Source: Thermodesulfovibrionales bacterium
GTDB lineage: Bacteria; Nitrospirota; Thermodesulfovibrionia; Thermodesulfovibrionales; Dissulfurispiraceae
DNA length: 64,000 nucleotides
Direction of reading: 5' to 3'
Assembly (NCBI GenBank): GCA_030017995.1
Contig: JASEGS010000005.1
Span: 1-64,000 of the forward strand
The notes under the pieces are model-generated. The model had not been told where the DNA came from and did not search any database. It was given only the letters and a program-made list of their open reading frames with translations. This document shows, in pieces, positions 1 through 64,000 of this stretch. The number at the start of each line of letters is the position of its first letter. Position 1 is the first letter of the stretch. Position numbers and translations under genes: made by a program.

Positions 1-140
1 ATCTTCTCATTTTCCTTCTGCCTCTTGCTCTGGGGCTGTCTCTTCCATGCGTAATATTCGCTCCTTGATGCTCCAATGACTCGGCACATCCTCTGCACCC
101 CATGTGAGGAGCGATGCTGGTCCATGAACCAGTATTTCAT
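1..140 (-). CDS. IS3-family transposase OrfB, N-terminal part
   Basis: An open frame of 46 codons leaves the window at base 1. It begins MKYWFMDQHR and continues with a HGVQRMCRVIG...SRSEYYAW block, the typical N-terminal region of IS3-family OrfB (the HTH_21-like segment before the DDE integrase core). The catalytic DDE core is not visible. The start codon overlaps the restored orfA stop by ATGA. OrfB normally works as an OrfAB fusion made by -1 frameshifting. Because orfA is broken upstream, this copy may be inactive unless helped in trans. Confidence 0.75.
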   Translation of the reverse strand, partial: MKYWFMDQHRSSHGVQRMCRVIGASRSEYYAWKRQPQSKRQKENEK

Positions 141-438
141 TTGGGGTGTTTTGAGAAGATGGCCAACGCTTTTTTTAGGATTTCCTTGTCCTCCTTCAAA
201 TTGGCATTTTCTTTCTGCAGCCGTTTGAGTTCTTCTTCCTCTGGTTTTAGGTGCCTTTACCAGGAAAACTGCCTGAGGGATCTTCTTTATACTTTCGTTT
301 CCATGTGTGTAACAGATTCTCATGTATCCCAAGGCTATGGGCTGCCTCTGCTACTGACCGCCCGCCTTCCGTCACAAGTCGTATTGCTTCCTCTTTGAAC
401 TGCCGATCGTACGTCCTATGCCTTTTGCTCTCTTGCAT
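137..438 (-). pseudogene. IS3-family transposase OrfA, frameshifted
   Basis: Starts MQESKRHRTYDRQFKEEAIR, an HTH_Tnp_1 (COG2963) DNA-binding domain. The frame stops at 249-247 after residue 63. Shifting by one base near 253 restores 38 further residues beginning HLKPEEEELKRLQKEN and ending at TGA 139-137. This gives a normal OrfA length of about 100 residues with its leucine-zipper-like coiled coil. The break is in the middle of orfA, not at the A-rich programmed slippage site usual near its end, so a one-base deletion is the simplest reading. Confidence 0.75.
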
Positions 439-511
439 TTTACACCTCCAAGGTTATAAGGTTATATTGTAACCTAACCTTTCGGTGTGTCCGTTATACC
501 GGGGGAAGTTC

Positions 512-622
512 ATCAGAACGATTCAAGAACTTCTCGGACATAGGAATCTACAAACTACTATGATCTATACTCATGTGGCAACTAAAAATATCCTCGGCGT
601 GAGAAGTCCTCTGGATAAGTAG
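512..622 (+). pseudogene. intI: Integron integrase (IntI-type tyrosine recombinase), C-terminal remnant
   Basis: Thirty-six codons and a TAG stop encode [20 protein letters not shown] followed by [16 protein letters not shown]. This carries the tyrosine-recombinase box II LLGH and the catalytic Tyr in TTMIYTH. The ending GVRSPLD is characteristic of integron integrases (class 1 IntI ends similarly) and unlike XerC/D. The rest of the gene is cut off exactly at the IS end at 512. Any attI would lie upstream, outside the window. It is almost certainly non-functional here unless the IS excises. The IntI assignment rests on a short stretch and is made with fair confidence. Confidence 0.78.
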
Positions 623-657
623 AATTATGCTAAAATGTCATTCGTAAGATTGAGGCC

Positions 658-1797
658 GTGAAAGTTACTGATAAAGATATATCATTCATGAAAAAGGCGC
701 TGGCTCTTGCTGCAAAGGCAAGGGGTATGACAAGCCCAAATCCAATGGTTGGCGCCGTGATAGTCAGAAACGGGAAAGTTATTTCAGAAGACTATCACAA
801 ACAAGCTGGCGAGCCTCATGCAGAAGCACTTGCAATACTCAAAGCAGGAGATAAGGCAAAAGGCGCAAGTCTTTATGTAACGCTTGAACCTTGCTGCCAT
901 CTGGACAAGCGTACCCCTCCATGCACAAAAACCATCATTAATTCAGGAATTAAAAAAGTCTTTATTGCAGTGAAAGACCCTAATCCAAAGGTATCGGGAA
1001 AAGGTTTCGAAGAGTTGAAAAAACAAGGAATTGAGGTTGTCAGTGGAATACTCGAGGATAAAGCAAGAAAGCTGAATGAGGCTTATGTCAAATATATAAC
1101 CACAGGGATGCCGTTTGTTATTCTGAAGACAGCCATGACACTCGATGGTAAAATTGCAACCCCTGAGGGACAATCAAAATGGATAACAGGGGAGGGGGCA
1201 AGAAAAGTCGTCCATATGATGAGAAAAGAAGTTGATGCCATACTCACGGCAGTAGGGACTGTGAAGGCAGATAATCCGGAGCTAACGGTAAGAATCAGAA
1301 GACAGAAGACAGAAAACAGAAGACAGCCTGAAAGAATAGTAATAGATCCGAAGCTTGAGATACCTTTTGACTATAAGATTTTCAATGTACCGTCGGAAAC
1401 GATTGTAATTACCAGGAGACAGAATACAGAAGACAGAATACAGAAAGAAAAGACATTGATAGACAGAGGCGTAAAAGTCATCGAGTATGAAAGTGAAAGA
1501 TTGGATTTGAAGTGGCTTATGAAAAAACTTGGTGAGATGGAGATTACATCTGTGATGATAGAAGGTGGGGCATCACTCAATGCTCATGCATTACAGGATG
1601 AGATAGTTGATAAGGTAGTTTTTTTTATTGCTCCGAAAATCATTGGAGGAAAGGACTCCATCCCTGCTGTTGGCGGAAATATATTCAAAAGATTGGAAGA
1701 AGCCTATCAGATACATAACATGGGGGCCAGAAAAATAGGAGAAGATCTCATGGTTGAAGGATATATCCTCAAACATGCCTGTACCTCCTCTTTTTGA
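658..1797 (+). CDS. ribD: Bifunctional riboflavin biosynthesis deaminase/reductase RibD
   Basis: RibD catalyses deamination and then side-chain reduction of the pyrimidine intermediate in riboflavin synthesis (cytosol). The N-terminal half is a CMP/dCMP-deaminase fold with HAE at residues 54-56 and the zinc-binding EPCC...TPPC at about 77-89. The C-terminal reductase domain starts near KTAMTLDGKIA. At 379 residues it is of normal size. The GTG at 658 gives a full N terminus but has a very close Shine-Dalgarno; ATG 688 is the alternative. The reductase half contains two stretches rich in the words RRQKTENRRQ and RRQNTEDRIQ, encoded by CAGAAGACAGA repeats where homologues have short variable loops. 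It overlaps hemW by one base. Confidence 0.93.
   Translation: MKVTDKDISFMKKALALAAKARGMTSPNPMVGAVIVRNGKVISEDYHKQAGEPHAEALAILKAGDKAKGASLYVTLEPCCHLDKRTPPCTKTIINSGIKKVFIAVKDPNPKVSGKGFEELKKQGIEVVSGILEDKARKLNEAYVKYITTGMPFVILKTAMTLDGKIATPEGQSKWITGEGARKVVHMMRKEVDAILTAVGTVKADNPELTVRIRRQKTENRRQPERIVIDPKLEIPFDYKIFNVPSETIVITRRQNTEDRIQKEKTLIDRGVKVIEYESERLDLKWLMKKLGEMEITSVMIEGGASLNAHALQDEIVDKVVFFIAPKIIGGKDSIPAVGGNIFKRLEEAYQIHNMGARKIGEDLMVEGYILKHACTSSF
1295..1452 (+). repeat. CAGAAGACAGA word repeats inside ribD (two patches)
   Basis: Patch one (about 1300-1325) and patch two (about 1417-1445) are runs of near-identical 7-8 base words (CAGAAGA, CAGAATA, CAGAAAA). They read in frame as Arg/Gln/Glu/Thr/Asn-rich peptides. 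Both lie in variable positions of the reductase domain, away from the substrate and NADPH motifs. The same words recur at glnD, carB and an outer-membrane protein gene in this window. Confidence 0.75.
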
Positions 1798-2936
1798 TGG
1801 CCGGATGCCTCTACATACATATACCTTTTTGCATAAAAAAATGTGTTTATTGTGACTTTTATTCCATCCCCTTCAATTTAGAAATAACACATAAATATGT
1901 AGAAGCGCTGTGCGCTGAGATTGAATTTAAAAGGCATATTGCCTGTGATTTGAAGACAATATACATAGGCGGCGGAACTCCGACACTGCTGTCGGAACCA
2001 GATATATTAAAAGTCATAAATACTATAAAAGAGAATTATTCCGTGCTCCCATCTGCGGAGATTACAATCGAAGCTAACCCGCGCACAATCAATGAGAAAA
2101 AGGCGGACATGCTGCTTAAATCAGGCATAAACAGGCTAAGCATAGGGGCTCAGTCTTTCATTGACAGAGAGCTTACAGTTTTAGGCAGAAGTCATAATGC
2201 CAATGACGCCCTAAAGGCATTAAGGGGTGCAAGAAAGGCTGGCTTCAATAATATATCCATTGATCTTATCTATGCTATTCCCGGACAAAGTTTAGACGAT
2301 TGGATATATTCCTTAAAGACTGCTGTTAAACTATCACCTGAGCATATATCTGCCTATGAGCTTACACCGGAAAAGAATACGCCTTTATACAGGGATATAC
2401 AGGAAGGCAGGATTATTATGCCTGATGAAGAATTAATATCCGAGATGTATTATAAATGCATAGACACGCTGACTGAAAACGGCTATATACATTATGAAAT
2501 ATCGAATTTTGCAAAGCCTAACTACACATGTCTGCACAATATCAATTATTGGGAAAGAGGAGAATATCTCGGCATTGGCGCAGGCGCGCATTCGTTTGTC
2601 AATGATAAAAGAACTGGCAATGTGAGAGATGCAGTACATTACATAGAATCAATAAGCAAAGGCAAAATACCTGTGTCAGAAGAAATTGAAGTAAGGGGAG
2701 ATGAGGCTTTAAAGGAAAATATATTCTTAGGCTTGCGAAAGACAGAAGGGTTAGATATTAGCCGCTTGCCAAAAATCAAAGACATGCTTAAAACAAAAGC
2801 CGTGAAAGAACTCTTGCTTCACGGCCTTTTAGAGATTAAAGACAATTATGTCAGGCTTACCAGAAAAGGCCTCCTTCTCAGCAACGAAGTTATTGTGAGG
2901 GTACTATCAGAAATTGAGTCGTCCCACCCCTCATAA
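1797..2936 (+). CDS. hemW: HemW-type radical SAM protein (coproporphyrinogen oxidase-like)
   Basis: Radical SAM protein of the HemN/HemW group. The N terminus reads YIHIPFCIKKCVYCDF, with the CxxxCxxC cluster motif, followed by the GGGTPT motif. At about 379 residues it matches HemW, a proposed heme chaperone, rather than the longer true HemN. The ATG at 1797 overlaps the ribD stop as TGATG, implying translational coupling. An upstream in-frame TTG at 1794 is less likely. Its 3' end overlaps the convergent htrA gene by about 47 bases. Confidence 0.85.
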   Translation: MAGCLYIHIPFCIKKCVYCDFYSIPFNLEITHKYVEALCAEIEFKRHIACDLKTIYIGGGTPTLLSEPDILKVINTIKENYSVLPSAEITIEANPRTINEKKADMLLKSGINRLSIGAQSFIDRELTVLGRSHNANDALKALRGARKAGFNNISIDLIYAIPGQSLDDWIYSLKTAVKLSPEHISAYELTPEKNTPLYRDIQEGRIIMPDEELISEMYYKCIDTLTENGYIHYEISNFAKPNYTCLHNINYWERGEYLGIGAGAHSFVNDKRTGNVRDAVHYIESISKGKIPVSEEIEVRGDEALKENIFLGLRKTEGLDISRLPKIKDMLKTKAVKELLLHGLLEIKDNYVRLTRKGLLLSNEVIVRVLSEIESSHPS

Positions 2937-4317
2937 CCAAAAGCAGTATTTTTTGATTTTTAGCTATTTTAAAGACCAATTCGTTATATTCCTTCACATT
3001 ATGGACTGTCTTTCTGTTAATTTCCAGTATAATATCCCCTCTCATGAGCACGCCGGATGAGGGGCTGTCTTCATCTATATTGTTTACAACAACACCTTTA
3101 ATCTTCTTTGTAATGCCGAGCTTCTGTAGAAGATCCTCTGTCAGTTCCTGAACGGATACGCCTTTCAGGGCATTATCATATTGCACTCCTGCAGTAACTT
3201 GCTGCTCTGCCAAAAGCTCTCCCACTATAACCTTAATTGTCAAAGGATTTCCTGCCCTTAGAAGCTTTATTTCAACTTCTTTATCGGGTTTTGTTGAAGC
3301 GACTACATTTCTAAGGTGTTGCGGACTATCGATTTTTTTGCCGTCATATTCTACTATTACATCGCCTCTTTTAAGGCCGCTTTTTTCCGCAGGGCTGTTC
3401 TCTGTAATGTCTACCAGAAGCACGCCCTTTTCATCGGCAAGATTAAACTGTTTTGCGAGTTCTGCAGTGAGTTGCTGTATTGTCACCCCGAGCCAACCCC
3501 TCACTACCTTCCCCTGACTTATTATACCGGTCATCACTTGTTTGACCATATTCACTGGTATTGCAAATCCGATGCCCTGATAGCCACCGCTTGTGCTGAA
3601 GATAGCGGTATTAAGACCGATCAATTCACCCTTAATGTTTACAAGGGCTCCGCCTGAATTGCCAGGATTAATGGCAGCATCTGTCTGAATGAAATCCTCA
3701 TAATCTGTTATCCCGAAACCTGATCTGCCAAGGGCGCTTATTATGCCCATTGTAATAGTCTGGTTCAAGCCATACGGATTGCCTATTGCCAGCACTACTT
3801 CTCCAACTCTTAATTTATCAGAATCAGCCCATTGAATTGTCGGCAGGTTCTTTTCATTGATCTTTATTACAGCTATATCTGTTTTTGGGTCTACGCCAAC
3901 TACCGTGCCTTTTACTTCCCTGTTATCGGCAAGTTTTATGAGGATATCCTCAGCGCCGTCTATTACATGATTGTTCGTGAGTATATAGCCGTCAGATGTT
4001 GCAATGACGCCTGATCCGAGGTTTGTAACTTTTCTTTTCTGAGGAGTGGGTTTATTATCTCCGAAAAATTTTCTGAAAAGGGGATCATCAAGAAATGGAT
4101 GATGTTGGGTTTTTACCGTTCTTGTCGTTGATATATTCACAACAGCAGGCTTTGCCTTTTCTGCAACTGCTGCCATTGCATTCCCAAAGTGCGCAAGTAT
4201 TTCAGCATCTTTATCTCCGGCGTATGCATAAGCTGCCGCAGACAATATCAGAATGGCAAACATCGCTATAATTGTAATCGTTGAGAGTTTTTTCTGAATT
4301 TTCTCTGAGTGATTCAT
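2890..4317 (-). CDS. Periplasmic Do-type serine protease (DegP/HtrA)
   Basis: Periplasmic protein-quality protease. A signal/anchor segment at about 12-34 ends near AYAYAG. A trypsin-like domain has the triad His117 (TNNHVID), Asp148 (TDIAVIK) and Ser221 (NPGNSGGA). Two PDZ domains follow, the first around GWLGVTIQQL and the second at the C terminus. At 475 residues it has the usual length. It lies 7 bases after tilS and is probably cotranscribed with it. DegP, DegQ and DegS-type roles cannot be separated from sequence alone, but two PDZ domains argue against DegS. Confidence 0.92.
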   Translation of the reverse strand: MNHSEKIQKKLSTITIIAMFAILILSAAAYAYAGDKDAEILAHFGNAMAAVAEKAKPAVVNISTTRTVKTQHHPFLDDPLFRKFFGDNKPTPQKRKVTNLGSGVIATSDGYILTNNHVIDGAEDILIKLADNREVKGTVVGVDPKTDIAVIKINEKNLPTIQWADSDKLRVGEVVLAIGNPYGLNQTITMGIISALGRSGFGITDYEDFIQTDAAINPGNSGGALVNIKGELIGLNTAIFSTSGGYQGIGFAIPVNMVKQVMTGIISQGKVVRGWLGVTIQQLTAELAKQFNLADEKGVLLVDITENSPAEKSGLKRGDVIVEYDGKKIDSPQHLRNVVASTKPDKEVEIKLLRAGNPLTIKVIVGELLAEQQVTAGVQYDNALKGVSVQELTEDLLQKLGITKKIKGVVVNNIDEDSPSSGVLMRGDIILEINRKTVHNVKEYNELVFKIAKNQKILLLVMRGGTTQFLIVPSQ

Positions 4318-4324
4318 AGTATAT

Positions 4325-5734
4325 CTAACCTCCGTTTTTGAATTTTAGCGGTTGTAATTTTAATTTTAAAATTCTTTTTGTGCTTTTATCAATTCGGCAC
4401 CTGTCATCTAAACGATGTCCGATTACCCAAACTATGTTGTTGTTATGCGTAAGGATAGGAACAGTATCCCTTTCATCCCTCGGTATTTTTTCATCAACAA
4501 AATAGTCTTGCAGTTTTTTTCTTTTCCCGAATCCATATGGATAAAAATAATCTCCTGACTGCCGTCCTCTTATTATAAGCGGGAAATTTGCTTTATCAGC
4601 GTCTATTAATGCAGTTTCTTTGCCATTTCTATAATCATCTAATTCAGTGTTATTTATTATCTCAGAATTAATTATCATTGAAGACTCCTTCAATATAATT
4701 TCTCCGGGGGCATCCATTACGTATATGCCGAGTCTTTTTGGTTCTTCGGATGTGATGACCATAGTAGAATAGCCCTTTATTGCCCTGACATTCTTTGGAA
4801 GATAAATCCTGTCACCTGATTTGCCCTTTTTTATAAGCTTAATGATGTCTTCTATGTGTATAAAGCTTATTCCACGAAGCCCGGATGTCTCGTCAATAGC
4901 CTTTCTTAAGACCCTTCTAAGTATCACAGTGTCCATTGTCTCTAAAGGAACAAGAAATAATTCGATTGTTTTGCCGGTTTTGTTTGCTATCAATTTCATC
5001 AGTGTTTTTGTGACAATCACTTCAAAATATCTTTCTTCATCCCTGAAGATATCCGATGTCCTTAAGACAGTTTTTATAAAATCAGGGTTTGTTTTTTTCA
5101 GTGAAGGCATTATGAAAGATCTAAGCTTATTCCTCAGGTATTCATCCCCGAGGTTTGATGAGTCAACAATAAAGCCTGCCCCTTCTTTTTCGATAAATTC
5201 TTCTATTTCTTTTCTCTCTATCTCAATTAATGGCCTTATGATAGCTGCTGCTTTTTGATTTCTGACCGGAGGAATGCCGGCAAGCCCTGAATGTCCAGCT
5301 CCCCTGATAAGCCTCATCAGTACAGTCTCTGCTTGATCGTCAGCATTATGTCCGAGAGCGATCTTGCTGGCTCCTGTTTCGTGTGCAATTTCGTTCAAGG
5401 CTTTATATCTTAATTCACGCGCAGCCTCCTGTTTATTTAATCCATTTTTCTTTGCATATGCCTTGACATCCACGGCTTTTGTTAAAAACATAATTCTCTT
5501 GGAGTTGCAAAGTTCTCTGCAAAACTCTATCTCAGCCGGGGTTTCAGCCGGCCTAAGCCCGTGGTCTATATATGCAGCATATAGATTAATATTTAGATCG
5601 GATCTGAGTTTATAAAGGATTGTCAATAAACATACCGAATCAGGACCTCCGGAAAGTCCTATAAGGACATTTTCTCTGCCTGACAACATTGAGTATCGCT
5701 GAATGGTCTCTCTAACCTTATTAAGAATATCCAT
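4325..5734 (-). CDS. tilS: tRNA(Ile)-lysidine synthase TilS
   Basis: Adds lysine to C34 of tRNA-Ile(CAU) using ATP. The PP-loop motif SGGPDS is at residues 28-33, and the N-type ATP pyrophosphatase domain continues through GHNADDQAETVLMR and GLAGIPP. TilS substrate-binding and C-terminal domains complete 469 residues. The last residues (LKLKLQPLKFKNGG) are encoded by an AATTTTAATTTTAAAATT-like low-complexity stretch just before the stop, which looks added. The start lies 22 bases from the 6S RNA candidate, so divergent promoters must overlap. Confidence 0.93.
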   Translation of the reverse strand: MDILNKVRETIQRYSMLSGRENVLIGLSGGPDSVCLLTILYKLRSDLNINLYAAYIDHGLRPAETPAEIEFCRELCNSKRIMFLTKAVDVKAYAKKNGLNKQEAARELRYKALNEIAHETGASKIALGHNADDQAETVLMRLIRGAGHSGLAGIPPVRNQKAAAIIRPLIEIERKEIEEFIEKEGAGFIVDSSNLGDEYLRNKLRSFIMPSLKKTNPDFIKTVLRTSDIFRDEERYFEVIVTKTLMKLIANKTGKTIELFLVPLETMDTVILRRVLRKAIDETSGLRGISFIHIEDIIKLIKKGKSGDRIYLPKNVRAIKGYSTMVITSEEPKRLGIYVMDAPGEIILKESSMIINSEIINNTELDDYRNGKETALIDADKANFPLIIRGRQSGDYFYPYGFGKRKKLQDYFVDEKIPRDERDTVPILTHNNNIVWVIGHRLDDRCRIDKSTKRILKLKLQPLKFKNGG

Positions 5735-5756
5735 TTATCAATTATACCCCAAATCA

Positions 5757-5946
5757 AGCGATAAGGATGGGTCTCTGAAGTGAATAGCGATGTTTTGATA
5801 ACAGTTCTTTGCAACTGGAGCCTTTATCTAATATTTGGCAGCCGCAAGTGTTTGAATCCGAAGGGTGAGTTTTGCGGCTGTAGCGTAAGGAGCATTAGAA
5901 CTGTCAAAACAGAGCTTCTGAACGAAAGAGATTTATCCTTATCGCT
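5757..5946 (+). ncRNA. ssrS: 6S RNA (SsrS) candidate
   Basis: A 190-base gene-free stretch folds into one long rod. The closing stem pairs 5757-5776 with 5927-5946 (20 continuous pairs including G-U). A two-sided bubble follows (5777-5790 GAAGTGAATAGCGA; 5912-5926 GAGCTTCTGAACGAA). The inner stem pairs 5791-5797 with 5905-5911 and 5801-5808 with 5897-5904. The apical stem pairs 5839-5847 with 5872-5880. Length, closing stem, central bubble and CUGAAGUG-like 5' bubble sequence fit 6S RNA, the RNA polymerase holoenzyme decoy. Strand is assigned from the 5' bubble match. No homology search was possible. Confidence 0.72.
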
Positions 5947-6031
5947 GGATCACAATATACATTAACCATGGTATTACAGGCACAGCCTTATTAAAGTCTT
6001 TTTGCCTATTTCTATATTAAGCAATAGTTGC

Positions 6032-6061
6032 TTTACAATTCTGAAGTTATGTTGATATTAT
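6032..6061 (+). promoter_or_regulatory. Sigma70-type promoter of tRNA-Ser
   Basis: A -35-like TTTACA at 6032-6037 and a -10-like TATTAT at 6056-6061 are separated by 18 bases. The -10 ends 11 bases before the mature tRNA 5' end at 6073, which would give a very short leader. The surrounding region is AT-rich and carries no gene. Confidence 0.55.
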
Positions 6062-6072
6062 AATCGACCACT

Positions 6073-6165
6073 GGAGAGGTGGCCGAGCTGGTCGAAGGCA
6101 GCCGCCTGCTAAGCGGTTGTGGGGGTAAAACCTCACCCAGGGTTCGAATCCCTGCCTCTCCGCCA
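6073..6165 (+). tRNA. tRNA-Ser (anticodon GCU)
   Basis: Class II tRNA. The acceptor stem GGAGAGG (6073-6079) pairs with CCTCTCC (6155-6161), and G and an encoded CCA end at 6165. The anticodon loop CTGCTAA, closed by CCGC/GCGG, places GCU at 6108-6110 (decodes AGU/AGC). The long variable arm (GGGGGTAAAACCTC) is typical of tRNA-Ser. The T arm GGGTTCGAATCCC is canonical. Confidence 0.97.
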
Positions 6166-6193
6166 GAAAAAAATAAAATCAATGGAGCAAGTT

Positions 6194-6712
6194 ATGAGAA
6201 AAAAATTCGTGTTTATCGCAGTAATCCTTGTCATCGCGACTTTTGCGGGTTGCAAGAAAAAAGAAGAACAGCCTGTGCCAAAGACTTCAGCCCCTCATGC
6301 CTTAGCGCAAAAAAATATTCCCAGTCCTCATGGCAATATACAAAAGGGCGAGAGAAAAGTGGTTGTTCCTGATGCAGTTAAATCTCAATGGAAAAAAGTA
6401 AGGTTTATTATTGAGGACAAGATCGCAAAAAAGAATACAGAATATGATGTGCAGATAGGTTCTGAATTCAAATTGCCCGGAACTGCCTTAAAGATAGTCG
6501 TCGGTGAATTTATTCCTGATTTCAAGATAATCGATAATGAAACAGTAATTACTTCTGCCAGCAATGAACCTAAAAATCCTGCCGTGAAGGTAGAGGTGTT
6601 CGAAAATAGCAAGAGCATATTTAAAGGCTGGCTTTATTCAAAGTTTCCGGATATACATCCTCTTGTCCATGAAAAATATGGTCTTTATCTTAAAGAGGGA
6701 ATAAAAGGATAG
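6194..6712 (+). CDS. DUF2155-type lipoprotein
   Basis: Short exported protein of unknown function. The start at ATG 6194 (MRKKFVFIAV) is chosen because GGAG at 6184-6187 sits six bases upstream. The signal peptide ends in a lipobox, TFAGC, so Cys19 should be lipidated. A Lys/Pro-rich linker precedes a domain at about 70-170 that resembles DUF2155 (VGEFIPDF, VEVFENSKSIFKGWLYSKFP, HEKYGLYL). The family often concerns small envelope proteins near outer-membrane genes. Function is not known. It may be transcribed with the following HsdR_N-like gene. Confidence 0.7.
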   Translation: MRKKFVFIAVILVIATFAGCKKKEEQPVPKTSAPHALAQKNIPSPHGNIQKGERKVVVPDAVKSQWKKVRFIIEDKIAKKNTEYDVQIGSEFKLPGTALKIVVGEFIPDFKIIDNETVITSASNEPKNPAVKVEVFENSKSIFKGWLYSKFPDIHPLVHEKYGLYLKEGIKG

Positions 6713-6729
6713 CAGTTCTTTTTTTGAGC

Positions 6730-7302
6730 ATGTCAACTTACATACCATTAGGCAAAATCCCTGAAAGCCCTGAAGAAAGACAGAAATTATTGGGCAGGGT
6801 GGTGGAGACAGAAGAATATCTCAATGCTCTGGAGTTGTCTCACATTCAGAAAAAAGTAATCGAGTTTCTTATTTCAAGAAAGGGTTACACAAAAAAAAAT
6901 ATAGAGGTCAATAAGGTATATACAGTTAAACTTACAGATGCATCATTTGATGTCAAAGCTGATATTCAACTGCGTATAGACGGGAAGATTTTGTTGTTTA
7001 TAAAGTGTGTTATGAGCTCCATTGAATCTTGGGAGAGAAATTCTATATCATTCTGCAGGGTTGTTGAGTCATATCAGATACCTTATGCAGTAGTGACAGA
7101 TGGAGAAAATGCAAGGATGCTAAATGTTATAAGCGGAGAATTGATTTCAGAAGGACTTGACACAATCCCTGCAAAAGAGGAAGCGCTAAAACTTATTAAA
7201 GATATTATTTTAACTGCACATCCTGAGAAAAAGTCCGAAAAGGAAAAGAGAATCCTTTACGCCTTCAACGCTATACAATGCCCTTCAAACACCATCTCAT
7301 AG
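6730..7302 (+). CDS. HsdR_N-like (restriction-endonuclease-fold) protein
   Basis: A protein of about 190 residues resembling only the N-terminal nuclease-fold domain of type I restriction R subunits (HSDR_N, PF13588), without helicase domains and without hsdM or hsdS nearby. The visible core is DASFDVKADIQLRIDGKILLFIKC followed by AVVTDGENARML. The usual D...ExK triad is only partly recognisable: a Lys-Cys follows the strand where ExK normally lies, so catalysis is doubtful. ATG 6730 is preferred over TTG 6724. Such solitary proteins are common in Deltaproteobacteria and Nitrospirota and their role is not established. Confidence 0.6.
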   Translation: MSTYIPLGKIPESPEERQKLLGRVVETEEYLNALELSHIQKKVIEFLISRKGYTKKNIEVNKVYTVKLTDASFDVKADIQLRIDGKILLFIKCVMSSIESWERNSISFCRVVESYQIPYAVVTDGENARMLNVISGELISEGLDTIPAKEEALKLIKDIILTAHPEKKSEKEKRILYAFNAIQCPSNTIS

Positions 7303-7342
7303 CTGCTGTAATATCGAATTTGTCAGTTTTCTCGGAGAAGAT

Positions 7343-8632
7343 ATGAAGAAATACTGCATGATCACTTTTGGTTGCCAGATGAACGTCCATGATTCTGAAA
7401 AGATGGCTGGCCTTCTGAAATCAGAAGGCTATTCAGAAACAGAGGATCCAAAAGATGCAGACATTGTAATATTTAATACTTGCAGCATAAGGCAAAAGGC
7501 TGAGCAGAAGTTCTTTAGCCAGCTTGGCAGGACAAAAGCGATTAAGAAGAGAAAACCCGGCCTGAAAATAGCTGTAGCAGGCTGTATTGCACAACAAGAA
7601 GGAAGCAGCATCTTACAAAGGACTCCTTATGTCGACTACGTAATAGGGCCGCAGAATATATGCGCCATAAAGGATATTGTCAGGTCTGACTCCGCTGTGA
7701 TTGCTACAGATGATAATCCGAATGTAGCGGATATAGAGCTTCCTGCTGATAGAAAGGATACTGTAAGGGCATGGATAAATATCATGTATGGCTGCAATAA
7801 TTTTTGCAGCTACTGCATAGTCCCTTATACAAGGGGAAGAGAGAAGAGCCGTCCTGCTATCAGCATATTAGATGAAATAAAAGAGCTTGCGGACAAAGGA
7901 TTTAAAGAGATAACGCTTCTTGGTCAAAATGTAAATTCTTATAAGAGCGATATGAATTTCCCGGCACTTCTTGGAGAAATCAATAGAATAGGGGGCATAG
8001 AGAGGATTAGATTTGTGACATCACATCCAAAAGACCTTTCAAATGAGTTAATCTATGCAATTAGGGACTTGGAAAAGGTGTGTGAACATGTTCACCTTCC
8101 CCTTCAATCCGGTTCCACAAGGATACTTGCTTTGATGAACAGGAAATATGCATACGCGGATTATGTTAAAACAGTGGGGAAATTGTGCAAAGAAATACCG
8201 GGAATTGCAATTACATCAGATATTATTGCAGGTTTTCCTTATGAAACAGATGAAGACCATAAAACTACAATAAATGCCATTAAAGAAATTGGGTTTGATG
8301 GTATATTTGCATTTAAGTTCTCTCCCCGTCCCGGAACAAAGGCATCTGAAATGACTGATCAATTGGATGAAGGGATTAAAACAGAGAGACTCTATGAAAT
8401 ACTTGAAGTGCAAAACAAAATAACAGAGGATAAAAACAGAATGTTAGAAGGACGAGTTCAAGAAGTGCTTATTGAAGGCATAAGTGAAAATGATTCTAAA
8501 AAATTTTCGGGCAGAACAAGGACAAATAAAATAGTTAATATCCCTTCAACTAAAAGCTTAAGGGCAGGGGATATTGTTAAAGTAAAGGTTACAAGGGCAT
8601 TGAGACACTCCCTTGAAGGAAAACCAGTTTAA
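7343..8632 (+). CDS. miaB: tRNA-2-methylthio-N6-isopentenyladenosine synthase MiaB
   Basis: Radical SAM methylthiotransferase that thiomethylates i6A37 of tRNA. The N-terminal MTTase domain carries Cys11 (FGCQMN), NTCSIRQKAE and AGCIAQQ, ligands of the auxiliary cluster. The radical SAM motif is CNNFCSYC at about 151-158. A C-terminal TRAM domain ends the 429-residue protein, all usual. GGAGA lies just upstream of ATG 7343. It is followed 12 bases later by the paralogous mtaB. Confidence 0.95.
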   Translation: MKKYCMITFGCQMNVHDSEKMAGLLKSEGYSETEDPKDADIVIFNTCSIRQKAEQKFFSQLGRTKAIKKRKPGLKIAVAGCIAQQEGSSILQRTPYVDYVIGPQNICAIKDIVRSDSAVIATDDNPNVADIELPADRKDTVRAWINIMYGCNNFCSYCIVPYTRGREKSRPAISILDEIKELADKGFKEITLLGQNVNSYKSDMNFPALLGEINRIGGIERIRFVTSHPKDLSNELIYAIRDLEKVCEHVHLPLQSGSTRILALMNRKYAYADYVKTVGKLCKEIPGIAITSDIIAGFPYETDEDHKTTINAIKEIGFDGIFAFKFSPRPGTKASEMTDQLDEGIKTERLYEILEVQNKITEDKNRMLEGRVQEVLIEGISENDSKKFSGRTRTNKIVNIPSTKSLRAGDIVKVKVTRALRHSLEGKPV

Positions 8633-8644
8633 TAAATAATTTTT

Positions 8645-9886
8645 ATGAAGATAACAGTCTTAACCCTCGGTTGTAAGACAAATCAGGCAGAAAGCTTTTC
8701 TATGGAGCATTCGCTAAATAATTCAGGCCATCAAATCGTTGATATTTCTGAAAATGCAGATGTATGTATTATTAATACATGCACTGTTACAGCTAAGGCA
8801 GATTATCAATCACGACAACTTATCCGGAAGGCCTTAAGAAACAACTCAAAGGTTATTGTTACCGGCTGTTATGCTGAATTAAATCATGACCATCTAAAAC
8901 AAATATCTGCAGACATTCAGATAATCAGAAATACAGAAAAAGATAAAATTATCAATATGTTTACAAGCAAACCTTCAAGTAATAATAAAAGTAGTTTTAA
9001 TCCCCGTTATAGGCCGTTTGTAAAGGTTCAGGACGGATGTAATTTTTCGTGCACCTATTGTGCCATACCTTTGGCAAGGGGAAGATCAAGAAGCGTAGAG
9101 GTCAATGAGGTTATAGAAAAAGTAAAATTTTATGAATCAACAGGATATAACGAAATAGTTCTTACAGGGATTCATCTCGGCACCTATGGGCTTGATTTAA
9201 TCCCTAAGAGGTTGTTATCAGGATTAGTTGAAAATATATTGAAAAATACAAAGATACCAAGGATAAGAATCAGTTCGCTCGAAATTAACGAAATAGATGA
9301 ACAATTACTCGAATTAATTACTGGAGAGAGGGTCTGTAAACATATCCATGTACCGATTCAGAGCGGTGATGATAAGATATTGAAACTCATGAACAGGTCA
9401 TATTCTGTTAGCGAATTCACTTCAAGGATAATGAACATTTTAAAGAAACTGCCAAATATATCAATAGGGACTGATGTAATCGTTGGGTTCCCTGGAGAGG
9501 GAGAAAATGAATTCAATAATACAAAAGAACTAATATCTTTTTTGCCGTTTTCGCATCTTCATGTCTTTCCTTATTCTTCGAGACCTAAGACAAAGGCAAT
9601 AACTTTTTCCAGCCAGGTCAGTGAAAGAGATAAGAAAGAGAGGGCATTCACTTTAAGATCAATAGGAATGTTAAAAAAATCAGAGTATATTCAAAACAAT
9701 ATCGGGCAGACCCTTGATGTTATTATAGAATCTCGTAGCGAAGCTGGTATAATTGGCACTGCCGGGAATTATATCAAGGTTTTGCTTGATAGCGAACATG
9801 AATTAAATGAAGGAATGCTTGCCAGTATTCAGTTATCAGAGTATCACAATGGAATGGCGCTCGGAATCCCATTAAATACTACGTAA
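8645..9886 (+). CDS. mtaB: tRNA-t6A37 methylthiotransferase MtaB
   Basis: Paralogue of MiaB that acts on N6-threonylcarbamoyladenosine-37. It starts with LTLGCKTNQAES, then NTCTVTAKADYQSRQ and TGCYAEL. The CNFSCTYC radical SAM motif is at about 132-139. The CKTNQAE and KADYQSRQ signatures separate MtaB from MiaB and RimO. The TRAM-like C terminus appears short at 413 residues. It probably forms a pair with miaB. Confidence 0.88.
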   Translation: MKITVLTLGCKTNQAESFSMEHSLNNSGHQIVDISENADVCIINTCTVTAKADYQSRQLIRKALRNNSKVIVTGCYAELNHDHLKQISADIQIIRNTEKDKIINMFTSKPSSNNKSSFNPRYRPFVKVQDGCNFSCTYCAIPLARGRSRSVEVNEVIEKVKFYESTGYNEIVLTGIHLGTYGLDLIPKRLLSGLVENILKNTKIPRIRISSLEINEIDEQLLELITGERVCKHIHVPIQSGDDKILKLMNRSYSVSEFTSRIMNILKKLPNISIGTDVIVGFPGEGENEFNNTKELISFLPFSHLHVFPYSSRPKTKAITFSSQVSERDKKERAFTLRSIGMLKKSEYIQNNIGQTLDVIIESRSEAGIIGTAGNYIKVLLDSEHELNEGMLASIQLSEYHNGMALGIPLNTT

Positions 9887-10287
9887 CTTCCTTTTAATTA
9901 ATCTTTTTTTACATGCCCAAAACTTGCACAGCTTTGCTAAAAGCCTAATACTGTGCTCTCGGCTAAAATAGCTATATCACTTTGTAACAAGTTATCAACA
10001 ATGGATATTTATTTAATATGTCCGATAATATATATTATGTAAAGTATAAAATATCTGATAGGTATGTTTTCCGTCTATGGTTACAGATTATAGCCCTTTT
10101 GATTTACCATAATCCGTATCACCCTTTGCATTCAGCAGTATAAACAGGCATTTAATAATCTTATCGCATTGATAAAGACTTTGAAGCCGTGCCTGCTTTG
10201 CTTGATTACGGATTATGGATTTATTGACAAACAATTATGTATCAATTCATAATTCATAGTTTTTAATTCTCTATTTTGGAGGCATTT
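9887..10287. repeat. Intergenic stretch with palindromic repeat element A
   Basis: About 400 bases without a gene. The segment 10143-10213 (AACAGGC...GATTACGGAT) matches 27729-27798 at about three quarters of positions, with blocks ATCGCATT, CTTTGA, TGCCTGC and GATTACGGAT conserved. Outer arms CCATAATCCGTATCA near 10108 and TGATTACGGATTATGG near 10203 can pair. The rest is AT-rich. Words such as AATTCATAATTCATAG occur just before proS. GGAGG at 10278-10282 is the proS ribosome-binding site. Confidence 0.6.
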
Positions 10288-11976
10288 ATGTTGTTCTCAA
10301 AGATGTTCATCCCTACTCTACGTGGAATTCCGTCAGAAGCTGAAGCGGTCAGCCATAAGCTTATGTTGCGTGCCGGCTATGTCCGTCAACTCGCTGCAGG
10401 GCTTTATATATTTTTACCCCTCGGCTGGAGAGTTTTAAATCGTATAAATAGGATACTCAAAGAGGAAATGGAAGCTATAGGCGCCCAAGAAATATCCATG
10501 CCCATACTCCATCCTGCTGAAATCTGGCAAAAGACAGGCCGGTGGCATGAAATAAAAGAAGAGATGTTCAGATTAAAAGATAGAACTGACAGGGATATGT
10601 GTCTTGGAATGACACATGAGGAGATCATGACATGGCTTGCATCAAAGGAGATTCGTTCTTACAGGGACCTTCCGCAAATCTGGTATCAAATTCAAACTAA
10701 ATTAAGAGATGAGGCAAGACCCAAGAGCGGGATTTTGAGAACAAGGGAATTCATCATGAAGGATAGTTATAGTTTTGACATTGATGAAGACGGACTCGAA
10801 AAAAGCTACAACCTCCATGCAGAGGCTTACCATAAAATATTTAAAAGATGCGGTTTAAGGTTTTATCAGGTTGAGTCTGATCCAGGCATGATGGGAGGCG
10901 CATTTGCTCATGAATTTATGGCGCCAAGCCCTGCTGGTGAGGATGAAATAGTATTGTGCGATAAATGCGGCTATACAGCAAATGTTGAGGTGGCAAGATC
11001 AGTATCTCCTATGTCGAGTGATATGGGTTGGGAATATGAAGAGGTTCATACCCCTCAGAAGAGAACAGTTGCAGAGGTCTCAGGATTTTTAAATATAGAA
11101 CCGGCATACTTCATAAAGAGCTTGCTTTTTATGGCTGCTGAAGGCCCTGTGCTCGTTTTAATACGTGGGGACCAGGAATTGCACGAAAAGAAATTAATTA
11201 GGATAATCGGCCCATTCAGGACAGCCTTAAAAGAAGAGGTTTTATCAATTTTAGGAGTTGAGGCTGGTTTTATTGGACCTATGGAACATAAGGTGCGGAT
11301 ACTGGCTGATCAATCCATCAAAAAAGGTATCTACATATCCGGCGCCAATAAAAGTGATTTTCATGTAAAAGGCATAAAACCGGATATTCATTTTAAGGCT
11401 GAGTGGCATGATCTGCATACAGCAAAAGAAGGAGATGCTTGTCCTGAATGTAATACTTTAATAAAAATAGAAAAATCTATTGAAATAGGTAATATTTTTA
11501 AGCTTGGCATAAAGTATTCCACCCCTTTAAATGCGGTCTTCCTTGATAAAGACGGACAAGAAAAGCCCCTGATAATGGGGAGTTACGGGATAGGACCTGC
11601 AAGAATTGCAGCAGCAGCAGTAGAGCAGAATAATGATAAGGACGGCATAATTTGGCCGAAAAATATTGCCCCTTTTGATGTAGAGATCATCCCTTTAAAT
11701 ATAAATGACCAAAGAACCATGGATATATCGGAACTAATTTATGCTAACTTGAAAAATAATGGGATAGAGGTATTGATGGATGACAGAGATGAAAGGCCAG
11801 GTGTTAAGTTCAAAGACGCAGATCTTATAGGAATACCCATTCATATTATTATTGGCGAGAAGGCGCTTAAGGACGGTCTTGTGGAAGTAAAAAAACGTCA
11901 TATTAAGGAGATTAGGAAGATTCCCCTTGAAGATGTAATAAAAGAAACCTTTGCTGTTATGAATGAAATTGAATAG
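10288..11976 (+). CDS. proS: Prolyl-tRNA synthetase
   Basis: Class II aminoacyl-tRNA synthetase charging tRNA-Pro. It is the bacterial-type ProRS with the insertion (editing) domain between motifs 2 and 3. The visible sequence includes FIPTLRGIPSEAEAVSHKLM, the motif-2 region LRTREFIMKDSYSFD, and GSYGIGPARIAAAAVEQ (motif 3). The C terminus is an anticodon-binding domain (LMDDRDERPGVKFKDADLIG). At about 562 residues it has normal length. ATG 10288 is chosen over TTG 10276 because a full GGAGG lies five bases upstream. Confidence 0.97.
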   Translation: MLFSKMFIPTLRGIPSEAEAVSHKLMLRAGYVRQLAAGLYIFLPLGWRVLNRINRILKEEMEAIGAQEISMPILHPAEIWQKTGRWHEIKEEMFRLKDRTDRDMCLGMTHEEIMTWLASKEIRSYRDLPQIWYQIQTKLRDEARPKSGILRTREFIMKDSYSFDIDEDGLEKSYNLHAEAYHKIFKRCGLRFYQVESDPGMMGGAFAHEFMAPSPAGEDEIVLCDKCGYTANVEVARSVSPMSSDMGWEYEEVHTPQKRTVAEVSGFLNIEPAYFIKSLLFMAAEGPVLVLIRGDQELHEKKLIRIIGPFRTALKEEVLSILGVEAGFIGPMEHKVRILADQSIKKGIYISGANKSDFHVKGIKPDIHFKAEWHDLHTAKEGDACPECNTLIKIEKSIEIGNIFKLGIKYSTPLNAVFLDKDGQEKPLIMGSYGIGPARIAAAAVEQNNDKDGIIWPKNIAPFDVEIIPLNINDQRTMDISELIYANLKNNGIEVLMDDRDERPGVKFKDADLIGIPIHIIIGEKALKDGLVEVKKRHIKEIRKIPLEDVIKETFAVMNEIE

Positions 11977-11978
11977 TA

Positions 11979-12896
11979 ATGGTCGGGGTAATTGATATAG
12001 GTTCAAATACTATAAGGGTATTGATCGGCTATATCAAAGACGGCAAACTGACCAGAATTGCTGCTGATAGATATGTCACAAGGCTCGGCAGAAACATGCT
12101 AAAGAATGGACTCCTTGATGAAGATGGCATTGAGGAGTCCATATTGTCTTTAATAAAGATTAAGGCGTTATGCGAAAGTTTTGGAGCAAAGAAAATAGTT
12201 GCTGTTGGCACAAGTGCCCTAAGAGAGGCAAGAAATAACAATGAATTTTTAGAGAGGGTTAAAAAAGAGACAGGGATACGCATTGAAATCATCTCCGGAG
12301 AAAAAGAAGCCGAATTAACATTAAAAGGGATATTGACATCAGGACTCAGCTATCAAACATGTTTCATTGTTGATGTTGGAGGCGGAAGCACAGAATGGAT
12401 CTATTACACAAAAGACGGGGGACAAAGTCTAAATATGGGGAGTGTGCCTATCGGTGCTGTAAAACTCTCTGAAAGTTTTATAAGACATGACCCCCCTACC
12501 CCAGAAGAACTCACTCATATAAAAAATTTTATCTCACAACAACTTTTTATGGCATTAGATCTTTCACTCATCACTAATCACCAACCGCTAACCTTCATAG
12601 CCACTGGCGGCACTGCAACGACAATAGCAGCCATAGACAAGAAACTTTGCAAGTATGAGGGCGAAAAAGTTCATGAACACAGGATTTCTCACTACGATAT
12701 GAAAGCGATATATGAGAAATTAACCACTTTGTCTTTTGATGACAGGGCTAAACTCAAGGGCTTGGAGCCAGATAGGGCAGGAATTATAATACCAGGAACA
12801 TTTGTTTTACTGATTTTCATGGAAATCCTGAAAACCAAAGAGATGATCGTAAGCGATTACGGCCTTTTGGAAGGCTTGTTAGTAAGTAATGCATGA
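11979..12896 (+). CDS. Ppx/GppA family phosphatase
   Basis: Exopolyphosphatase / pppGpp phosphohydrolase family with an actin-like ATPase fold. It begins GVIDIGSNTIRVLIG, with VDVGGGSTEWIY and GGTATTIAAI further on. At 305 residues it contains only the two actin-like domains and lacks the C-terminal HD-like region of long Ppx/GppA, like short actinobacterial and Nitrospirota forms. It follows proS by two bases. The segment LSLITNHQPLTF at about residue 194 is encoded by a TCACTAATCACCAACC-like low-complexity run at a loop position. Confidence 0.85.
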   Translation: MVGVIDIGSNTIRVLIGYIKDGKLTRIAADRYVTRLGRNMLKNGLLDEDGIEESILSLIKIKALCESFGAKKIVAVGTSALREARNNNEFLERVKKETGIRIEIISGEKEAELTLKGILTSGLSYQTCFIVDVGGGSTEWIYYTKDGGQSLNMGSVPIGAVKLSESFIRHDPPTPEELTHIKNFISQQLFMALDLSLITNHQPLTFIATGGTATTIAAIDKKLCKYEGEKVHEHRISHYDMKAIYEKLTTLSFDDRAKLKGLEPDRAGIIIPGTFVLLIFMEILKTKEMIVSDYGLLEGLLVSNA

Positions 12897-12941
12897 TATT
12901 ATATGGATTTAAGCATGCATGGGTATGGTATGATTACTAAT

Positions 12942-13688
12942 ATGAAAAAGGTTTTTGAAAGACCTGTAAGTCTGAAGAATACGCAGTTTCGTTACTGTCC
13001 TGGATGCGGCCATAGCCTTATTCACAAGTTAATCGCAGAAGTTATAGATAAACTCGGCATACAAGGCAAAACCATTGGTATCGCTCCTGTAGGATGCGCT
13101 GTTTTTGCTTATGATTATTTTGATTTTGACATGATAGAAGTTGCTCATGGCAGGCCTCCAGCAGCTGCAACAGGTATGAAACGCACTCTGCCTGACAGAA
13201 TTGTTTTTTCATATCAGGGCGACGGCGACCTTGCTGCTATAGGGACTGCGGAGATTATACATGCTGCAAACAGAGGCGAAAATATAACTGTCATTTTTGT
13301 CAATAATGCTACGTATGGGATGACAGGGGGACAGATGGCGCCAACAACATTACTTGAACAAAAAACCACAACCACTCCAAAAGGCAGGGATGTAAAATTA
13401 GCAGGCTATCCATTGCACGTCTCTGAAATGCTTGCTACTATAGACGGTGTATCTTTTGTAGCAAGGACTTCTGTTGATTCGTTCAAAAACCTTGCAATCA
13501 CAAAAAAACTTATAGAAAAGGCATTTATATATCAAATGGAAGGGAAAGGATTCACCTTTATCGAAATATTGTCCCCCTGTCCAACAGACTGGTGGATGAC
13601 ACCTGAAAAAGCAATTGAGTGGCTTCAATCAAAGATGATGAAAGTTTACAAAACAGGGATACTTAAAGATAAATGGAAAAGCGAATAA
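12942..13688 (+). CDS. 2-oxoacid:ferredoxin oxidoreductase, beta subunit
   Basis: Thiamine-diphosphate-binding subunit of a pyruvate/2-oxoglutarate/2-oxoisovalerate:ferredoxin oxidoreductase. It has the CPGCGH cluster-associated motif near the N terminus and the TPP motif GDGDLAAIG...VFVNNATYGMTGGQ. At about 248 residues from ATG 12942 it fits the KorB/VorB type. An upstream in-frame ATG at 12903 adds an unlikely leader. It overlaps the gamma subunit start by 16 bases. No alpha subunit or ferredoxin-like delta subunit is adjacent, so the partner must be elsewhere. The exact substrate cannot be decided. Confidence 0.88.
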   Translation: MKKVFERPVSLKNTQFRYCPGCGHSLIHKLIAEVIDKLGIQGKTIGIAPVGCAVFAYDYFDFDMIEVAHGRPPAAATGMKRTLPDRIVFSYQGDGDLAAIGTAEIIHAANRGENITVIFVNNATYGMTGGQMAPTTLLEQKTTTTPKGRDVKLAGYPLHVSEMLATIDGVSFVARTSVDSFKNLAITKKLIEKAFIYQMEGKGFTFIEILSPCPTDWWMTPEKAIEWLQSKMMKVYKTGILKDKWKSE

Positions 13689-14233
13689 TTATTGCCGGAT
13701 CCGGCGGTCAGGGCATTCTCTTCCTCGGAAGGCTTATAGCATATTCAGGAATGTTGGAAGGCAAAGATGTTACATGGTTCCCATCATACGGGGCAGAGAT
13801 GCGAGGAGGAACGGCAAACTGTACAGTTATCCTATCCGATGAAATGATAGGCTCTCCTGTTATAAGAAACCCGGATTTGCTTGTTGTAATGAATGAGGCA
13901 TCTTATAACCGTTTTTTGGATAGACTTATGCCTAATGGCGTTTTGATTTATGATTCCTCTCTGATTGATATAAAAAGGCACAGAGAAGACATCGAAACAA
14001 TAAAAGTGCCTGCGAGCGAACTGGCGACAACCTTGAACAGCACCAGACAGGCTAATATGGTCATGATGGGCGCATTGGTTGCAGCAACCGGCATTTTAGA
14101 TATTGGTTCTGTAATCAGGGCCATTGAAGAGATGACCTCTGAGCACAGAAAGGATTCTATTGAAATTAATAAGGAATTGATGATGCTTGGCTCCAAGAGC
14201 ATCAATCCTTTTGTTAATAGAACATTGTCATGA
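13673..14233 (+). CDS. 2-oxoacid:ferredoxin oxidoreductase, gamma subunit
   Basis: Gamma-domain subunit of the same oxidoreductase. It has IIIAGSGGQGILFLGRLIA at the N terminus, followed by PSYGAEMRGGTANCTV and RQANMVMMGALVA, all typical of POR/KOR gamma subunits. At 186 residues it is of normal size. It is translationally coupled to the beta subunit and overlaps the acetyltransferase start by ATGA. The order beta-gamma without alpha is unusual, because the alpha gene normally sits immediately upstream. Confidence 0.88.
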   Translation: MEKRIIIAGSGGQGILFLGRLIAYSGMLEGKDVTWFPSYGAEMRGGTANCTVILSDEMIGSPVIRNPDLLVVMNEASYNRFLDRLMPNGVLIYDSSLIDIKRHREDIETIKVPASELATTLNSTRQANMVMMGALVAATGILDIGSVIRAIEEMTSEHRKDSIEINKELMMLGSKSINPFVNRTLS

Positions 14234-14688
14234 AAATTAGGAAACCAAACATCTCTGATATAAGCCAGATACATAAACTTGTTAATGAATTTGCCAAAAA
14301 GGAAGAAATGCTGCCGAGGGCGCTCAATGAATTATATGAGAGTGTCAGAGACTTCTTTATTTGCGAGAAGGACGGTACAATAGCGGGTGTTTGTGCATTG
14401 CGAATCCTATGGGAGGACCTGGCAGAAATAAGGTCCCTCGCTGTCAGAAAAGAATATCAAGGCCTTGGAATCGGCAAAAGCCTTATCAGGAAGTGTTTAA
14501 AAGAAGCAAGTGATTTAGGCATTAAAAGAGTTTTTGCCTTAACATATAACCCTGATTTTTTAAAAAAAATAGGGTTTAATGCAATAGACAAAACCAAGCT
14601 TCCTCATAAAATATGGGGAGATTGTCTTAAATGTCCAAAATTCCCCGAATGTGATGAACATGCGGTCATTATAGAAATCAGCAAATAG
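14230..14688 (+). CDS. GNAT N-acetyltransferase (short ArgA-like)
   Basis: Single GNAT domain of 152 residues. The acetyl-CoA loop is VRKEYQGLGIGKSLIRKC (about residues 77-94), and the end has a Cys-containing motif CLKCPKFPECDEHA. It resembles short N-acetylglutamate synthases that replace ArgA in arginine synthesis in many Deltaproteobacteria and Nitrospirota. The start overlaps the preceding gene's stop as ATGA. Substrate is inferred from family resemblance only; other amino-group acceptors are possible. Confidence 0.72.
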   Translation: MKIRKPNISDISQIHKLVNEFAKKEEMLPRALNELYESVRDFFICEKDGTIAGVCALRILWEDLAEIRSLAVRKEYQGLGIGKSLIRKCLKEASDLGIKRVFALTYNPDFLKKIGFNAIDKTKLPHKIWGDCLKCPKFPECDEHAVIIEISK

Positions 14689-14702
14689 TCGTTTTCTAAC
14701 CA

Positions 14703-15251
14703 TCATTCTGCTTGCATTCTAATTTCTGCATTATCCCTCAATTTCGCTATGTGATTCTTCAATTGTCTGTTTGTTTCCAATTCAAACAAGTATTTCTCAA
14801 TGTCATCTCTTACAGACCGATACTCCCGTCCCCTAAAATCACTAATATGGTCATTATAAAACTTTTTAACTTCATCTTCTTTTATGAATATTAATGATTT
14901 GATTTTAATATCTATATAGTCTCTTATCATCTCATCATCTGTTGATGCTTCGAGCCTCATCTTCTTTGCCTCTTTAATGAGCAATATGCGGTTGATCATG
15001 GAATTTATAACATCTTGCTTTGTTATATTCACGACATTTTTCCCCATCTTTATATGTTCATCATGAAGTTCTGAAAGAGTGATAGCCGTATCGTCTATAT
15101 ATGCAACAACCCTGTCTATTATCTCAGCAGAACTTTTGGAACAGTAGAGCAGTAGAGCAACAGCGCAGTAGAAAAACAAAATAGAGCAATATCGCAGACT
15201 AAAAATAACTACTGCTCTGCTGCCCCGTTGCTCTGTTGCTCTAAAACGCAT
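14703..15251 (-). CDS. SurA N-terminal-domain-like periplasmic protein
   Basis: Probable exported chaperone-like protein. After a hydrophobic signal segment, the mature part begins SAEIIDRVVAYIDDTAITLS, like the SurA N-terminal domain (VDxVVAxVNxxxI). The rest is helical, with no parvulin prolyl-isomerase domain. ATG 15251 overlaps the Omp85 stop by a few bases; ATG 15275 is possible. The signal peptide region is built from AGAGCAACAGAGCAG-type words and may be a repeat insertion turned into a leader. It is the last gene of the minus-strand array after tamB and Omp85, fitting outer-membrane protein handling. Confidence 0.68.
   Translation of the reverse strand: MRFRATEQRGSRAVVIFSLRYCSILFFYCAVALLLYCSKSSAEIIDRVVAYIDDTAITLSELHDEHIKMGKNVVNITKQDVINSMINRILLIKEAKKMRLEASTDDEMIRDYIDIKIKSLIFIKEDEVKKFYNDHISDFRGREYRSVRDDIEKYLFELETNRQLKNHIAKLRDNAEIRMQAE
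15139..15242. repeat. Word-palindrome element (AGAGCAACAGAGC words)
   Basis: On the plus strand, purine-rich words GGAACAGTAGAGCAGTAGAG and CAACAGCGCAGTAG occupy the left half. Their pyrimidine-rich reverse-complement words CTACTGCTCTGCTGC and GTTGCTCTGTTGCTCT occupy the right half, with an A-rich centre. The whole makes an imperfect hairpin of about 100 bases spanning the end of the Omp85 gene and the signal peptide of the SurA-like gene. A second element with similar vocabulary lies at 17854-17938. Confidence 0.7.
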
Positions 15252-17988
15252 GTCCAATGCTGAAATGTATTTCACCGCTACTTTCTCCTGCTTCTTTGTT
15301 TAACTTATGGCCATAATCCACCCTGAGAGGGCCAACAGGCGTATTATATCTCAACCCTAAACCTGTCGTATATTTGATGTCTTTCATATTCATGTCCCCA
15401 ATTTTTTGCCATACATTGCCACCGTCAAGAAATGTAACTATGCCAAAACCTTTTCCTACATCGGCTCTGAGCTCAAGATTGCCCATGATAAAAGCATTTC
15501 CACCCGTGGGCGTGCCATCAGCGCCTTTTGGGCCAAGGGTATCCTGCGCATAACCTCTAACAGTTGTCCTTCCTCCGAGGAAGAACCTTTCGACAATCGG
15601 CAGTTCTTCGGTCCGCCCAAAACCATTGGCTAACCCTCCTCTCAGTGATACAGCAAGCACTATATGCTTATTTACGCTGCTATACTTATTTGCGTAAAAT
15701 ATCAATTTTGCAAAATCTGTTTCTGACAGAAAAACAGCAGAAGCGACTTTAAATGATAATCCGGCAATCAAACCATCTTTTGGCTCAAAAGGGTTGTCTC
15801 TTGTGTCGTATATCAAACCAGGACGAAGCCCGCTTATTACAAGGGTGCCGGTATCTTCTCTGCTCAGTATCACATCTGGTTTTACATCAAATGTTTCCAC
15901 TACTGAGAAGTCATAATAAAACTCTGTCTTCAGGTTCTCGGTGAACCTCTTCTCTACTCCTGCGCTCGCAGTATTCCTTTTCAATTTATATCTTATTTCA
16001 TCAGTATCTATGCTCTTCTCTTCTCTCTTCTCATGCAACATAGTAGCCCTGAAAGTCATTTCAGTATTCATAAACCATGGTTCCTGATATGAGAGCATAA
16101 ACCTCTGTTCAAGTGCGCTTAGTTCTGTTCGAAAAGATGCCTGCCTGTGCATACCCCAGAGGTTTTTATAACTTATATCAATAAACCCCCTATATCTTTC
16201 ATATTCCGCATAACCAAATCCGAATTCCACAGCGCCTGCAAACCCTTCCTTCAAATCATACAATACGTCTCTTTTGCCGCTCTCTTTATCCAGAAGTTTT
16301 ATCTCTATATCTGCAAACAATCCTAATCTATGCAGCTTTTGCCTCTCCTGAAGAAGAAGTCCGTAATCCAGCGGCTGGTCATTTTTATGCATGAATTCTC
16401 GTTTTATCACTCGGTAATCGGTTTTTTCATTCCCTGCAATAACAGAACTGCCGAAAAATGTAATATGGCCTTCTTTTATATTAAAAGTTATATTTGCAGA
16501 TGAGCCTGCCACATGTCTGTTAACAGTGACCTCTGCATCGAGAAAACCCTTTTTATTGTATAGGTGCAAGATTTTACGCCTTGCATCTGACAGATCAATT
16601 TCATTGTATGGAGTGCCAACTTTTAATGGTCTAGCGTTTAATATATCTTCAACTGAAACAGACCTGTTATTAACAAAAGAGAGTTCTGCCAACTTAATCT
16701 GGGAACCTTCTTCTATGCTGAATTTTATCTGTACCTTACCAAAGTCCATCGTAACTTCGGGCTCTTGTATGTTCACATAAATATATCCAAGCGCATGGTA
16801 GAACTCTGTTATCGTCTCCCTGTCTGATTTTAAAACATCAGGGTTATAATATCCCCCAGCCTTTAGAAATAGTATCTCGCTCAATCTTTCTGAAGGAATG
16901 GATAATGCCCCTGTTGCGCTGACAAAAACAACAAGGTCGACTAAATATCTCTCGCCCTCGAATATAAAAAACTCTATTGATATATCATTATCAGACTTCG
17001 TGACAGTTGGCGCAGCCTGGACAAAAGGATAACCGTATTTGTGGTATAGCGAAAGTATTCTAAGTGTTGATTCTTCCAGCAACTCATCGTTAAAATCATT
17101 TATCTTAAAGAAAGGCACCTCTTTAATAAGTTCTTTTGAACTAATCGAGGCATTTCCAGCAAAAGAGATATTAAGTCTTTTCCCTACATATAGTTTTATG
17201 TCAAGCGTCCCGTCTTTGTATGAATATGAAATATTTGTTCCAATGAACCCTTCCTTTTTATACCTATCCGCAACTTTTTCTTTTAGTTTTTCGAGCTGCA
17301 GGATGTCAAATATATCACCTTCTGAAAGGCTTATATAGGATTTAACCGCATCTTCAGGTTCAGAAATTGTTATTCTCTTTATAATTTCAGGCTGTCCTTC
17401 TGTTAGATTAATTAAAAGTTTAACCTTGTTGTTTTTTAACTCTACAATTTCATAGGTAACATCAGAATTTATAAATCCTCTTTTTTTAAGTTCAGTTTTA
17501 AGGTTCTCTAAGCCCTTCTTTATTTCTACGTTATTCAGCCGTTCGCCGCTGCTTATGTGTAATTGGTTTTTTATAAACCTATCTGAAAAATAATCGTTGC
17601 CTCTTATATCTATTGAATCGATTATCTTTTTTTCTATAATAGTTATCTTAAGCCTCGAACCTGCCTGATCAAGGCTTTCTACAATAATATCGTCAAATAT
17701 GCCTTTTAGAAAAGCCCGTTTAATCCCTTTTTTTATTTCAATTCTATTAAGGGTTTCCCCTTTTTTGATGTTTAGTAAATCAAAAATCTCGTCTTCTGAA
17801 ATGGAATAAAGACCCGTAACTTCAATGTGGGAGATGGACTGAGCATTGGCAAAAGCAGAGCAGAAGGACAGCAAAACAGCAAAGAAAAAAAATCTTCTTA
17901 AAACTTCTGCGCTTCCGCGCTTCCGCTCTGTTGCTCTATTTGAATTCGAACCTGAATTTAATATCTCCGCCAATGCCACCCCTTTCAT
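15241..17988 (-). CDS. Omp85-family outer-membrane assembly protein (BamA/TamA-like)
   Basis: Outer-membrane insertase-type protein. A signal peptide (hydrophobic run ending FANAQS near residue 50) precedes about seven POTRA-like repeats, then a C-terminal Omp85 beta-barrel from about 580 on. The barrel shows VRGYAQDTLGPKG (the conserved VRGY/F motif), GLRYNTPVGPLRVDYG and a terminal Phe in IHFSIGHAF. At 915 residues it is longer than BamA (about 800) or TamA (about 580). Direct linkage to tamB suggests a TamA-type partner role. The start overlaps tamB by about 50 bases, and the leader lies within a word-palindrome repeat. Confidence 0.88.
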   Translation of the reverse strand: MKGVALAEILNSGSNSNRATERKRGSAEVLRRFFFFAVLLSFCSAFANAQSISHIEVTGLYSISEDEIFDLLNIKKGETLNRIEIKKGIKRAFLKGIFDDIIVESLDQAGSRLKITIIEKKIIDSIDIRGNDYFSDRFIKNQLHISSGERLNNVEIKKGLENLKTELKKRGFINSDVTYEIVELKNNKVKLLINLTEGQPEIIKRITISEPEDAVKSYISLSEGDIFDILQLEKLKEKVADRYKKEGFIGTNISYSYKDGTLDIKLYVGKRLNISFAGNASISSKELIKEVPFFKINDFNDELLEESTLRILSLYHKYGYPFVQAAPTVTKSDNDISIEFFIFEGERYLVDLVVFVSATGALSIPSERLSEILFLKAGGYYNPDVLKSDRETITEFYHALGYIYVNIQEPEVTMDFGKVQIKFSIEEGSQIKLAELSFVNNRSVSVEDILNARPLKVGTPYNEIDLSDARRKILHLYNKKGFLDAEVTVNRHVAGSSANITFNIKEGHITFFGSSVIAGNEKTDYRVIKREFMHKNDQPLDYGLLLQERQKLHRLGLFADIEIKLLDKESGKRDVLYDLKEGFAGAVEFGFGYAEYERYRGFIDISYKNLWGMHRQASFRTELSALEQRFMLSYQEPWFMNTEMTFRATMLHEKREEKSIDTDEIRYKLKRNTASAGVEKRFTENLKTEFYYDFSVVETFDVKPDVILSREDTGTLVISGLRPGLIYDTRDNPFEPKDGLIAGLSFKVASAVFLSETDFAKLIFYANKYSSVNKHIVLAVSLRGGLANGFGRTEELPIVERFFLGGRTTVRGYAQDTLGPKGADGTPTGGNAFIMGNLELRADVGKGFGIVTFLDGGNVWQKIGDMNMKDIKYTTGLGLRYNTPVGPLRVDYGHKLNKEAGESSGEIHFSIGHAF
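17854..17938. repeat. Word-palindrome element at the Omp85 signal peptide
   Basis: The left half carries purine-rich words (AGCAGAGCAGAAGGACAGCA, AACAGCAAAG). The right half carries CTTCTGCGCTTCCGCGCTTC and CGCTCTGTTGCTCT. They can pair imperfectly around an A/T-rich centre. The element encodes most of the predicted leader of the Omp85 protein and lies at the tamB/Omp85 junction. Confidence 0.6.
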
Positions 17989-20900
17989 CCCTTAGTCCGA
18001 TTAAAAATATATTCTCTCTTAAGAGATATTCCAATTTCCATATTTGTTCTTCACCTGTGCTTACCGAAGTGCTGTAAGTCACATACAATTTGTCGCCGAA
18101 TAACCTCTTTGCTAATGTTACTCTTGGCGAAACAGTTCCCGTGGATTTTGAAATATATGGGTCGACCTGCACCCGATCAATCCCTGTAACAGTTTTAAGC
18201 CTTTCTTCAAAAACGTCTTGCAATTTCCCTGTAAGAAATGATGTTGCCTCGCCAGCGCCTATGCCTCCCTCCAATCCCTTGAGATGTTTCCCTAACTCTC
18301 CAACCGTAAGAAGACTGAAAATATCTGTTTCGTCCAGAGGAGGACTTGAGGAAAGAGAGAGAGTAAATTGTTCAATAAAGCCTGACAGGTTTAATCTGAT
18401 GGAATAATTTTTTATTTTTGTGTCAGCAACTATATCAAAATAGGGGTTTATTTGATTGGGATTCGAAAAATCAGCGCTTGCCTTTAATATTTTAAATTCA
18501 TTATTTCTAAAGTATACCATACCTTCTTTTGTTTCCAGTTTTCCTATAAGAATCGGCCTGCCGATAGTTCCTTTTAAGAGACATTCCATTTTGACATTGG
18601 CTTTGGCAATATTATTGTCAATAGTAAGGTTGGCTCCGGATACCTTCACATTGAGATTTGTTTTATCAAGTCTCAAAGTTTCTATTTTCGGCATCTCTTT
18701 TGGTCTGGCTTTTAACAGCCATGATTTCCACTCCACTCTTTCAATATACCTTGCACTTTTTACATTGATATCTCCGAACAGAGTTTGTGATTCCATACTG
18801 CCGCGGTAATACAGATTCCCGTCAAAATTTGCCCATAAATCTTTAGACACAGAAAATATTATTCCGCTTAGCTTTGATTCGAGGAAGAATTTTTTTATGG
18901 AAAATTTCTCAAGATATGCAGTGCCTGACAAGGACAACTCCCCGCCTGAAATCTTTCCAGCAGCCTTTTCAATAAAAATCCTGTCTTCATCGATATATAT
19001 AAGAGCTGAAATAGATGTCAAACGATAAGGGATGTCTTTAAATCCCAACACGCCATTGTTTATGTTCATGCCACCGTTTATATCAGGTTTATCCCATTTG
19101 CCGTGAATATAAAAGATGAATGAGGCATCACCTTTCATAATGTCTATTGACTTGGATATCGCTCTTAGGGGCGCAATTGAAGATGAGCCTTCAAGGAGAA
19201 GGTCATAATTTTTGCCAATTAACATATTGCCGGTTAATTTTAATTCTGTAGTATCACTTTTCATAGACAGGGCTTTTACAGAAAGTTTTCTGTTCTCTAT
19301 TGTAACGATGATATCAGAACTATTAGTAAAACTGATGCCGTAAAGATTAAGATGCGCCCTGTTTATTGTGGCTGTGGCATTTATGTTGTTTATATCACCT
19401 TGAGCAATTATATTACCGTTCAGGCTAAGCAATAAATCTTCCGGAACATCTTTTAACAGATCAACAATCAAAAAGTCATATCTATGGGATTGCATGTCCA
19501 CTCTCGCCTGCCACGGCATAGATTTTGAAAGTGTTGCATTGGCCTTTATATTCATTTTGCCACCCAACAAAACTGCGTCTATATCAACACGATCATCTTT
19601 TAACACCCCGTTGATTTTGCCGTCACCGACAGGCTGTCCTTTATATTTCCCTCCTTGTACGCCGCTCTTTATTTCTATATATGGATTTTTAAAGGTGCCC
19701 TCCCCTTTCATTTTTATGTTTATCAAAGAAAAAGCCTCTAAAAACCTGGCCTGCTCAGGTGTTTTGACATGTTGGACAAAAATATTCATTATGTCAGCTA
19801 TATCCACACGTTTGCTATCTGCGGCAAATGAATACTTTTCTGCAAGGGAAAGCTTTCCGTTCAAGGTTAAGAGGGAATTCCCTTTTTTTAGAGTCGCTGA
19901 ACTAACCGAAAACTCCTTGTTTTCATAAGAAACCTTTCCTTCTGCATTTTCGACAAAATGCTTCCCGTTTAAAGACAGGTTTGTTGCGTGAAAGTCTCCT
20001 CCCGCCCAGATGTTTTCATTCCTGCCTGAAAGTCTGAAAGAAATGTTTAAACCACCGCCTATAGATATGCCCTCATTAAAATATTCACTGAGATTTTTGA
20101 TATCAATTCGTCTGGCATTTATATTGAGATCATAATCAGGTTCTTTAAACTCGAACAAAGATTGTGCAGCATTAAAAGAGACATTTCCTTTTGCGTTAAA
20201 CTCTCCACCACCTGCAGAAGAAACTCTGGCGATGAGATTTTTGACGCCAAGAGACTTTTTCTTATAGTTCAGATCTGCTTCAAGCAGGTTAAAGTTTAAA
20301 ACCTTTTTCTTCGTTTTAATGCCAAGCTCTCCTGTCGCAAATGATATGTTATTTGATGTGAACCTTATATCTAATTCAGGGTCATCAAATTTTCCTGAAA
20401 CAGTCCATTGAAATTTGCCATTGCCTGTTAACGCAGTAAAATAAGGAGATGAAAAGTCATTAATATCAGCAGTTGTTCCATTACCCCTGAAATTCAAAGT
20501 GCGTTTTGAAATATCAACATCGCCTGCAGAGGAGATATTTGATTTGCCGGTGGAAACAAAAAGACCTGGGAAACGCACTATCTCGTCTTTCATATTAAAC
20601 TCACCACTGATTTCATGTATCCTGCCGAGTATATCTGTGCCTGCAGATATGCTTTTGTAATAAAACTTACCAGAGGGATTGAATTCACTGCCTGAAGATT
20701 CTATCCAGCCTGTTACTTTGCCTTGAGGTATCTGCGGATCCCATCCTATTAATTTGAAAAGCCCTTTGCTGTTAATATCATGTGCTCTGATATTAAGGCT
20801 GTAATGATTAACCACCGGCAGTACGATCATAGCATTGACAGATGCAGAACCGTTATATAAACTTGCTTTCCCATCGGCAAACCTCATTATCCCCTCATGA

Positions 20901-21940
20901 TAGGTGACATTACATGCCAGCCTGTCCACATCCACATCAAAAAGATTGCCCTTTGTAAGGCTTGCCTGTGCTCTTCCCTGAATGTTATTAAGATGTCCTT
21001 TCAACACTCCTTTAAAACTCATGAACCCCCTCAACTTTTCCTCAACGCGCAATAGCTCCATAAGGGTCTCAAGATACATATCCCCTTTAAAGTCCATGTC
21101 CATAAAAATATTATCAATGGATTTTATATTCTCTATTTTAATAAGACCGTTAGCTGAGATATTCCCCTTGCCGTTATTTTTAAGCCCATAGAACTGTTTT
21201 ATTGATTCTGCCAACAGATTCAGGTCTGCTTTGAATTCACCTGACAATTTATCCAAATTGAATGTGCCGGTTGCCTTTACTTCAGAGTCATGGGATCGCA
21301 TTTGAAGTTTTTTAAATTCTATTATCTGTTGTTTTAACAAAAATACAGTCTCCAGTGAACCGTAGAGTTTTGGAATGGCTTTGCTGACAACCATAACCTT
21401 TCCCATAGATAAATTAAATTTCGGAATATCTGTGAATATAATGCTGGCATTTCCTTTTTCGGCTGAAACCATAGTTTCACTGTCAACAAAGGATACGGTT
21501 GCATTATCTATGTCAACTGACTTTATCTCCACCTTAAAGGGTAGTTTTGATTCGGCCATCAAATACTTTTTTATGTTTTCAGCTATGCCTTCTATCTCCC
21601 TTCTTTCTGCAACGAGCTCAGGTGCCCTGATTGAAAGTTTTCTTATAAATATTTTTTTTCTGAAAAGGCTGGGGAAATCTATATACGCCTTAACTCTATT
21701 CGCAGAAAGGATTTTCCTGCCGTTATCATCAAAAGCTTTGATATCCTTCATTTCGATAAAAAAAGGAAGGATATTTATGTATGCCTTTTGAGCAATGAAT
21801 TTTTCCCCTGTTATTAGTTCCAGTTCGGGCAATATGAGTTTCTTGACAGCATTGGATACGTTAGGCCCCCTAAGTGCGTAAATGAGCAGAGCAGATATAA
21901 TTATGATTAAGGTTATATAAATGAGCTTCTTTTTTTTCAT
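17936..21940 (-). CDS. tamB: TamB-family translocation/assembly (AsmA-like) protein
   Basis: Very large inner-membrane-anchored periplasmic bridge protein. One N-terminal membrane helix (KKLIYITLIIIISALLIYAL) is followed by long beta-rich AsmA/DUF490-type repeats and a C-terminal TamB domain (LSGFIEQFTLSLSSSPPLDE, FSLLTVGELGKHLKG, VTGIDRVQVDPYIS). At about 1334 residues it resembles E. coli TamB (1259). ATG 21940 avoids overlap with glnD, while ATG 21973 would add 11 residues; neither has a clear Shine-Dalgarno. It is immediately followed by an Omp85 gene, the classical tamA/tamB partnership. Confidence 0.88.
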   Translation of the reverse strand: MKKKKLIYITLIIIISALLIYALRGPNVSNAVKKLILPELELITGEKFIAQKAYINILPFFIEMKDIKAFDDNGRKILSANRVKAYIDFPSLFRKKIFIRKLSIRAPELVAERREIEGIAENIKKYLMAESKLPFKVEIKSVDIDNATVSFVDSETMVSAEKGNASIIFTDIPKFNLSMGKVMVVSKAIPKLYGSLETVFLLKQQIIEFKKLQMRSHDSEVKATGTFNLDKLSGEFKADLNLLAESIKQFYGLKNNGKGNISANGLIKIENIKSIDNIFMDMDFKGDMYLETLMELLRVEEKLRGFMSFKGVLKGHLNNIQGRAQASLTKGNLFDVDVDRLACNVTYHEGIMRFADGKASLYNGSASVNAMIVLPVVNHYSLNIRAHDINSKGLFKLIGWDPQIPQGKVTGWIESSGSEFNPSGKFYYKSISAGTDILGRIHEISGEFNMKDEIVRFPGLFVSTGKSNISSAGDVDISKRTLNFRGNGTTADINDFSSPYFTALTGNGKFQWTVSGKFDDPELDIRFTSNNISFATGELGIKTKKKVLNFNLLEADLNYKKKSLGVKNLIARVSSAGGGEFNAKGNVSFNAAQSLFEFKEPDYDLNINARRIDIKNLSEYFNEGISIGGGLNISFRLSGRNENIWAGGDFHATNLSLNGKHFVENAEGKVSYENKEFSVSSATLKKGNSLLTLNGKLSLAEKYSFAADSKRVDIADIMNIFVQHVKTPEQARFLEAFSLINIKMKGEGTFKNPYIEIKSGVQGGKYKGQPVGDGKINGVLKDDRVDIDAVLLGGKMNIKANATLSKSMPWQARVDMQSHRYDFLIVDLLKDVPEDLLLSLNGNIIAQGDINNINATATINRAHLNLYGISFTNSSDIIVTIENRKLSVKALSMKSDTTELKLTGNMLIGKNYDLLLEGSSSIAPLRAISKSIDIMKGDASFIFYIHGKWDKPDINGGMNINNGVLGFKDIPYRLTSISALIYIDEDRIFIEKAAGKISGGELSLSGTAYLEKFSIKKFFLESKLSGIIFSVSKDLWANFDGNLYYRGSMESQTLFGDINVKSARYIERVEWKSWLLKARPKEMPKIETLRLDKTNLNVKVSGANLTIDNNIAKANVKMECLLKGTIGRPILIGKLETKEGMVYFRNNEFKILKASADFSNPNQINPYFDIVADTKIKNYSIRLNLSGFIEQFTLSLSSSPPLDETDIFSLLTVGELGKHLKGLEGGIGAGEATSFLTGKLQDVFEERLKTVTGIDRVQVDPYISKSTGTVSPRVTLAKRLFGDKLYVTYSTSVSTGEEQIWKLEYLLRENIFLIGLRDERGGIGGDIKFRFEFK

Positions 21941-21954
21941 AAAGACTTGGTTTA

Positions 21955-24513
21955 TCAGCAAATAATTTCCCATACAGAATTCAAGAGAGTTAACGTGATA
22001 TATGAATTTAGTTTACCACCATTATGCTGCAAATAGAAAACATCCTGAGCTATTCCTTCCTCTGTATTTATAACAGATGACATAATATCCACATTGTGCA
22101 TGAAGAAACATGTTGATACATCATTTAATAAGCCAAGCCTGTCCGCTGAAAACAGTTCGAGAATAGTATATCTGTCTGATGTCTCATTGTCTATTTCAAC
22201 AAAACTCTCAAATCTCTTTAAAGCAAGGTATTGACGAGGCGCGATAGATGCCGGGGTATATGTCTTTTGCATTTCTGCTGTTTGCCTGTAGTCTATTGCC
22301 TTAGTTAAGTCCGCTTTTATCTGTTCTTCCATGCCCTGCCACCAAATATCTTTCCAGTTAGATAACATGATCTTATCAACTACAAGACCGCTTTTACCTG
22401 TATAAAGTCTTGCCCTTAAAACATTAAGCCCTCTGAAGCCCAGCGCTCCGACTATTTTTGAAAAAAGTCCCTGCCTATTGAATGTGACAATAGTTAATTC
22501 AGCAGTGCCATCAGGTCTTTCCTGTACAGTTATAGCCAAACCATTTTCTTTTGCCTTCAGTGCCAATTGATAGTCTATTTTTACAATATCGATTGTGTTT
22601 GAGATTAAATATCTATCAGGCAGGTCATCAACAAATTCTTTAAGAGCCCTGTCATAATCATCAAAATAAAAACCGCGTACGCCTTGCAAATGTTTTGCTG
22701 TTTTCAAATAGAGATCGTGAAATATGTATGCCTTCCATTCCGTCCAAAAATATGGATTCACAGCTTTCATATCTGCATATGTCACGAGATATAACGCATC
22801 AAGATTAGACTGGTTTTCCACAAGATCGGCAAGCTGTGAAATGGTTTCAGGTGTATCCGGATCTCTGGTTAACGCGATTTTTGAGAGTTTAATATGATTT
22901 TTGACAAGAAATTCAATCCTCTGTCTATCATCATGTTCTGCTCCAAGCCTCTCCATCGCCCCTTTAAGTATTTTATACCCAGCGTCTTCATGCCGCTTAT
23001 AATCTTTTATAGCAGCGATTCCAATGTCGCGAGGATAAACGCCTTTGCCTATATCATGCAAAAGCAAGGCTAAAAATAAGGTTTCCTGTTTTATCTTCGA
23101 AAAAATATCAGAAAGGCAATGCAATTTCACTTGCTTAGTATTCTTTAATTTTTCAAGGCTTTTAATGGCAATGAGAGTGTGTTCATCTACTGTATACTTA
23201 TGATGCGGTTCATAAACAACAAGATGCCTTAGTCTTCCAAACTCAGGGATAAATCTATCGAGAATTCCAATATCGTGCATCTCCTTAAGTGTTTCATATA
23301 CCCTATTGCCTCTTAATATCTCGAAAAAAAACATTATCGCCTTTTTTGAAGACCTCGTTTTTCTATTTATAGACAGCACTCTGCTTTTGATAGCCTTTTT
23401 AACCTGCTGACTGAACTTTTTCCCTGTAATTGAATAAATATAAAAGGCCTCTAACAACCGGTCAGGGTTTTTAAATATCTCTTTATCTTTTGCAACAATT
23501 TCATTTTTTGATAAGTAGAAATCATCTGTTATTCTTTTTATCATTAAACTGCCGGGAATGCTGACAAGTTGACGACTGCAAATACCTGTTAAAAATGCAA
23601 GAACATCAGTTATGCTCTTTGCCTTTCTGTAATAAAGTCTCATGAGTATTTCTGATGACAGAAAACGCTTGGTATCTTTAAACCCAAGTGCCTTTGAAAC
23701 AGCTTCCTGAAGCTCGAAAGACAGGACATCGTTTTTTCTTCTCGAAATGTAATGCAAGCACAGCCTTATTTTTAAAAGGAAATCGTAGGAATCTATAAAG
23801 TGCCTATGCTCATCATAAGAAAGCAAGCCTTTTATACCTTCCGTGTTATCCATCTTTAATACCGACCTTGCAAACCACGATATTGCGTGAAAGTCTCTCA
23901 ACCCTCCACTGCCTTCTTTAATGTTCGGTTCAAGGAGATATACAGAGTTGCCATATATATGATGTCTCTTCTCTGTTTCCCGAAGAATATCTCCAAAAAA
24001 AGCTTTCCTGTTTTTAAAAAGAAGTTTCTTATATACATCCCTCTGAAATTCTTTAAACACTGTAAAATCGCCTGCAAGGAATCGTGATTCCATGAGTGAA
24101 GTCCTTATCCGTATGTCTTTTGCTGAATCTTCGCTGCATTCGGACAATGTTCTGAAACAATGACTTATTTGCAGTCCCATATCCCACAGAGGGTAAAGAA
24201 AGGATTGAGCCGCTTCCATATTCACAGGACTCCTGTCTTTTGCAAGCAGCATGATATCAATATCAGAAAAAGGTGACATCTCTCTGCGTCCATATCCTCC
24301 TATCGCAACAAGCGATAGATTGAGATTGGAATTCAGAGGTTGAAGTTTAGAATTATAGGCTGAAACAAGCAGATTATCAATAATGCCTGTCAGTTCGCGG
24401 ACTATATATATGCCATCCGTTCCTGACCTGATACGCTCTTCAGCCCTGCTACAAAGGAATTCGCTAATAGTCTGTCTCCTGTCTTCTGTAATCTGTTCTC
24501 TGTCTCTTGTCAT
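21955..24513 (-). CDS. glnD: [Protein-PII] uridylyltransferase/uridylyl-removing enzyme
   Basis: Nitrogen sensor that uridylylates PII proteins and removes UMP according to glutamine level. The nucleotidyltransferase motif GGYGRREMSPFSDIDI is at about 72-87. A helical bundle follows, then the HD domain with LLLHDIGKG near 484. Two C-terminal ACT domains lie around NRQGLFSKIVGALGFRGLNV and SADRLGLLNDVSTCFF. At 852 residues it has normal length. The N terminus ([19 protein letters not shown]) is encoded by CAGAAGACAGA-type words, and NSKLQPLNSNLNLS at about 55-68 is a second repeat-like patch before the active site. The start overlaps the permease stop. Confidence 0.93.
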   Translation of the reverse strand: MTRDREQITEDRRQTISEFLCSRAEERIRSGTDGIYIVRELTGIIDNLLVSAYNSKLQPLNSNLNLSLVAIGGYGRREMSPFSDIDIMLLAKDRSPVNMEAAQSFLYPLWDMGLQISHCFRTLSECSEDSAKDIRIRTSLMESRFLAGDFTVFKEFQRDVYKKLLFKNRKAFFGDILRETEKRHHIYGNSVYLLEPNIKEGSGGLRDFHAISWFARSVLKMDNTEGIKGLLSYDEHRHFIDSYDFLLKIRLCLHYISRRKNDVLSFELQEAVSKALGFKDTKRFLSSEILMRLYYRKAKSITDVLAFLTGICSRQLVSIPGSLMIKRITDDFYLSKNEIVAKDKEIFKNPDRLLEAFYIYSITGKKFSQQVKKAIKSRVLSINRKTRSSKKAIMFFFEILRGNRVYETLKEMHDIGILDRFIPEFGRLRHLVVYEPHHKYTVDEHTLIAIKSLEKLKNTKQVKLHCLSDIFSKIKQETLFLALLLHDIGKGVYPRDIGIAAIKDYKRHEDAGYKILKGAMERLGAEHDDRQRIEFLVKNHIKLSKIALTRDPDTPETISQLADLVENQSNLDALYLVTYADMKAVNPYFWTEWKAYIFHDLYLKTAKHLQGVRGFYFDDYDRALKEFVDDLPDRYLISNTIDIVKIDYQLALKAKENGLAITVQERPDGTAELTIVTFNRQGLFSKIVGALGFRGLNVLRARLYTGKSGLVVDKIMLSNWKDIWWQGMEEQIKADLTKAIDYRQTAEMQKTYTPASIAPRQYLALKRFESFVEIDNETSDRYTILELFSADRLGLLNDVSTCFFMHNVDIMSSVINTEEGIAQDVFYLQHNGGKLNSYITLTLLNSVWEIIC
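24470..24513 (-). repeat. CAGAAGACAGA word repeats at the glnD N terminus
   Basis: On the minus strand the first 15 or so codons are ACAAGAGACAGAGAACAG and ATTACAGAAGACAGGAGACA, giving the peptide [13 protein letters not shown]. This is the same vocabulary as in ribD, carB and the 55268-56104 gene. It sits at the very start of the coding region, where an added leader should be tolerated. Confidence 0.7.
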
Positions 24514-25715
24514 TCATACCTCAGCGCAACAATCGGATCATAGAGGGACGCTTTGCGTGCAGGATAAACTCCGAAGAAGATCCCTATTAGAGCCGAAAAT
24601 GCAAAGGCTATCGCTACCGACCACCATGTGATATGCGTCGGAAGAAAATCGAAAAGTTGCTTCAGACCTGTCGATAGCGCTACTCCAAGCACAACTCCGC
24701 CGATGCCTCCGGCAACACTGAGTATTATGGACTCGGCCAAAAACTGTATCAATATATCTCTGTTTTTCGCACCGACCGCCTTCCTTATTCCGATTTCCCT
24801 TGTCCTTTCACGCACCGAAACGAGCATTATGTTCATGATGCCTATTCCCCCAACGATAAGGGATATGGTCGCTATTCCCGCGAGCACCGCTGTCATAATG
24901 TTCAGTATCTTGCCCATCACTGCTATCATCTCGTCCTGACTTAGAATAGTAAAGTCCTCTTTGTTCGCATGCCTCTTTATCAGTATCTCTTTTATCTCCT
25001 TCTTTGCCCTGTCAACAAGCTCTGTGCTCCTGACCTTAAGGGTTATATTAAAGAGCCTGTCTGTATCGAAAAGCTCCATAGACGATGTGGTCGGAATAAA
25101 TACCACATCGTCTATATCAAATCCGAGCGCCATTCCTTTCTGAGCCATTATGCCTATAACCCTGTATTTCGCGTCTCCTATGGAAACCACCGCTCCGAGG
25201 GGATTGGCATCTCCCATTATCTCTTTTCTCACTGTTCTTCCTAAAACGCATACCTTTAGGTGAGAATCAACATCTGATGTGCTTATACCCCTGCCGATAC
25301 CCATTTTCAGGTTTCTTATTTCAAAATAAGGCTCAGTAACGCCTACAATATAAGTGTCGCGGCTCTTGCCCTTATATTTTATCCACGATGTGCCTACAAT
25401 GACCGGAACCGCATGAAGGATATTCTTTGCCCTCTTTTCTATGAATTTTGCCTCATCGTAGGTTATCTTTCTTACTACCGAGGTCCCCATGTGCATGCCG
25501 CCTTCTTTTGAGGTCTTTCCGGGCACGACAACTAAAATGTTGGAGCCGAGTTCTCCAAGCTCTTTGTAAATCTCTTTCCTTGCGCCCTCGCCTATTGATA
25601 CCAGAAGGATCACAGCTCCCACTCCTATGATAATACCAAGCATCGTAAGTACAGAGCGCAGCTTATTTACGAAAAGCGAGTCCTTTGCAACCCTTATAGT
25701 CTCAATAGCATCCAC
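24510..25715 (-). CDS. MacB-like ABC transporter permease
   Basis: Inner-membrane subunit of a MacB-type exporter without the fused ATPase. It has an N-terminal helix, a large periplasmic MacB_PCD domain ([20 protein letters not shown] opens it), and three C-terminal helices of the FtsX domain ([20 protein letters not shown], a hallmark, near residues 288-307). It ends [20 protein letters not shown], also typical. At 401 residues it has the usual size. It overlaps the ATPase gene by 14 bases and belongs with the adaptor at 26373-27584. Substrate unknown (drug, siderophore or lipopeptide-type export). Confidence 0.9.
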
Positions 25716-26373
25716 CGAAGCATACCCCGTCTTTTATGGTAATTATTCTCTCAGCCTGCTCCGCTATGTACTTTTCATGCGTTACCATGATTATGGTAGA
25801 GCCTTCCCTATGTATAGCTTTAAATATATCTATTATCTCCTGCCCTGTCTTTGAATCGAGATTTCCTGTCGGCTCGTCTGCAAGGATAATCGCCGGATTG
25901 TTTATCAATGCCCTCGCTATCGCAACCCTCTGCTGCTCTCCTCCCGAAAGCTCGCTCGGCATATGCTCACCGCGCTCTGAAAGGCCTACTTTTTTCAGAA
26001 ACTCATATGCCTTATCTCTTCTCTCTCCTGTCAGGATGCCCGCATAAAGCAAAGGAAGCTCGACATTCTTGATGGCAGAGAGCCTTGGTATGAGGTTAAA
26101 ACTCTGGAACACAAAACCTATTTTTTTATTCCTGATCTCGGCAAGCTCATTGCCTGACAATGTGTTTATAGCGATGCTATCAAGCAGATATTTTCCCGAG
26201 GTAGGCCTGTCGAGACATCCGATAAGATTTAAAAGAGTAGATTTCCCTGAGCCGGAAGTCCCCATGATTGATATGAACTCGCCTCGTTTTATTTCAAGGC
26301 TGATTCCCTTTAAGACCTCGACCTCTCCGCCCGGAAGGATGTAGCTCTTTGTAATATCGCTCAGGATGACCAT
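25702..26373 (-). CDS. MacB/LolD-type ABC transporter ATP-binding protein
   Basis: Cytosolic ATPase powering the adjacent permease. Walker A is GTSGSGKST at about 38-46, the Q-loop QSFNLIPRL is followed by the signature [15 protein letters not shown], and Walker B is [14 protein letters not shown] switch histidine is present in MVTHEK. It has 223 residues. The C terminus ends unusually in [10 protein letters not shown], with two cysteines, inside the overlap with the permease gene. The order adaptor-ATPase-permease on the minus strand is standard for MacAB-like systems. Confidence 0.92.
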
Positions 26374-27584
26374 TACTTCTTTTTGACCCTTGCCCCATCC
26401 GCCAATCCCTTCGCATCCGTATTCAATATGACCTCGTCCCCCTCGGCAATGCCCGATAAAACCTCGGTATAAGTCCAGTTGGAGCGGCCTGTTTTTATTG
26501 GAACAAGTTTGGCCTTAGATCCCTTTGCTATATACACTAATGGATTGCCCTCTCTTTCAATGATCGCCTGAGAAGGGATAATAAGGACATTGTCCGCCTT
26601 ATCAACTATAACTTCCACCTCGGCAGACATGCCCGGCTTTAATGCCGGAGGCTCGTTCAGCCTTATCCTAACCTCGAATGTCCTTGTCTCTTGTTTGCCT
26701 CCGGTAACCACAGGAGCGATCCTGTAAACCGTTCCCTTAAATGTCCTTCCCTGATAGGCGTCCATTGTGATATTCGTCTCTTTGCCTAAGGATATCCTTG
26801 CAATGTCAGCCTCGTCTATAAGGCCTTCCACATAGAGCGAATCCGTCGCTACCACCGTAGCGATCATTATCCCCTTTGTAACAGTATCGCCAAGCTCCAT
26901 AAACTTATCCGTAACAACACCGTTTATGGGAGACTTTACAAACGAATAATCGTAATTTAACCTTGCTATAGAGACCGAGTTCTCCGCTTCCTTTACCGCT
27001 GCTTCCTGAGCCTTTATATCGTAGAGCTTCGCGTCAATCTGTTTTTTCCCGGACAAAGCTGCTTCATGGGTCGCCTTTGCAACCGAATGCTCTTTTTCCG
27101 TAGCATCGAGTTCTGCCTCGGTTATGTATCCTGTCTTTATCAATTCCTTTGCGCGGTTAAGCCTCTTTTCCGCCTCGATAAGAACCGCGCCCGTCTTCGC
27201 AATATTAGTCTCTACATCGGTTTTCATGGCATCGAGCGAGGTCTTCATCTCATTGAGCCCGTGTTTTGCCTTCTGGAGAGTCGCCTCCGAGAGCTTGAGG
27301 TTTAAATACGCCTCTTCAGGGTCTATCTCCGCGATGACGCTGCGCGTGTCGACAATTGAGCCTTCATCAAAGAGCAGCTTTGTTATCCTCCCTGTCTTCT
27401 GCGCGCTTATCCTCGCCTCTATCTCCGACTTGATGGTTCCTGTCTGTGTTGCGGTAACGGTTATCAAAAGGGTCTCTTTTTTTACAGGTGCGACCTTAAC
27501 ATCTATGCCTCTTTTCTGTGAGAAAATAAAAAACACAAGGCCTGCGATGACAGCCAATATTATGATATAGCGCGTTTTTCTCAT
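26373..27584 (-). CDS. MacA/HlyD-type periplasmic adaptor protein
   Basis: Membrane-fusion subunit of the efflux system. An N-terminal helix (YIIILAVIAGLVFFIF) anchors a periplasmic protein with a biotinyl-lipoyl-like hairpin, a long coiled coil at about 85-205 (LSEATLQKAKHGLNEMKTSL...), and beta-barrel and membrane-proximal domains (FKGTVYRIAPVV; LKPGMSAEVEVIVDKADNVL). It has 403 residues. First gene of the long minus-strand array that continues through glnD, tamB and Omp85. No outer-membrane factor is in this array; one is present at 39430-40833. Confidence 0.9.
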   Translation of the reverse strand: MRKTRYIIILAVIAGLVFFIFSQKRGIDVKVAPVKKETLLITVTATQTGTIKSEIEARISAQKTGRITKLLFDEGSIVDTRSVIAEIDPEEAYLNLKLSEATLQKAKHGLNEMKTSLDAMKTDVETNIAKTGAVLIEAEKRLNRAKELIKTGYITEAELDATEKEHSVAKATHEAALSGKKQIDAKLYDIKAQEAAVKEAENSVSIARLNYDYSFVKSPINGVVTDKFMELGDTVTKGIMIATVVATDSLYVEGLIDEADIARISLGKETNITMDAYQGRTFKGTVYRIAPVVTGGKQETRTFEVRIRLNEPPALKPGMSAEVEVIVDKADNVLIIPSQAIIEREGNPLVYIAKGSKAKLVPIKTGRSNWTYTEVLSGIAEGDEVILNTDAKGLADGARVKKK

Positions 27585-27905
27585 TCTTAAACTATACCAT
27601 AATCTACAGTCGGATATTTTTAGATGGATGGCAGGTATGCCGAAAAGCCTTTAATCGCGATACCTTAGCGCCGAACCCTCCCGCTGTTTAAGGGCAGCTT
27701 CTGAATAACATATCCATTAGATAAAAAAAACAGGCTATTAAATATCTCATCGCATTATTAAAGGCTTTGAGGTATGCCTGCCATCCATGATTACGGATCA
27801 CAGGACTTCCAAAGATTAAAAATTCTTATACACTTATAGCATGGTATGACAACTTGTTGTTTATTGTGTTAAATTAACAACCAAGCTTTAAATAAAGGAA
27901 ATTTC
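27585..27905. repeat. Divergent intergenic region with palindromic repeat element B
   Basis: About 320 bases between divergent operons. The arm at 27626-27661 (GGATGGCAGGTATGCC...TCGCGAT) is an imperfect reverse complement of 27749-27786 (ATCGCATT...TGCCTGCCATCC), so the DNA or RNA can form a long hairpin with a loop of about 90 bases. The right arm, 27729-27798, matches element A at 10143-10213. The promoters of both operons must lie here. A GTTAAATTAAC dyad near 27868 is the only other regular feature seen. Confidence 0.6.
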
Positions 27906-28373
27906 ATGGAAAAGACGCTGCAAAAACTCGCTAAGGATTTCAGGGAAAACGAAGGCAATATCATCTCTCTTTTGCAGGAGACTCAGGAAGCCTTCGGATA
28001 CATTCCAGAAGAAGCAGTATATTTCTTCTCAAGAGAGCTCGATATACCCGCAAGCCGCTTTTTTGGCGTATCTACATTTTACGCACAATTCTATCTGAAA
28101 CCGCGAGGCAAGAATATCATAACCGCATGCTGCGGAACCGCCTGTCATGTAAAAGGAGCTGAAAGACTCATAAACGGCGCAAAGAGGGAATTAAGCCTAA
28201 CAGACGAAAATAATACTACCAATGATAATAAATTCACACTCGAACAGGTGGCATGTGTCGGAGCATGCAGCATTGCGCCTGTAGTGATCATCAACAAAAA
28301 GGTCTACGGCAAGATGAGTGCAGATAAACTCACAAAAGAGATAAAGACATTAAGGCAGGACAGCAATGAATAA
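27906..28373 (+). CDS. NuoE-like [2Fe-2S] subunit of formate dehydrogenase
   Basis: Thioredoxin-like ferredoxin subunit (24 kDa NuoE/HoxE/HydC family) of an NAD(P)-linked dehydrogenase. Cluster cysteines are in TACCGTACHVKGAE and ACVGACSIAPVV. It has 155 residues, normal for the family. It overlaps the NuoF-like gene by 8 bases and is the first gene of the formate dehydrogenase operon. Context (NuoF-like protein, then a molybdopterin selenoprotein) assigns it to formate dehydrogenase rather than complex I. No other nuo genes are present. Confidence 0.9.
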   Translation: MEKTLQKLAKDFRENEGNIISLLQETQEAFGYIPEEAVYFFSRELDIPASRFFGVSTFYAQFYLKPRGKNIITACCGTACHVKGAERLINGAKRELSLTDENNTTNDNKFTLEQVACVGACSIAPVVIINKKVYGKMSADKLTKEIKTLRQDSNE

Positions 28374-30150
28374 CTTAGAAATAAAGGTATGTATGGGCAC
28401 AGGTGGCATTGCTGCTGGAGGAACAGATGTGCTCTCGGCATTCGATTCAGCATTGAAAGAGCGCTCCATACCTGCCGAACTCCAGATGGGATGCTCTATG
28501 CACAAAGTGGGCTGCCGCGGCCTCTGTGCAAAGGATGTGCTTGTTGATGTTTTGATTGACGACAGCAGGACAACATATCAGTATATAAAACCAGAAATGG
28601 TTCAGCGCATCGTTGACGAGCATATTGTCGGAGGCAATCCAGTTTCAGAGTGGCTTGTAAAAGAGGACTACCACAATTTCCATGAAAAACAAATAAAGGT
28701 CGTGCTTTCGGACTGCGGCAATATTGACCCCGAAGATATAAATTCATATATCTCTGTCGGCGGGTATAAGGCGACAGAAAAGGTCTTTGCAACGATGAAG
28801 CCGGAAGATGTCATAGCCGAGATAAAGAAATCAGGACTAAGAGGCAGAGGCGGAGCAGGCTTCCCCACAGGCGTTAAATGGGAGGCATGCCGGGGCGTGC
28901 AGCCTAATCTCCAAATGGGTCAGAAATATATTATCTGCAATGCTGATGAAGGCGACCCCGGGGCCTTTATGGACAGGGCTGTTATCGAAGGCAATCCCCA
29001 TGCGGTCATCGAAGGCATGGTTATAGGAGCATATGCCATTGGAGCAAGCAAGGGATATGTCTATATAAGGGCTGAATATCCTCTTGCCGTAGAGAGGCTC
29101 AAGCTCGCAATCGCTGCAGCGAGAGAGCGGAGATTCATAGGAAAGAACATATTGGATTCAGGTTTTGATTTTGATATAAAGATAAAGCTCGGCGCAGGCG
29201 CATTTGTGTGCGGGGAAGAGACCGCTCTCATAGCCTCTATCGAGGGACAGCGCGGCATGCCGAGGGCAAAACCGCCCTTCCCTGTTTATCAAGGACTATG
29301 GGGAAAGCCAACGGTCATAAACAATGTCGAGACGCTCGCCAATATTCCTTATATAATCGTCAAAGGCGCGGACTGGTTCTCATCCTACGGAACAGAGAAG
29401 TCAAAAGGCACAAAGGTCTTCGCATTGACTGGAAAGGTCAAGAATACCGGCCTTATCGAAGTGCCCATGGGTATCACTCTGAAGGAGATAATCTATGACA
29501 TCGGCGGAGGAATAGAGAACGACAAAAAGCTCAAGGCAGTTCAGACAGGCGGGCCTTCGGGAGGCTGCATAACGCCGGACATGCTCGACATAAATGTTGA
29601 TTACGAATCTCTCGCAAAGGTAGGCTCCATCGTAGGCTCCGGCGGAATGATCGTGCTTGACGAAGACGACTGCATGGTCAATGTCGCCAAATATTTCCTC
29701 TCGTTCACTCAGGCCGAATCATGCGGCAAGTGCGTTCCGTGCAGGATAGGCACGAAGAGACTCCTCGAAATATTGAACAGAATAACAAAGGGAAAAGGCA
29801 AGGAAGACGACATAGAGTTATTGCTGAAACTCGGCAGCGACGTTAAATCCGCCTCGCTCTGCGGTCTCGGACAGACAGCCCCGAATCCTGTTTTAAGCAC
29901 CATCAAATACTTCAGGGAAGAATACGAGGCTCACCTTCAGGGGAAATGCCCTGCAAAAGTGTGCAGGGATCTCCTGACATATTCCATAATCGAAGAATTC
30001 TGCAAAGGCTGCGGCGCGTGTTTAAGGGCGTGTCCCGCAGGAGCGATAACAGGGGAAAAGAAACAGCCTCATAAGATAGCCCCTGAGATATGCGTTAAAT
30101 GCGGGGCATGCTTTGATGTGTGCAAATTCAAGGCTGTAGGCAGGGAGTGA
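28366..30150 (+). CDS. NuoF/HoxF-like NADH-binding subunit of formate dehydrogenase
   Basis: Flavin- and NAD-binding subunit. It has an N-terminal thioredoxin-like [2Fe-2S] domain (about 1-110). The FMN/NAD domain shows GLRGRGGAGFPTGVKWE and CNADEGDPGAFMDR. A [4Fe-4S] site ESCGKCVPCRIGTKR lies near 450. An added C-terminal 2x[4Fe-4S] ferredoxin domain has CKGCGACLRACPAGAI and CVKCGACFDVCKFKAV. At 594 residues it matches HydB/HndC-type subunits of NAD-linked hydrogenases and formate dehydrogenases. The gene ends three bases before fdhA. Confidence 0.93.
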   Translation: MNNLEIKVCMGTGGIAAGGTDVLSAFDSALKERSIPAELQMGCSMHKVGCRGLCAKDVLVDVLIDDSRTTYQYIKPEMVQRIVDEHIVGGNPVSEWLVKEDYHNFHEKQIKVVLSDCGNIDPEDINSYISVGGYKATEKVFATMKPEDVIAEIKKSGLRGRGGAGFPTGVKWEACRGVQPNLQMGQKYIICNADEGDPGAFMDRAVIEGNPHAVIEGMVIGAYAIGASKGYVYIRAEYPLAVERLKLAIAAARERRFIGKNILDSGFDFDIKIKLGAGAFVCGEETALIASIEGQRGMPRAKPPFPVYQGLWGKPTVINNVETLANIPYIIVKGADWFSSYGTEKSKGTKVFALTGKVKNTGLIEVPMGITLKEIIYDIGGGIENDKKLKAVQTGGPSGGCITPDMLDINVDYESLAKVGSIVGSGGMIVLDEDDCMVNVAKYFLSFTQAESCGKCVPCRIGTKRLLEILNRITKGKGKEDDIELLLKLGSDVKSASLCGLGQTAPNPVLSTIKYFREEYEAHLQGKCPAKVCRDLLTYSIIEEFCKGCGACLRACPAGAITGEKKQPHKIAPEICVKCGACFDVCKFKAVGRE

Positions 30151-30152
30151 AA

Positions 30153-32819
30153 ATGCTGAAGGTAACGATAGACGGAAAAACGATAGAGGTTCCGGCAGGG
30201 ACAACGGTTCTGGATGCAGCTAAGATGCTGGATATTCCTATACCGACCTTATGCCATCATCCGAAACTCACGCCTTTCGGCGGATGCAGGCTCTGCATAG
30301 TCGAGATAAAGGGAATACCGAGGCCCGTAACTTCATGCACAACTCCGGTAAGCGACAACATGGAGGTAACGACCTCTACCCCTCAGATCGAGGACTTGAG
30401 AAAAACTGTGCTTGAGCTTATTCTCTCAGACCACCCGAATGACTGCATGGTATGCGAGAAGGCTGGAGACTGTACCCTTCAAGAGCTTGCGTACTTTTAC
30501 GGAATAAGGGAAAACAGGTTTGCCGGCGAAAGAAGGATTTACACGAAAAAAGACGGCAACCCATTCCTTGAAAGGGACATGGAGAAATGCATACTCTGCG
30601 GAAGGTGCGTAAAGGTCTGCGACGAGGTGCAGGGAGTCGGGGCTATTGATTTTACATACAGGGGATTTAAATCGAAGATATGTCCTCCTTACGAAAAAGA
30701 CCTTGACTGCGAATTCTGCGGACAGTGCGTCGCTGTCTGCCCTACAGGCGCGCTTACAGGCAAGCAATGGGCTCATAAGGGCAGGCAGAAGGATATAAAA
30801 GAGATTGATACGATATGCCCTTACTGCGGCACAGGCTGTAATATCACACTGCATGTAAGTAGAAACGAGGTTATCAGGGTAACTTCAAAGGAAGATACAT
30901 GGAACGAAGGATGGCTCTGCGTAAAGGGGAGATTCGGCTACAAATTTATAAATAGCCCGGACCGCCTGAAAAAGCCGCTAATCAAAAAGAACGGTAAGTT
31001 TGAGGAAGCGTCTTGGGATGAAGCGCTTGACTATATAGCTACAAGATTAAATGAAATAAAAGCTAAGCACGGCGCTGACGCAATCGGAGGGCTTTCTTCC
31101 GCCCGATGCACAAATGAAGAGAATTATCTCTTTCAAAAATTGATAAGGGCTGCGATTGGAACAAACAATATAGACCACTGCGCCCGTCTCTGACACGCTC
31201 CAACAGTTGCCAGTCTGGCAACAATATTCGGCTCAGGGGCGATGACCAATTCCATAAAAGAGATAGAAGGCATGGAGGTCATCTTCATCATAGGTTCAAA
31301 CACAAAGGAAACCCATCCTGTAATCGCAAACAGGATGATAAAGGCTTATAGAAAAGGTGCAAAGATAATCGTAGTAGATCCGAGAAAAGTGCCTATGACA
31401 AGATTTGCCGAGCTATTCCTTAACCTGCAGCCCGGCACAGATGTGGCGCTTCTTAATGGCATTGCCCATGTGATCCTGAAAGAGAAGTTATACGATAAAC
31501 AGTTTATAGACGAAAAGACAGAAGGCTTTGGTGAATGGGAAAAATCCGTTGAGGATTTTACTCCAGAATATGTCGAGAAGATTACAGGAGTTTCAAAAGA
31601 AAACTTAATAAAGGCTGCAAGGCTTTATGGAAACTCTCGCAAGGCAGGCATATTATATACAATGGGCATAACCCAACACACATGCGGCACAGACAATGTG
31701 AACGCAGTGGCGAATTTAGCGTTGTTAACAGGAAACATTGGTAGGGAATCCACAGGCATCAACTCCCTAAGGGGACAGAACAATGTTCAGGGCGCATCAG
31801 ATGCCGGCTGCCTGCCGAATGTATATCCGGGTTATCAGAGGGTAGATATTCCTGAGATAAAAGAAAGGTTTGAAAAAGAGTGGGGGGTCTCTCTTTCTGA
31901 AAAAGCAGGACTCAAATCCACAGAGATGATACCGGCAGCTCTTAAAGGAAATTTGAAGGCACTATATATCATGGGAGAGAATCCGGTAATTACCGACCCT
32001 AATATGCATCACACAATAAAAGCCTTAAAGAGCCTCGATTTCCTTATTGTTCAGGATATATTTATGACAGAGACTGCGGAACTTGCCAATGTAGTGCTGC
32101 CTGCCGCATGTTTTGCTGAAAAAGACGGGACTTTCTCAAATACTGAGAGAAAGGTTCAGAGGGTAAGAAAGGCGGTCAATCCTCCTGGCGAAGCAAGAGA
32201 CGATCTATTCATAATAACAGGGCTGTCAAAAAGACTTGGCTATCCGATGAATTATAATTCGCCCGAAGATGTCCTTGAAGAATTCGGAAAGATGTGGCCT
32301 GCTCTCGGAGGAATAACATACAGCCGAATTGAAAGAAACGGTATCCAGTGGCCTTGTCCCACAAAGGATCATCCGGGAACAGAGTTTCTTTACAAGGGGG
32401 GCTTCCCGCGCGGAAAGGTTCATTTTACTCCGACACAATATATGCCTCCTGCTGAGATTACAGATTCCGAATATCCTTTTATCCTTACAACAGGCAGGAA
32501 TCTCTTCCAGTATCATGCAGGTTCAATGACGAGAAGGGTAAAACCTATAGAGACACATGCAGGCGAGCCATATGTGGAGATTAGTCCTGCTGATAGCGAA
32601 CGACTCAATATTAAAGACGGCGATATGGTAAAAGTCATGTCCAGACGCGGCAAGATAGAGATAAAGGCGAAAATCACGCCGAGGGTTTCCAAAGGCGTGG
32701 CGTTTATACCTATGCACTACAGAGAAGCGGCTGCCAACGTATTGACAAATGACGCTGCCCTTGACAGACATGTAAAGACCCCTGAATATAAGGTCTGCAG
32801 CATAAGGATAGAAAAGTAA
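30153..32819 (+). CDS. fdhA: Selenocysteine-containing formate dehydrogenase, catalytic subunit
   Basis: Mo/W-bis-pyranopterin enzyme oxidising formate or reducing CO2. Translation must read through TGA at 31191-31193 as Sec347 in the context DHCARL-U-HAPTVASL, which matches the Sec site of E. coli FDH-H (CARVUHGPSVAGL). A hairpin just downstream fits a bacterial SECIS. N-terminal NuoG-like part: [2Fe-2S] PFGGCRLC, then CMVCEKAGDC, then a two-cluster ferredoxin (CILCGRCVKVC; CEFCGQCVAVC). The [4Fe-4S] motif ICPYCGTGCN opens the molybdopterin domain. The C terminus is a MopB dinucleotide-binding domain. About 888 residues. AGGGAG precedes ATG 30153. Confidence 0.95.
31191..31222 (+). promoter_or_regulatory. 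Selenocysteine UGA and SECIS hairpin
   Basis: Twelve bases after TGA (31191-31193), GTTGCC at 31206-31211 pairs perfectly with GGCAAC at 31217-31222 around an AGTCT loop. E. coli fdhF has an equivalent stem with a GGUCU-type loop at almost the same distance. The loop GU is known to be important for SelB binding. The reading frame continues unbroken after the TGA for 542 codons with conserved enzyme sequence. Confidence 0.92.
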
Positions 32820-32831
32820 AGGAGGGAATTT

Positions 32832-33287
32832 ATGGCAACAGTCAGCGACCTTAAAAGTCAGGTATTGTTTGAAGATACAGAGGACAGGCATCTCGAAAAG
32901 ATCGCTAAAAAACTGCAGGAGATATCGTTCAGAAAAAACAGTTATGTGTTTCAAGAGAAAGAAGATACAAGAGGCATATATCTTATTCACTCTGGAAAGA
33001 TAGAAATATCAAAGACAACGCCTGACGGATGGAAACAGACCCTTGCAGTACTCGGACCAGGCCATTTCTGCGGAGAGCTATCTATTCTTGAAAAGAGAAA
33101 ACATGAAGCGAATGCAGTCACCCTCGAGGATACCACCCTGTTTCTTCTTGCAAAAGACGAATTTGAGAGAATAGAAAATGAAGATACAGTGCTTGCAAAT
33201 GTAATTTTAAAGAAGTTAGCTTTTGTCTTAAGCAAGAATCTCAGACGCATGAATGAGAAATTCCTGAATGCGCTTGTGAATTATTAA
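32832..33287 (+). CDS. Cyclic-nucleotide-binding (Crp-like sensor) domain protein
   Basis: A single cNMP-binding domain of 151 residues: [28 protein letters not shown], and [20 protein letters not shown], the phosphate-binding-cassette region. A C-terminal helix follows, but no helix-turn-helix, so it is not a complete Crp/Fnr regulator. AAAGGAGGG is the ribosome-binding site, 12 bases after fdhA. Its place between fdhA and fhs suggests a role in sensing or controlling formate metabolism, perhaps by protein contact. That is inference; the ligand is unknown. Confidence 0.82.
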
Positions 33288-33310
33288 TAAACTTTAAGGA
33301 GGATTACTTT

Positions 33311-35074
33311 ATGCCGTATGATGCAACTAAGTTAGCTGACTGGCAGATTTCAGAAAAAGCAGAAAAGAATATGCCCACCCCCGATGAGTGGCGTGAAAGA
33401 CTGGGACTCCAAAAAGACGAAATGCTCCCGATGGGGCGCCTCGCCAAGGTTGATTTTCTAAAAGTCATAAATCGCCTTAAAGACAGACCGGACGGTAAGT
33501 ATATAGAGGTGACTGCCATTACCCCTACTCCATTGGGCGAAGGCAAAAGCACCACATCGTGCGGATTGATGGAAGGCCTCGGCAAACGCGGCGTTAATGT
33601 GGGAGGCGCTTTGCGCCAGCCTTCAGGAGGCCCTACCATGAATGTGAAGGGCACAGCAGCAGGAGGCGGCAATTCCTTGCTCATTCCTATGACCGAATTC
33701 TCACTCGGCCTCACCGGTGACATCAACGACATCATGAACGCCCATAACCTGGCTATGGTGGCATTGACTGCAAGGATGCAGCACGAACGCAATTACAACG
33801 ACGAGCAGCTTGAAAGGCTCACCAAGATGAGACGCCTCGATATAGACCCAACCCGCGTGGAGATGGGGTGGATCATGGACTTCTGCGCGCAGAGCCTCCG
33901 CAATATCATCATCGGCATAGGCGGCAAGCAGGACGGCTACATGATGCAGTCAAAGTTCGGTATCGCCGTGGGTTCCGAGTGCATGGCAATCCTTTCCGTA
34001 GCCAGAGACCTTGCAGACTTGAAACAACGTTTGAATAACATTACCGTTGCCTTTGACAAAAGCGGCAAACCCGTTACTACAGGAGACCTCGAGGTCGGAA
34101 ACGCAATGACTGCTTTCATGAGAAATACCATCAACCCTACCCTTATGTGCACTGCAGAATACAATCCATGCTTTGTTCATGCAGGGCCATTTGCGAATAT
34201 AGCTATAGGGCAGTCGTCCATTATCGCCGATAGGATCGGATTAAAACTCTTTGATTACCATGTCACAGAGTCCGGCTTTGCGGCTGACATAGGTTTTGAA
34301 AAATTCTGGAATGTTAAGTGCCGCTTCAGCGGATTAAAACCCCACGTGTCTGTGCTGACCACTACTGTGCGCGCCCTGAAGATGCACGGTGGCGGCCCCA
34401 AGGTCGTGCCCGGCAAGGCTCTTCCGGAAGAATACACAAAAGAGAATATCGCTCTTGTAGAAAAAGGCTGTGCCAACATGGTGCATATGATCAATATCAT
34501 CCGCAAGTCCGGCATCAACCCTGTTGTCTGCGTCAACCGTTTTTATACTGATACTGACGCAGAAGTGGCTGTTATCAAAAAAGCCGCAGAAGCAGCAGGC
34601 GCGCGCTGCGCAGAATCCCAGCACTGGCTTAAAGGCGGTGAGGGAGCGCTGGAATTAGCAGACGCGGTCATAGACGCCTGCAACGATAAGAACGACTTCA
34701 AATTCCTCTACCCGCTTGAGATGAAGTTGCGCGACCGCGTAGCGACCATAGCAAAGGAAGTATACGGAGCAGATGGAGTATCATGGCTGCCAGAAGCTGA
34801 AGCTAAAGCTAAAATGCTGGAAGACGATCCCAAATATGCCGACTACGCAACCATGATGGTCAAAACACACCTGAGCCTTTCGCATGACCCGGCTGTAAAA
34901 GGAGTGCCCAAAGGCTGGACCCTGCCCATCAGGGACGTGCTGATTTACTCCGGCGCGAAATTCCTCTGCCCATGCGCTGGGACAATAAGTCTCATGCCCG
35001 GAACGAGTTCCAATCCTGCTTTCAGAAGAATTGATGTAGATACCGCAACCGGAAAGGTTAGCGGACTGTTCTAA
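33311..35074 (+). CDS. fhs: Formate-tetrahydrofolate ligase
   Basis: Makes 10-formyl-THF from formate, THF and ATP, the second step of the Wood-Ljungdahl methyl branch. The P-loop-like [13 protein letters not shown] lies at about 72-84, followed by [20 protein letters not shown]. At 587 residues it is slightly longer than the 557-560 of clostridial enzymes, with an N-terminal extension. AAGGAGG is seven bases before ATG. Codon choice looks richer in GC-ending codons than the neighbouring biosynthetic genes, a possible sign of high expression or transfer. It forms a cluster with fdhA, which supplies formate. Confidence 0.95.
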
Positions 35075-35132
35075 TTAAGCTTTTTGCTTAAAACAAAATG
35101 CCTCAGTAAAATTTTACTGAGGCATTTTGTTT
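35075..35132. terminator. Strong terminator after fhs
   Basis: A small hairpin (TTAAGC / GCTTAA with a five-T loop, 35075-35091) is followed by a perfect 42-base palindrome, 35091-35132. Its arms are AAACAAAATGCCTCAGT plus AAAA and the exact reverse complement ending GCATTTTGTTT. The T-rich right flank fits intrinsic termination of the fdh-fhs operon. Symmetry means it could act from either direction. Confidence 0.85.
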
Positions 35133-35165
35133 GTGATTAACTGCAACGTTTATTTTCTCTTCATG

Positions 35166-35195
35166 TTGAGACATCCTATTGTCCACAGGTATAAT
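35166..35195 (+). promoter_or_regulatory. Sigma70-like promoter of the DUF3108 gene
   Basis: A -35-like TTGAGA at 35166-35171 and a perfect -10 TATAAT at 35190-35195 are separated by 18 bases. A second TATAAT follows at 35196-35201. Expected transcription start is at about 35202-35203, right at the ATG at 35203 (or six bases before ATG 35209), so the message may be leaderless. No Shine-Dalgarno is visible before either ATG. Confidence 0.6.
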
Positions 35196-35202
35196 TATAA
35201 TA

Positions 35203-36330
35203 ATGGGTATGTGTAAGAAATCCTATATTCCATTAGTTGTATCCCTTATTCTTGCAACTATGTTACATGTTGCAATCCTTACAGCAGTGCCTTTTAATGG
35301 ATTCAATTTTTGGGGACAATCTTTCGACAGAATAATATCTGTAAACATCGAATGGGCATCACCACACAAACCAGACGTTGAGACTAAAAGAAGCTCTCAT
35401 CACAAAAAAATAGTCAACCCTGAGCAGATACAAAATAACAGGATATCAGAAGAAAATCAGGACAATAATCTATATCTTAAGAATAATACAGAAGAGCTCG
35501 TCAACTCAACAGATGCAGACTTAATAGCTGAGAATATACCTGTTGAGATTGCATCTTTACATTTAGATGGAGAAGAAAGCCAGCTGGAGATAGTAAGTAT
35601 CGAAGGGATCGAGAATATTCAAGCTGCAAGTGATATACAAAAGGAATATCCTCAGATATTAAAATCAAAGAAAGAAAAGTTATATTTTGATATATACTGG
35701 CTCGGGATTTATGTAGGGAATGCAATCTTATCTGCAGTCAATGACAACGGCAACATAAAAATAGTCTCTAACATACATTCAGCCCTTTTTATTTCCACAC
35801 TTTTTAAAGTTGAAGATTTTGCTGAAAGTCACATAATAAACGGCGCCCCTGTTTTTTTCAAAATTAAGCAACATGAAGGAAATCGCAGGGCTGATAAAGA
35901 AACATTCTTTGATTTAAGCAATAAAAAGATTACATATGTAAATAATATAAAAGGTAAAAAGAGCGAGCACGATATCAATGTTGATATGTTATGGGATGTG
36001 ATGTCCGGATTTTATTATATGAGGACGCAGAAATTAAATGTCGGCGAAACCCTGTATATTAATGTCTTTGACAGTGATAAATTTTATCAGGCTGAAGTCC
36101 ATATCTTAAGGAAAGAAAAGATAAAGATGCATAATGATGCAGATAAAGAGATAGATACTGTAGTAGTTAAGCCTGTTCTTAAATCTGAAGGATTGTTTCA
36201 GAACAAGGGCAACATATTTGTATGGCTGACGGATGACGAGGCAAGGATACCGGTGAAGGTTGAGACAGAGGCACCGATCGGCAGAGTTATAGCAGAGATC
36301 AGGGACATAAAAATAGAACCATACCATTAA
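35203..36330 (+). CDS. DUF3108-domain envelope protein
   Basis: An N-terminal membrane helix (IPLVVSLILATMLHVAILTA), much like the TonB N terminus, precedes a low-complexity polar linker. A C-terminal DUF3108 domain (DIYWLGIYVGNAILSA; MLWDVMSGFYYMRTQKL; KNKGNIFVWLTDDEARIPVK) makes up the rest. DUF3108 proteins are periplasmic or outer-membrane-associated and of unknown function. The start is put at ATG 35203 (ATG 35209 is equally possible); the TTG at 35179 lies within the promoter and is unlikely. It has its own promoter after the fhs terminator and precedes an efflux operon. Confidence 0.72.
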   Translation: MGMCKKSYIPLVVSLILATMLHVAILTAVPFNGFNFWGQSFDRIISVNIEWASPHKPDVETKRSSHHKKIVNPEQIQNNRISEENQDNNLYLKNNTEELVNSTDADLIAENIPVEIASLHLDGEESQLEIVSIEGIENIQAASDIQKEYPQILKSKKEKLYFDIYWLGIYVGNAILSAVNDNGNIKIVSNIHSALFISTLFKVEDFAESHIINGAPVFFKIKQHEGNRRADKETFFDLSNKKITYVNNIKGKKSEHDINVDMLWDVMSGFYYMRTQKLNVGETLYINVFDSDKFYQAEVHILRKEKIKMHNDADKEIDTVVVKPVLKSEGLFQNKGNIFVWLTDDEARIPVKVETEAPIGRVIAEIRDIKIEPYH

Positions 36331-36350
36331 TTGTTATTGAGAGGAAAAAT

Positions 36351-37511
36351 ATGAGATCCGTAGCTATAAAGATGCTCGTGGGCGACAGAGCCAAATACCT
36401 CGGCATTATCATGGGGCTCACTTTTGCATCTTTTCTTATCACAGAGCAGTTAGCCATATTTACCGGCCTCATGACAAGGACGTTCGGTTTCATAACAGAC
36501 ACATCTATAGCCGATATATGGGTCATGGATCCTAAGGTGCAGTTCGTGGATGACATCAAGCCAATGCAGGATATGCAGCTTTACCGCACAAGGGGTGTTG
36601 AAGGAGTTGAGTGGGCAGTGCCGCTGTACAAAGGACTTCTAAAAGCAAAGCTTGAAAATGGCAACTATCAGACCGTCATCCTGATCGGGCTTGATGACGC
36701 TACACTCGTAGGCGCTCCACCGGTCATGCTGGGAGGGCAGTCCGCTGATCTGCGCCGCAGCGAAGCGGTTATTGTTGACACTGTTGGCGCTGCAGGAAAG
36801 CTGTCAAAACCCTCGCCTTTGCCCGGGGCAAAGCGCATTCCACTCGCGATAGGCGATAACATAGAGATTAATGATAACCGCGCCACTGTGGTTGGCATCT
36901 GCAGAGTCTCGAGAACATTTCAATCCCAGCCAGTTGTATACACAACCTATTCACGCGCCACTACATTTGCTCCAAAAGAGCGCAAACTTCTGTCATTCAT
37001 TCTCGTGAAGGCAAAACCGGGAGAGGATATTAATGCCCTCGCAGCCCGTATAAGAAAAGTCACAGGACTCGCAGCACATACGCGGGATGGATTCAAGGAA
37101 TTAACAGTAAGATACTATATGAAATATACCGGGATACCCATAAATTTCGGCATGGCTGTGCTCCTCGGCTTCATAGTCGGCACGGCTATAGCAGGCCAGA
37201 CCTTTTATAATTTCACACTCGAAAACCTCAAGCACTTTGGCACTCTTAAAGCAATGGGAGCGAGCAATAAGACCCTCCTCGGAATGATAGTGCTGCAGGC
37301 CTTGATGGTTGGAGGCATAGGGTATGGCCTTGGCGTGGGTGCAGCAACTATTTTTGGCAAGCTCGTAAAAGGCACTGAGCTGGCATTCAGGCTGCCATGG
37401 CAGCTCCTTGTCATTACGGCTGTGGCCATTACATTAATCTGTATCTTTGCAGCTCTTCTTAGCATACGGAAGGTTATAAAGCTGGAACCTGCAATAGTAT
37501 TCAAGACTTAA
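36351..37511 (+). CDS. FtsX-type ABC transporter permease (DevC-like)
   Basis: Inner-membrane permease of 386 residues with an N-terminal helix, a periplasmic domain and three C-terminal helices (MAVLLGFIVGTAIAGQTFYN; LGMIVLQALMVGGIGYGLGV; LLVITAVAITLICIFAALLS). NLKHFGTLKAMGASNKT is the cytoplasmic loop typical of FtsX/DevC proteins. First gene of a four-gene tripartite exporter (permease, ATPase, adaptor, outer-membrane factor), all closely spaced or overlapping. The cargo cannot be predicted. Confidence 0.9.
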   Translation: MRSVAIKMLVGDRAKYLGIIMGLTFASFLITEQLAIFTGLMTRTFGFITDTSIADIWVMDPKVQFVDDIKPMQDMQLYRTRGVEGVEWAVPLYKGLLKAKLENGNYQTVILIGLDDATLVGAPPVMLGGQSADLRRSEAVIVDTVGAAGKLSKPSPLPGAKRIPLAIGDNIEINDNRATVVGICRVSRTFQSQPVVYTTYSRATTFAPKERKLLSFILVKAKPGEDINALAARIRKVTGLAAHTRDGFKELTVRYYMKYTGIPINFGMAVLLGFIVGTAIAGQTFYNFTLENLKHFGTLKAMGASNKTLLGMIVLQALMVGGIGYGLGVGAATIFGKLVKGTELAFRLPWQLLVITAVAITLICIFAALLSIRKVIKLEPAIVFKT

Positions 37512-37515
37512 GAAA

Positions 37516-38274
37516 ATGAGAGATAAAAATAAAAATCCATTCCCCTGCGATGAAGAGACTATAACTCAGACCCTTGCGGTGCATTGCAAAGGTATAACAA
37601 AAAGTTATGGCAACGGCAATGAGGTGGTGAACGCCCTGAACGGTATTAATCTCGATGTTTTTACCGGTCAACTCACAATGCTCGTCGGACCATCAGGATG
37701 CGGCAAGACAACGCTCATCTCTATTATGGCAGGGATACTTGATCAGGACGACGGCGACTGTGTAGTCTTCGGCAAAAGTTTTAAAGATATGAATGAGTTC
37801 GAAAAGACCCTCTACAGGGGTAATCAGGTGGGTTTCGTATTTCAGTCTTTCAATCTCATCCCAACTCTAACCGCAGTTGAGAATGTAGCGATCCCCCTTC
37901 TTATCAGAAGGACTGACAGGAAACTTGCTCTTGAAAAGGCTGCTGAGACGTTGAAAAATGTCGCTCTCAGCGAACGTATTAATGCCCTTCCCTCTCAGCT
38001 TTCAGGCGGGCAACAGCAGCGCGTAGCTATTGCCCGGTCACTTGTGCACGAACCCAGACTTATCGTCTGCGATGAACCTACGAGCTCTCTGGATCACGAA
38101 ACAGGCTTCAGGATCATGGAACTTTTGCAATATGCGGCGCTCTGCGCAGACCGTGCCCTTGTGATCGTTACACACGACCCGCGTATTTTTGATTTCGCTG
38201 ACCGCATTGCCAAAATGGATGACGGCAGGATTGTGGAGGTCTTCGATTCGCCGGAAGATATGAAGAAAAGCTAA
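37516..38274 (+). CDS. ABC transporter ATP-binding protein (DevA/LolD-like)
   Basis: ATPase of 252 residues. Walker A is GPSGCGKTT at about 56-64, the signature is [15 protein letters not shown], Walker B is LIVCDEPTSSLD, and the switch is VTHDPR. It starts five bases after the permease. An N-terminal extension of about 25 residues precedes the core. It is a paralogue of the ATPase at 25702-26373 but clearly distinct, so the window has two separate MacB/DevA-class exporters. Confidence 0.93.
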   Translation: MRDKNKNPFPCDEETITQTLAVHCKGITKSYGNGNEVVNALNGINLDVFTGQLTMLVGPSGCGKTTLISIMAGILDQDDGDCVVFGKSFKDMNEFEKTLYRGNQVGFVFQSFNLIPTLTAVENVAIPLLIRRTDRKLALEKAAETLKNVALSERINALPSQLSGGQQQRVAIARSLVHEPRLIVCDEPTSSLDHETGFRIMELLQYAALCADRALVIVTHDPRIFDFADRIAKMDDGRIVEVFDSPEDMKKS

Positions 38275-38302
38275 TGACAACTATTTCAGGAGGAAATAAT
38301 TT

Positions 38303-39433
38303 ATGATACGCAAATACCTTTTACCTGTTATTGCAGTGATTGGGGCTGTCTTTGCGGTCTATTCAGTCTTCTCAAGCAGTAAGCCAGCTCCGGTGCCTCC
38401 GCCAGTGGTGCAACCTGCACAGGCGCCCTTTAAATCATATATAGCCGGCGCAGGAATTACCGAAGCAAGCACTGAAAACATCGCTGTAAGCACCAACCTC
38501 TCAGGTGTTATCAAAAAAGTCTTCGTTACGGTAGGAGCAAGAGTGAAGCAAGGATATCCCCTGTTCACCCTCGACGATCGTGAACTCTTGGCAGAGCGGT
38601 CAGTACGGCTATCTGCCCTTCAGAACGCCAAAGAACGCCTCTCAAAACTCGTGAGCCTTCCGAGGCCTGAAGATATACCGCCTGCCGAAGCAAGGGTCAA
38701 GGAAGCAGAGACATCACTGTCAGAAATGAAGCACCATCTTCAACTCGCAGAGTGCGTTACAGACCGCAGAGCCATCAGTGTTGAAGAACTTGCCAGACGC
38801 AGATATGCTGTGCAAACCGCTGAGGCAAAATTAGCAGAGGTGAATGCACAACTTGCCCTCCTCAAGGCTGGAGCATGGAAGCCAGATGTAGAGATCGCAA
38901 AGGCTGATATATCTAATACTGAAGCTCAGGTAAAAGCGATAGAGACAGCTATTGAGCGTCTTACAGTGCTGGCGCCTATAAATGGTGAAATACTTCAGAT
39001 TAATCTAAGGTCAGGAGAGTACGCCCAGACCGGGGTGCTGCAGAAGCCTCTCATGCTAATCGGCAATTTAGACAGGCTCCACGTACGCGTGGATGTGGAT
39101 GAAAACGACGCATGGAGATTCAGAAAAGATGCTTCTGCCATTGCATTTGTCAGAGGCAACAGAGAGATGAAGACACCGATTAAATACGAGCGCACCGAGC
39201 CTTATGTAATACCTAAAAAATCGCTCACTGGTGACAGTACAGAGAGGGTTGATACGAGGGTCATGCAGGTCGTTTACAGTTTCGAACGTTCACAATTGCC
39301 TGTATATGTAGGTCAGCTCATGGATGTTTTTATTGAAGCGCCATCAGTTACAGTCATATCAGCCGGGGCAAGGCAGACGCATGAAAAGAACGACTCAAAA
39401 AACAGCAATAAAGAAGGCAGGAGCAAAAAATGA
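38303..39433 (+). CDS. HlyD-family periplasmic adaptor protein (DevB-like)
   Basis: Membrane-fusion protein with an N-terminal anchor (LLPVIAVIGAVFAVYSVFSS), a Pro-rich linker, a lipoyl-like segment (GVIKKVFVTVGARVKQGYPL), a long coiled coil around residues 95-200 and a second half-motif (LTVLAPINGEILQINLRSGE). The C-terminal tail is Lys/Asn-rich and disordered ([17 protein letters not shown]). CAGGAGG precedes the ATG. It overlaps the outer-membrane factor gene by four bases. Confidence 0.9.
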   Translation: MIRKYLLPVIAVIGAVFAVYSVFSSSKPAPVPPPVVQPAQAPFKSYIAGAGITEASTENIAVSTNLSGVIKKVFVTVGARVKQGYPLFTLDDRELLAERSVRLSALQNAKERLSKLVSLPRPEDIPPAEARVKEAETSLSEMKHHLQLAECVTDRRAISVEELARRRYAVQTAEAKLAEVNAQLALLKAGAWKPDVEIAKADISNTEAQVKAIETAIERLTVLAPINGEILQINLRSGEYAQTGVLQKPLMLIGNLDRLHVRVDVDENDAWRFRKDASAIAFVRGNREMKTPIKYERTEPYVIPKKSLTGDSTERVDTRVMQVVYSFERSQLPVYVGQLMDVFIEAPSVTVISAGARQTHEKNDSKNSNKEGRSKK

Positions 39434-40833
39434 AGAGAGGCATAATAGCAGTTGCATTAATCCTGACTGGATGCGCCGTAGGCCCTAACTATCAGAGACC
39501 TGATGTGACTGTCCCTGCCTCTTTCAGTAATGCTATAGAAACAAAAGAACAGGGCATCGATCACAGGAAATGGTGGACTGCATTCAACGACCAGATGCTC
39601 AATTTCCTTGTAGACGAAGCTGTGAAGTCAAACAGGGACATCCGCCTTGCAGAGGCAAGAATCAAAGAGGCACGCGCACTGTATGGAGTTGCTGATGCTG
39701 CACTCTGGCCGGCACTGCAGGCTTCAGGCTCTTACAGCCGCAATCGCACAAGTGAAAATGCGCCTCAAAGCAAACGGTCAGGCATACCCGAAGGTAGCAC
39801 ATATAGCCTGTTTCAAGCAGGTTTTGACGCCTCATGGGAGATAGACATCTTCGGAGGAGTGCGTCGCTCTGTAGAGGCAGCAGAAGCAGATATCGAAGCC
39901 GCTGTGGAGGAAAGCCACGCAGTGCTGATTTCTATTCTCGGTGAAGTGGCAAAAAATTATATTGAAATGAGGGGGCTCCAGAAGCAATTGGCAGTTACCG
40001 AAGAGAATGCACGCTCACAGCAGGAGACCCTCGATCTTATAAATGCTCGTTTCAAGGCTGGACTGGTCTCATTTTTAGATGTTACACGCGCCGAATCTCT
40101 TCTTACATCTACCAAATCACAGATACCGCCTATTGAGAGAGCGATCAAACAGGCAGCCCACCGTCTTTCAGTTCTCCTCAGCAAAGATCCGTCCGCTCTA
40201 TGGCCGGAATTATCGAAACGGTCAGCTATACCAGTGCCTGCATCAGGAATCGCATCAGGTCTGCCCTCGGAGTTGTTACAGAGACGACCTGACATCCGCA
40301 AGGCAGAGCGGGAATTGGCAGCAGCATCAGCCCGTATAGGTGTGGCAAAAGCAGACTTATTTCCACGTTTCTCCCTTACAGGCTCCCTCGGACTTCAGGG
40401 CTCTGAGGTAAAAGATATGGACAATTGGGGAAGCCGCTTCTGGACAATCGGTCCTTCTATAAGATTGCCGATCTTTTCAGGAGGACGCATAAAGGCTAAT
40501 ATTCAGGTGCAAGATGCACGTTATGAACAAGCGCTAATACGTTATGAGCAGGCAATTATAACAGCTTTGGAAGACGTTGAAAATGCTCTCGTTGCCTATG
40601 TAAAAGAAGAGGAGAGAAGAAAAGCCCTCGCAGCCTCTGCCGCCTCAAGCCGTCAGGCTCTCGCTCTCGCAACAGAGCTTTATACAAAAGGACTCGCGGA
40701 TTACCTCAATGTGCTTGATGCCGAGCGTTCCCTTCTTTCGGCAGAGGGACAACTTGCCCAGAGCGAGTCTGCTGTATCCGGCTATATAGTTGCGCTCTAC
40801 AAGGCATTGGGCGGCGGCTGGACGCAGGAGTAA
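39430..40833 (+). CDS. NodT/OprM-family outer-membrane efflux lipoprotein
   Basis: TolC-like outer-membrane channel. The signal peptide with lipobox LTGC ([17 protein letters not shown]) is classical for RND-type outer-membrane factors. It contains two outer-membrane efflux repeats, with [20 protein letters not shown] in the second. At 467 residues it has normal length. It completes the tripartite exporter. Linkage of a NodT lipoprotein, usually paired with RND pumps, to a DevBCA-type ABC pump is less common but known. Confidence 0.93.
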
Positions 40834-40854
40834 GTCAGTTTGGAAGCTAATTTT

Positions 40855-43368
40855 ATGCAGGAATACATAATCATAAAAGGCGCAAGGGAACACAACCTCA
40901 AAAGCATTAATGTAAAAATCCCGCGTGATAAGATAACTGTTATCACAGGGCCTTCAGGCTCAGGAAAGTCTTCTCTTGCCATGGATACCATATATGCAGA
41001 GGGGCAAAGGCGATATGTGGAGAGCCTTTCTGCATATGCTCGGCAGTTTCTTGAACAGATGCAAAAGCCGGAAGTAGACTATATGGAAGGTTTATCGCCT
41101 GCTATAGCCATTGACCAAAAAACGGTTACGAGGAGTCCTCGTTCCACAGTAGGAACCATCACAGAGATTTATGATTACATGAGAGTATTGTATACAAGGA
41201 TCGGCATTCCATATTGCTATAAATGCGGGTCTGTAATATCAACACAGGACATCCATAATATCATACGCTCTGTTCTTTCACTTCCCCCCGGCACACGGAT
41301 TCAAATCCTCGCTCCTATTGTGCGGGAGAGAATAGGAGAATATAAAAAAGAACTGCAACAAATGAGAATGGACGGGTTTGTGAGGGCAAGGATTGACGGA
41401 AAGATGGTCGATCTCACACAGGATATATCCTTAAAAAGACAACTTCGGCATACAATAGAAATTGTAATAGACAGGTTTATCATGAAACATTTAATCGAGA
41501 GACAGGTGAAACAAGCAATAGACACTTCTCTTAAATATGCGAATACAGTAATACTTAATCTAATTGATGGAAACAAGGATATACTCTTTAGCAGAACACT
41601 TGCCTGCCCCAAATGTGGAATCAGCTATCCTGAGATAGAGCCGATGCTTTTTTCATTTAACAGTAAAAACGGGGCATGTCCCCGATGTAAAGGGCTGGGT
41701 TTTGAGGACATAAGCGACGAACTCGGAGTTATGGAAGAGGAGCTTACCCATCTTGCTCCATGCAGAAATTGCAATGGGATGAGGTTAAGAAAAGAAGCCT
41801 TAAGCATCAAAATTAACAATGTGAATATCGGCGATTTTTCCAAAATGTCTGTTGCAGAGGCAGAGAAATTTGTAAACGGTCTCAGACTCTCGGAGAGAGA
41901 AATAGCCATCTCAAAAAGAGTTCTTAAAGAGGTTAAGGATAGACTCTTATTCCTTGATAAGGTGGGGCTTGGTTATATTACTTTGGAGAGACCTTCTTTC
42001 AGCTTGTCAGGAGGTGAAGCGCAGAGGATAAGACTTGCAACTCAGATTGGATCATCCCTTACAGGAGTGCTCTATGTCCTCGACGAACCGAGCATCGGCT
42101 TGCATCCAAATGATTGCGAGAAACTCCTCGGCAGCCTCGCAGCAATCAGAGATGCCGGCAATACTCTGATCATAGTAGAACATGATGAAGAGACCATAAA
42201 AAGCGCAGACTATGTTATGGATATGGGGCCCGGCGCAGGTAAGAATGGCGGGTGGATTATTGCTGAAGGAGTTCCTAAAGATATAGTGAACAATATATCT
42301 TCAATTACCGGAAATTATTTAAGCGGTCAAATGATTATATCTGTTCCCCCAAAAAGGAGAATGGTCAAGGATTTCTTAAATATCATAGGGGCTGCTGAAT
42401 TTAATCTGAAAAACATTGATGTTTCTATACCGCTCGGTATGTTTGTATGTATCACTGGAATTTCAGGCTCAGGCAAAAGCACCCTGATTTTAGAAATTCT
42501 ATACAAAGCGCTGCTTAAACATCTGCATGGAAGCAGAGTAATTCCGGGCAGATACAGAAAGATAGAAGGGATAGAGAAGTTAGATAAGGCTATCTGTATA
42601 GATCAGTCCCCCCTTGGAAGAACCCCCAGATCAAATCCTGCAACATATACAGGGATCTTTACCTTTGTAAGAGATCTCTTTTCCCAGTTGCCTGACTCCC
42701 GTATAAGGGGATATAACCCTTCAAGATTCAGCTTTAATGTATCAGGCGGCAGATGCGAAGCATGTCAGGGAGACGGTTTGAAAAAAATAGAAATGCATTT
42801 TCTTCCCAATGCATATATTACCTGTGATGCTTGCAGAGGCAAAAGGTATAACAAAGAGACTTTAAACATCTATTACAAAGACAAAAACATCTCTGATATT
42901 CTCGAAATGACAATATCAGAGGCTCTGGAATTCTTTGCTGTCATACCTTCTTTGAAGCAGCGTCTCGAGGTCCTTGAAGATATGGGAATGGGGTATCTGA
43001 AATTAGGACAATCCGCAACCACTCTTTCCGGCGGAGAGGCTCAGAGATTGAGACTCTCTAAAGAATTGGGTAAAAAGGCAACTGGCAACACTCTCTACAT
43101 CCTTGATGAGCCAACGACAGGTCTCCATTTCGTTGACATTCAAAGGCTGTTGAATGTTATAAATAGGCTGGTTGATATGGGCAATACCGTAATAGTAATT
43201 GAACATGATCTTGATATAATAAAATCAGCGGATTATATTATTGATCTCGGGCCAGAAGGCGGAGATGAAGGAGGCAGGGTTATTGCAACCGGAGTACCGG
43301 AAGAGATAATAAAAAAGAAAGAATCTTACACTGGAAGATTCCTTTCAAAAAAACTGCAATGCAGGTAA
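40855..43368 (+). CDS. uvrA: Excinuclease ABC subunit A, compact form
   Basis: DNA-damage recognition ATPase of nucleotide excision repair. Two ABC modules: Walker [10 protein letters not shown] and GISGSGKST, signatures [14 protein letters not shown] and [12 protein letters not shown]. The UvrB-binding region (about 125-240) is present, with zinc-finger pairs CPKC...CPRC, CRNC and CEAC...CDAC. At about 837 residues it is some 100 shorter than usual. The gap is between [12 protein letters not shown] and [13 protein letters not shown] (about residues 270-305), where E. coli UvrA has roughly 100 more residues. ATG 40855 is preferred over TTG 40840. Confidence 0.92.
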
Positions 43369-43534
43369 TATGTCCTATTTGCAAAAAAAAAAGACCACTT
43401 GGGAAGAGAACCCGTGGAGACCCTTTTGTTCCGAAAAATGCAAACTCATTGATTTGGGCAAATGGGCATCTGAAGAATATAAAGTTCCTGAAGAAAAAAC
43501 AGAGGAAAAAGAGAAATTAAAAAAAAATACCTGA
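43359..43534 (+). CDS. yacG: YacG-like zinc-ribbon protein, frame broken at A10
   Basis: Small DNA-gyrase-inhibitor-type zinc protein. The ATG at 43359 gives [11 protein letters not shown], containing the first CxxC. The frame then fails in a run of ten A (43383-43392). The second half, [20 protein letters not shown] followed by [15 protein letters not shown], lies one frame away and ends at TGA 43532-43534. Eleven A residues would join them into a normal YacG of about 58 residues. Alternatively, ATG 43370 yields a 54-residue product lacking the first cysteine pair. It overlaps the uvrA end. The cause could be transcriptional slippage, mutation or a miscalled homopolymer. Confidence 0.72.
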
Positions 43535-43550
43535 TAACCAGGAGGATTAA

Positions 43551-44354
43551 ATGACAAAGATTATCGTTACAGGCGCAACCGGAAAAATGGGAAGCAGGAT
43601 TACTGCCCTCTCAAGAGACTATCATGAGTTAAAACTAATTGGCGCAGTTGAAAGGACCGGACATGAAGCTATTGGGAAAGACATAGGCCAGATAGTCGGG
43701 ATCGGAGAGGCAGGTTTAAAGGTCGCAGACAAACTTGAAAGTATCATTGACGGATGCGATGTCATTATAGATTTCACATCAACAAATGCAACTCTTCAAC
43801 ATCTCAAGCTTGCCTTTGAAAAGAAAAAGGCAATGGTCATCGGAACAACAGGATTTGAAAAGGAACAAATAGAATCCATTAAAACTATGTGCAAAGATAT
43901 TCCTGTTGTCCTTGCTCCGAATATGAGCGTGGGCGTCAATCTGCTGCTCAAGGTCTTGCAGGATGTAGCGCAAGTTCTGGGAGACGATTATGATATCGAG
44001 ATAGTCGAAGCGCACCACAGACTAAAAAAAGATGCTCCGAGCGGCACCGCCATGAAAATGGCTCAGGTCATAGCAGACGCTGTGAGCAGAAATCTCGATG
44101 ATGTCGCTGTTTATACGAGAAAGGGATTAATAGGAGAAAGGACAAAAAGAGAAATCGGCATTCAAACTGTCAGAGGCGGAGATATTGTTGGAGAGCATAC
44201 AGTATATTTCTGCGGCCTTGGAGAGCGCATAGAGATAACCCACAAGGCATCAAGCAGGGATACTTTTGCCCGCGGCGCACTAAAGGCAGCGTTATGGATT
44301 GCAAATAGAGCGGCCGGACTCTATGATATGCAGGATGTGCTGGGGCTGAAATAG
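43551..44354 (+). CDS. dapB: 4-hydroxy-tetrahydrodipicolinate reductase
   Basis: NAD(P)H-dependent step of the diaminopimelate/lysine pathway. The N-terminal Rossmann motif is VTGATGKMGSRI. The catalytic segment EAHHRLKKDAPSGTA is at about 155-169, and GTTGF and APNMSVGVNLLL are also visible. At 267 residues it is normal. CCAGGAGG lies before the ATG. It converges with the ferritin-like gene, whose stop is one base away, so termination signals must lie inside coding sequence. Confidence 0.96.
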   Translation: MTKIIVTGATGKMGSRITALSRDYHELKLIGAVERTGHEAIGKDIGQIVGIGEAGLKVADKLESIIDGCDVIIDFTSTNATLQHLKLAFEKKKAMVIGTTGFEKEQIESIKTMCKDIPVVLAPNMSVGVNLLLKVLQDVAQVLGDDYDIEIVEAHHRLKKDAPSGTAMKMAQVIADAVSRNLDDVAVYTRKGLIGERTKREIGIQTVRGGDIVGEHTVYFCGLGERIEITHKASSRDTFARGALKAALWIANRAAGLYDMQDVLGLK

Positions 44355-44355
44355 A

Positions 44356-44856
44356 TCATGCCCATGGCGTTCCGCCGTCTACAATGCTGTGCTCTTCCCA
44401 CATGAACCAGCTTCCTGTATCGGACATAAAGAAGTATGTATTTGCAAAAATAGCATAGTGTTGTTTTTCTTCGTGGACGAGTCTTTCAAAGAGTTTCTTT
44501 TCTTTCTCAGTTTGTGCGTCCATGGCAGCCTTCTTATAAAATTCAACGCCCTGTTTCTCCATGTCAGCAGCAATTTTAAATGCCTCTAATTCGTCCCTCG
44601 TGGCTTCAACCCTCTCCATCATCTCGTGCTTCAGTTCTTCAAAAATAGTCTTTATATTCTTCATCGGACTGACGTCGTGCATCTTAATATCAAGGCCTTT
44701 CAATATATCGGACAGCATATCGAGATGTCTTTTTTCATCTTCTGCAATTGTAAGAAACATCTTCTTCCCAACAGAGTGTATTGTTTTCTCTGCAGCCTCA
44801 TTGTAAAATTTTATAGCATCTGTCTCCATCTTTATAGCTATCTCAATCGCATTCAT
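44356..44856 (-). CDS. Ferritin-like (rubrerythrin-type) diiron protein
   Basis: A 166-residue four-helix protein with two E...ExxH helices: EIAIKMETDAIKFYNEAAE with EDEKRHLDML, and KIAADMEKQGVEFYKKAAMD (preceding) with HEEKQHYAIF. It resembles rubrerythrin without its rubredoxin domain. A free rubredoxin gene lies 22 bases upstream in the same direction, so the two probably act together in peroxide or oxygen reduction in an anaerobe. GGAGGGG is the ribosome-binding site. The C terminus (TYFFMSDTGSWFMWEEHSI) is aromatic-rich, as in this subgroup. Confidence 0.85.
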   Translation of the reverse strand: MNAIEIAIKMETDAIKFYNEAAEKTIHSVGKKMFLTIAEDEKRHLDMLSDILKGLDIKMHDVSPMKNIKTIFEELKHEMMERVEATRDELEAFKIAADMEKQGVEFYKKAAMDAQTEKEKKLFERLVHEEKQHYAIFANTYFFMSDTGSWFMWEEHSIVDGGTPWA

Positions 44857-44878
44857 AACTCCCCTCCTGTTTTAAAAA

Positions 44879-45040
44879 CTACAATACCTTTTCAAATAAA
44901 TCCTTTGATGCACCGCATACAGGACATGTCCAGTCATCAGGTATATTTTCAAAAGGCGTCCCTGCTGCAATGCCTGAATCAGGATCCCCATATTCAGGGT
45001 CATACACATAACCACAGACTGTGCATTTCCATTTCTCCAT
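44879..45040 (-). CDS. Rubredoxin
   Basis: A 53-residue electron carrier. Two CxxC knuckles, [11 protein letters not shown] at residues 5-15 and [11 protein letters not shown] at 37-47, bind one iron. The spacing, length and [15 protein letters not shown] core are canonical. AGGGAGGAT lies just upstream of the ATG at 45040. It likely donates electrons to the downstream ferritin-like protein. Confidence 0.96.
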
Positions 45041-45060
45041 AAGATCCTCCCTTTAGTATT

Positions 45061-46383
45061 TTAATTTTTATCAGTATCTTTTGCTTCTGTGGTTTCCGTT
45101 TCAATTTTTTCTACTTTTACCTTTACTGTACGCGGGCCGACCATCTCTATGACTCTCAATATCATATCATTTATCTCTACAACGTCTCCTGTGTTAGGAA
45201 TCCTCTGGAGCTTCGTAACTATAAACCCGCCGAGTGTCACGTATTCAGCGGATTCAGGTATATCTATATGGTAGTCCTCAATCAGGTCTCCAATGCTTGT
45301 TGCAGCGTCTATAATCATGGAACCATCACGCAACACTATTACAGGACTCTCAATATCATATTCATCACGTATTTCTCCGACTATCTCTTCAAGAAGATCC
45401 TCCAGAGCAACAAGGCCGGAAACAGAGCCATATTCGTCTATTACTATGGCCATATGCACCCTTTTTTTCTGCATCTCCCTTAATAAATTGCTCACCTTCA
45501 TTGTCTCAGAAATATATAATGGCGGTTTAATAATTTTATGCAACTCTACGATCTCTGTCTTTGAGAGGATAGTGTAAAAGTCTTTCGCATAGAGGATCCC
45601 CCTAATATCATTAAGGTCTTTGCCTATAACCGGATAACGAGAAAATTTCTCCTCGGAGATAATCGTCTTTACCTCATCGACGGACATATTGATCCCTATA
45701 GTAACCATTTGGGGAGATGGTACCATTACTTCTTTAACAAAGGTGTCTGTAAATTCAAAAACACTGTGTATTAGTTCTTTCTCCTCTGCTTCAAAAATCC
45801 CTCGTTCGTTGCCCTCCTCTATAAGCATCTTTATTTCCTCTTCCGTAATATATCCTCTCTCGCTGAATGCCCTCTTGCCAAAAGGCTTTAATAATATGTT
45901 AGTACTCGCTGTAAGGATACGGACGAATATTGATGTTATCCGTGAAAATCTGTCCACCGCAGAAGCAGTTAAAAGACCGACAGTCTCGGGATGGGAAAGA
46001 GCGATTGACTTGGGGATTAGTTCACCAAAGACAAGAGAAAAATATGTAATGAAAAAAACCATTATGCCTATTGCTATCGCTTCACTTGAAGCAGAGACAA
46101 CAGGTATTGGAATGGATTTTAAAACTGGTTTGATAATCTCAACAGCGGTTGCGCCGCCTATTGCAGACGCTATTGCCCCTGCAAGAGTAACCCCTATCTG
46201 AATGGTGGATAAGAACCTGTCAGGTTCTTCCTTCAGCTTATCTAAGATTTCGGCGTCTTTTCGCCCTTCTTCAATGAGCTGCTTGATGCGGGTTTTTCTG
46301 GCTGTTACAACTGCTATCTCTGATGCAGCGAAAAAGCCGTTTATCAGGATAAATATAGCTATAAAGAATATCTCAAGCCACAT
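45061..46383 (-). CDS. CNNM/CorC-HlyC family membrane protein
   Basis: Inner-membrane protein of 440 residues with an N-terminal CNNM (DUF21) domain of three to four helices (IFFIAIFILINGFFAASEIA; IGVTLAGAIASAIGGATA; AIGIMVFFITYFSLVFGELI). A CBS pair (MVPSPQMVTIGINMSVDEVK...) and a C-terminal CorC_HlyC transporter-associated domain follow. Members are annotated as hemolysins or Mg2+/Co2+ efflux proteins; Mg2+ homeostasis is the better-supported role. It is the last gene before a 135-base promoter-bearing gap on the minus strand. Confidence 0.88.
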   Translation of the reverse strand: MWLEIFFIAIFILINGFFAASEIAVVTARKTRIKQLIEEGRKDAEILDKLKEEPDRFLSTIQIGVTLAGAIASAIGGATAVEIIKPVLKSIPIPVVSASSEAIAIGIMVFFITYFSLVFGELIPKSIALSHPETVGLLTASAVDRFSRITSIFVRILTASTNILLKPFGKRAFSERGYITEEEIKMLIEEGNERGIFEAEEKELIHSVFEFTDTFVKEVMVPSPQMVTIGINMSVDEVKTIISEEKFSRYPVIGKDLNDIRGILYAKDFYTILSKTEIVELHKIIKPPLYISETMKVSNLLREMQKKRVHMAIVIDEYGSVSGLVALEDLLEEIVGEIRDEYDIESPVIVLRDGSMIIDAATSIGDLIEDYHIDIPESAEYVTLGGFIVTKLQRIPNTGDVVEINDMILRVIEMVGPRTVKVKVEKIETETTEAKDTDKN

Positions 46384-46518
46384 AATTGAAGGTATTCAGC
46401 AGAAAAAACAGAGGGTGAACTGGATTCACCTCTTTGCTGTCATAGATCAGTTTATTATCTGTATAATTATTCAGTTGTGGACAGGGTTGGTTCGGGTCCA
46501 TATAAAATTATATCATGA

Positions 46519-47754
46519 TTAAGGGTTGGCAGTAAGTATACCCCTTACCATATCAGGGCAATGTGCTATAAGTTTTAGTTCATCATCTGTAAGTGGTTTC
46601 TGTGTATGTAGGTTTGCATACTGGACGAGTTCAAGCACATTCCTTGCCTCATTATCATTATGGAATTCAATGCCGAGTTTGCTATAAACATGCCTGAAAC
46701 CCTTGATGCCCCCATAAGCCCCTGTTGTTATAATACGGCCTGTTTCAAGGAGGTCTGGCTCTCCCCTTCCCACGTCTTCAGGATCATACAATTCATAGTT
46801 CCTTCTGTCTTTCAGGGCGCCATCAGCATGGATGCCGGATTCATGAGCAAAGGCATTTGCGCCGACCCCGGGCTGGGTTATAGGGATTGGCAGATTAAAG
46901 GCATATGATGCATATTTTGCTATCTTCCATGACTTTGTCAGGTCAACATGTTCATCGAGTGGGACCTTATCTTTTAGCACATGAGAAAACTTCAAGGCAA
47001 GAATAGTGGAGACAAGATCACAGTTACCCGCCCTCTCACCATAACCATTTATAGTTGTATTTATGTATGCATCAACCCCTGCCTCTATCGCCCCTTGGGC
47101 GCCTGCCACAGAAACCGCCTCTGCCATTCCGAGGTCATTATGACAGTGCATCTCCACGGGGAATTTCGTAGCATATGCAAGAGCCTTTATCCTTTCATAA
47201 ATCGTTATCGGGTCATCTGCTCCGAGGGTGTCGCAATATCTGAATCTGTCAGCGCCGGCTTCCTTGCCTGCAAGTGCAAACTCGATAAGCCTGTCCAGAT
47301 CTGTCCTTGAAGCGTCTTCGGCATTAAGTCCCACAGTTTCTGCGCCAAGTTCCTTTGCAAGCTTTACTGCTTCTACAACTGTTTTAAGAATATCCTTCCA
47401 TGTCTTTTTGCCCATGAATTTTCCACTAAGCATTATATCAGAGGTAGACATTGAGATATTCAGATGCCTTAACTCCGGACAGTTCTGAAATGATAGTTTT
47501 ACATCCTCTGATACAGCCCTGCACCAACCTTCAAGATGTATCCTTTTCATAACACCCATCTTTGCAAGCCCAAGATTGGCATTGATGTAATTGATTTCAT
47601 GTTTAAGCGTCGGAAATCCTATTTCGCTCTGGTATATACCCATCTCATCAAGGTATATATTCAGCATAGTTTTTGCAAGCTTAGGCAACAGTATCCTCGA
47701 TGTCTGGACACCGTCTCTATTCGTAACGTCAATAAGATAAACTTTGCTATTCAT
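46519..47754 (-). CDS. Homocitrate/isopropylmalate synthase family enzyme (NifV-like)
   Basis: DRE-TIM metallolyase condensing acetyl-CoA with a 2-oxoacid. The motif DVTNRDGVQT at 9-18 is a variant of the usual D-x-x-RDG-x-Q, with metal ligands HCHNDLG and GERAGNCDL. At 411 residues it lacks the LeuA C-terminal regulatory domain. It follows ilvB-ilvN on the same strand, which would suit branched-chain synthesis, but the sequence is closest in style to NifV-type homocitrate synthases of Geobacter-like anaerobes. The same family includes Re-citrate synthases. The substrate cannot be fixed from sequence. Confidence 0.78.
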   Translation of the reverse strand: MNSKVYLIDVTNRDGVQTSRILLPKLAKTMLNIYLDEMGIYQSEIGFPTLKHEINYINANLGLAKMGVMKRIHLEGWCRAVSEDVKLSFQNCPELRHLNISMSTSDIMLSGKFMGKKTWKDILKTVVEAVKLAKELGAETVGLNAEDASRTDLDRLIEFALAGKEAGADRFRYCDTLGADDPITIYERIKALAYATKFPVEMHCHNDLGMAEAVSVAGAQGAIEAGVDAYINTTINGYGERAGNCDLVSTILALKFSHVLKDKVPLDEHVDLTKSWKIAKYASYAFNLPIPITQPGVGANAFAHESGIHADGALKDRRNYELYDPEDVGRGEPDLLETGRIITTGAYGGIKGFRHVYSKLGIEFHNDNEARNVLELVQYANLHTQKPLTDDELKLIAHCPDMVRGILTANP

Positions 47755-47770
47755 GTGCCTCCCTTTTTAT

Positions 47771-47864
47771 TCGTTATAGCGTCGAGCGTAAAAAGTTATA
47801 GTGTAAAAGAATTGAGCCTATAACACTATAACTCCGTGACGCATTAGACTTTACGCTTCGTTAT
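47771..47864. repeat. Word-palindrome element (GTTATAGTGT words) at the ilvN end
   Basis: The left half reads CGTTATAGCGTCGAGCGTAA then AGTTATAGTGTAAAAG. The right half reads CTATAACACTATAACTCC then GTGACGCATTAGACTTTACG, the same words reverse-complemented and reordered. It fills the gap between ilvN and the homocitrate-synthase-like gene and reaches into the last codons of ilvN (ITKRKV). It may act as a terminator or processing hairpin, but its grammar matches the other word-palindromes. Confidence 0.6.
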
Positions 47865-48335
47865 TTCTCTTGCGATTGCTACCTTACCTGTTCTTACAAA
47901 CTCTTTTATGCCCATCGGCTTCATAAGCTCTATAAATGCCTCAATCTTTTTCTCGTCTCCTGTGATCTCTATTGTATATGCATTGGGACTGGAATCAACA
48001 ACCTTTCCCCTGAAAATTTCAGCTATTCTTAAAACCTCTGCCTTATCTTCCTTCCTTGGCGCTATCTTTATTAACACCATCTCTCTTTCCACATGGTCAA
48101 GCTCTGTAAGGTCAACAACCTTTATTACATCAATTAACTTATTAAGCTGTTTTGTAATCTGCTCTATAACCCAATCGTCGCCAGTTGTGACAATGGTCAT
48201 TATTGATATCTGGGGGTCAATGGTTTCGCCAACTGATAGGCTTTCTATGTTGTACCCTCTGCCGCTGAAAAGACCGGCCACTCTCGAAAGAACTCCAAAT
48301 TTATTTTCCACAAGCACAGAAATAGTATGTCTCAT
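47844..48335 (-). CDS. ilvN: Acetolactate synthase, small (regulatory) subunit
   Basis: Regulatory subunit that confers valine feedback on IlvB. The N-terminal ACT domain reads [20 protein letters not shown] followed by [16 protein letters not shown]-terminal ALS_ss_C domain completes 163 residues. It starts 12 bases after ilvB. The final residues lie in a repeat element but the length is normal. Confidence 0.95.
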
Positions 48336-48347
48336 CTCTATCCTCCG

Positions 48348-50087
48348 TTACTTTACTGCCTTAAGTTTCTTTTCAGCCTTCTTTTCTTTCTCTTCAAAGA
48401 GCATTATGTCCAGAGTAGCGCCTGCAGGAACCATGGGATAAACCTTTTCCTTCCAGTCACAGACAAAATCCATGAATACAGGCTTTTTAATCTTAAACGC
48501 TTCTTTCAATACAGGCTCTACCTCGCCTGGTTTTGTTGCCCTTAACCCTACAGCTCCATAGGCATGGGCAAGCTCTACAAAGTCAGGTGTTGTTTCTGTT
48601 TCAAGGTGCACATGAGAATATCTTTCCTGAAAAAAGAGCTCCTGCCACTGCCTCACCATGCCAAGATAACGGTTATTCAAAATCGCAACCTTGACCGGCA
48701 ATTTATTGATAACTGTTGTAGCAAGCTCCTGTATGTTCATCTGTATGCTGCCGTCTCCAGCTATGTCAATAACGAGCTTGTCAGGATATGCTAACTGTGC
48801 TCCAATGGCAGCAGGGAAACCATAACCCATGGTCCCAAGACCTCCTGATGTGAGGAACCTCCTCGGTTTATCAAACTTATAGAACTGGGCTGCCCACATC
48901 TGGTTTTGACCCACCTCTGTTGTTATGATAGCATCGCCTTTTGTTAGCTCATATATCTTTTCTACAACAAACTGGGGTTTAATCACATCTTCACTATATG
49001 TATAAGTCAAAGGTCTTTCTTTCTCCCATTCGGCTATCTGTTTTAACCATGCTTTTCTGACCTCTTCCCATTGCCCTTTAATCCCTTCTTTAATGACCTT
49101 ATTAAGAACAGTCAAAACCCTCTTTACATCCCCAACGATGGGAACGTCAACCCTCACATTCTTTCTTATAGAGGTTGGATCAATATCTATATGGACTATC
49201 TTTGCATGGGGAGCAAATCCCTCGATCTTTCCTGTAACCCTGTCATCAAACCTCATTCCTATAGCAAGCAAAAGGTCTGATTCCTGTATGCTCTTGTTGG
49301 CATAATATGTCCCGTGCATTCCAAGCATCCCCAGTGACAATTTATGGCTACCCGGAAATCCGCCGAGTCCCATTAATGTCATGGTTACGGGTATCTGATT
49401 ATTTTCAGCAAGCTCCTTTAATTCCTTTGAAGCGCCTGAGATTATGCAGCCGCCGCCTGCAATGATAACTGGTTTTTTCGCCTTTGCTATTTCATGGGCT
49501 GCCCTCTCGATCATCCATTTGTTCCCTTCATATGTTGGATTATAACTTCTGGATTCTATCTTCTCAGGCCAGACAAAGTCTGCCTTGCCGGCAGTCACAT
49601 CTTTTGGCAGATCGATCAATACAGGACCGGGTCTTCCTGTAGTGGCGATATGAAATGCTTCTTTTATTTGAGAGGCAAGCTCGTTAACGTCTTTTGCGAG
49701 TATGTTGTATTTTGTGCACGGCCTTGTTATTCCAACAATGTCCGCCTCTTGAAATGCATCATTTCCAATGAGCATAGTCGGAACCTGTCCTGTCAGTATA
49801 ACCAGAGGAATAGAATCCATAGAAGCCGTAGCTATGCCTGTAACCGTATTAGTAGCGCCAGGCCCTGATGTTACAAGCACAACGCCTGGTTTACCTGTAG
49901 CCCGCGCATAACCGTCCGCCGCGTGCACTGCTCCCTGCTCATGCCTTGTGAGAATAAGCTTTAGATCCTTGTCATCATAAAGAAGGTCAAAGATATTCAG
50001 GATAACCCCGCCTGGATATCCGAATATGTGCTTTACCCCTTCCCTTTTTAGAGACTCGATGATTATTTCAGCGCCCGACATTTTCAT
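48348..50087 (-). CDS. ilvB: Acetolactate synthase, large (catalytic) subunit
   Basis: ThDP/FAD enzyme starting valine, leucine and isoleucine synthesis. The N-terminal TPP domain reads [15 protein letters not shown] and has the catalytic Glu in [17 protein letters not shown]. The GDG...NN TPP motif is [20 protein letters not shown] plus [12 protein letters not shown]. At 579 residues it is normal. The Lys-rich tail ([15 protein letters not shown]) is an extension. It is followed by ilvN; the pair is a standard operon. Confidence 0.96.
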
Positions 50088-50182
50088 ATTTTACTCCTTA
50101 TTTAAAAAGGTACACTACGACTATGAATTATTAGAATATCATAGTTTTCATGAACTTTTCCATAAAAACAGACACAAGGGTA

Positions 50183-50524
50183 TCACCCCTCTTTTCTTTC
50201 ACAGCACTTGATGACATTCGTATCGCTTACTTCAACGAGTCCTCTTTCTATAATGCCGAGAACATCGTCTAAAACATTGTTAATCATTTCCTCGGAATCC
50301 ACAGCTTCTATTTTTAAAGGCAGGCTCGTTGATAACTCCAATATCTTTGACTTATGGAATACGCCGTCGCTGCCGTATCCCGCAACTCCCCTGAATACGC
50401 TTACTCCCGCAATCTTCTTCTTATAAAATATGTCCATTAAAACTTCGTAAACCGGCTTCCCGTGAAACTTATCTGTTTCATCAACATAAATCGTAAGTTT
50501 TTTTGCAGGTCCACTCTTAACCAT
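50183..50524 (-). CDS. DUF190 family protein
   Basis: A 113-residue protein of the DUF190 (PII-like/GlnK-fold) family: AKKLTIYVDETDKFHGKPVY, then VSVFRGVAGYGSDGVFHKSK, and DVLGIIERGLVEVSDTNV. DUF190 genes commonly accompany crcB, as here (10 bases after crcB), suggesting a regulatory or accessory role in fluoride export. The biochemical role is not known. Confidence 0.87.
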   Translation of the reverse strand: MVKSGPAKKLTIYVDETDKFHGKPVYEVLMDIFYKKKIAGVSVFRGVAGYGSDGVFHKSKILELSTSLPLKIEAVDSEEMINNVLDDVLGIIERGLVEVSDTNVIKCCERKEG

Positions 50525-50533
50525 GATTTTCTC

Positions 50534-50908
50534 CTATATGCTTTTTGCTATGACCTCTCCAATTTTTAATGCCACAAATCCCGCAACTACGCTGAAAACG
50601 ATATTCAACAAAGCGATAAACCATTCTCCGTCTTTTATCAATCCTCCTGTTTCGTATTCGAATGTCGAGAATGTCGTGTATGCTCCGAGGAAACCGACTA
50701 TCAATAATAACCTCCATTGGGGATTGACCATAAACCTCTCTGTAAATAACGACATGAGAAGTCCTATAAAAAAGCTTCCGCTCACATTAATGAAGAATGT
50801 ACCGAGTGGAAAGCTTTTCCCCCATTTCTGGCCAATCCATGCCCCAATCGCATACCGGGCAATTGCTCCTATAAATCCGCCTATACCTATTATGAGATAG
50901 TTTATCAT
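50534..50908 (-). CDS. crcB: Fluoride channel CrcB/Fluc
   Basis: Dual-topology fluoride-exporting channel of 124 residues with four helices. Hallmarks: GGFIGAIARYAIG near the N terminus, GTFFINVSGSFFIGLL (central Asn), and GFLGAYTTFSTFEYET, with the conserved Thr/Phe track. A fluoride riboswitch was looked for upstream (50909-51040, minus strand) and not convincingly found. Operon with the DUF190 gene. Confidence 0.94.
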   Translation of the reverse strand: MINYLIIGIGGFIGAIARYAIGAWIGQKWGKSFPLGTFFINVSGSFFIGLLMSLFTERFMVNPQWRLLLIVGFLGAYTTFSTFEYETGGLIKDGEWFIALLNIVFSVVAGFVALKIGEVIAKSI

Positions 50909-51040
50909 CAGACTGATTTATATTCTTTCACATCAAGCCGCAAATTTTCTATATTCCCTTATAAAAACAGTCGGCGCTAACATGCTGAACAGTTACAAAA
51001 TTTGTAAGTTTTTTTGTTCAATAGTTATATTACAACATCT

Positions 51041-51889
51041 ATGGGATATTACGAATTTAAAATCACCGTTGCGGATGAGTCAAGAGACGCACTCCTGCAA
51101 AAGATGTCAGAAATAGGCTGTCTTGGAGCTATTGATAACGATAATGCTCTCATCGCCTATTTCCCGGATTCCCTGGGTATAAACGCAATAACGGAAACAT
51201 TGAATCCCTTCAGAAAAACCTTAAAAGAATCTGGCCTCGATGATACGATTTTATACGAATATGTTTATATTGGCGAAAGGGACTGGAACGAATCGTGGAA
51301 AAAGAAATTTAGGCCCATTGATATCGGGGAAAATATCACAATCCTGCCGCCGTGGGAAGAACCTAACAACCAACGGATAAATCTGATAATAGACCCCGGC
51401 ATGGCATTCGGCACCGGACATCATGAGACAACAAAAACCTGCCTGACTCTGATAGAAAAATTATCGAGAGAACTTTTGCAGAAGGAACGATTCCTCGATT
51501 TCGGCACAGGCACAGGCATACTTGCCATTGCAGCATTGAAGCTCGGGTTCAAACATGCCGTATGTGTGGACATTGATCCTCTTGCTGTTGATGCTGCACG
51601 TAGGAATGCAAAGCTCAATAACATTCAAAACATAGACATTAAAGAAGGCAGCATATCTGATATAAAAGGGAATTTTGACTTTATTGCAGCCAATCTCATG
51701 TCAGAGATACTGATACAGAATGCCCGTGAAATAACATCGCGCCTTAAAAAATCAGGCTTTGCCCTTCTCTCAGGAATGATTGTCGTTCAGGAGAATGATG
51801 TCATCAAAGCTATGGAAGAAGACGGACTGTGCATATTGGAGAAATCTTACTACGGCAGATGGGTATCCCTGATAGCCGGATGGCGCTAA
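51041..51889 (+). CDS. prmA: Ribosomal protein L11 methyltransferase
   Basis: SAM-dependent trimethylase of ribosomal protein L11. The N-terminal substrate-binding domain is followed by motifs DPGMAFGTGHHETTKTCL, FLDFGTGTGILAIAALKLG and VDIDPLAVDAARRNA, then IAANLMSEIL. It has 282 residues from ATG 51041; the TTG at 51014 is unlikely. The stop codon lies within a hairpin GCTAAAAATCC-AGC-GGACTTTTAGC (51885-51909) that may help termination, though no T tract follows. Confidence 0.93.
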   Translation: MGYYEFKITVADESRDALLQKMSEIGCLGAIDNDNALIAYFPDSLGINAITETLNPFRKTLKESGLDDTILYEYVYIGERDWNESWKKKFRPIDIGENITILPPWEEPNNQRINLIIDPGMAFGTGHHETTKTCLTLIEKLSRELLQKERFLDFGTGTGILAIAALKLGFKHAVCVDIDPLAVDAARRNAKLNNIQNIDIKEGSISDIKGNFDFIAANLMSEILIQNAREITSRLKKSGFALLSGMIVVQENDVIKAMEEDGLCILEKSYYGRWVSLIAGWR

Positions 51890-52070
51890 AAATCCAGCGG
51901 ACTTTTAGCCTATTTGATAGTCTTACAACAAGTTAGAGATTAAAAAAAATTATAATCATACCCCCCTGAAATTTATCAAAATTTACTTGCATTATCTGTC
52001 ACCCTCCATATAATAATAAGAAACTAGTTAATAAGATGGTTAGGCGTAAAATTATGATAAAATTAAACAT

Positions 52071-52328
52071 ATGCAATTCGAATGGGACAGGGAAAAAGCA
52101 AAAAAGAATATTAAAAAACACAGGGTATCATTTGAGGAAGCAATGACTGTATTTTATGATCCGTTATCAGCAACTTTTGATGGCCCTGATCATTCTATTG
52201 ATGAGGAAAGGCTCATAACCATAGGTTACTCCTCTCGTGGCCGTTTGCTTGTGGTGTCACATGCCGAGAGAGGGAAAACAGTGCGTATTATCAATGCACG
52301 GCCTACAATCGCTCATGAGAGGAAATGA
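52071..52328 (+). CDS. brnT: BrnT-family toxin
   Basis: An 85-residue RelE-fold ribonuclease toxin. It has the BrnT signature FEWDREKAKKNIKKHRVSFE, then FYDPLSATFDGPDHSIDEER, then IGYSSRGRLLVVSHAERG and a C-terminal RIINARPTIAHERK. This is a complete family match. ATG 52071 lies 26 bases after the cassette start. The stop overlaps the antitoxin region by only a base of spacing (TGACATGG). Toxins of this family inhibit translation and are neutralised by the BrnA-type partner. Confidence 0.9.
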   Translation: MQFEWDREKAKKNIKKHRVSFEEAMTVFYDPLSATFDGPDHSIDEERLITIGYSSRGRLLVVSHAERGKTVRIINARPTIAHERK

Positions 52329-52329
52329 C

Positions 52330-52589
52330 ATGGAGACTAAAAAAAAAAGAAAATCAGCGATGAATTACGCCCCGAATATGATTTTGATTATTCTAAAGCC
52401 GTTCGTGGCAAGTATTACAAACGCATTTTAGAAGAAGGCGCTAATGTTGTTATGCTTGAGCCGGATGTTGCCAAGGTATTTACAGATTCGGCCGCGGTAA
52501 ACGATTCATTAAGGTTATTACTTGATTTAACGAAAACAACACAACGCCTGACAAAACACTCCAGCGGACGGGCAATAGCCCGCCGATGA
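52330..52589 (+). CDS. brnA: BrnA-like antitoxin, frame broken at A10
   Basis: The ATG at 52330 starts METKKK, then an A10 run (52339-52348) puts translation in a frame that ends early. One frame away the expected antitoxin continues as KISDELRPEYDFDYSKAVRG, then KYYKRILEEGANVVMLEPDV, then AKVFTDSAAVNDSLRLLLDL, ending at TGA 52587-52589 within attC. An eleventh A would join them. DELRPEYDF...VRGKYY is typical of partners encoded beside BrnT toxins. As written, the antitoxin would not be made from the ATG unless RNA polymerase or ribosomes slip. Confidence 0.75.
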
Positions 52590-52598
52590 GCTTGGTCG
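52546..52598 (+). other. attC (59-base element) recombination site
   Basis: R'' is GCCTGAC at 52546-52552, which pairs, with one G-U, with GTTAGGC of the cassette start. The inner stem CGG-A-CGGGC / GCCCGCCG has an unpaired extrahelical A and an AATA loop. The site ends GGTCG, with recombination expected before TTA. Counting 53 bases here plus the TTAGGC at the other edge gives 59 bases for the circular form. All features fit integron attC architecture. Confidence 0.8.
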
Positions 52599-52605
52599 TT
52601 ATACC

Positions 52606-53703
52606 CTACACATTAAACCTGAAATTGATTATATCTCCGTCCTTCACCTCATAGGCCTTTCCTTCAAGCCTCAGGAGCCCTTTGTCCCTTGCTGCTGCCA
52701 TATTGCCGCATGCGATGAAATCTTCGCAACCAACTACTTCTGCTCTTATAAATCCCCTCTCTATATCTGAGTGTATCTTGCCTGCAGCCTTCTGCGCATT
52801 GGTTCCTTCAGTTATTGTCCATGCCCTGACCTCATCTTCACCAACTGTCAGAAATGATATCAAGCCAAGGAGGTCATAGCTAACGTGTATCAGTTTGTTC
52901 AAAGCAGGCTCTTGTATATTAAGATCATCAAGGAATGCCTTTGCCTCTTCGGTATTCAATTGAGCAATCTCCATTTCTATTTTTCCGCAGAGCGTTACGA
53001 CCTTCGTTGTCTCCGATATGTCTTTATCAATAAAATATTTCTCAGCTTTCTGCTGAAAATCTAACATCCTGTCACTATTTAAGTCCCCTTCTCCAATATT
53101 CAAAACAACCACTTCAGGCTTTGTGGAAACAAATTGAAGGTGTTTCATTGCCTTCTGTTCCTCATCGTCAAAACTTACATTTCTGAGCGGTATCTCTTTT
53201 TCCAAAGCATCCTTACACTTAAGTAGAAGTTTTTTTTCTGCTTCGTTGGGCTTCTTCCCTTTTTTGGCGCCTTCTTCCATTCTTTCAAGCCTTTTTTCGA
53301 TCAGTTCAATGTCTCCAAATATCAATTCGAGTTCCAGTGTCTCTATGTCCTTAAGCGGATTAATTTCATTCATTGGATGCGAGACTGAATCATTCTCAAA
53401 CGCCCTCACCACATGGACAATGGCGTCAACATCCTTTATAAGATCAAAGACCTTCCTGTTTTGAGCAACATCGCCTTTTGTAAGGCCTATGTAATCAATA
53501 TATTCCACTGTTGCATATGTAACTTTTTTGGGTTTATATATTTCAGCAAGCCTGTCGATTCTGTGATCCGGCACCTTAACAACGCCGAAATTTGGCTCAC
53601 CGCTGACGGTCGGATAGATAGTTGTTTCAAGGTTTTGACGTGTCAGAGCATTAAAAACAGCAGTCTTGCCTGAGTTAGAAAGGCCTATAATCGCTAATTT
53701 CAC
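52606..53703 (-). CDS. ychF: YchF/OLA1-family ribosome-associated ATPase
   Basis: Obg-related P-loop NTPase. The N-terminal G1 motif is LSNSGKTAVFNALT, slightly divergent from the usual PNVGKS. A coiled-coil insertion and a C-terminal TGS/DUF933 domain (GEDEVRAWTITEGTNAQKAA; GFIRAEVVGCEDFIACGN; GKAYEVKDGDIINFRFNV) follow. The NxxE specificity motif appears as LNIGE, in keeping with ATP preference. It has 365 residues. An integron cassette is inserted immediately beyond its stop codon. Confidence 0.93.
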   Translation of the reverse strand: MKLAIIGLSNSGKTAVFNALTRQNLETTIYPTVSGEPNFGVVKVPDHRIDRLAEIYKPKKVTYATVEYIDYIGLTKGDVAQNRKVFDLIKDVDAIVHVVRAFENDSVSHPMNEINPLKDIETLELELIFGDIELIEKRLERMEEGAKKGKKPNEAEKKLLLKCKDALEKEIPLRNVSFDDEEQKAMKHLQFVSTKPEVVVLNIGEGDLNSDRMLDFQQKAEKYFIDKDISETTKVVTLCGKIEMEIAQLNTEEAKAFLDDLNIQEPALNKLIHVSYDLLGLISFLTVGEDEVRAWTITEGTNAQKAAGKIHSDIERGFIRAEVVGCEDFIACGNMAAARDKGLLRLEGKAYEVKDGDIINFRFNV

Positions 53704-53725
53704 ATATCCTCCGTCTTAGATCATT

Positions 53726-54007
53726 TCATAAGTTAATTGCTAACTTTGCTTCGCGTGCAAAATTTTTGAGCACTATTAAGGCAGCGTAAAGCCTTTGCAG
53801 TTTTATATTCCTTTGTCTTATCAAAATAGAATCATTGTAAGGAAATGGTTCTGCCCTTATTTCGCTCTGTTTGCGTTCTATTGCCCTGTAAAGCGATTTG
53901 AGGTTTTTCTCATCGAACGGCTTTAAAAATAAAGGATTCACTGTGACAAATCCTTCTGATATGTCATATGCAATGGCTTTAAAATTCCTGCCAGATTCGG
54001 ATACCAT
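53726..54007 (-). CDS. Conserved small protein of unknown function
   Basis: A 93-residue soluble, basic, largely helical protein (KNLKSLYRAIERKQSEIRAE; IRQRNIKLQRLYAALIVLKN). I do not recognise the family. It starts 13 bases after tatC and ends 22 bases before ychF, so it is probably part of the tat operon. No signal peptide or membrane helix is visible. Confidence 0.6.
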   Translation of the reverse strand: MVSESGRNFKAIAYDISEGFVTVNPLFLKPFDEKNLKSLYRAIERKQSEIRAEPFPYNDSILIRQRNIKLQRLYAALIVLKNFAREAKLAINL

Positions 54008-54020
54008 CTTGAGTATATTT

Positions 54021-54812
54021 TTATTTCTCTGATGATTCGGTTTTTTTCTTTACAAACAATGGAGAAATCCATATCCCTATTTCATAAAGCAATATTATTG
54101 GGACAGCCATCAATAGCTGGTTAAAAGCATCGGGCGTCGGGGTTAAAAGCGCAGCTAAAACAAAGGCGATTAAAACAGCATATTTTCGGTTTTTTGCAAG
54201 AGTTCTTGGCGTAACAATTCCCATTTTTGTCAAAAATACGATAACTATTGGAAGCTCAAAAACAGCGCCAAAGGCAAGGATGAACTTGAGGCAGAAATCA
54301 ACATACTGACCGACGGAAAGCATTGGCATTAAAAAATCCCCTACTTTGTAAGTCAGCAGAAAGCTCATTGCGAATGGAAGAACTATAAGAAAACAGAAAG
54401 AAGCCCCTATAAGGAACAGCCCTGTTGCCACAAATATAAAAGGGAGCACATACCTCTTTTCTTTTGGCATAAGTCCAGGGGCAATAAATTTCCATAACTG
54501 ATGAAAAATCACAGGCAAGGAAAGAATAATACCAGCTACAAAGGCAATCTTGAGGTTCATCCAAAAAGCCTCTGCTGGTCCTAAGAAAACGAGTTTTGTA
54601 TCAGGCAGCTTATCTTGAGGGACAAACTGCACATACATGTTTCTTACAGAGAAATCCAGATTATATTTCAGAGGAAACATAAGTCCTCTGAAGATGTTTT
54701 CAGAATATGTGAATGAAACTACAAAGGCGATGATAATGACGGTTAAGGAGACAACAATCCTTTTTCTTAATTCCCCAAGGTGCTCTGTGAGGGGCATCTT
54801 TTCATCTTCCAT
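54021..54812 (-). CDS. tatC: Sec-independent protein translocase TatC
   Basis: Multi-spanning core of the twin-arginine translocase. It begins MEDEKMPLTEHLGELRKRIV with the conserved EHLGELRKR cytosolic motif. Six hydrophobic segments span 263 residues, with TPRTLAKNRKYAVLIAFVLA and LTPTPDAFNQLLMAVP in the last loops. It is preceded by tatA/B. The substrates probably include the Mo/W or Fe-S proteins of this anaerobe, although no Tat signal was seen on FdhA. Confidence 0.95.
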   Translation of the reverse strand: MEDEKMPLTEHLGELRKRIVVSLTVIIIAFVVSFTYSENIFRGLMFPLKYNLDFSVRNMYVQFVPQDKLPDTKLVFLGPAEAFWMNLKIAFVAGIILSLPVIFHQLWKFIAPGLMPKEKRYVLPFIFVATGLFLIGASFCFLIVLPFAMSFLLTYKVGDFLMPMLSVGQYVDFCLKFILAFGAVFELPIVIVFLTKMGIVTPRTLAKNRKYAVLIAFVLAALLTPTPDAFNQLLMAVPIILLYEIGIWISPLFVKKKTESSEK

Positions 54813-54821
54813 TCCCTTTTA

Positions 54822-55220
54822 TTACCCCTTTTCTTCTCGTTCTTCTGCCCCTGCTGAGGGATCTGCAATTTTTTCTTCCTCCGCAGTTTCTGAAGATACA
54901 TTTGCGTCATGCCGGCTTGTGCCGCGCACTTCCACTTCCATGGTTTTCTCACTGGATTGATCTGAATCATTATTATATTTAACCGGTTTTAAATCTTCTG
55001 TCTGGCTTTCCGGCTTTATAATATGGTCTTCCCATGACATAGGTTTTTTTACCTCAAGCATCTCTGCATCAATCTGTTCTTTAACGCCATGCAGCGCTTT
55101 CTTTAGTTCAGCAACTCCTTTGCCGATAGTCCTTCCAAGCTCAGGCAATTTTTTAGGACCAAAGACAAGAAGAGCCACAATGAAAATAACTATTAATTCC
55201 TGCATTCCAAGATCAAACAT
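54822..55220 (-). CDS. tatB: TatA/TatB-type twin-arginine translocase subunit
   Basis: One N-terminal membrane helix (MQELIVIFIVALLVFGPKKL) with the FGPKKLPELGR hinge, then an amphipathic helix and an acidic, disordered tail of about 70 residues. The Pro after the hinge and the E at residue 8 suit TatB as much as TatA. At 132 residues it is TatB-like in length. The start of tatC is nine bases away. Assignment to A or B is uncertain; another tatA may exist elsewhere. Confidence 0.82.
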   Translation of the reverse strand: MFDLGMQELIVIFIVALLVFGPKKLPELGRTIGKGVAELKKALHGVKEQIDAEMLEVKKPMSWEDHIIKPESQTEDLKPVKYNNDSDQSSEKTMEVEVRGTSRHDANVSSETAEEEKIADPSAGAEEREEKG

Positions 55221-55267
55221 CTTTCATGATACCTAATATATTGCGGATGATGCAAGGCGACATATGT

Positions 55268-56104
55268 TTATTGTTCGTATATTTTCTGAAGCTCTTTCTT
55301 TTCAACCGGCAGGATAAGGCTGATGGAAAATAGCAACCTGTAATCAGGAGTCCTGTTTTTTATGTCAAAACCTACTCCAATACTTGTATAAAGATAATCC
55401 GTAGTTGCTATCCTGTAGCCGAGTCTCCATTCAAAGAAGTTTATCTTATTCTTAAAGTAGTCTTTTCTTCCGATGATTTCTGAAAGCATTTTGGAATCAT
55501 GCGTGACAGCTAATTCAGCGCCCATATTTAAAGAATATTCATCTTTTAGTCCAGATTTGCCTGGATTGGAATAAAAGGCGTTCAGATGTCCTTTAAACGG
55601 TCCGACTTTTTTTGTAAGTATAAGTCCGGCGCCAATTGCCCCGTCTGTAGAAAACTCATCCCTGCCGGAAAAGGTGGAAAATGTCAGAATATAAGCTAAT
55701 GCAGGGTTGAATCTCCCTTCATCTATAACCCTGTGTTTAATCCCTATGCTTGCATCTTCAAAGCCGTCAATCTTATTTTGCCATTCAGTAACATAAGGAA
55801 CTGTCAGATTCAACTCAACCCTGTCACTCAACCCATAAGCAAAACCAAGAGTGGTCCTATAAAAATCAGGGCTTATGGATTTTTCAAAACCTAAGCCTAT
55901 ACCAAAATTTTTTTGTTTCAGGCTCTCGGCGCTGAATGTGGAAAATACTCCATAGGGAGGAAGGGGCTGTAAACCCTTTATATCAAAGGCATAAGCAGAA
56001 GACAGAAGACAGATAACAGAGGACAGAAAACAGATGACAGAAAAAACAAAATAAAATTTTCTGTCTGACTTCTGACTTCTGTCTTCTGTCTCATGTCTTT
56101 TCAT
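55268..56104 (-). CDS. Predicted outer-membrane beta-barrel protein
   Basis: A signal peptide followed by repeated amphipathic strands (FGIGLGFEKSISPDFYRTTL; LGFAYGLSDRVELNLTVPYV; ALAYILTFSTFSGRDEFSTD). It resembles outer-membrane transporters of the MetA/phenol-degradation (Phenol_MetA_deg) type, about 278 residues from ATG 56104. The function is not predictable. Its whole leader (HETEDRSQKSDRKFYFVFSV, then ICFLSSVICLLSSAYA) is written in CAGAAGACAGA words and their reverse complements, so the export signal appears to be a repeat element. Confidence 0.65.
   Translation of the reverse strand: MKRHETEDRSQKSDRKFYFVFSVICFLSSVICLLSSAYAFDIKGLQPLPPYGVFSTFSAESLKQKNFGIGLGFEKSISPDFYRTTLGFAYGLSDRVELNLTVPYVTEWQNKIDGFEDASIGIKHRVIDEGRFNPALAYILTFSTFSGRDEFSTDGAIGAGLILTKKVGPFKGHLNAFYSNPGKSGLKDEYSLNMGAELAVTHDSKMLSEIIGRKDYFKNKINFFEWRLGYRIATTDYLYTSIGVGFDIKNRTPDYRLLFSISLILPVEKKELQKIYEQ
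55994..56098. repeat. Word-palindrome element (CAGAAGACAGA words) in a signal peptide
   Basis: On the plus strand the left half is GCAGAAGACAGAAGACAG, ATAACAGAGGACAGAAAACAG and similar words. After an A-rich centre the right half is TTCTGTCTGACTTCTGACTT and CTGTCTTCTGTCTCATGTC. The two halves are reverse complements in vocabulary and can fold on each other. In the minus-strand gene it encodes first a charged segment and then a hydrophobic Ser/Val/Leu/Cys-rich leader ending in SSAYA. Confidence 0.75.
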
Positions 56105-56165
56105 TGTTGATAAAATTATCAAAAATGCCGTGCCCTGTCAAATCCAATGCAGTGGTTAGGCAGTG

Positions 56166-57230
56166 TCATTTACCGAATGGACATACTGGATACCTGCATT
56201 CCATGCAGTTAAGGCATAAGCCGCCGTGCCCTAATTCTGCAATCTCTCTCCTCCCTATTTTCTCTCCTGCGAGCACCCGTGGAAGAATGAGATCGAATAT
56301 TGTTGTCTTGTGATACATTCCGCAGGCAGGGATACCGAGGATTGGGATATTATTGATATATGCCGACAGGAACATTGCCCCGGGCAGGACTGCAGAGCCA
56401 TATGTTATATCAGTCGCGCCGAGGCTCCTTATGGCAAACCTCGTTATATCATCCGGGTCAACTGACATGCCGCCTGTGGTAATAAGCAGATCCGCTCCTG
56501 CCGCAATAAGCTCTCTAAGCCTATCTGCAATAAATTTTTCATCATCAGGCGCATAGTATATTCCGGCAATTTCGCCTTCAAAAACATCAATTTTCTTTTT
56601 TATCACCGGCGCAAAGGCGTCTTTTATCCTTCCATAATAGACCTCATTACCTGTAATTACAATCCCCGCCTTTGGTCTTCTTAATTCTTTAACCTCTATA
56701 ACTCCGTTGAAATTTTTTGCTATTGACACGGCCTCTTCAACTATGTATTTTTTTACAACAAGAGGGATCGCCCTCGTGCCGGCCAAAAGCCGGCCTTTTT
56801 TCACAACCGTGTTGTTGTGCATTGTCGCGCACATCACGTCTCCAAGCATGTTAAACCGCAAAAGAGCCTCTTTATTTATCTTCAAAAGCCCGTCTCTTTC
56901 TGCGATTATGTTTATCTTCCCCTCTTTAGGCTCTCCTTCTATCTTTACGCCCTCACCCATAAGCGCGTTTGCCATAGCATAGGCTGCATCGTCTTCGTGC
57001 ATCTCGTCATCTGCCATGTTCAAGACAAAGAGATTTTCCTTGCCGAGCCTCTGGAGATGGCTTACATCATCCTCTTTTATTATATATCCCTTCTTAAATG
57101 CCCTGCCCTTAAATTCTTCTTTTCGGATTTCTGTAATGTCATGAGCCATGACCATGCCTACTGCCTCTGCAACAGGGACTGTCATGACTCCCAACTTAGT
57201 CCTTGTTTCATCGCTATGGGTTTCACACAT
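56166..57230 (-). CDS. MoeA/MoCF-domain molybdopterin-binding protein
   Basis: A 354-residue protein with a MoeA N-terminal-like part (PVAEAVGMVMAHDITEIRKE), a middle domain, and a MoCF_biosynth domain with GIVITGNEVYYGRIKDAFAP and LLITTGGMSVDPDDITR (GGxSxGxxD-like). The C terminus has a cysteine cluster GGLCLNCMECRYPVCPFGK absent from standard MoeA. It probably handles Mo or W pterin for enzymes such as the formate dehydrogenase here, and may bind a metal or Fe-S cluster. It follows the FmdE-like gene by 21 bases. Confidence 0.82.
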   Translation of the reverse strand: MCETHSDETRTKLGVMTVPVAEAVGMVMAHDITEIRKEEFKGRAFKKGYIIKEDDVSHLQRLGKENLFVLNMADDEMHEDDAAYAMANALMGEGVKIEGEPKEGKINIIAERDGLLKINKEALLRFNMLGDVMCATMHNNTVVKKGRLLAGTRAIPLVVKKYIVEEAVSIAKNFNGVIEVKELRRPKAGIVITGNEVYYGRIKDAFAPVIKKKIDVFEGEIAGIYYAPDDEKFIADRLRELIAAGADLLITTGGMSVDPDDITRFAIRSLGATDITYGSAVLPGAMFLSAYINNIPILGIPACGMYHKTTIFDLILPRVLAGEKIGRREIAELGHGGLCLNCMECRYPVCPFGK

Positions 57231-57251
57231 TTAAAGCCTCCTCAAATATGC

Positions 57252-57836
57252 CTATGCCTTGCTATAATATCCGCCGTCAGCGCACGGCTTGCACAAATTT
57301 TTTCCGTCTTTCTGCACATCCCTCATATCCTGCACATACTCTCCGCACATCTGACATTGAATCCTTTTCAGAGGCCGTCCCGGCATATCCTCAGGAGCTA
57401 TCTTAACCTTTACATCCAGTGTATCAAAAAGCTCATCGTCTTTCATTATCTTATATGCCTCAAGCTGAGCCTGATATTTATTCTCTATTTTCGGGAACAT
57501 CTCCTTTGCCTTATCTCTTGCATCCTCCCTCGCTATAACCCTTACAGCATGGCCGGTTTTGAGATTAACAAACGTTGCAGCCATCTTGCCGTAATCCATG
57601 AACTTCATTGTCCTGTGGCCAAGACTGCATCCGGTTACAGATTGAACAGCATCCGTTGCACACCTGTCCATCTCAACAAAAACAATAATATTTTTCCTGT
57701 CATTGCCTTTTGGCTCTTTAATGTCAATGCTTTTAAGCCCAAGCATGGACATTTTTACACCAAGCACCTGACCTGGACAGAGATGACCGTGAATCTTTAC
57801 TGACTCCTCAAGGAGGGATGTAAAATCTAAAATCAT
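57252..57836 (-). CDS. FmdE-family protein with C-terminal zinc ribbon
   Basis: A 194-residue protein of the FmdE (formylmethanofuran dehydrogenase subunit E-like) family. It has HGHLCPGQVLGVKMSMLGL near the N terminus, MDRCATDAVQSVTGCSLGHR in the middle, and a zinc ribbon CQMCGEYV...CKPCADGG. Such proteins recur beside MoeA-like genes and Mo/W enzymes in anaerobes, and a role in cofactor maturation or metal delivery is suspected, not proven. It is paired with the MoeA-like gene downstream. Confidence 0.85.
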   Translation of the reverse strand: MILDFTSLLEESVKIHGHLCPGQVLGVKMSMLGLKSIDIKEPKGNDRKNIIVFVEMDRCATDAVQSVTGCSLGHRTMKFMDYGKMAATFVNLKTGHAVRVIAREDARDKAKEMFPKIENKYQAQLEAYKIMKDDELFDTLDVKVKIAPEDMPGRPLKRIQCQMCGEYVQDMRDVQKDGKNLCKPCADGGYYSKA

Positions 57837-57900
57837 AGTTTATTTTAACTCATAGTTTTTATGAATGTAAATTTAGTCTTAGTTTGCCAGTTTTATATGA

Positions 57901-59115
57901 TTACAGGTGTCGTAAAGGGGTCACCTTTATCTCCTCAAAACCAAATATGTATTTCTCCGCCTTCCTTCCAAAACAGATGCCGAGGCTTTCAAAAAGGGCA
58001 GCCTCACTGATGTCCACCTCTCTCCTCTTTATGGCCTCTGATGTAGACATATGATAAATCTTCTGTCCATCCACATTGACCACTGTATTGCCGGTTTTAC
58101 CTTCAAGCAAAAGAAGCACTGCTGCTGCTCCTGCCTTATACCCAAAGTTCACATCATAAGCAGATGAGCCCCCGCTTCTGACAAGATGTCCTGGTGTTAC
58201 CTCTCTCACCTCTGGTATCTCATAGACGCCGGGTACATACATGCCGACTTTTTTCATGAATCCTGTAACGCTTGGATCATTCTTTAATCTTTTTTCCAAC
58301 TGCTGTCTCACATACTTGCCTGCACCCGCAAGCTTCTTGTGTCCGAATGCATCAACACCTGCAGATTCGTCATAGAGCAATTCTCCAGAGGCGGTTTTTA
58401 TCCCCTCTGCAACAACAATTATATATGTCCCTGCCTTGACATCGCTCCTCATGATCCTTGCAAAATATGTTGTCTTCATGTGCTCATAAATAACATCAAA
58501 ATCAACGGGTATCTCAGGTATCAGAATGCAATCTGCCTCAGCACCGACTCCTCCCCTTAGGGCTGTATGGCCAACATACCTTCCAAATACCTCTATTACA
58601 AGAACACGATTATGACTCATGCCGGTAGTCTTTAAATCCCTCGCAAGCTGTGCTATTCTGTTTATTGCTGAATCACCGCCAACACTGTACGGCTGGAGGT
58701 CGAGGTCCATGGTCTTAGGCACATGAACGCATGGAATTCCATGACCACCGAGGTCAACAACGACACTTCCGGTATCATCGCCGCCGCTTATGATCAAGGC
58801 ATCTATGCTGAACTTTTTCAGTCCTTCCTTTATGCGCGCATACGCATTGGGATCCTTTATCTTACTAATCTTGACTCTTGAATGCCCTGCCTCAGAGCCA
58901 GCGAGGGACGCCTCTATCTTGCTCACTCTTTCAGCGTTCAATGTAACGACATCCTGCATATCTGCAAGATTATAAAGACCTGCATATCCGTTTGGGATAA
59001 CAACTGATTCAATCCCGTAAGAATACGCCTGCCGCGCAACTCCCTTTATTACAGCGTTTAAACCGCCGCAATCACCACCACTTGTAATAATGCCGATTTT
59101 TTTAATAGATGCCAT
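57901..59115 (-). CDS. 6-phosphofructokinase, probably diphosphate-dependent
   Basis: Glycolytic enzyme of 404 residues. The phosphoryl-donor site reads GGDDTGS at 111-117 with Asp114 (ATP enzymes have Gly here), and the next motif is PKTMDLD at 133-139 with Lys134 (Gly in ATP enzymes). Both are the diagnostic residues of PPi-dependent PFKs. The N terminus GIITSGGDCGGLNAVIKG is canonical. A reversible PPi enzyme could serve gluconeogenesis in an autotroph. It sits 18 bases after carB. Confidence 0.85.
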   Translation of the reverse strand: MASIKKIGIITSGGDCGGLNAVIKGVARQAYSYGIESVVIPNGYAGLYNLADMQDVVTLNAERVSKIEASLAGSEAGHSRVKISKIKDPNAYARIKEGLKKFSIDALIISGGDDTGSVVVDLGGHGIPCVHVPKTMDLDLQPYSVGGDSAINRIAQLARDLKTTGMSHNRVLVIEVFGRYVGHTALRGGVGAEADCILIPEIPVDFDVIYEHMKTTYFARIMRSDVKAGTYIIVVAEGIKTASGELLYDESAGVDAFGHKKLAGAGKYVRQQLEKRLKNDPSVTGFMKKVGMYVPGVYEIPEVREVTPGHLVRSGGSSAYDVNFGYKAGAAAVLLLLEGKTGNTVVNVDGQKIYHMSTSEAIKRREVDISEAALFESLGICFGRKAEKYIFGFEEIKVTPLRHL

Positions 59116-59133
59116 AAAATCCCTCCTTCTTTT

Positions 59134-62100
59134 TCAATTGTCTTTATGATATTCCTGTATAGATTTAATACTCAAATCCTTCTTGAGCAACATTTCTATG
59201 GCTTTTACCACTGCCTTTGCTCCAGAGATAGTGGTAGTATATGGGATATTATGCTGAAGGGCGCTGCTCCTTATAGAAAACGAATCCTTCTGCGCCTGAG
59301 CGCCTGTGACTGTATTGATTATAAAGTTTATCTCCCTGTTCTTTATCAGATCCACAACATGAGGACGCCCTTCCATAACTTTATTAATGATATCCACTTT
59401 AATACCATTTTCTGACAAGTATTTTGCAGTGCCCCTTGTTGCAATAATCTGGAAAGCCATTTCCGAAAGTTTTTTTGCTATCTGAGCGGTATGAAATTTA
59501 TCCTTGTCTTTAACGCTGATAAATATTTTACCAGACGTGGGAATCCTGTTTTTGCTGGCTGCCTGTGCCTTTGCATAGGCAAGGCCAAAATCTTCATCTA
59601 TTCCCATAACCTCGCCTGTTGACTTCATCTCAGGACCCAGTATTACATCCACTCCAGGGAACCTATCAAATGGAAAGACAGCCTCTTTAACAGCCACGTG
59701 CTTTATCTCGATCTCATCACTCAAGCCGAGTTCCTTCAATGTCTTCCCTGCCATCACCTTCGCAGCAAGTTTAGCAAGGGGAACACCTGTTGCCTTGCTG
59801 ACATAAGGTATTGTCCTTGATGCCCTTGGATTGACCTCTAATATGTATATTTCATAATCCTCTTGTCTATCTTCTATCCTTTTCACTGCAAACTGAACAT
59901 TCATCAATCCTACCACATTAAGCTCTTTAGCAAGAGCCTTTGCCTGCCTTTTTATCTCATCCACAATATTTAAAGGCAGAGAATAAGGCGGAATTGAACA
60001 GGCAGAATCACCTGAATGAATCCCGGCCTCTTCAATGTGCTCCATGACCCCGCCTATTATAACATCAGCGCCATCTGAAATTGCATCCACATCCACTTCT
60101 ATGGCATCCTCAAGGTACTTGTCTATGAGAATGGGGTGCTCTGGCGATGCCTTAACAGCCCTTTTCATATAATCTGTTAAAGAGTCTTCATCATAAACTA
60201 TCTCCATTGCCCTGCCGCCAAGAACATAGGAAGGTCTTACCATCACAGGGTATCCTATCTTATTTGCAACTGCTACTGCATCTTCGCAGGACATGGCTGT
60301 GCCGCTTTCAGGCTGTTTGAGATCGAGCTTGTGCAGCAGTTCCTTGAATCTTCTTCTGTCCTCTGCCCTGTCAATAGAATCTGGAGATGTGCCGAGTATC
60401 TTCACGCCTTCTTTTTCAAGGGGGACTGCCAATTTAAGAGGCGTCTGCCCTCCAAACTGGACTATAACCCCTTCAGGTTTTTCAAGATCAACAATACTTA
60501 AAACATCCTCTATGGTCAAAGGCTCAAAATAAAGCCTGTCTGCAGTGTCATAATCTGTGCTGACTGTTTCAGGGTTACAGTTGATCATTATTGTTTCATA
60601 CCCCGTTTCCTTCAACGCAAAAACAGCATGGACGCAGCAATAGTCAAACTCAATCCCCTGCCCTATCCTGTTCGGTCCCGAGCCTAAAATTACAACCTTC
60701 TTGCGGTCTGTCGGATTAGCCTCGCATTCAACGACAGAAGATAAATGACAGATAACAGAGGACAGACTTTTTTCTTTATTCTGACTCCTATCTTCTGTAT
60801 TCTGTATTCTGAAGTATGGTCTTTCATATGTCGAGTACATATAAGGAGTATATGCCTCGAACTCCGCAGCGCATGTATCAACCAGCTTATACGCAGGCTT
60901 TAATCCAATCTCTTTCCTTAATTGCCTTATGTCCCTTTCGGTCTTTCCTGTAAGCTCGGCAATGCGCCTGTCTGAAAAACCGTATTCCTTGGCGTCTATC
61001 AATAAAAACTCCTGAACTCCTAAACTCTTTAACTTTTCTTCCATATCGATGATCTGCTTCATATTATTTAAAAACCATGGATCTATCCATGTCATTTCAT
61101 GGATGTCCTGAACACTTATTTCGTGTCTCAATGCCTGCGCTACATACCAGATACGCTCAGCATTCGGAGTTTTGAGCTTTGATTTTATCTCATCAACATT
61201 TCCGTCAACAAGTTCAAAACCAGCCGAGCCTATTTCAAGACTCCTCAATGCCTTCTGCAGAGATTCCTTGAATGTCCTGCCTATTGCCATTACCTCACCA
61301 ACCGATTTCATCTGGGTCGTAAGAGTAGCATCAGCTTCCGGGAATTTCTCAAAGGTGAACCTCGGAACTTTTGTAACTACATAATCTATAGTGGGTTCAA
61401 AAGATGCGGGTGTTTCTCTCGTTATATCATTTTTTATTTCGTCAAGAGTGTAACCCATGGCAAGTTTTGCTGCAATCTTTGCTATGGGGAAACCAGTTGC
61501 CTTGCTGGCAAGGGCAGAACTTCTTGAGACCCTCGGATTCATCTCTATTACAACCATTCTGCCATTGTCTGGATTTAATGCAAACTGAATATTGGAGCCT
61601 CCTGTATCAACCCCTATCTCTCTGATAACCGCAATAGCTGCGTCACGCATCCTCTGATATTCTTTATCAGTTAACGTCTGAGCCGGTGCAACTGTTATGG
61701 AGTCTCCTGTATGTACGCCCATTGGATCAAAGTTTTCTATAGAACATATAATGACTACATTGTCCTTCATGTCCCTCATGACTTCCAGTTCGTATTCTTT
61801 CCAACCCAGGACTGATTCCTCCACAAGCACCTGATGGACAGGGCTGAGCTTCAAACCCTTTTCTAATAATTCCCTGTATTCCTCAATGTTATAGGCAATG
61901 CCTCCTCCTGCGCCGCCGAGGGTAAAAGCAGGTCTGAGTATGGCTGGAAATCCCACATGCTCAACAATGTCAATGCCATCCTTCATGCTGGTGATGGCTG
62001 CGCTTTTAGGGACTTCAAGACCGATCTTCCTCATTGCCTCCTTAAAGAGTTCCCTGTCCTCCGCTTTCTTTATAGCGTTAAGCCTTGCTCCAATAAGTTC

Positions 62101-62439
62101 AACCTCATATCTGTCGAGGATGCCTGCCTCAGATAGCTCCACGGCAAGGTTTAATGCGGTTTGCCCGCCCATTGTCGGAAGGAGGACATCAGGCCTTTCC
62201 TTTTTAATAATCAATTCGAGGATCTCTGTTGATAAAGGCTCGATGTAGGTTGCGTCCGCTATCTCCGGGTCTGTCATAATGGTTGCGGGGTTCGAATTCA
62301 CAAGCACTATTTTATAGCCTTCTTCGCGCAAGGCCTTGCATGCCTGAGTCCCGGAATAGTCGAATTCGCACGCCTGGCCTATCACTATCGGGCCTGAGCC
62401 GATTAATAGTATTTTCTTAATGTCTGTCCTCTTTGGCAT
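59134..62439 (-). CDS. carB: Carbamoyl-phosphate synthase, large subunit
   Basis: ATP-dependent synthetase for pyrimidine and arginine precursors. Two homologous halves each have ATP-grasp domains ([39 protein letters not shown]), an allosteric MGS-like domain at the C terminus, and an oligomerisation domain in the middle. It has 1101 residues, about 30 more than usual. The excess is exactly at the junction of the halves, after YMYSTYERP, where [17 protein letters not shown] and [11 protein letters not shown] are inserted before [11 protein letters not shown]. The insert is a CAGAAGACAGA word-palindrome in a surface linker. Confidence 0.96.
60730..60815. repeat. Word-palindrome insertion in carB
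   Basis: On the plus strand, ACGACAGAAGATAAATGACAG and ATAACAGAGGACAGAC are followed by CTGACTCCTATCTTCTG and TATTCTGTATTCTGAAG. Purine-rich words occupy one arm and their reverse complements the other, forming an imperfect hairpin. The length is a multiple of three in effect, since the CarB frame is intact on both sides. Flanking residues match the normal CarB interdomain sequence directly. Confidence 0.78.
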
Positions 62440-62441
62440 CC

Positions 62442-63041
62442 CTACCTCTCTATGAAATTTTTAAATTTTATCGCAATGTCATCAGCCGGCGAAGGATCTT
62501 CGGATGAAAATATCATTATCCTCTGCCGGTTCTTGAATTCCATCTCCACGGTATAAAATTCAGCCGTCTTTCCAAAGCCCGGTATGACCGTGCCATGCTG
62601 CAGCGCTATCTTTTCCACAAATTTAATGCCGTCGGGATTTTCAGGAGTTATGGATACATAGTCCTGCCTAATGTTTTCAAGTTCAGCAATCGGGAATGAG
62701 AAATTCTTTTGTCCAAATATTTTATTAACAGAAAAGTTTATCACTCCTCTGGCCTTATCAATCGCCACGTAGAGCAAAGGCTCGCGAAATATGTACGTCC
62801 TGAAGCCGATAAAAAACGCTGTGAAGAGAACCAGAGCTGCAATAAAATGAACGGCGGTTATCTTATATTTTGCGGCAAGAAAAAATCCCAGCAGCATCAC
62901 CAGTGCGCCTGCAGCAAGGCTCGATGCGAGCTCGCGGTTATAAATGCCGATGTGAAGAGCACTTCCTTTTTCGGCCTTGAAAAAAGCTGTCCTGAAAGTG
63001 AGCAAGTTATCTTTTATGTCTATCTGATATGCGTTATCCAT
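62442..63041 (-). CDS. Membrane protein of unknown function
   Basis: A 199-residue protein with two adjacent hydrophobic segments ([40 protein letters not shown]) at about 34-85 and a soluble C-terminal domain of beta character ([40 protein letters not shown]). I do not recognise the family. It sits inside the pyrimidine cluster, ending three bases before carB, and overlaps the flavin reductase start by one base. Confidence 0.6.
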
Positions 63042-63565
63042 TATTTAAAATAAACAATTTTCGCGCCGCTGAGGTGAAATGGTATTCCCGATGTTTTAGT
63101 CCATGCGTCTTTTTTGAAATATTTTTCATCAGCCTCGGCATGCAATACATTCCCGAAAAAGGCGTAGCACTCGCCTGCCTCAACAGTCTTCCATAATTTG
63201 CACTCTATATATCCGATGCATCCTTCAATCAAAGGCGCTTTGACCCTTTTCGCATCATTTATCTTCAGCCCTGATTTTTTGAACTTATCAGAATTTCTGC
63301 CCGATGTCTTTCCGCATATCCACAATGCCTTCAATAATTGTTTTGTCGGGATGTTTATTACAAATTCCTTTGTCTGCCTGATCAGTTCAGCCGTATAAGC
63401 GCTCTTTTCCACGCATACAATGACAATAGGCGGTTCCTCGCTCACAGGAGTTGCCCAAGCGCATGTCATGACATTCGGCTTGCTGTCTTTGGATATGCTC
63501 GTAAGTAAAAATATCATTTTAGGATGCAGAAGGTGATAGATATCTGATTTGATTTCTTTTAGCAT
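63041..63565 (-). CDS. Flavin reductase-like FMN-binding protein
   Basis: A 174-residue flavoprotein of the flavin-reductase-like/FlaRed family: [20 protein letters not shown], then [20 protein letters not shown], then [21 protein letters not shown] split barrel binding FMN is expected. Similar small proteins act in anaerobes as flavoredoxins. It overlaps the carA 3' end by seven bases, so it is translated with the carbamoyl-phosphate genes. A link to pyrimidine metabolism is not evident. Confidence 0.83.
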
Positions 63566-64000
63566 GTCTTGTCCTCCTTGATTATTTCCTTAAATCGCTC
63601 AAAGAGATGTGTGGAGTCATTCGGTCCAGGTCCTGCTTCAGGATGGTGCTGGACAGAGAATATCGGAAGCTCTATATGCTCCATGCCCTCTTCAGAGCCG
63701 TCGAAGAGATTCTTGTGAGTGAGTCTTACCTTCCCACCAAGGCTGTTTATATCAACGCAGTAGTTGTGATTCTGAGATGTGATTTCGACACCTCCGGTCT
63801 TTAAATCTTTCACAGGATGATTCCCTCCGTGATGTCCGAATTTGAGTTTGTATGTCATTCCTCCTAATGCGAGGCCTAATATCTGGTGTCCGAGACAAAT
63901 CCCGAAGATCGGCTTTTTGCCTATCAGCTTCTTTGTATTCTCGATGGCATAAACAACCGTCTCAGGGTCTCCGGGACCGTTGCTTAAAAGTATGCCATCG
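63559..64000 (-). CDS. carA: Carbamoyl-phosphate synthase, small subunit (C-terminal part)
   Basis: Glutaminase subunit supplying ammonia to CarB. The visible part is the class I glutamine amidotransferase domain: [16 protein letters not shown], then the nucleophile Cys in [16 protein letters not shown], and the catalytic His/Glu in [13 protein letters not shown]. The N-terminal CPSase_sm domain lies beyond the right edge. Coding continues unbroken to base 64000. First visible gene of the minus-strand cluster carA, flavin reductase, unknown, carB. Confidence 0.95.

Follow-up and report, generated by a model that had tools for sequence, protein, structure and literature searches.

Signal peptides probably rebuilt from dispersed inverted heptamer repeats in a Thermodesulfovibrionales bacterium

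A repeat-built leader in an envelope-protein gene

The 64,000-nucleotide stretch of DNA analyzed here (the window) encodes on its minus strand, at 55268..56104, an envelope protein of 278 amino acids, whose CDS is defined by its open reading frame, its orthologues and a promoter adjoining ATG 56104. The protein is DUF3187-like, by a weak Pfam match that falls below the cutoff (E=3e-4). AlphaFold modeling of the protein from two sequences gave a mean pLDDT of 37, with an N-terminal helix followed mostly by strands, and the model was too weak for a fold search; a PDB sequence search with the protein yielded no significant match. Directly downstream of the gene lie TatA-like and TatC-like genes (54021-55220; names judged from sequence).

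The 39-residue leader is encoded by two tandem arrays of 7-mers, (ACAGANN)n and (NNTCTGT)n, arranged as an inverted repeat. Read on the minus strand, this DNA encodes MKRHETEDRSQKSDRK-FYFVF-SVICFLSSVICLLSS-AYA followed by FDIKG, or, as a whole, MKRHETEDRSQKSDRKFYFVFSVICFLSSVICLLSSAYA and then FDIKGLQPLPPYGVF. The purine arm in the sense strand, composed of ACAGAAG-type heptads at 56057..56102 (minus; identified by a lag-7 scan and the inverted repeat), supplies most of the charged n-region, KRHETEDRSQKSDRK. A spacer encoding FYFV (56045..56056, minus) separates it from the pyrimidine arm, whose NNTCTGT heptads at about 55993..56044 (minus; 55993-56041 by the lag-7 scan, with inverted repeat and hydropathy as further evidence) encode the hydrophobic h-region SVICFLSSVICLLSS. 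The A-Y-A codons at 55988..55996 (minus) form a likely signal peptidase site as judged from orthologue leaders, and the mature part, which begins at 55987 with FD(I/V)KGLQP, is conserved in the same comparison. The original prediction that one arm yields a charged n-region and the other a hydrophobic h-region is borne out by this sequence. It had also placed the element correctly, but its description of the leader as entirely encoded by repeat words goes too far: MKR, the FYFVF spacer and AYA lie outside the arms, which hold about thirty of the 39 codons.

The lag-7 self-similarity of the leader exceeded that of all 300 dinucleotide shuffles (p=0.003), and its RNA is predicted to fold into a hairpin of -44.6 kcal/mol (z=-6.6; 0 of 200 shuffles). 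Within the repeat unit, conservation was 0.78-0.98 at positions 1-5, and 0.54 and 0.40 at positions 6 and 7. Five well-conserved bases followed by two variable ones would not be expected from plain mutational decay. We considered that one arm might have arisen by fold-back copying from its partner and rejected this, as by eye the arms mostly disagree at their variable bases. With a net n-region charge of +2, a best 12-residue hydropathy window of 2.92 and an A-Y-A end, the leader has the layout of a Sec signal peptide, namely a positive n-region, a hydrophobic h-region and small residues at -3 and -1.

The position of the promoter bears on whether the element is translated. A -35 box, TTGACA (56136..56141, minus), is conserved across orthologues, and a -10 box, TAATTT (56113..56118, minus), mostly TATTCT in the orthologues compared, ends about 8 nt before the ATG. 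By eye, 26 of 27 orthologues (set L009-L038) have a TTGACA-like box, a gap of 16-18 nt and a TATTCT-like box just before the ATG. Boxes so close to the start codon imply a leaderless mRNA, and the transcript probably begins at or near ATG 56104. The start chosen by the ORF finder, TTG 56122, falls within the conserved promoter and was rejected in favor of ATG 56104. Downstream of codon 1, no ATG, GTG or TTG occurs in frame until codon 92, which already belongs to the conserved mature protein. Because the promoter adjoins ATG 56104 and no earlier in-frame start follows it, the element must, on these sequence grounds, be translated. The original prediction had reckoned with translation that starts after the element, in which case the repeat would be a 5' untranslated region. 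We regard this as practically out of the question: codons 1 to 92 have no in-frame ATG, GTG or TTG between them, the promoter adjoins ATG 56104 in orthologues as well, and codon 92 is downstream of the conserved mature start FD(V/I)KGLQP.

Dispersal of the repeats and their strand in proteins

Related elements occur elsewhere in the window. Two-arm octad elements form the leader of a SurA-like protein encoded at 14703..15275 on the minus strand (AGAGCANN/NNTGCTCT; element at 15138..15244, minus; lag scan, shuffles and RNA hairpin) and that of a BamA-like protein encoded at 15241..17988 on the same strand (element at 17848..17940, minus; lag scan and shuffles, with POTRA/Omp85 in Pfam). A two-arm heptad element at 60733..60819 (minus; lag scan, orthologues and Pfam) encodes part of the inter-domain linker of CarB (59134..62439, minus). 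Lag scans also revealed single heptad purine arms: two in the same RibD-like CDS on the plus strand, at 1289..1330 (IRRQKTENRRQPE) and 1411..1451 (TRRQNTEDRIQKE), and one in an N-terminal extension of a GlnD-like CDS (24471..24504, minus). A heptad-like word, TTCACTCATCACTAATCACCAACC, at 12563-12594 reads LSLITNHQPL inside a Ppx/GppA-like ORF (11979..12896).

The ACAGANN word is patchily distributed: the genome of the window has 79 hits, six relatives have 17-53, a seventh has 8, and no other relative searched has more than one. Of 198 genomes from the phylum, 25 contain four consecutive ACAGANN units. AGACANN, the pattern reversed as a control, was itself abundant in two genomes, G096 and G111 (27 and 26 reverse hits, respectively), and is probably a further repeat word of the family.

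For a census, we sampled elements regardless of context, taking the stretches around matches in the window's genome to three exact ACAGANN units and to AGAGCANN octads with at most one mismatch. Contexts were assigned by a score for codon usage, trained on the genes of the window, by manual classification where this was unclear and, for part of the genes, by Pfam. Among the resulting 57 heptad and octad elements, 18 fell in signal peptides or lipoprotein leaders, 6 were intergenic and 33 occupied other coding sites. The binomial probability of 18 or more in signal peptides is 2.6e-19 if these make up 1.5% of the genome and 3.9e-14 at 3%, the fractions (1-3%) being estimates. The genes with repeat leaders are L043, L045 (LolA), L047 (TolB), L049 (D-Ala-D-Ala carboxypeptidase), L055, L058 (SpoIID), L061 (AMIN amidase), L063 (TolC-like), L065, L066 (BamD), L067 (thioredoxin-like), L069 (LptA), L075 (LptD), L079, L080, L087 (M16) and those of the window's envelope protein and SurA-like protein; the Pfam families behind them, which are those of exported proteins, are LolA, TolB, S11 peptidase, SpoIID, AMIN/Amidase_3, OEP, YfiO/BamD, LptA/LptD, M16 and AhpC-TSA. 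The BamA leader is a further case that lies below the search threshold and outside the 18. Besides the gene for the envelope protein, the genome has 18 or more further genes with repeat-built signal peptides. Across 19 repeat leaders, the best 12-residue hydropathy ranged from 2.27 to 3.27 and the n-region charge from 0 to +7, usually positive, values like those of ordinary leaders.

The strand in which the repeats are read followed the protein context. In signal peptides, the h-region always came from the hydrophobic arm. At other coding sites, 29 of 29 single arms were read in the hydrophilic sense (TEDRRQK, RAEEQKS) and none in the hydrophobic sense; the two-arm copies at such sites numbered four, in a KdsB-like gene (L040), CarB, L083 and L085. 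A replicate genus (G026) gave 6 signal peptides, all in the hydrophobic sense, and at its other coding sites single arms were 17:0 hydrophilic, with 1 two-arm copy; 2 more copies were intergenic. In the genic copies examined, the reading frame was open throughout, with no stops inside. Two in-frame octad inserts each were present in a leucyl-tRNA-synthetase-like (L076) and a P-type-ATPase-like gene (L084), both named by judgment from sequence.

Sense and antisense codons are known to be opposite in hydropathy. Since 7 is coprime to 3, a tandem 7-mer encodes an identical cycle of seven residues in every frame: CTTCTGT gives LLSSVFC, with a mean Kyte-Doolittle value of 2.21, and its complement ACAGAAG gives TEDRRQK, with a mean of -3.44. 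Among all 7-mers free of stops, hydropathy on one strand is anticorrelated with that on the other (r=-0.71). In the two-arm copies found, intergenic ones included, the purine arm always came first, and both strands therefore read charged, then hydrophobic. Orientation is not decisive for two-arm copies. The earlier proposal tied the export signal to insertion in a single orientation. This does not hold for a two-arm copy, a palindrome that reads charged-then-hydrophobic on both strands and in any frame.

Replacement of leaders among relatives

Orthologues of the envelope protein were present in 54 of 60 relatives. Within the family, the start region and the mature start are shared, and the leaders between them consist of other words: CTACTGCT octads in L012, L014 and L015, the ACTCCATT word in L010 and L018, CTTCTTA in L013 and L019, CTCGTTA in L023, CTTATCT in L011 and TTCTGCC in L017. 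The BamA-like and SurA-like leaders likewise have further words (GCCTATT, GCCTTCA, ACCTCA, GAGTTAC, ACGCGTTA and TTCACTC). For orthologues of the three genes, whose repeat words in the family are 6-8 bp long, 35 of 89 leaders were periodic at p<=0.01, compared to 3 of 89 mature segments (Fisher 1.9e-9). A tree of the mature protein called for about 5 switches between ordinary and repeat leaders and about 10-11 from one word to another. These counts took L148 as ordinary; with its leader assigned to the ACTCCATT type (L148 and L010 have identical mature proteins), the first may fall to about 4 and the second would be about one below 11. A second site of recurrence is the linker between the CarB domains, where the words differ by lineage (L149-L171). 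Other types of insert were seen in this linker, TPPLLKGGKGGF in L157, the similar NPPLTKGGL in L159 and PSSPRGEFKGEG in L160. Shared heptad elements occupy the same place in apparent orthologues from two genera (L047/L185, L063/L180, L055/L179 and L046/L183); some of these copies may be old, or the sites may have been hit twice.

Outgroup leaders without the element are ordinary and short (about 20 residues; for example, MKKYIFLLFFFSCTLFTGHAYG). The suggestion that such elements are a way of evolving secretion signals accordingly finds no support if it is taken as creation de novo, and we rejected a de novo origin of secretion. Because the outgroups already have ordinary leaders, the best reading of these sequences is that the element rebuilt existing signal peptides rather than created secretion. 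Among the 30 orthologues read, we saw no homologue that lacked both the element and a leader. No insertion with sharp ends or duplicated target sequence was found; leaders in relatives appeared replaced, not interrupted.

Most of the genomes compared are draft assemblies in many contigs, and chimeric repeats or another assembly artefact of a metagenome-assembled genome might produce such patterns. This is highly improbable, as the frame stays open through the elements and a single-contig genome (G005) has both repeat leaders and 38 heptad hits. Independent slippage deserves somewhat more weight. Signal peptides are low-complexity, lineages differ in their words and arm lengths vary among close relatives (L012, L014), all of which would fit biased signal-peptide DNA that expands short repeats in place, without a dispersed element. 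However, a single genome has the same word at dozens of scattered loci, intergenic regions and enzyme interiors included, and most relatives lack it; the arms are inverted; and neighboring units vary at two of their bases but keep the other five. The present counts also suggest that words are more alike across the loci of one genome than between genomes. Slippage is in our judgment unlikely.

Equally improbable is a regulatory account, in which the elements serve at the 5' ends of envelope genes as binding sites or mRNA hairpins for joint regulation, with signal-peptide coding as a side effect. The many envelope-assembly genes with copies, the strong RNA hairpin at the envelope-protein leader, its apparently leaderless mRNA and the interpretation of comparable paired arrays as sites for global regulators in Geobacter metallireducens (PMC2700814) are in keeping with it. 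At the corresponding site, however, the words of orthologues are unrelated or missing, many copies lie deep within synthetases and other enzymes, and the strand rule tracks protein chemistry. Regulation of envelope genes by the copies is possible, but leaves the strand rule and the word changes unexplained.

We infer instead that the leader is probably a functional Sec-type signal peptide, serving in export, that came from a copy of a dispersed inverted-repeat 7-mer element, and that selection keeps the working copies. Copies of the element would insert or expand at numerous points of the genome, and those harmful to a protein would be purged by selection. In the loops and linkers of globular proteins, only the hydrophilic strand would be tolerated; in signal peptides, the hydrophobic strand would be tolerated and could replace the old h-region. 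Because complementary codons are opposite in hydropathy and the purine arm always comes first, a two-arm copy would encode a charged stretch followed by a hydrophobic one whichever strand and frame are read. This is the layout of a signal peptide, and signal peptides would for that reason be a preferred landing place, remade again and again from the word that happens to be active in the lineage. Such rebuilding may be frequent because signal peptides are short, loosely constrained and already charged-then-hydrophobic. The process would be one filtered by selection rather than an adaptive one. More tentatively, and with doubt outweighing confidence, we suggest that a repeat-generating system writes short-word inverted arrays (five fixed and two variable bases, with the word changing between lineages) and is a main source of signal-peptide turnover in core envelope-assembly genes, the strand complementarity of the genetic code giving the n-region/h-region layout.

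The sequences of signal peptides change quickly, and how one comes to replace another can rarely be traced. In the present case the source material can be seen, and the same site appears rebuilt with different words in related genomes. A simple rule, that complementary arms are opposite in hydropathy, can explain how repeat DNA yields a signal peptide in any frame. Collectively, these leaders would represent natural signal-peptide replacements in core envelope genes (BamA, LptD, LolA and TolB) of a group of groundwater bacteria, and a clear case of repeat insertions sorted by strand through selection.

Comparison with known repeat systems

In the open-access literature searched, neither the leader peptide nor its DNA words had a match, and we came across no account of signal peptides being rebuilt time and again from many different repeat words, or of the strand rule. 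Heptameric repeats are little studied (PMC4692102). The GGGNATC heptads of Xanthomonas and Nostoc are dispersed and vary in copy number, but are G-rich, mostly intergenic and under-represented in coding regions (PMC4692102), whereas many copies here are genic. The P6b stem of the Nostoc trnL intron contains 7-mers with fixed and degenerate positions (NNTGAGT, TDNGATT), in which one word has repeatedly been replaced by another between relatives (PMC4476775). The elements described here share with them the fixed and degenerate positions, the complementary arms that form a stem and the replacement of words between relatives; the cyanobacterial repeats, however, form an RNA stem in an intron and do not code for protein, whereas ours lie in protein-coding leaders.

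Arrays in Geobacter metallireducens consist of tandem degenerate 7- and 8-nt units (MTYCTGA, GTTGCTYN) in tens of copies, mostly as pairs on opposite strands at a variable distance (PMC2700814). Paired tandem units of 7 or 8 nt are common to both systems; here, two-arm copies always have the purine arm before the pyrimidine arm, and many copies are single-armed. The Geobacter arrays were interpreted as regulator binding sites, and the term signal peptide is absent from the main text of that paper (PMC2700814). Rickettsia palindromic elements (Ogata et al.) are in-frame, stem-loop-forming inserts in many protein-coding genes (PMC2996958, PMC2229807). As in Rickettsia, the inserts described here are dispersed in open reading frames and keep the frame. 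The Rickettsia elements are 105-146 bp of family-specific sequence, whereas ours are short tandem 7- and 8-mers of variable length with signal peptides as a main target. A precedent for a repeat at such a site is the RU-2/YPAL element of Yersinia in YPO1552 (Delihas 2007, PMC2759123). The Yersinia report concerns one main case and a 168-bp element of fixed sequence; by contrast, the elements described here are arrays of 7- to 8-mers, draw on many words, affect core envelope genes, recur across a family and follow a strand rule.
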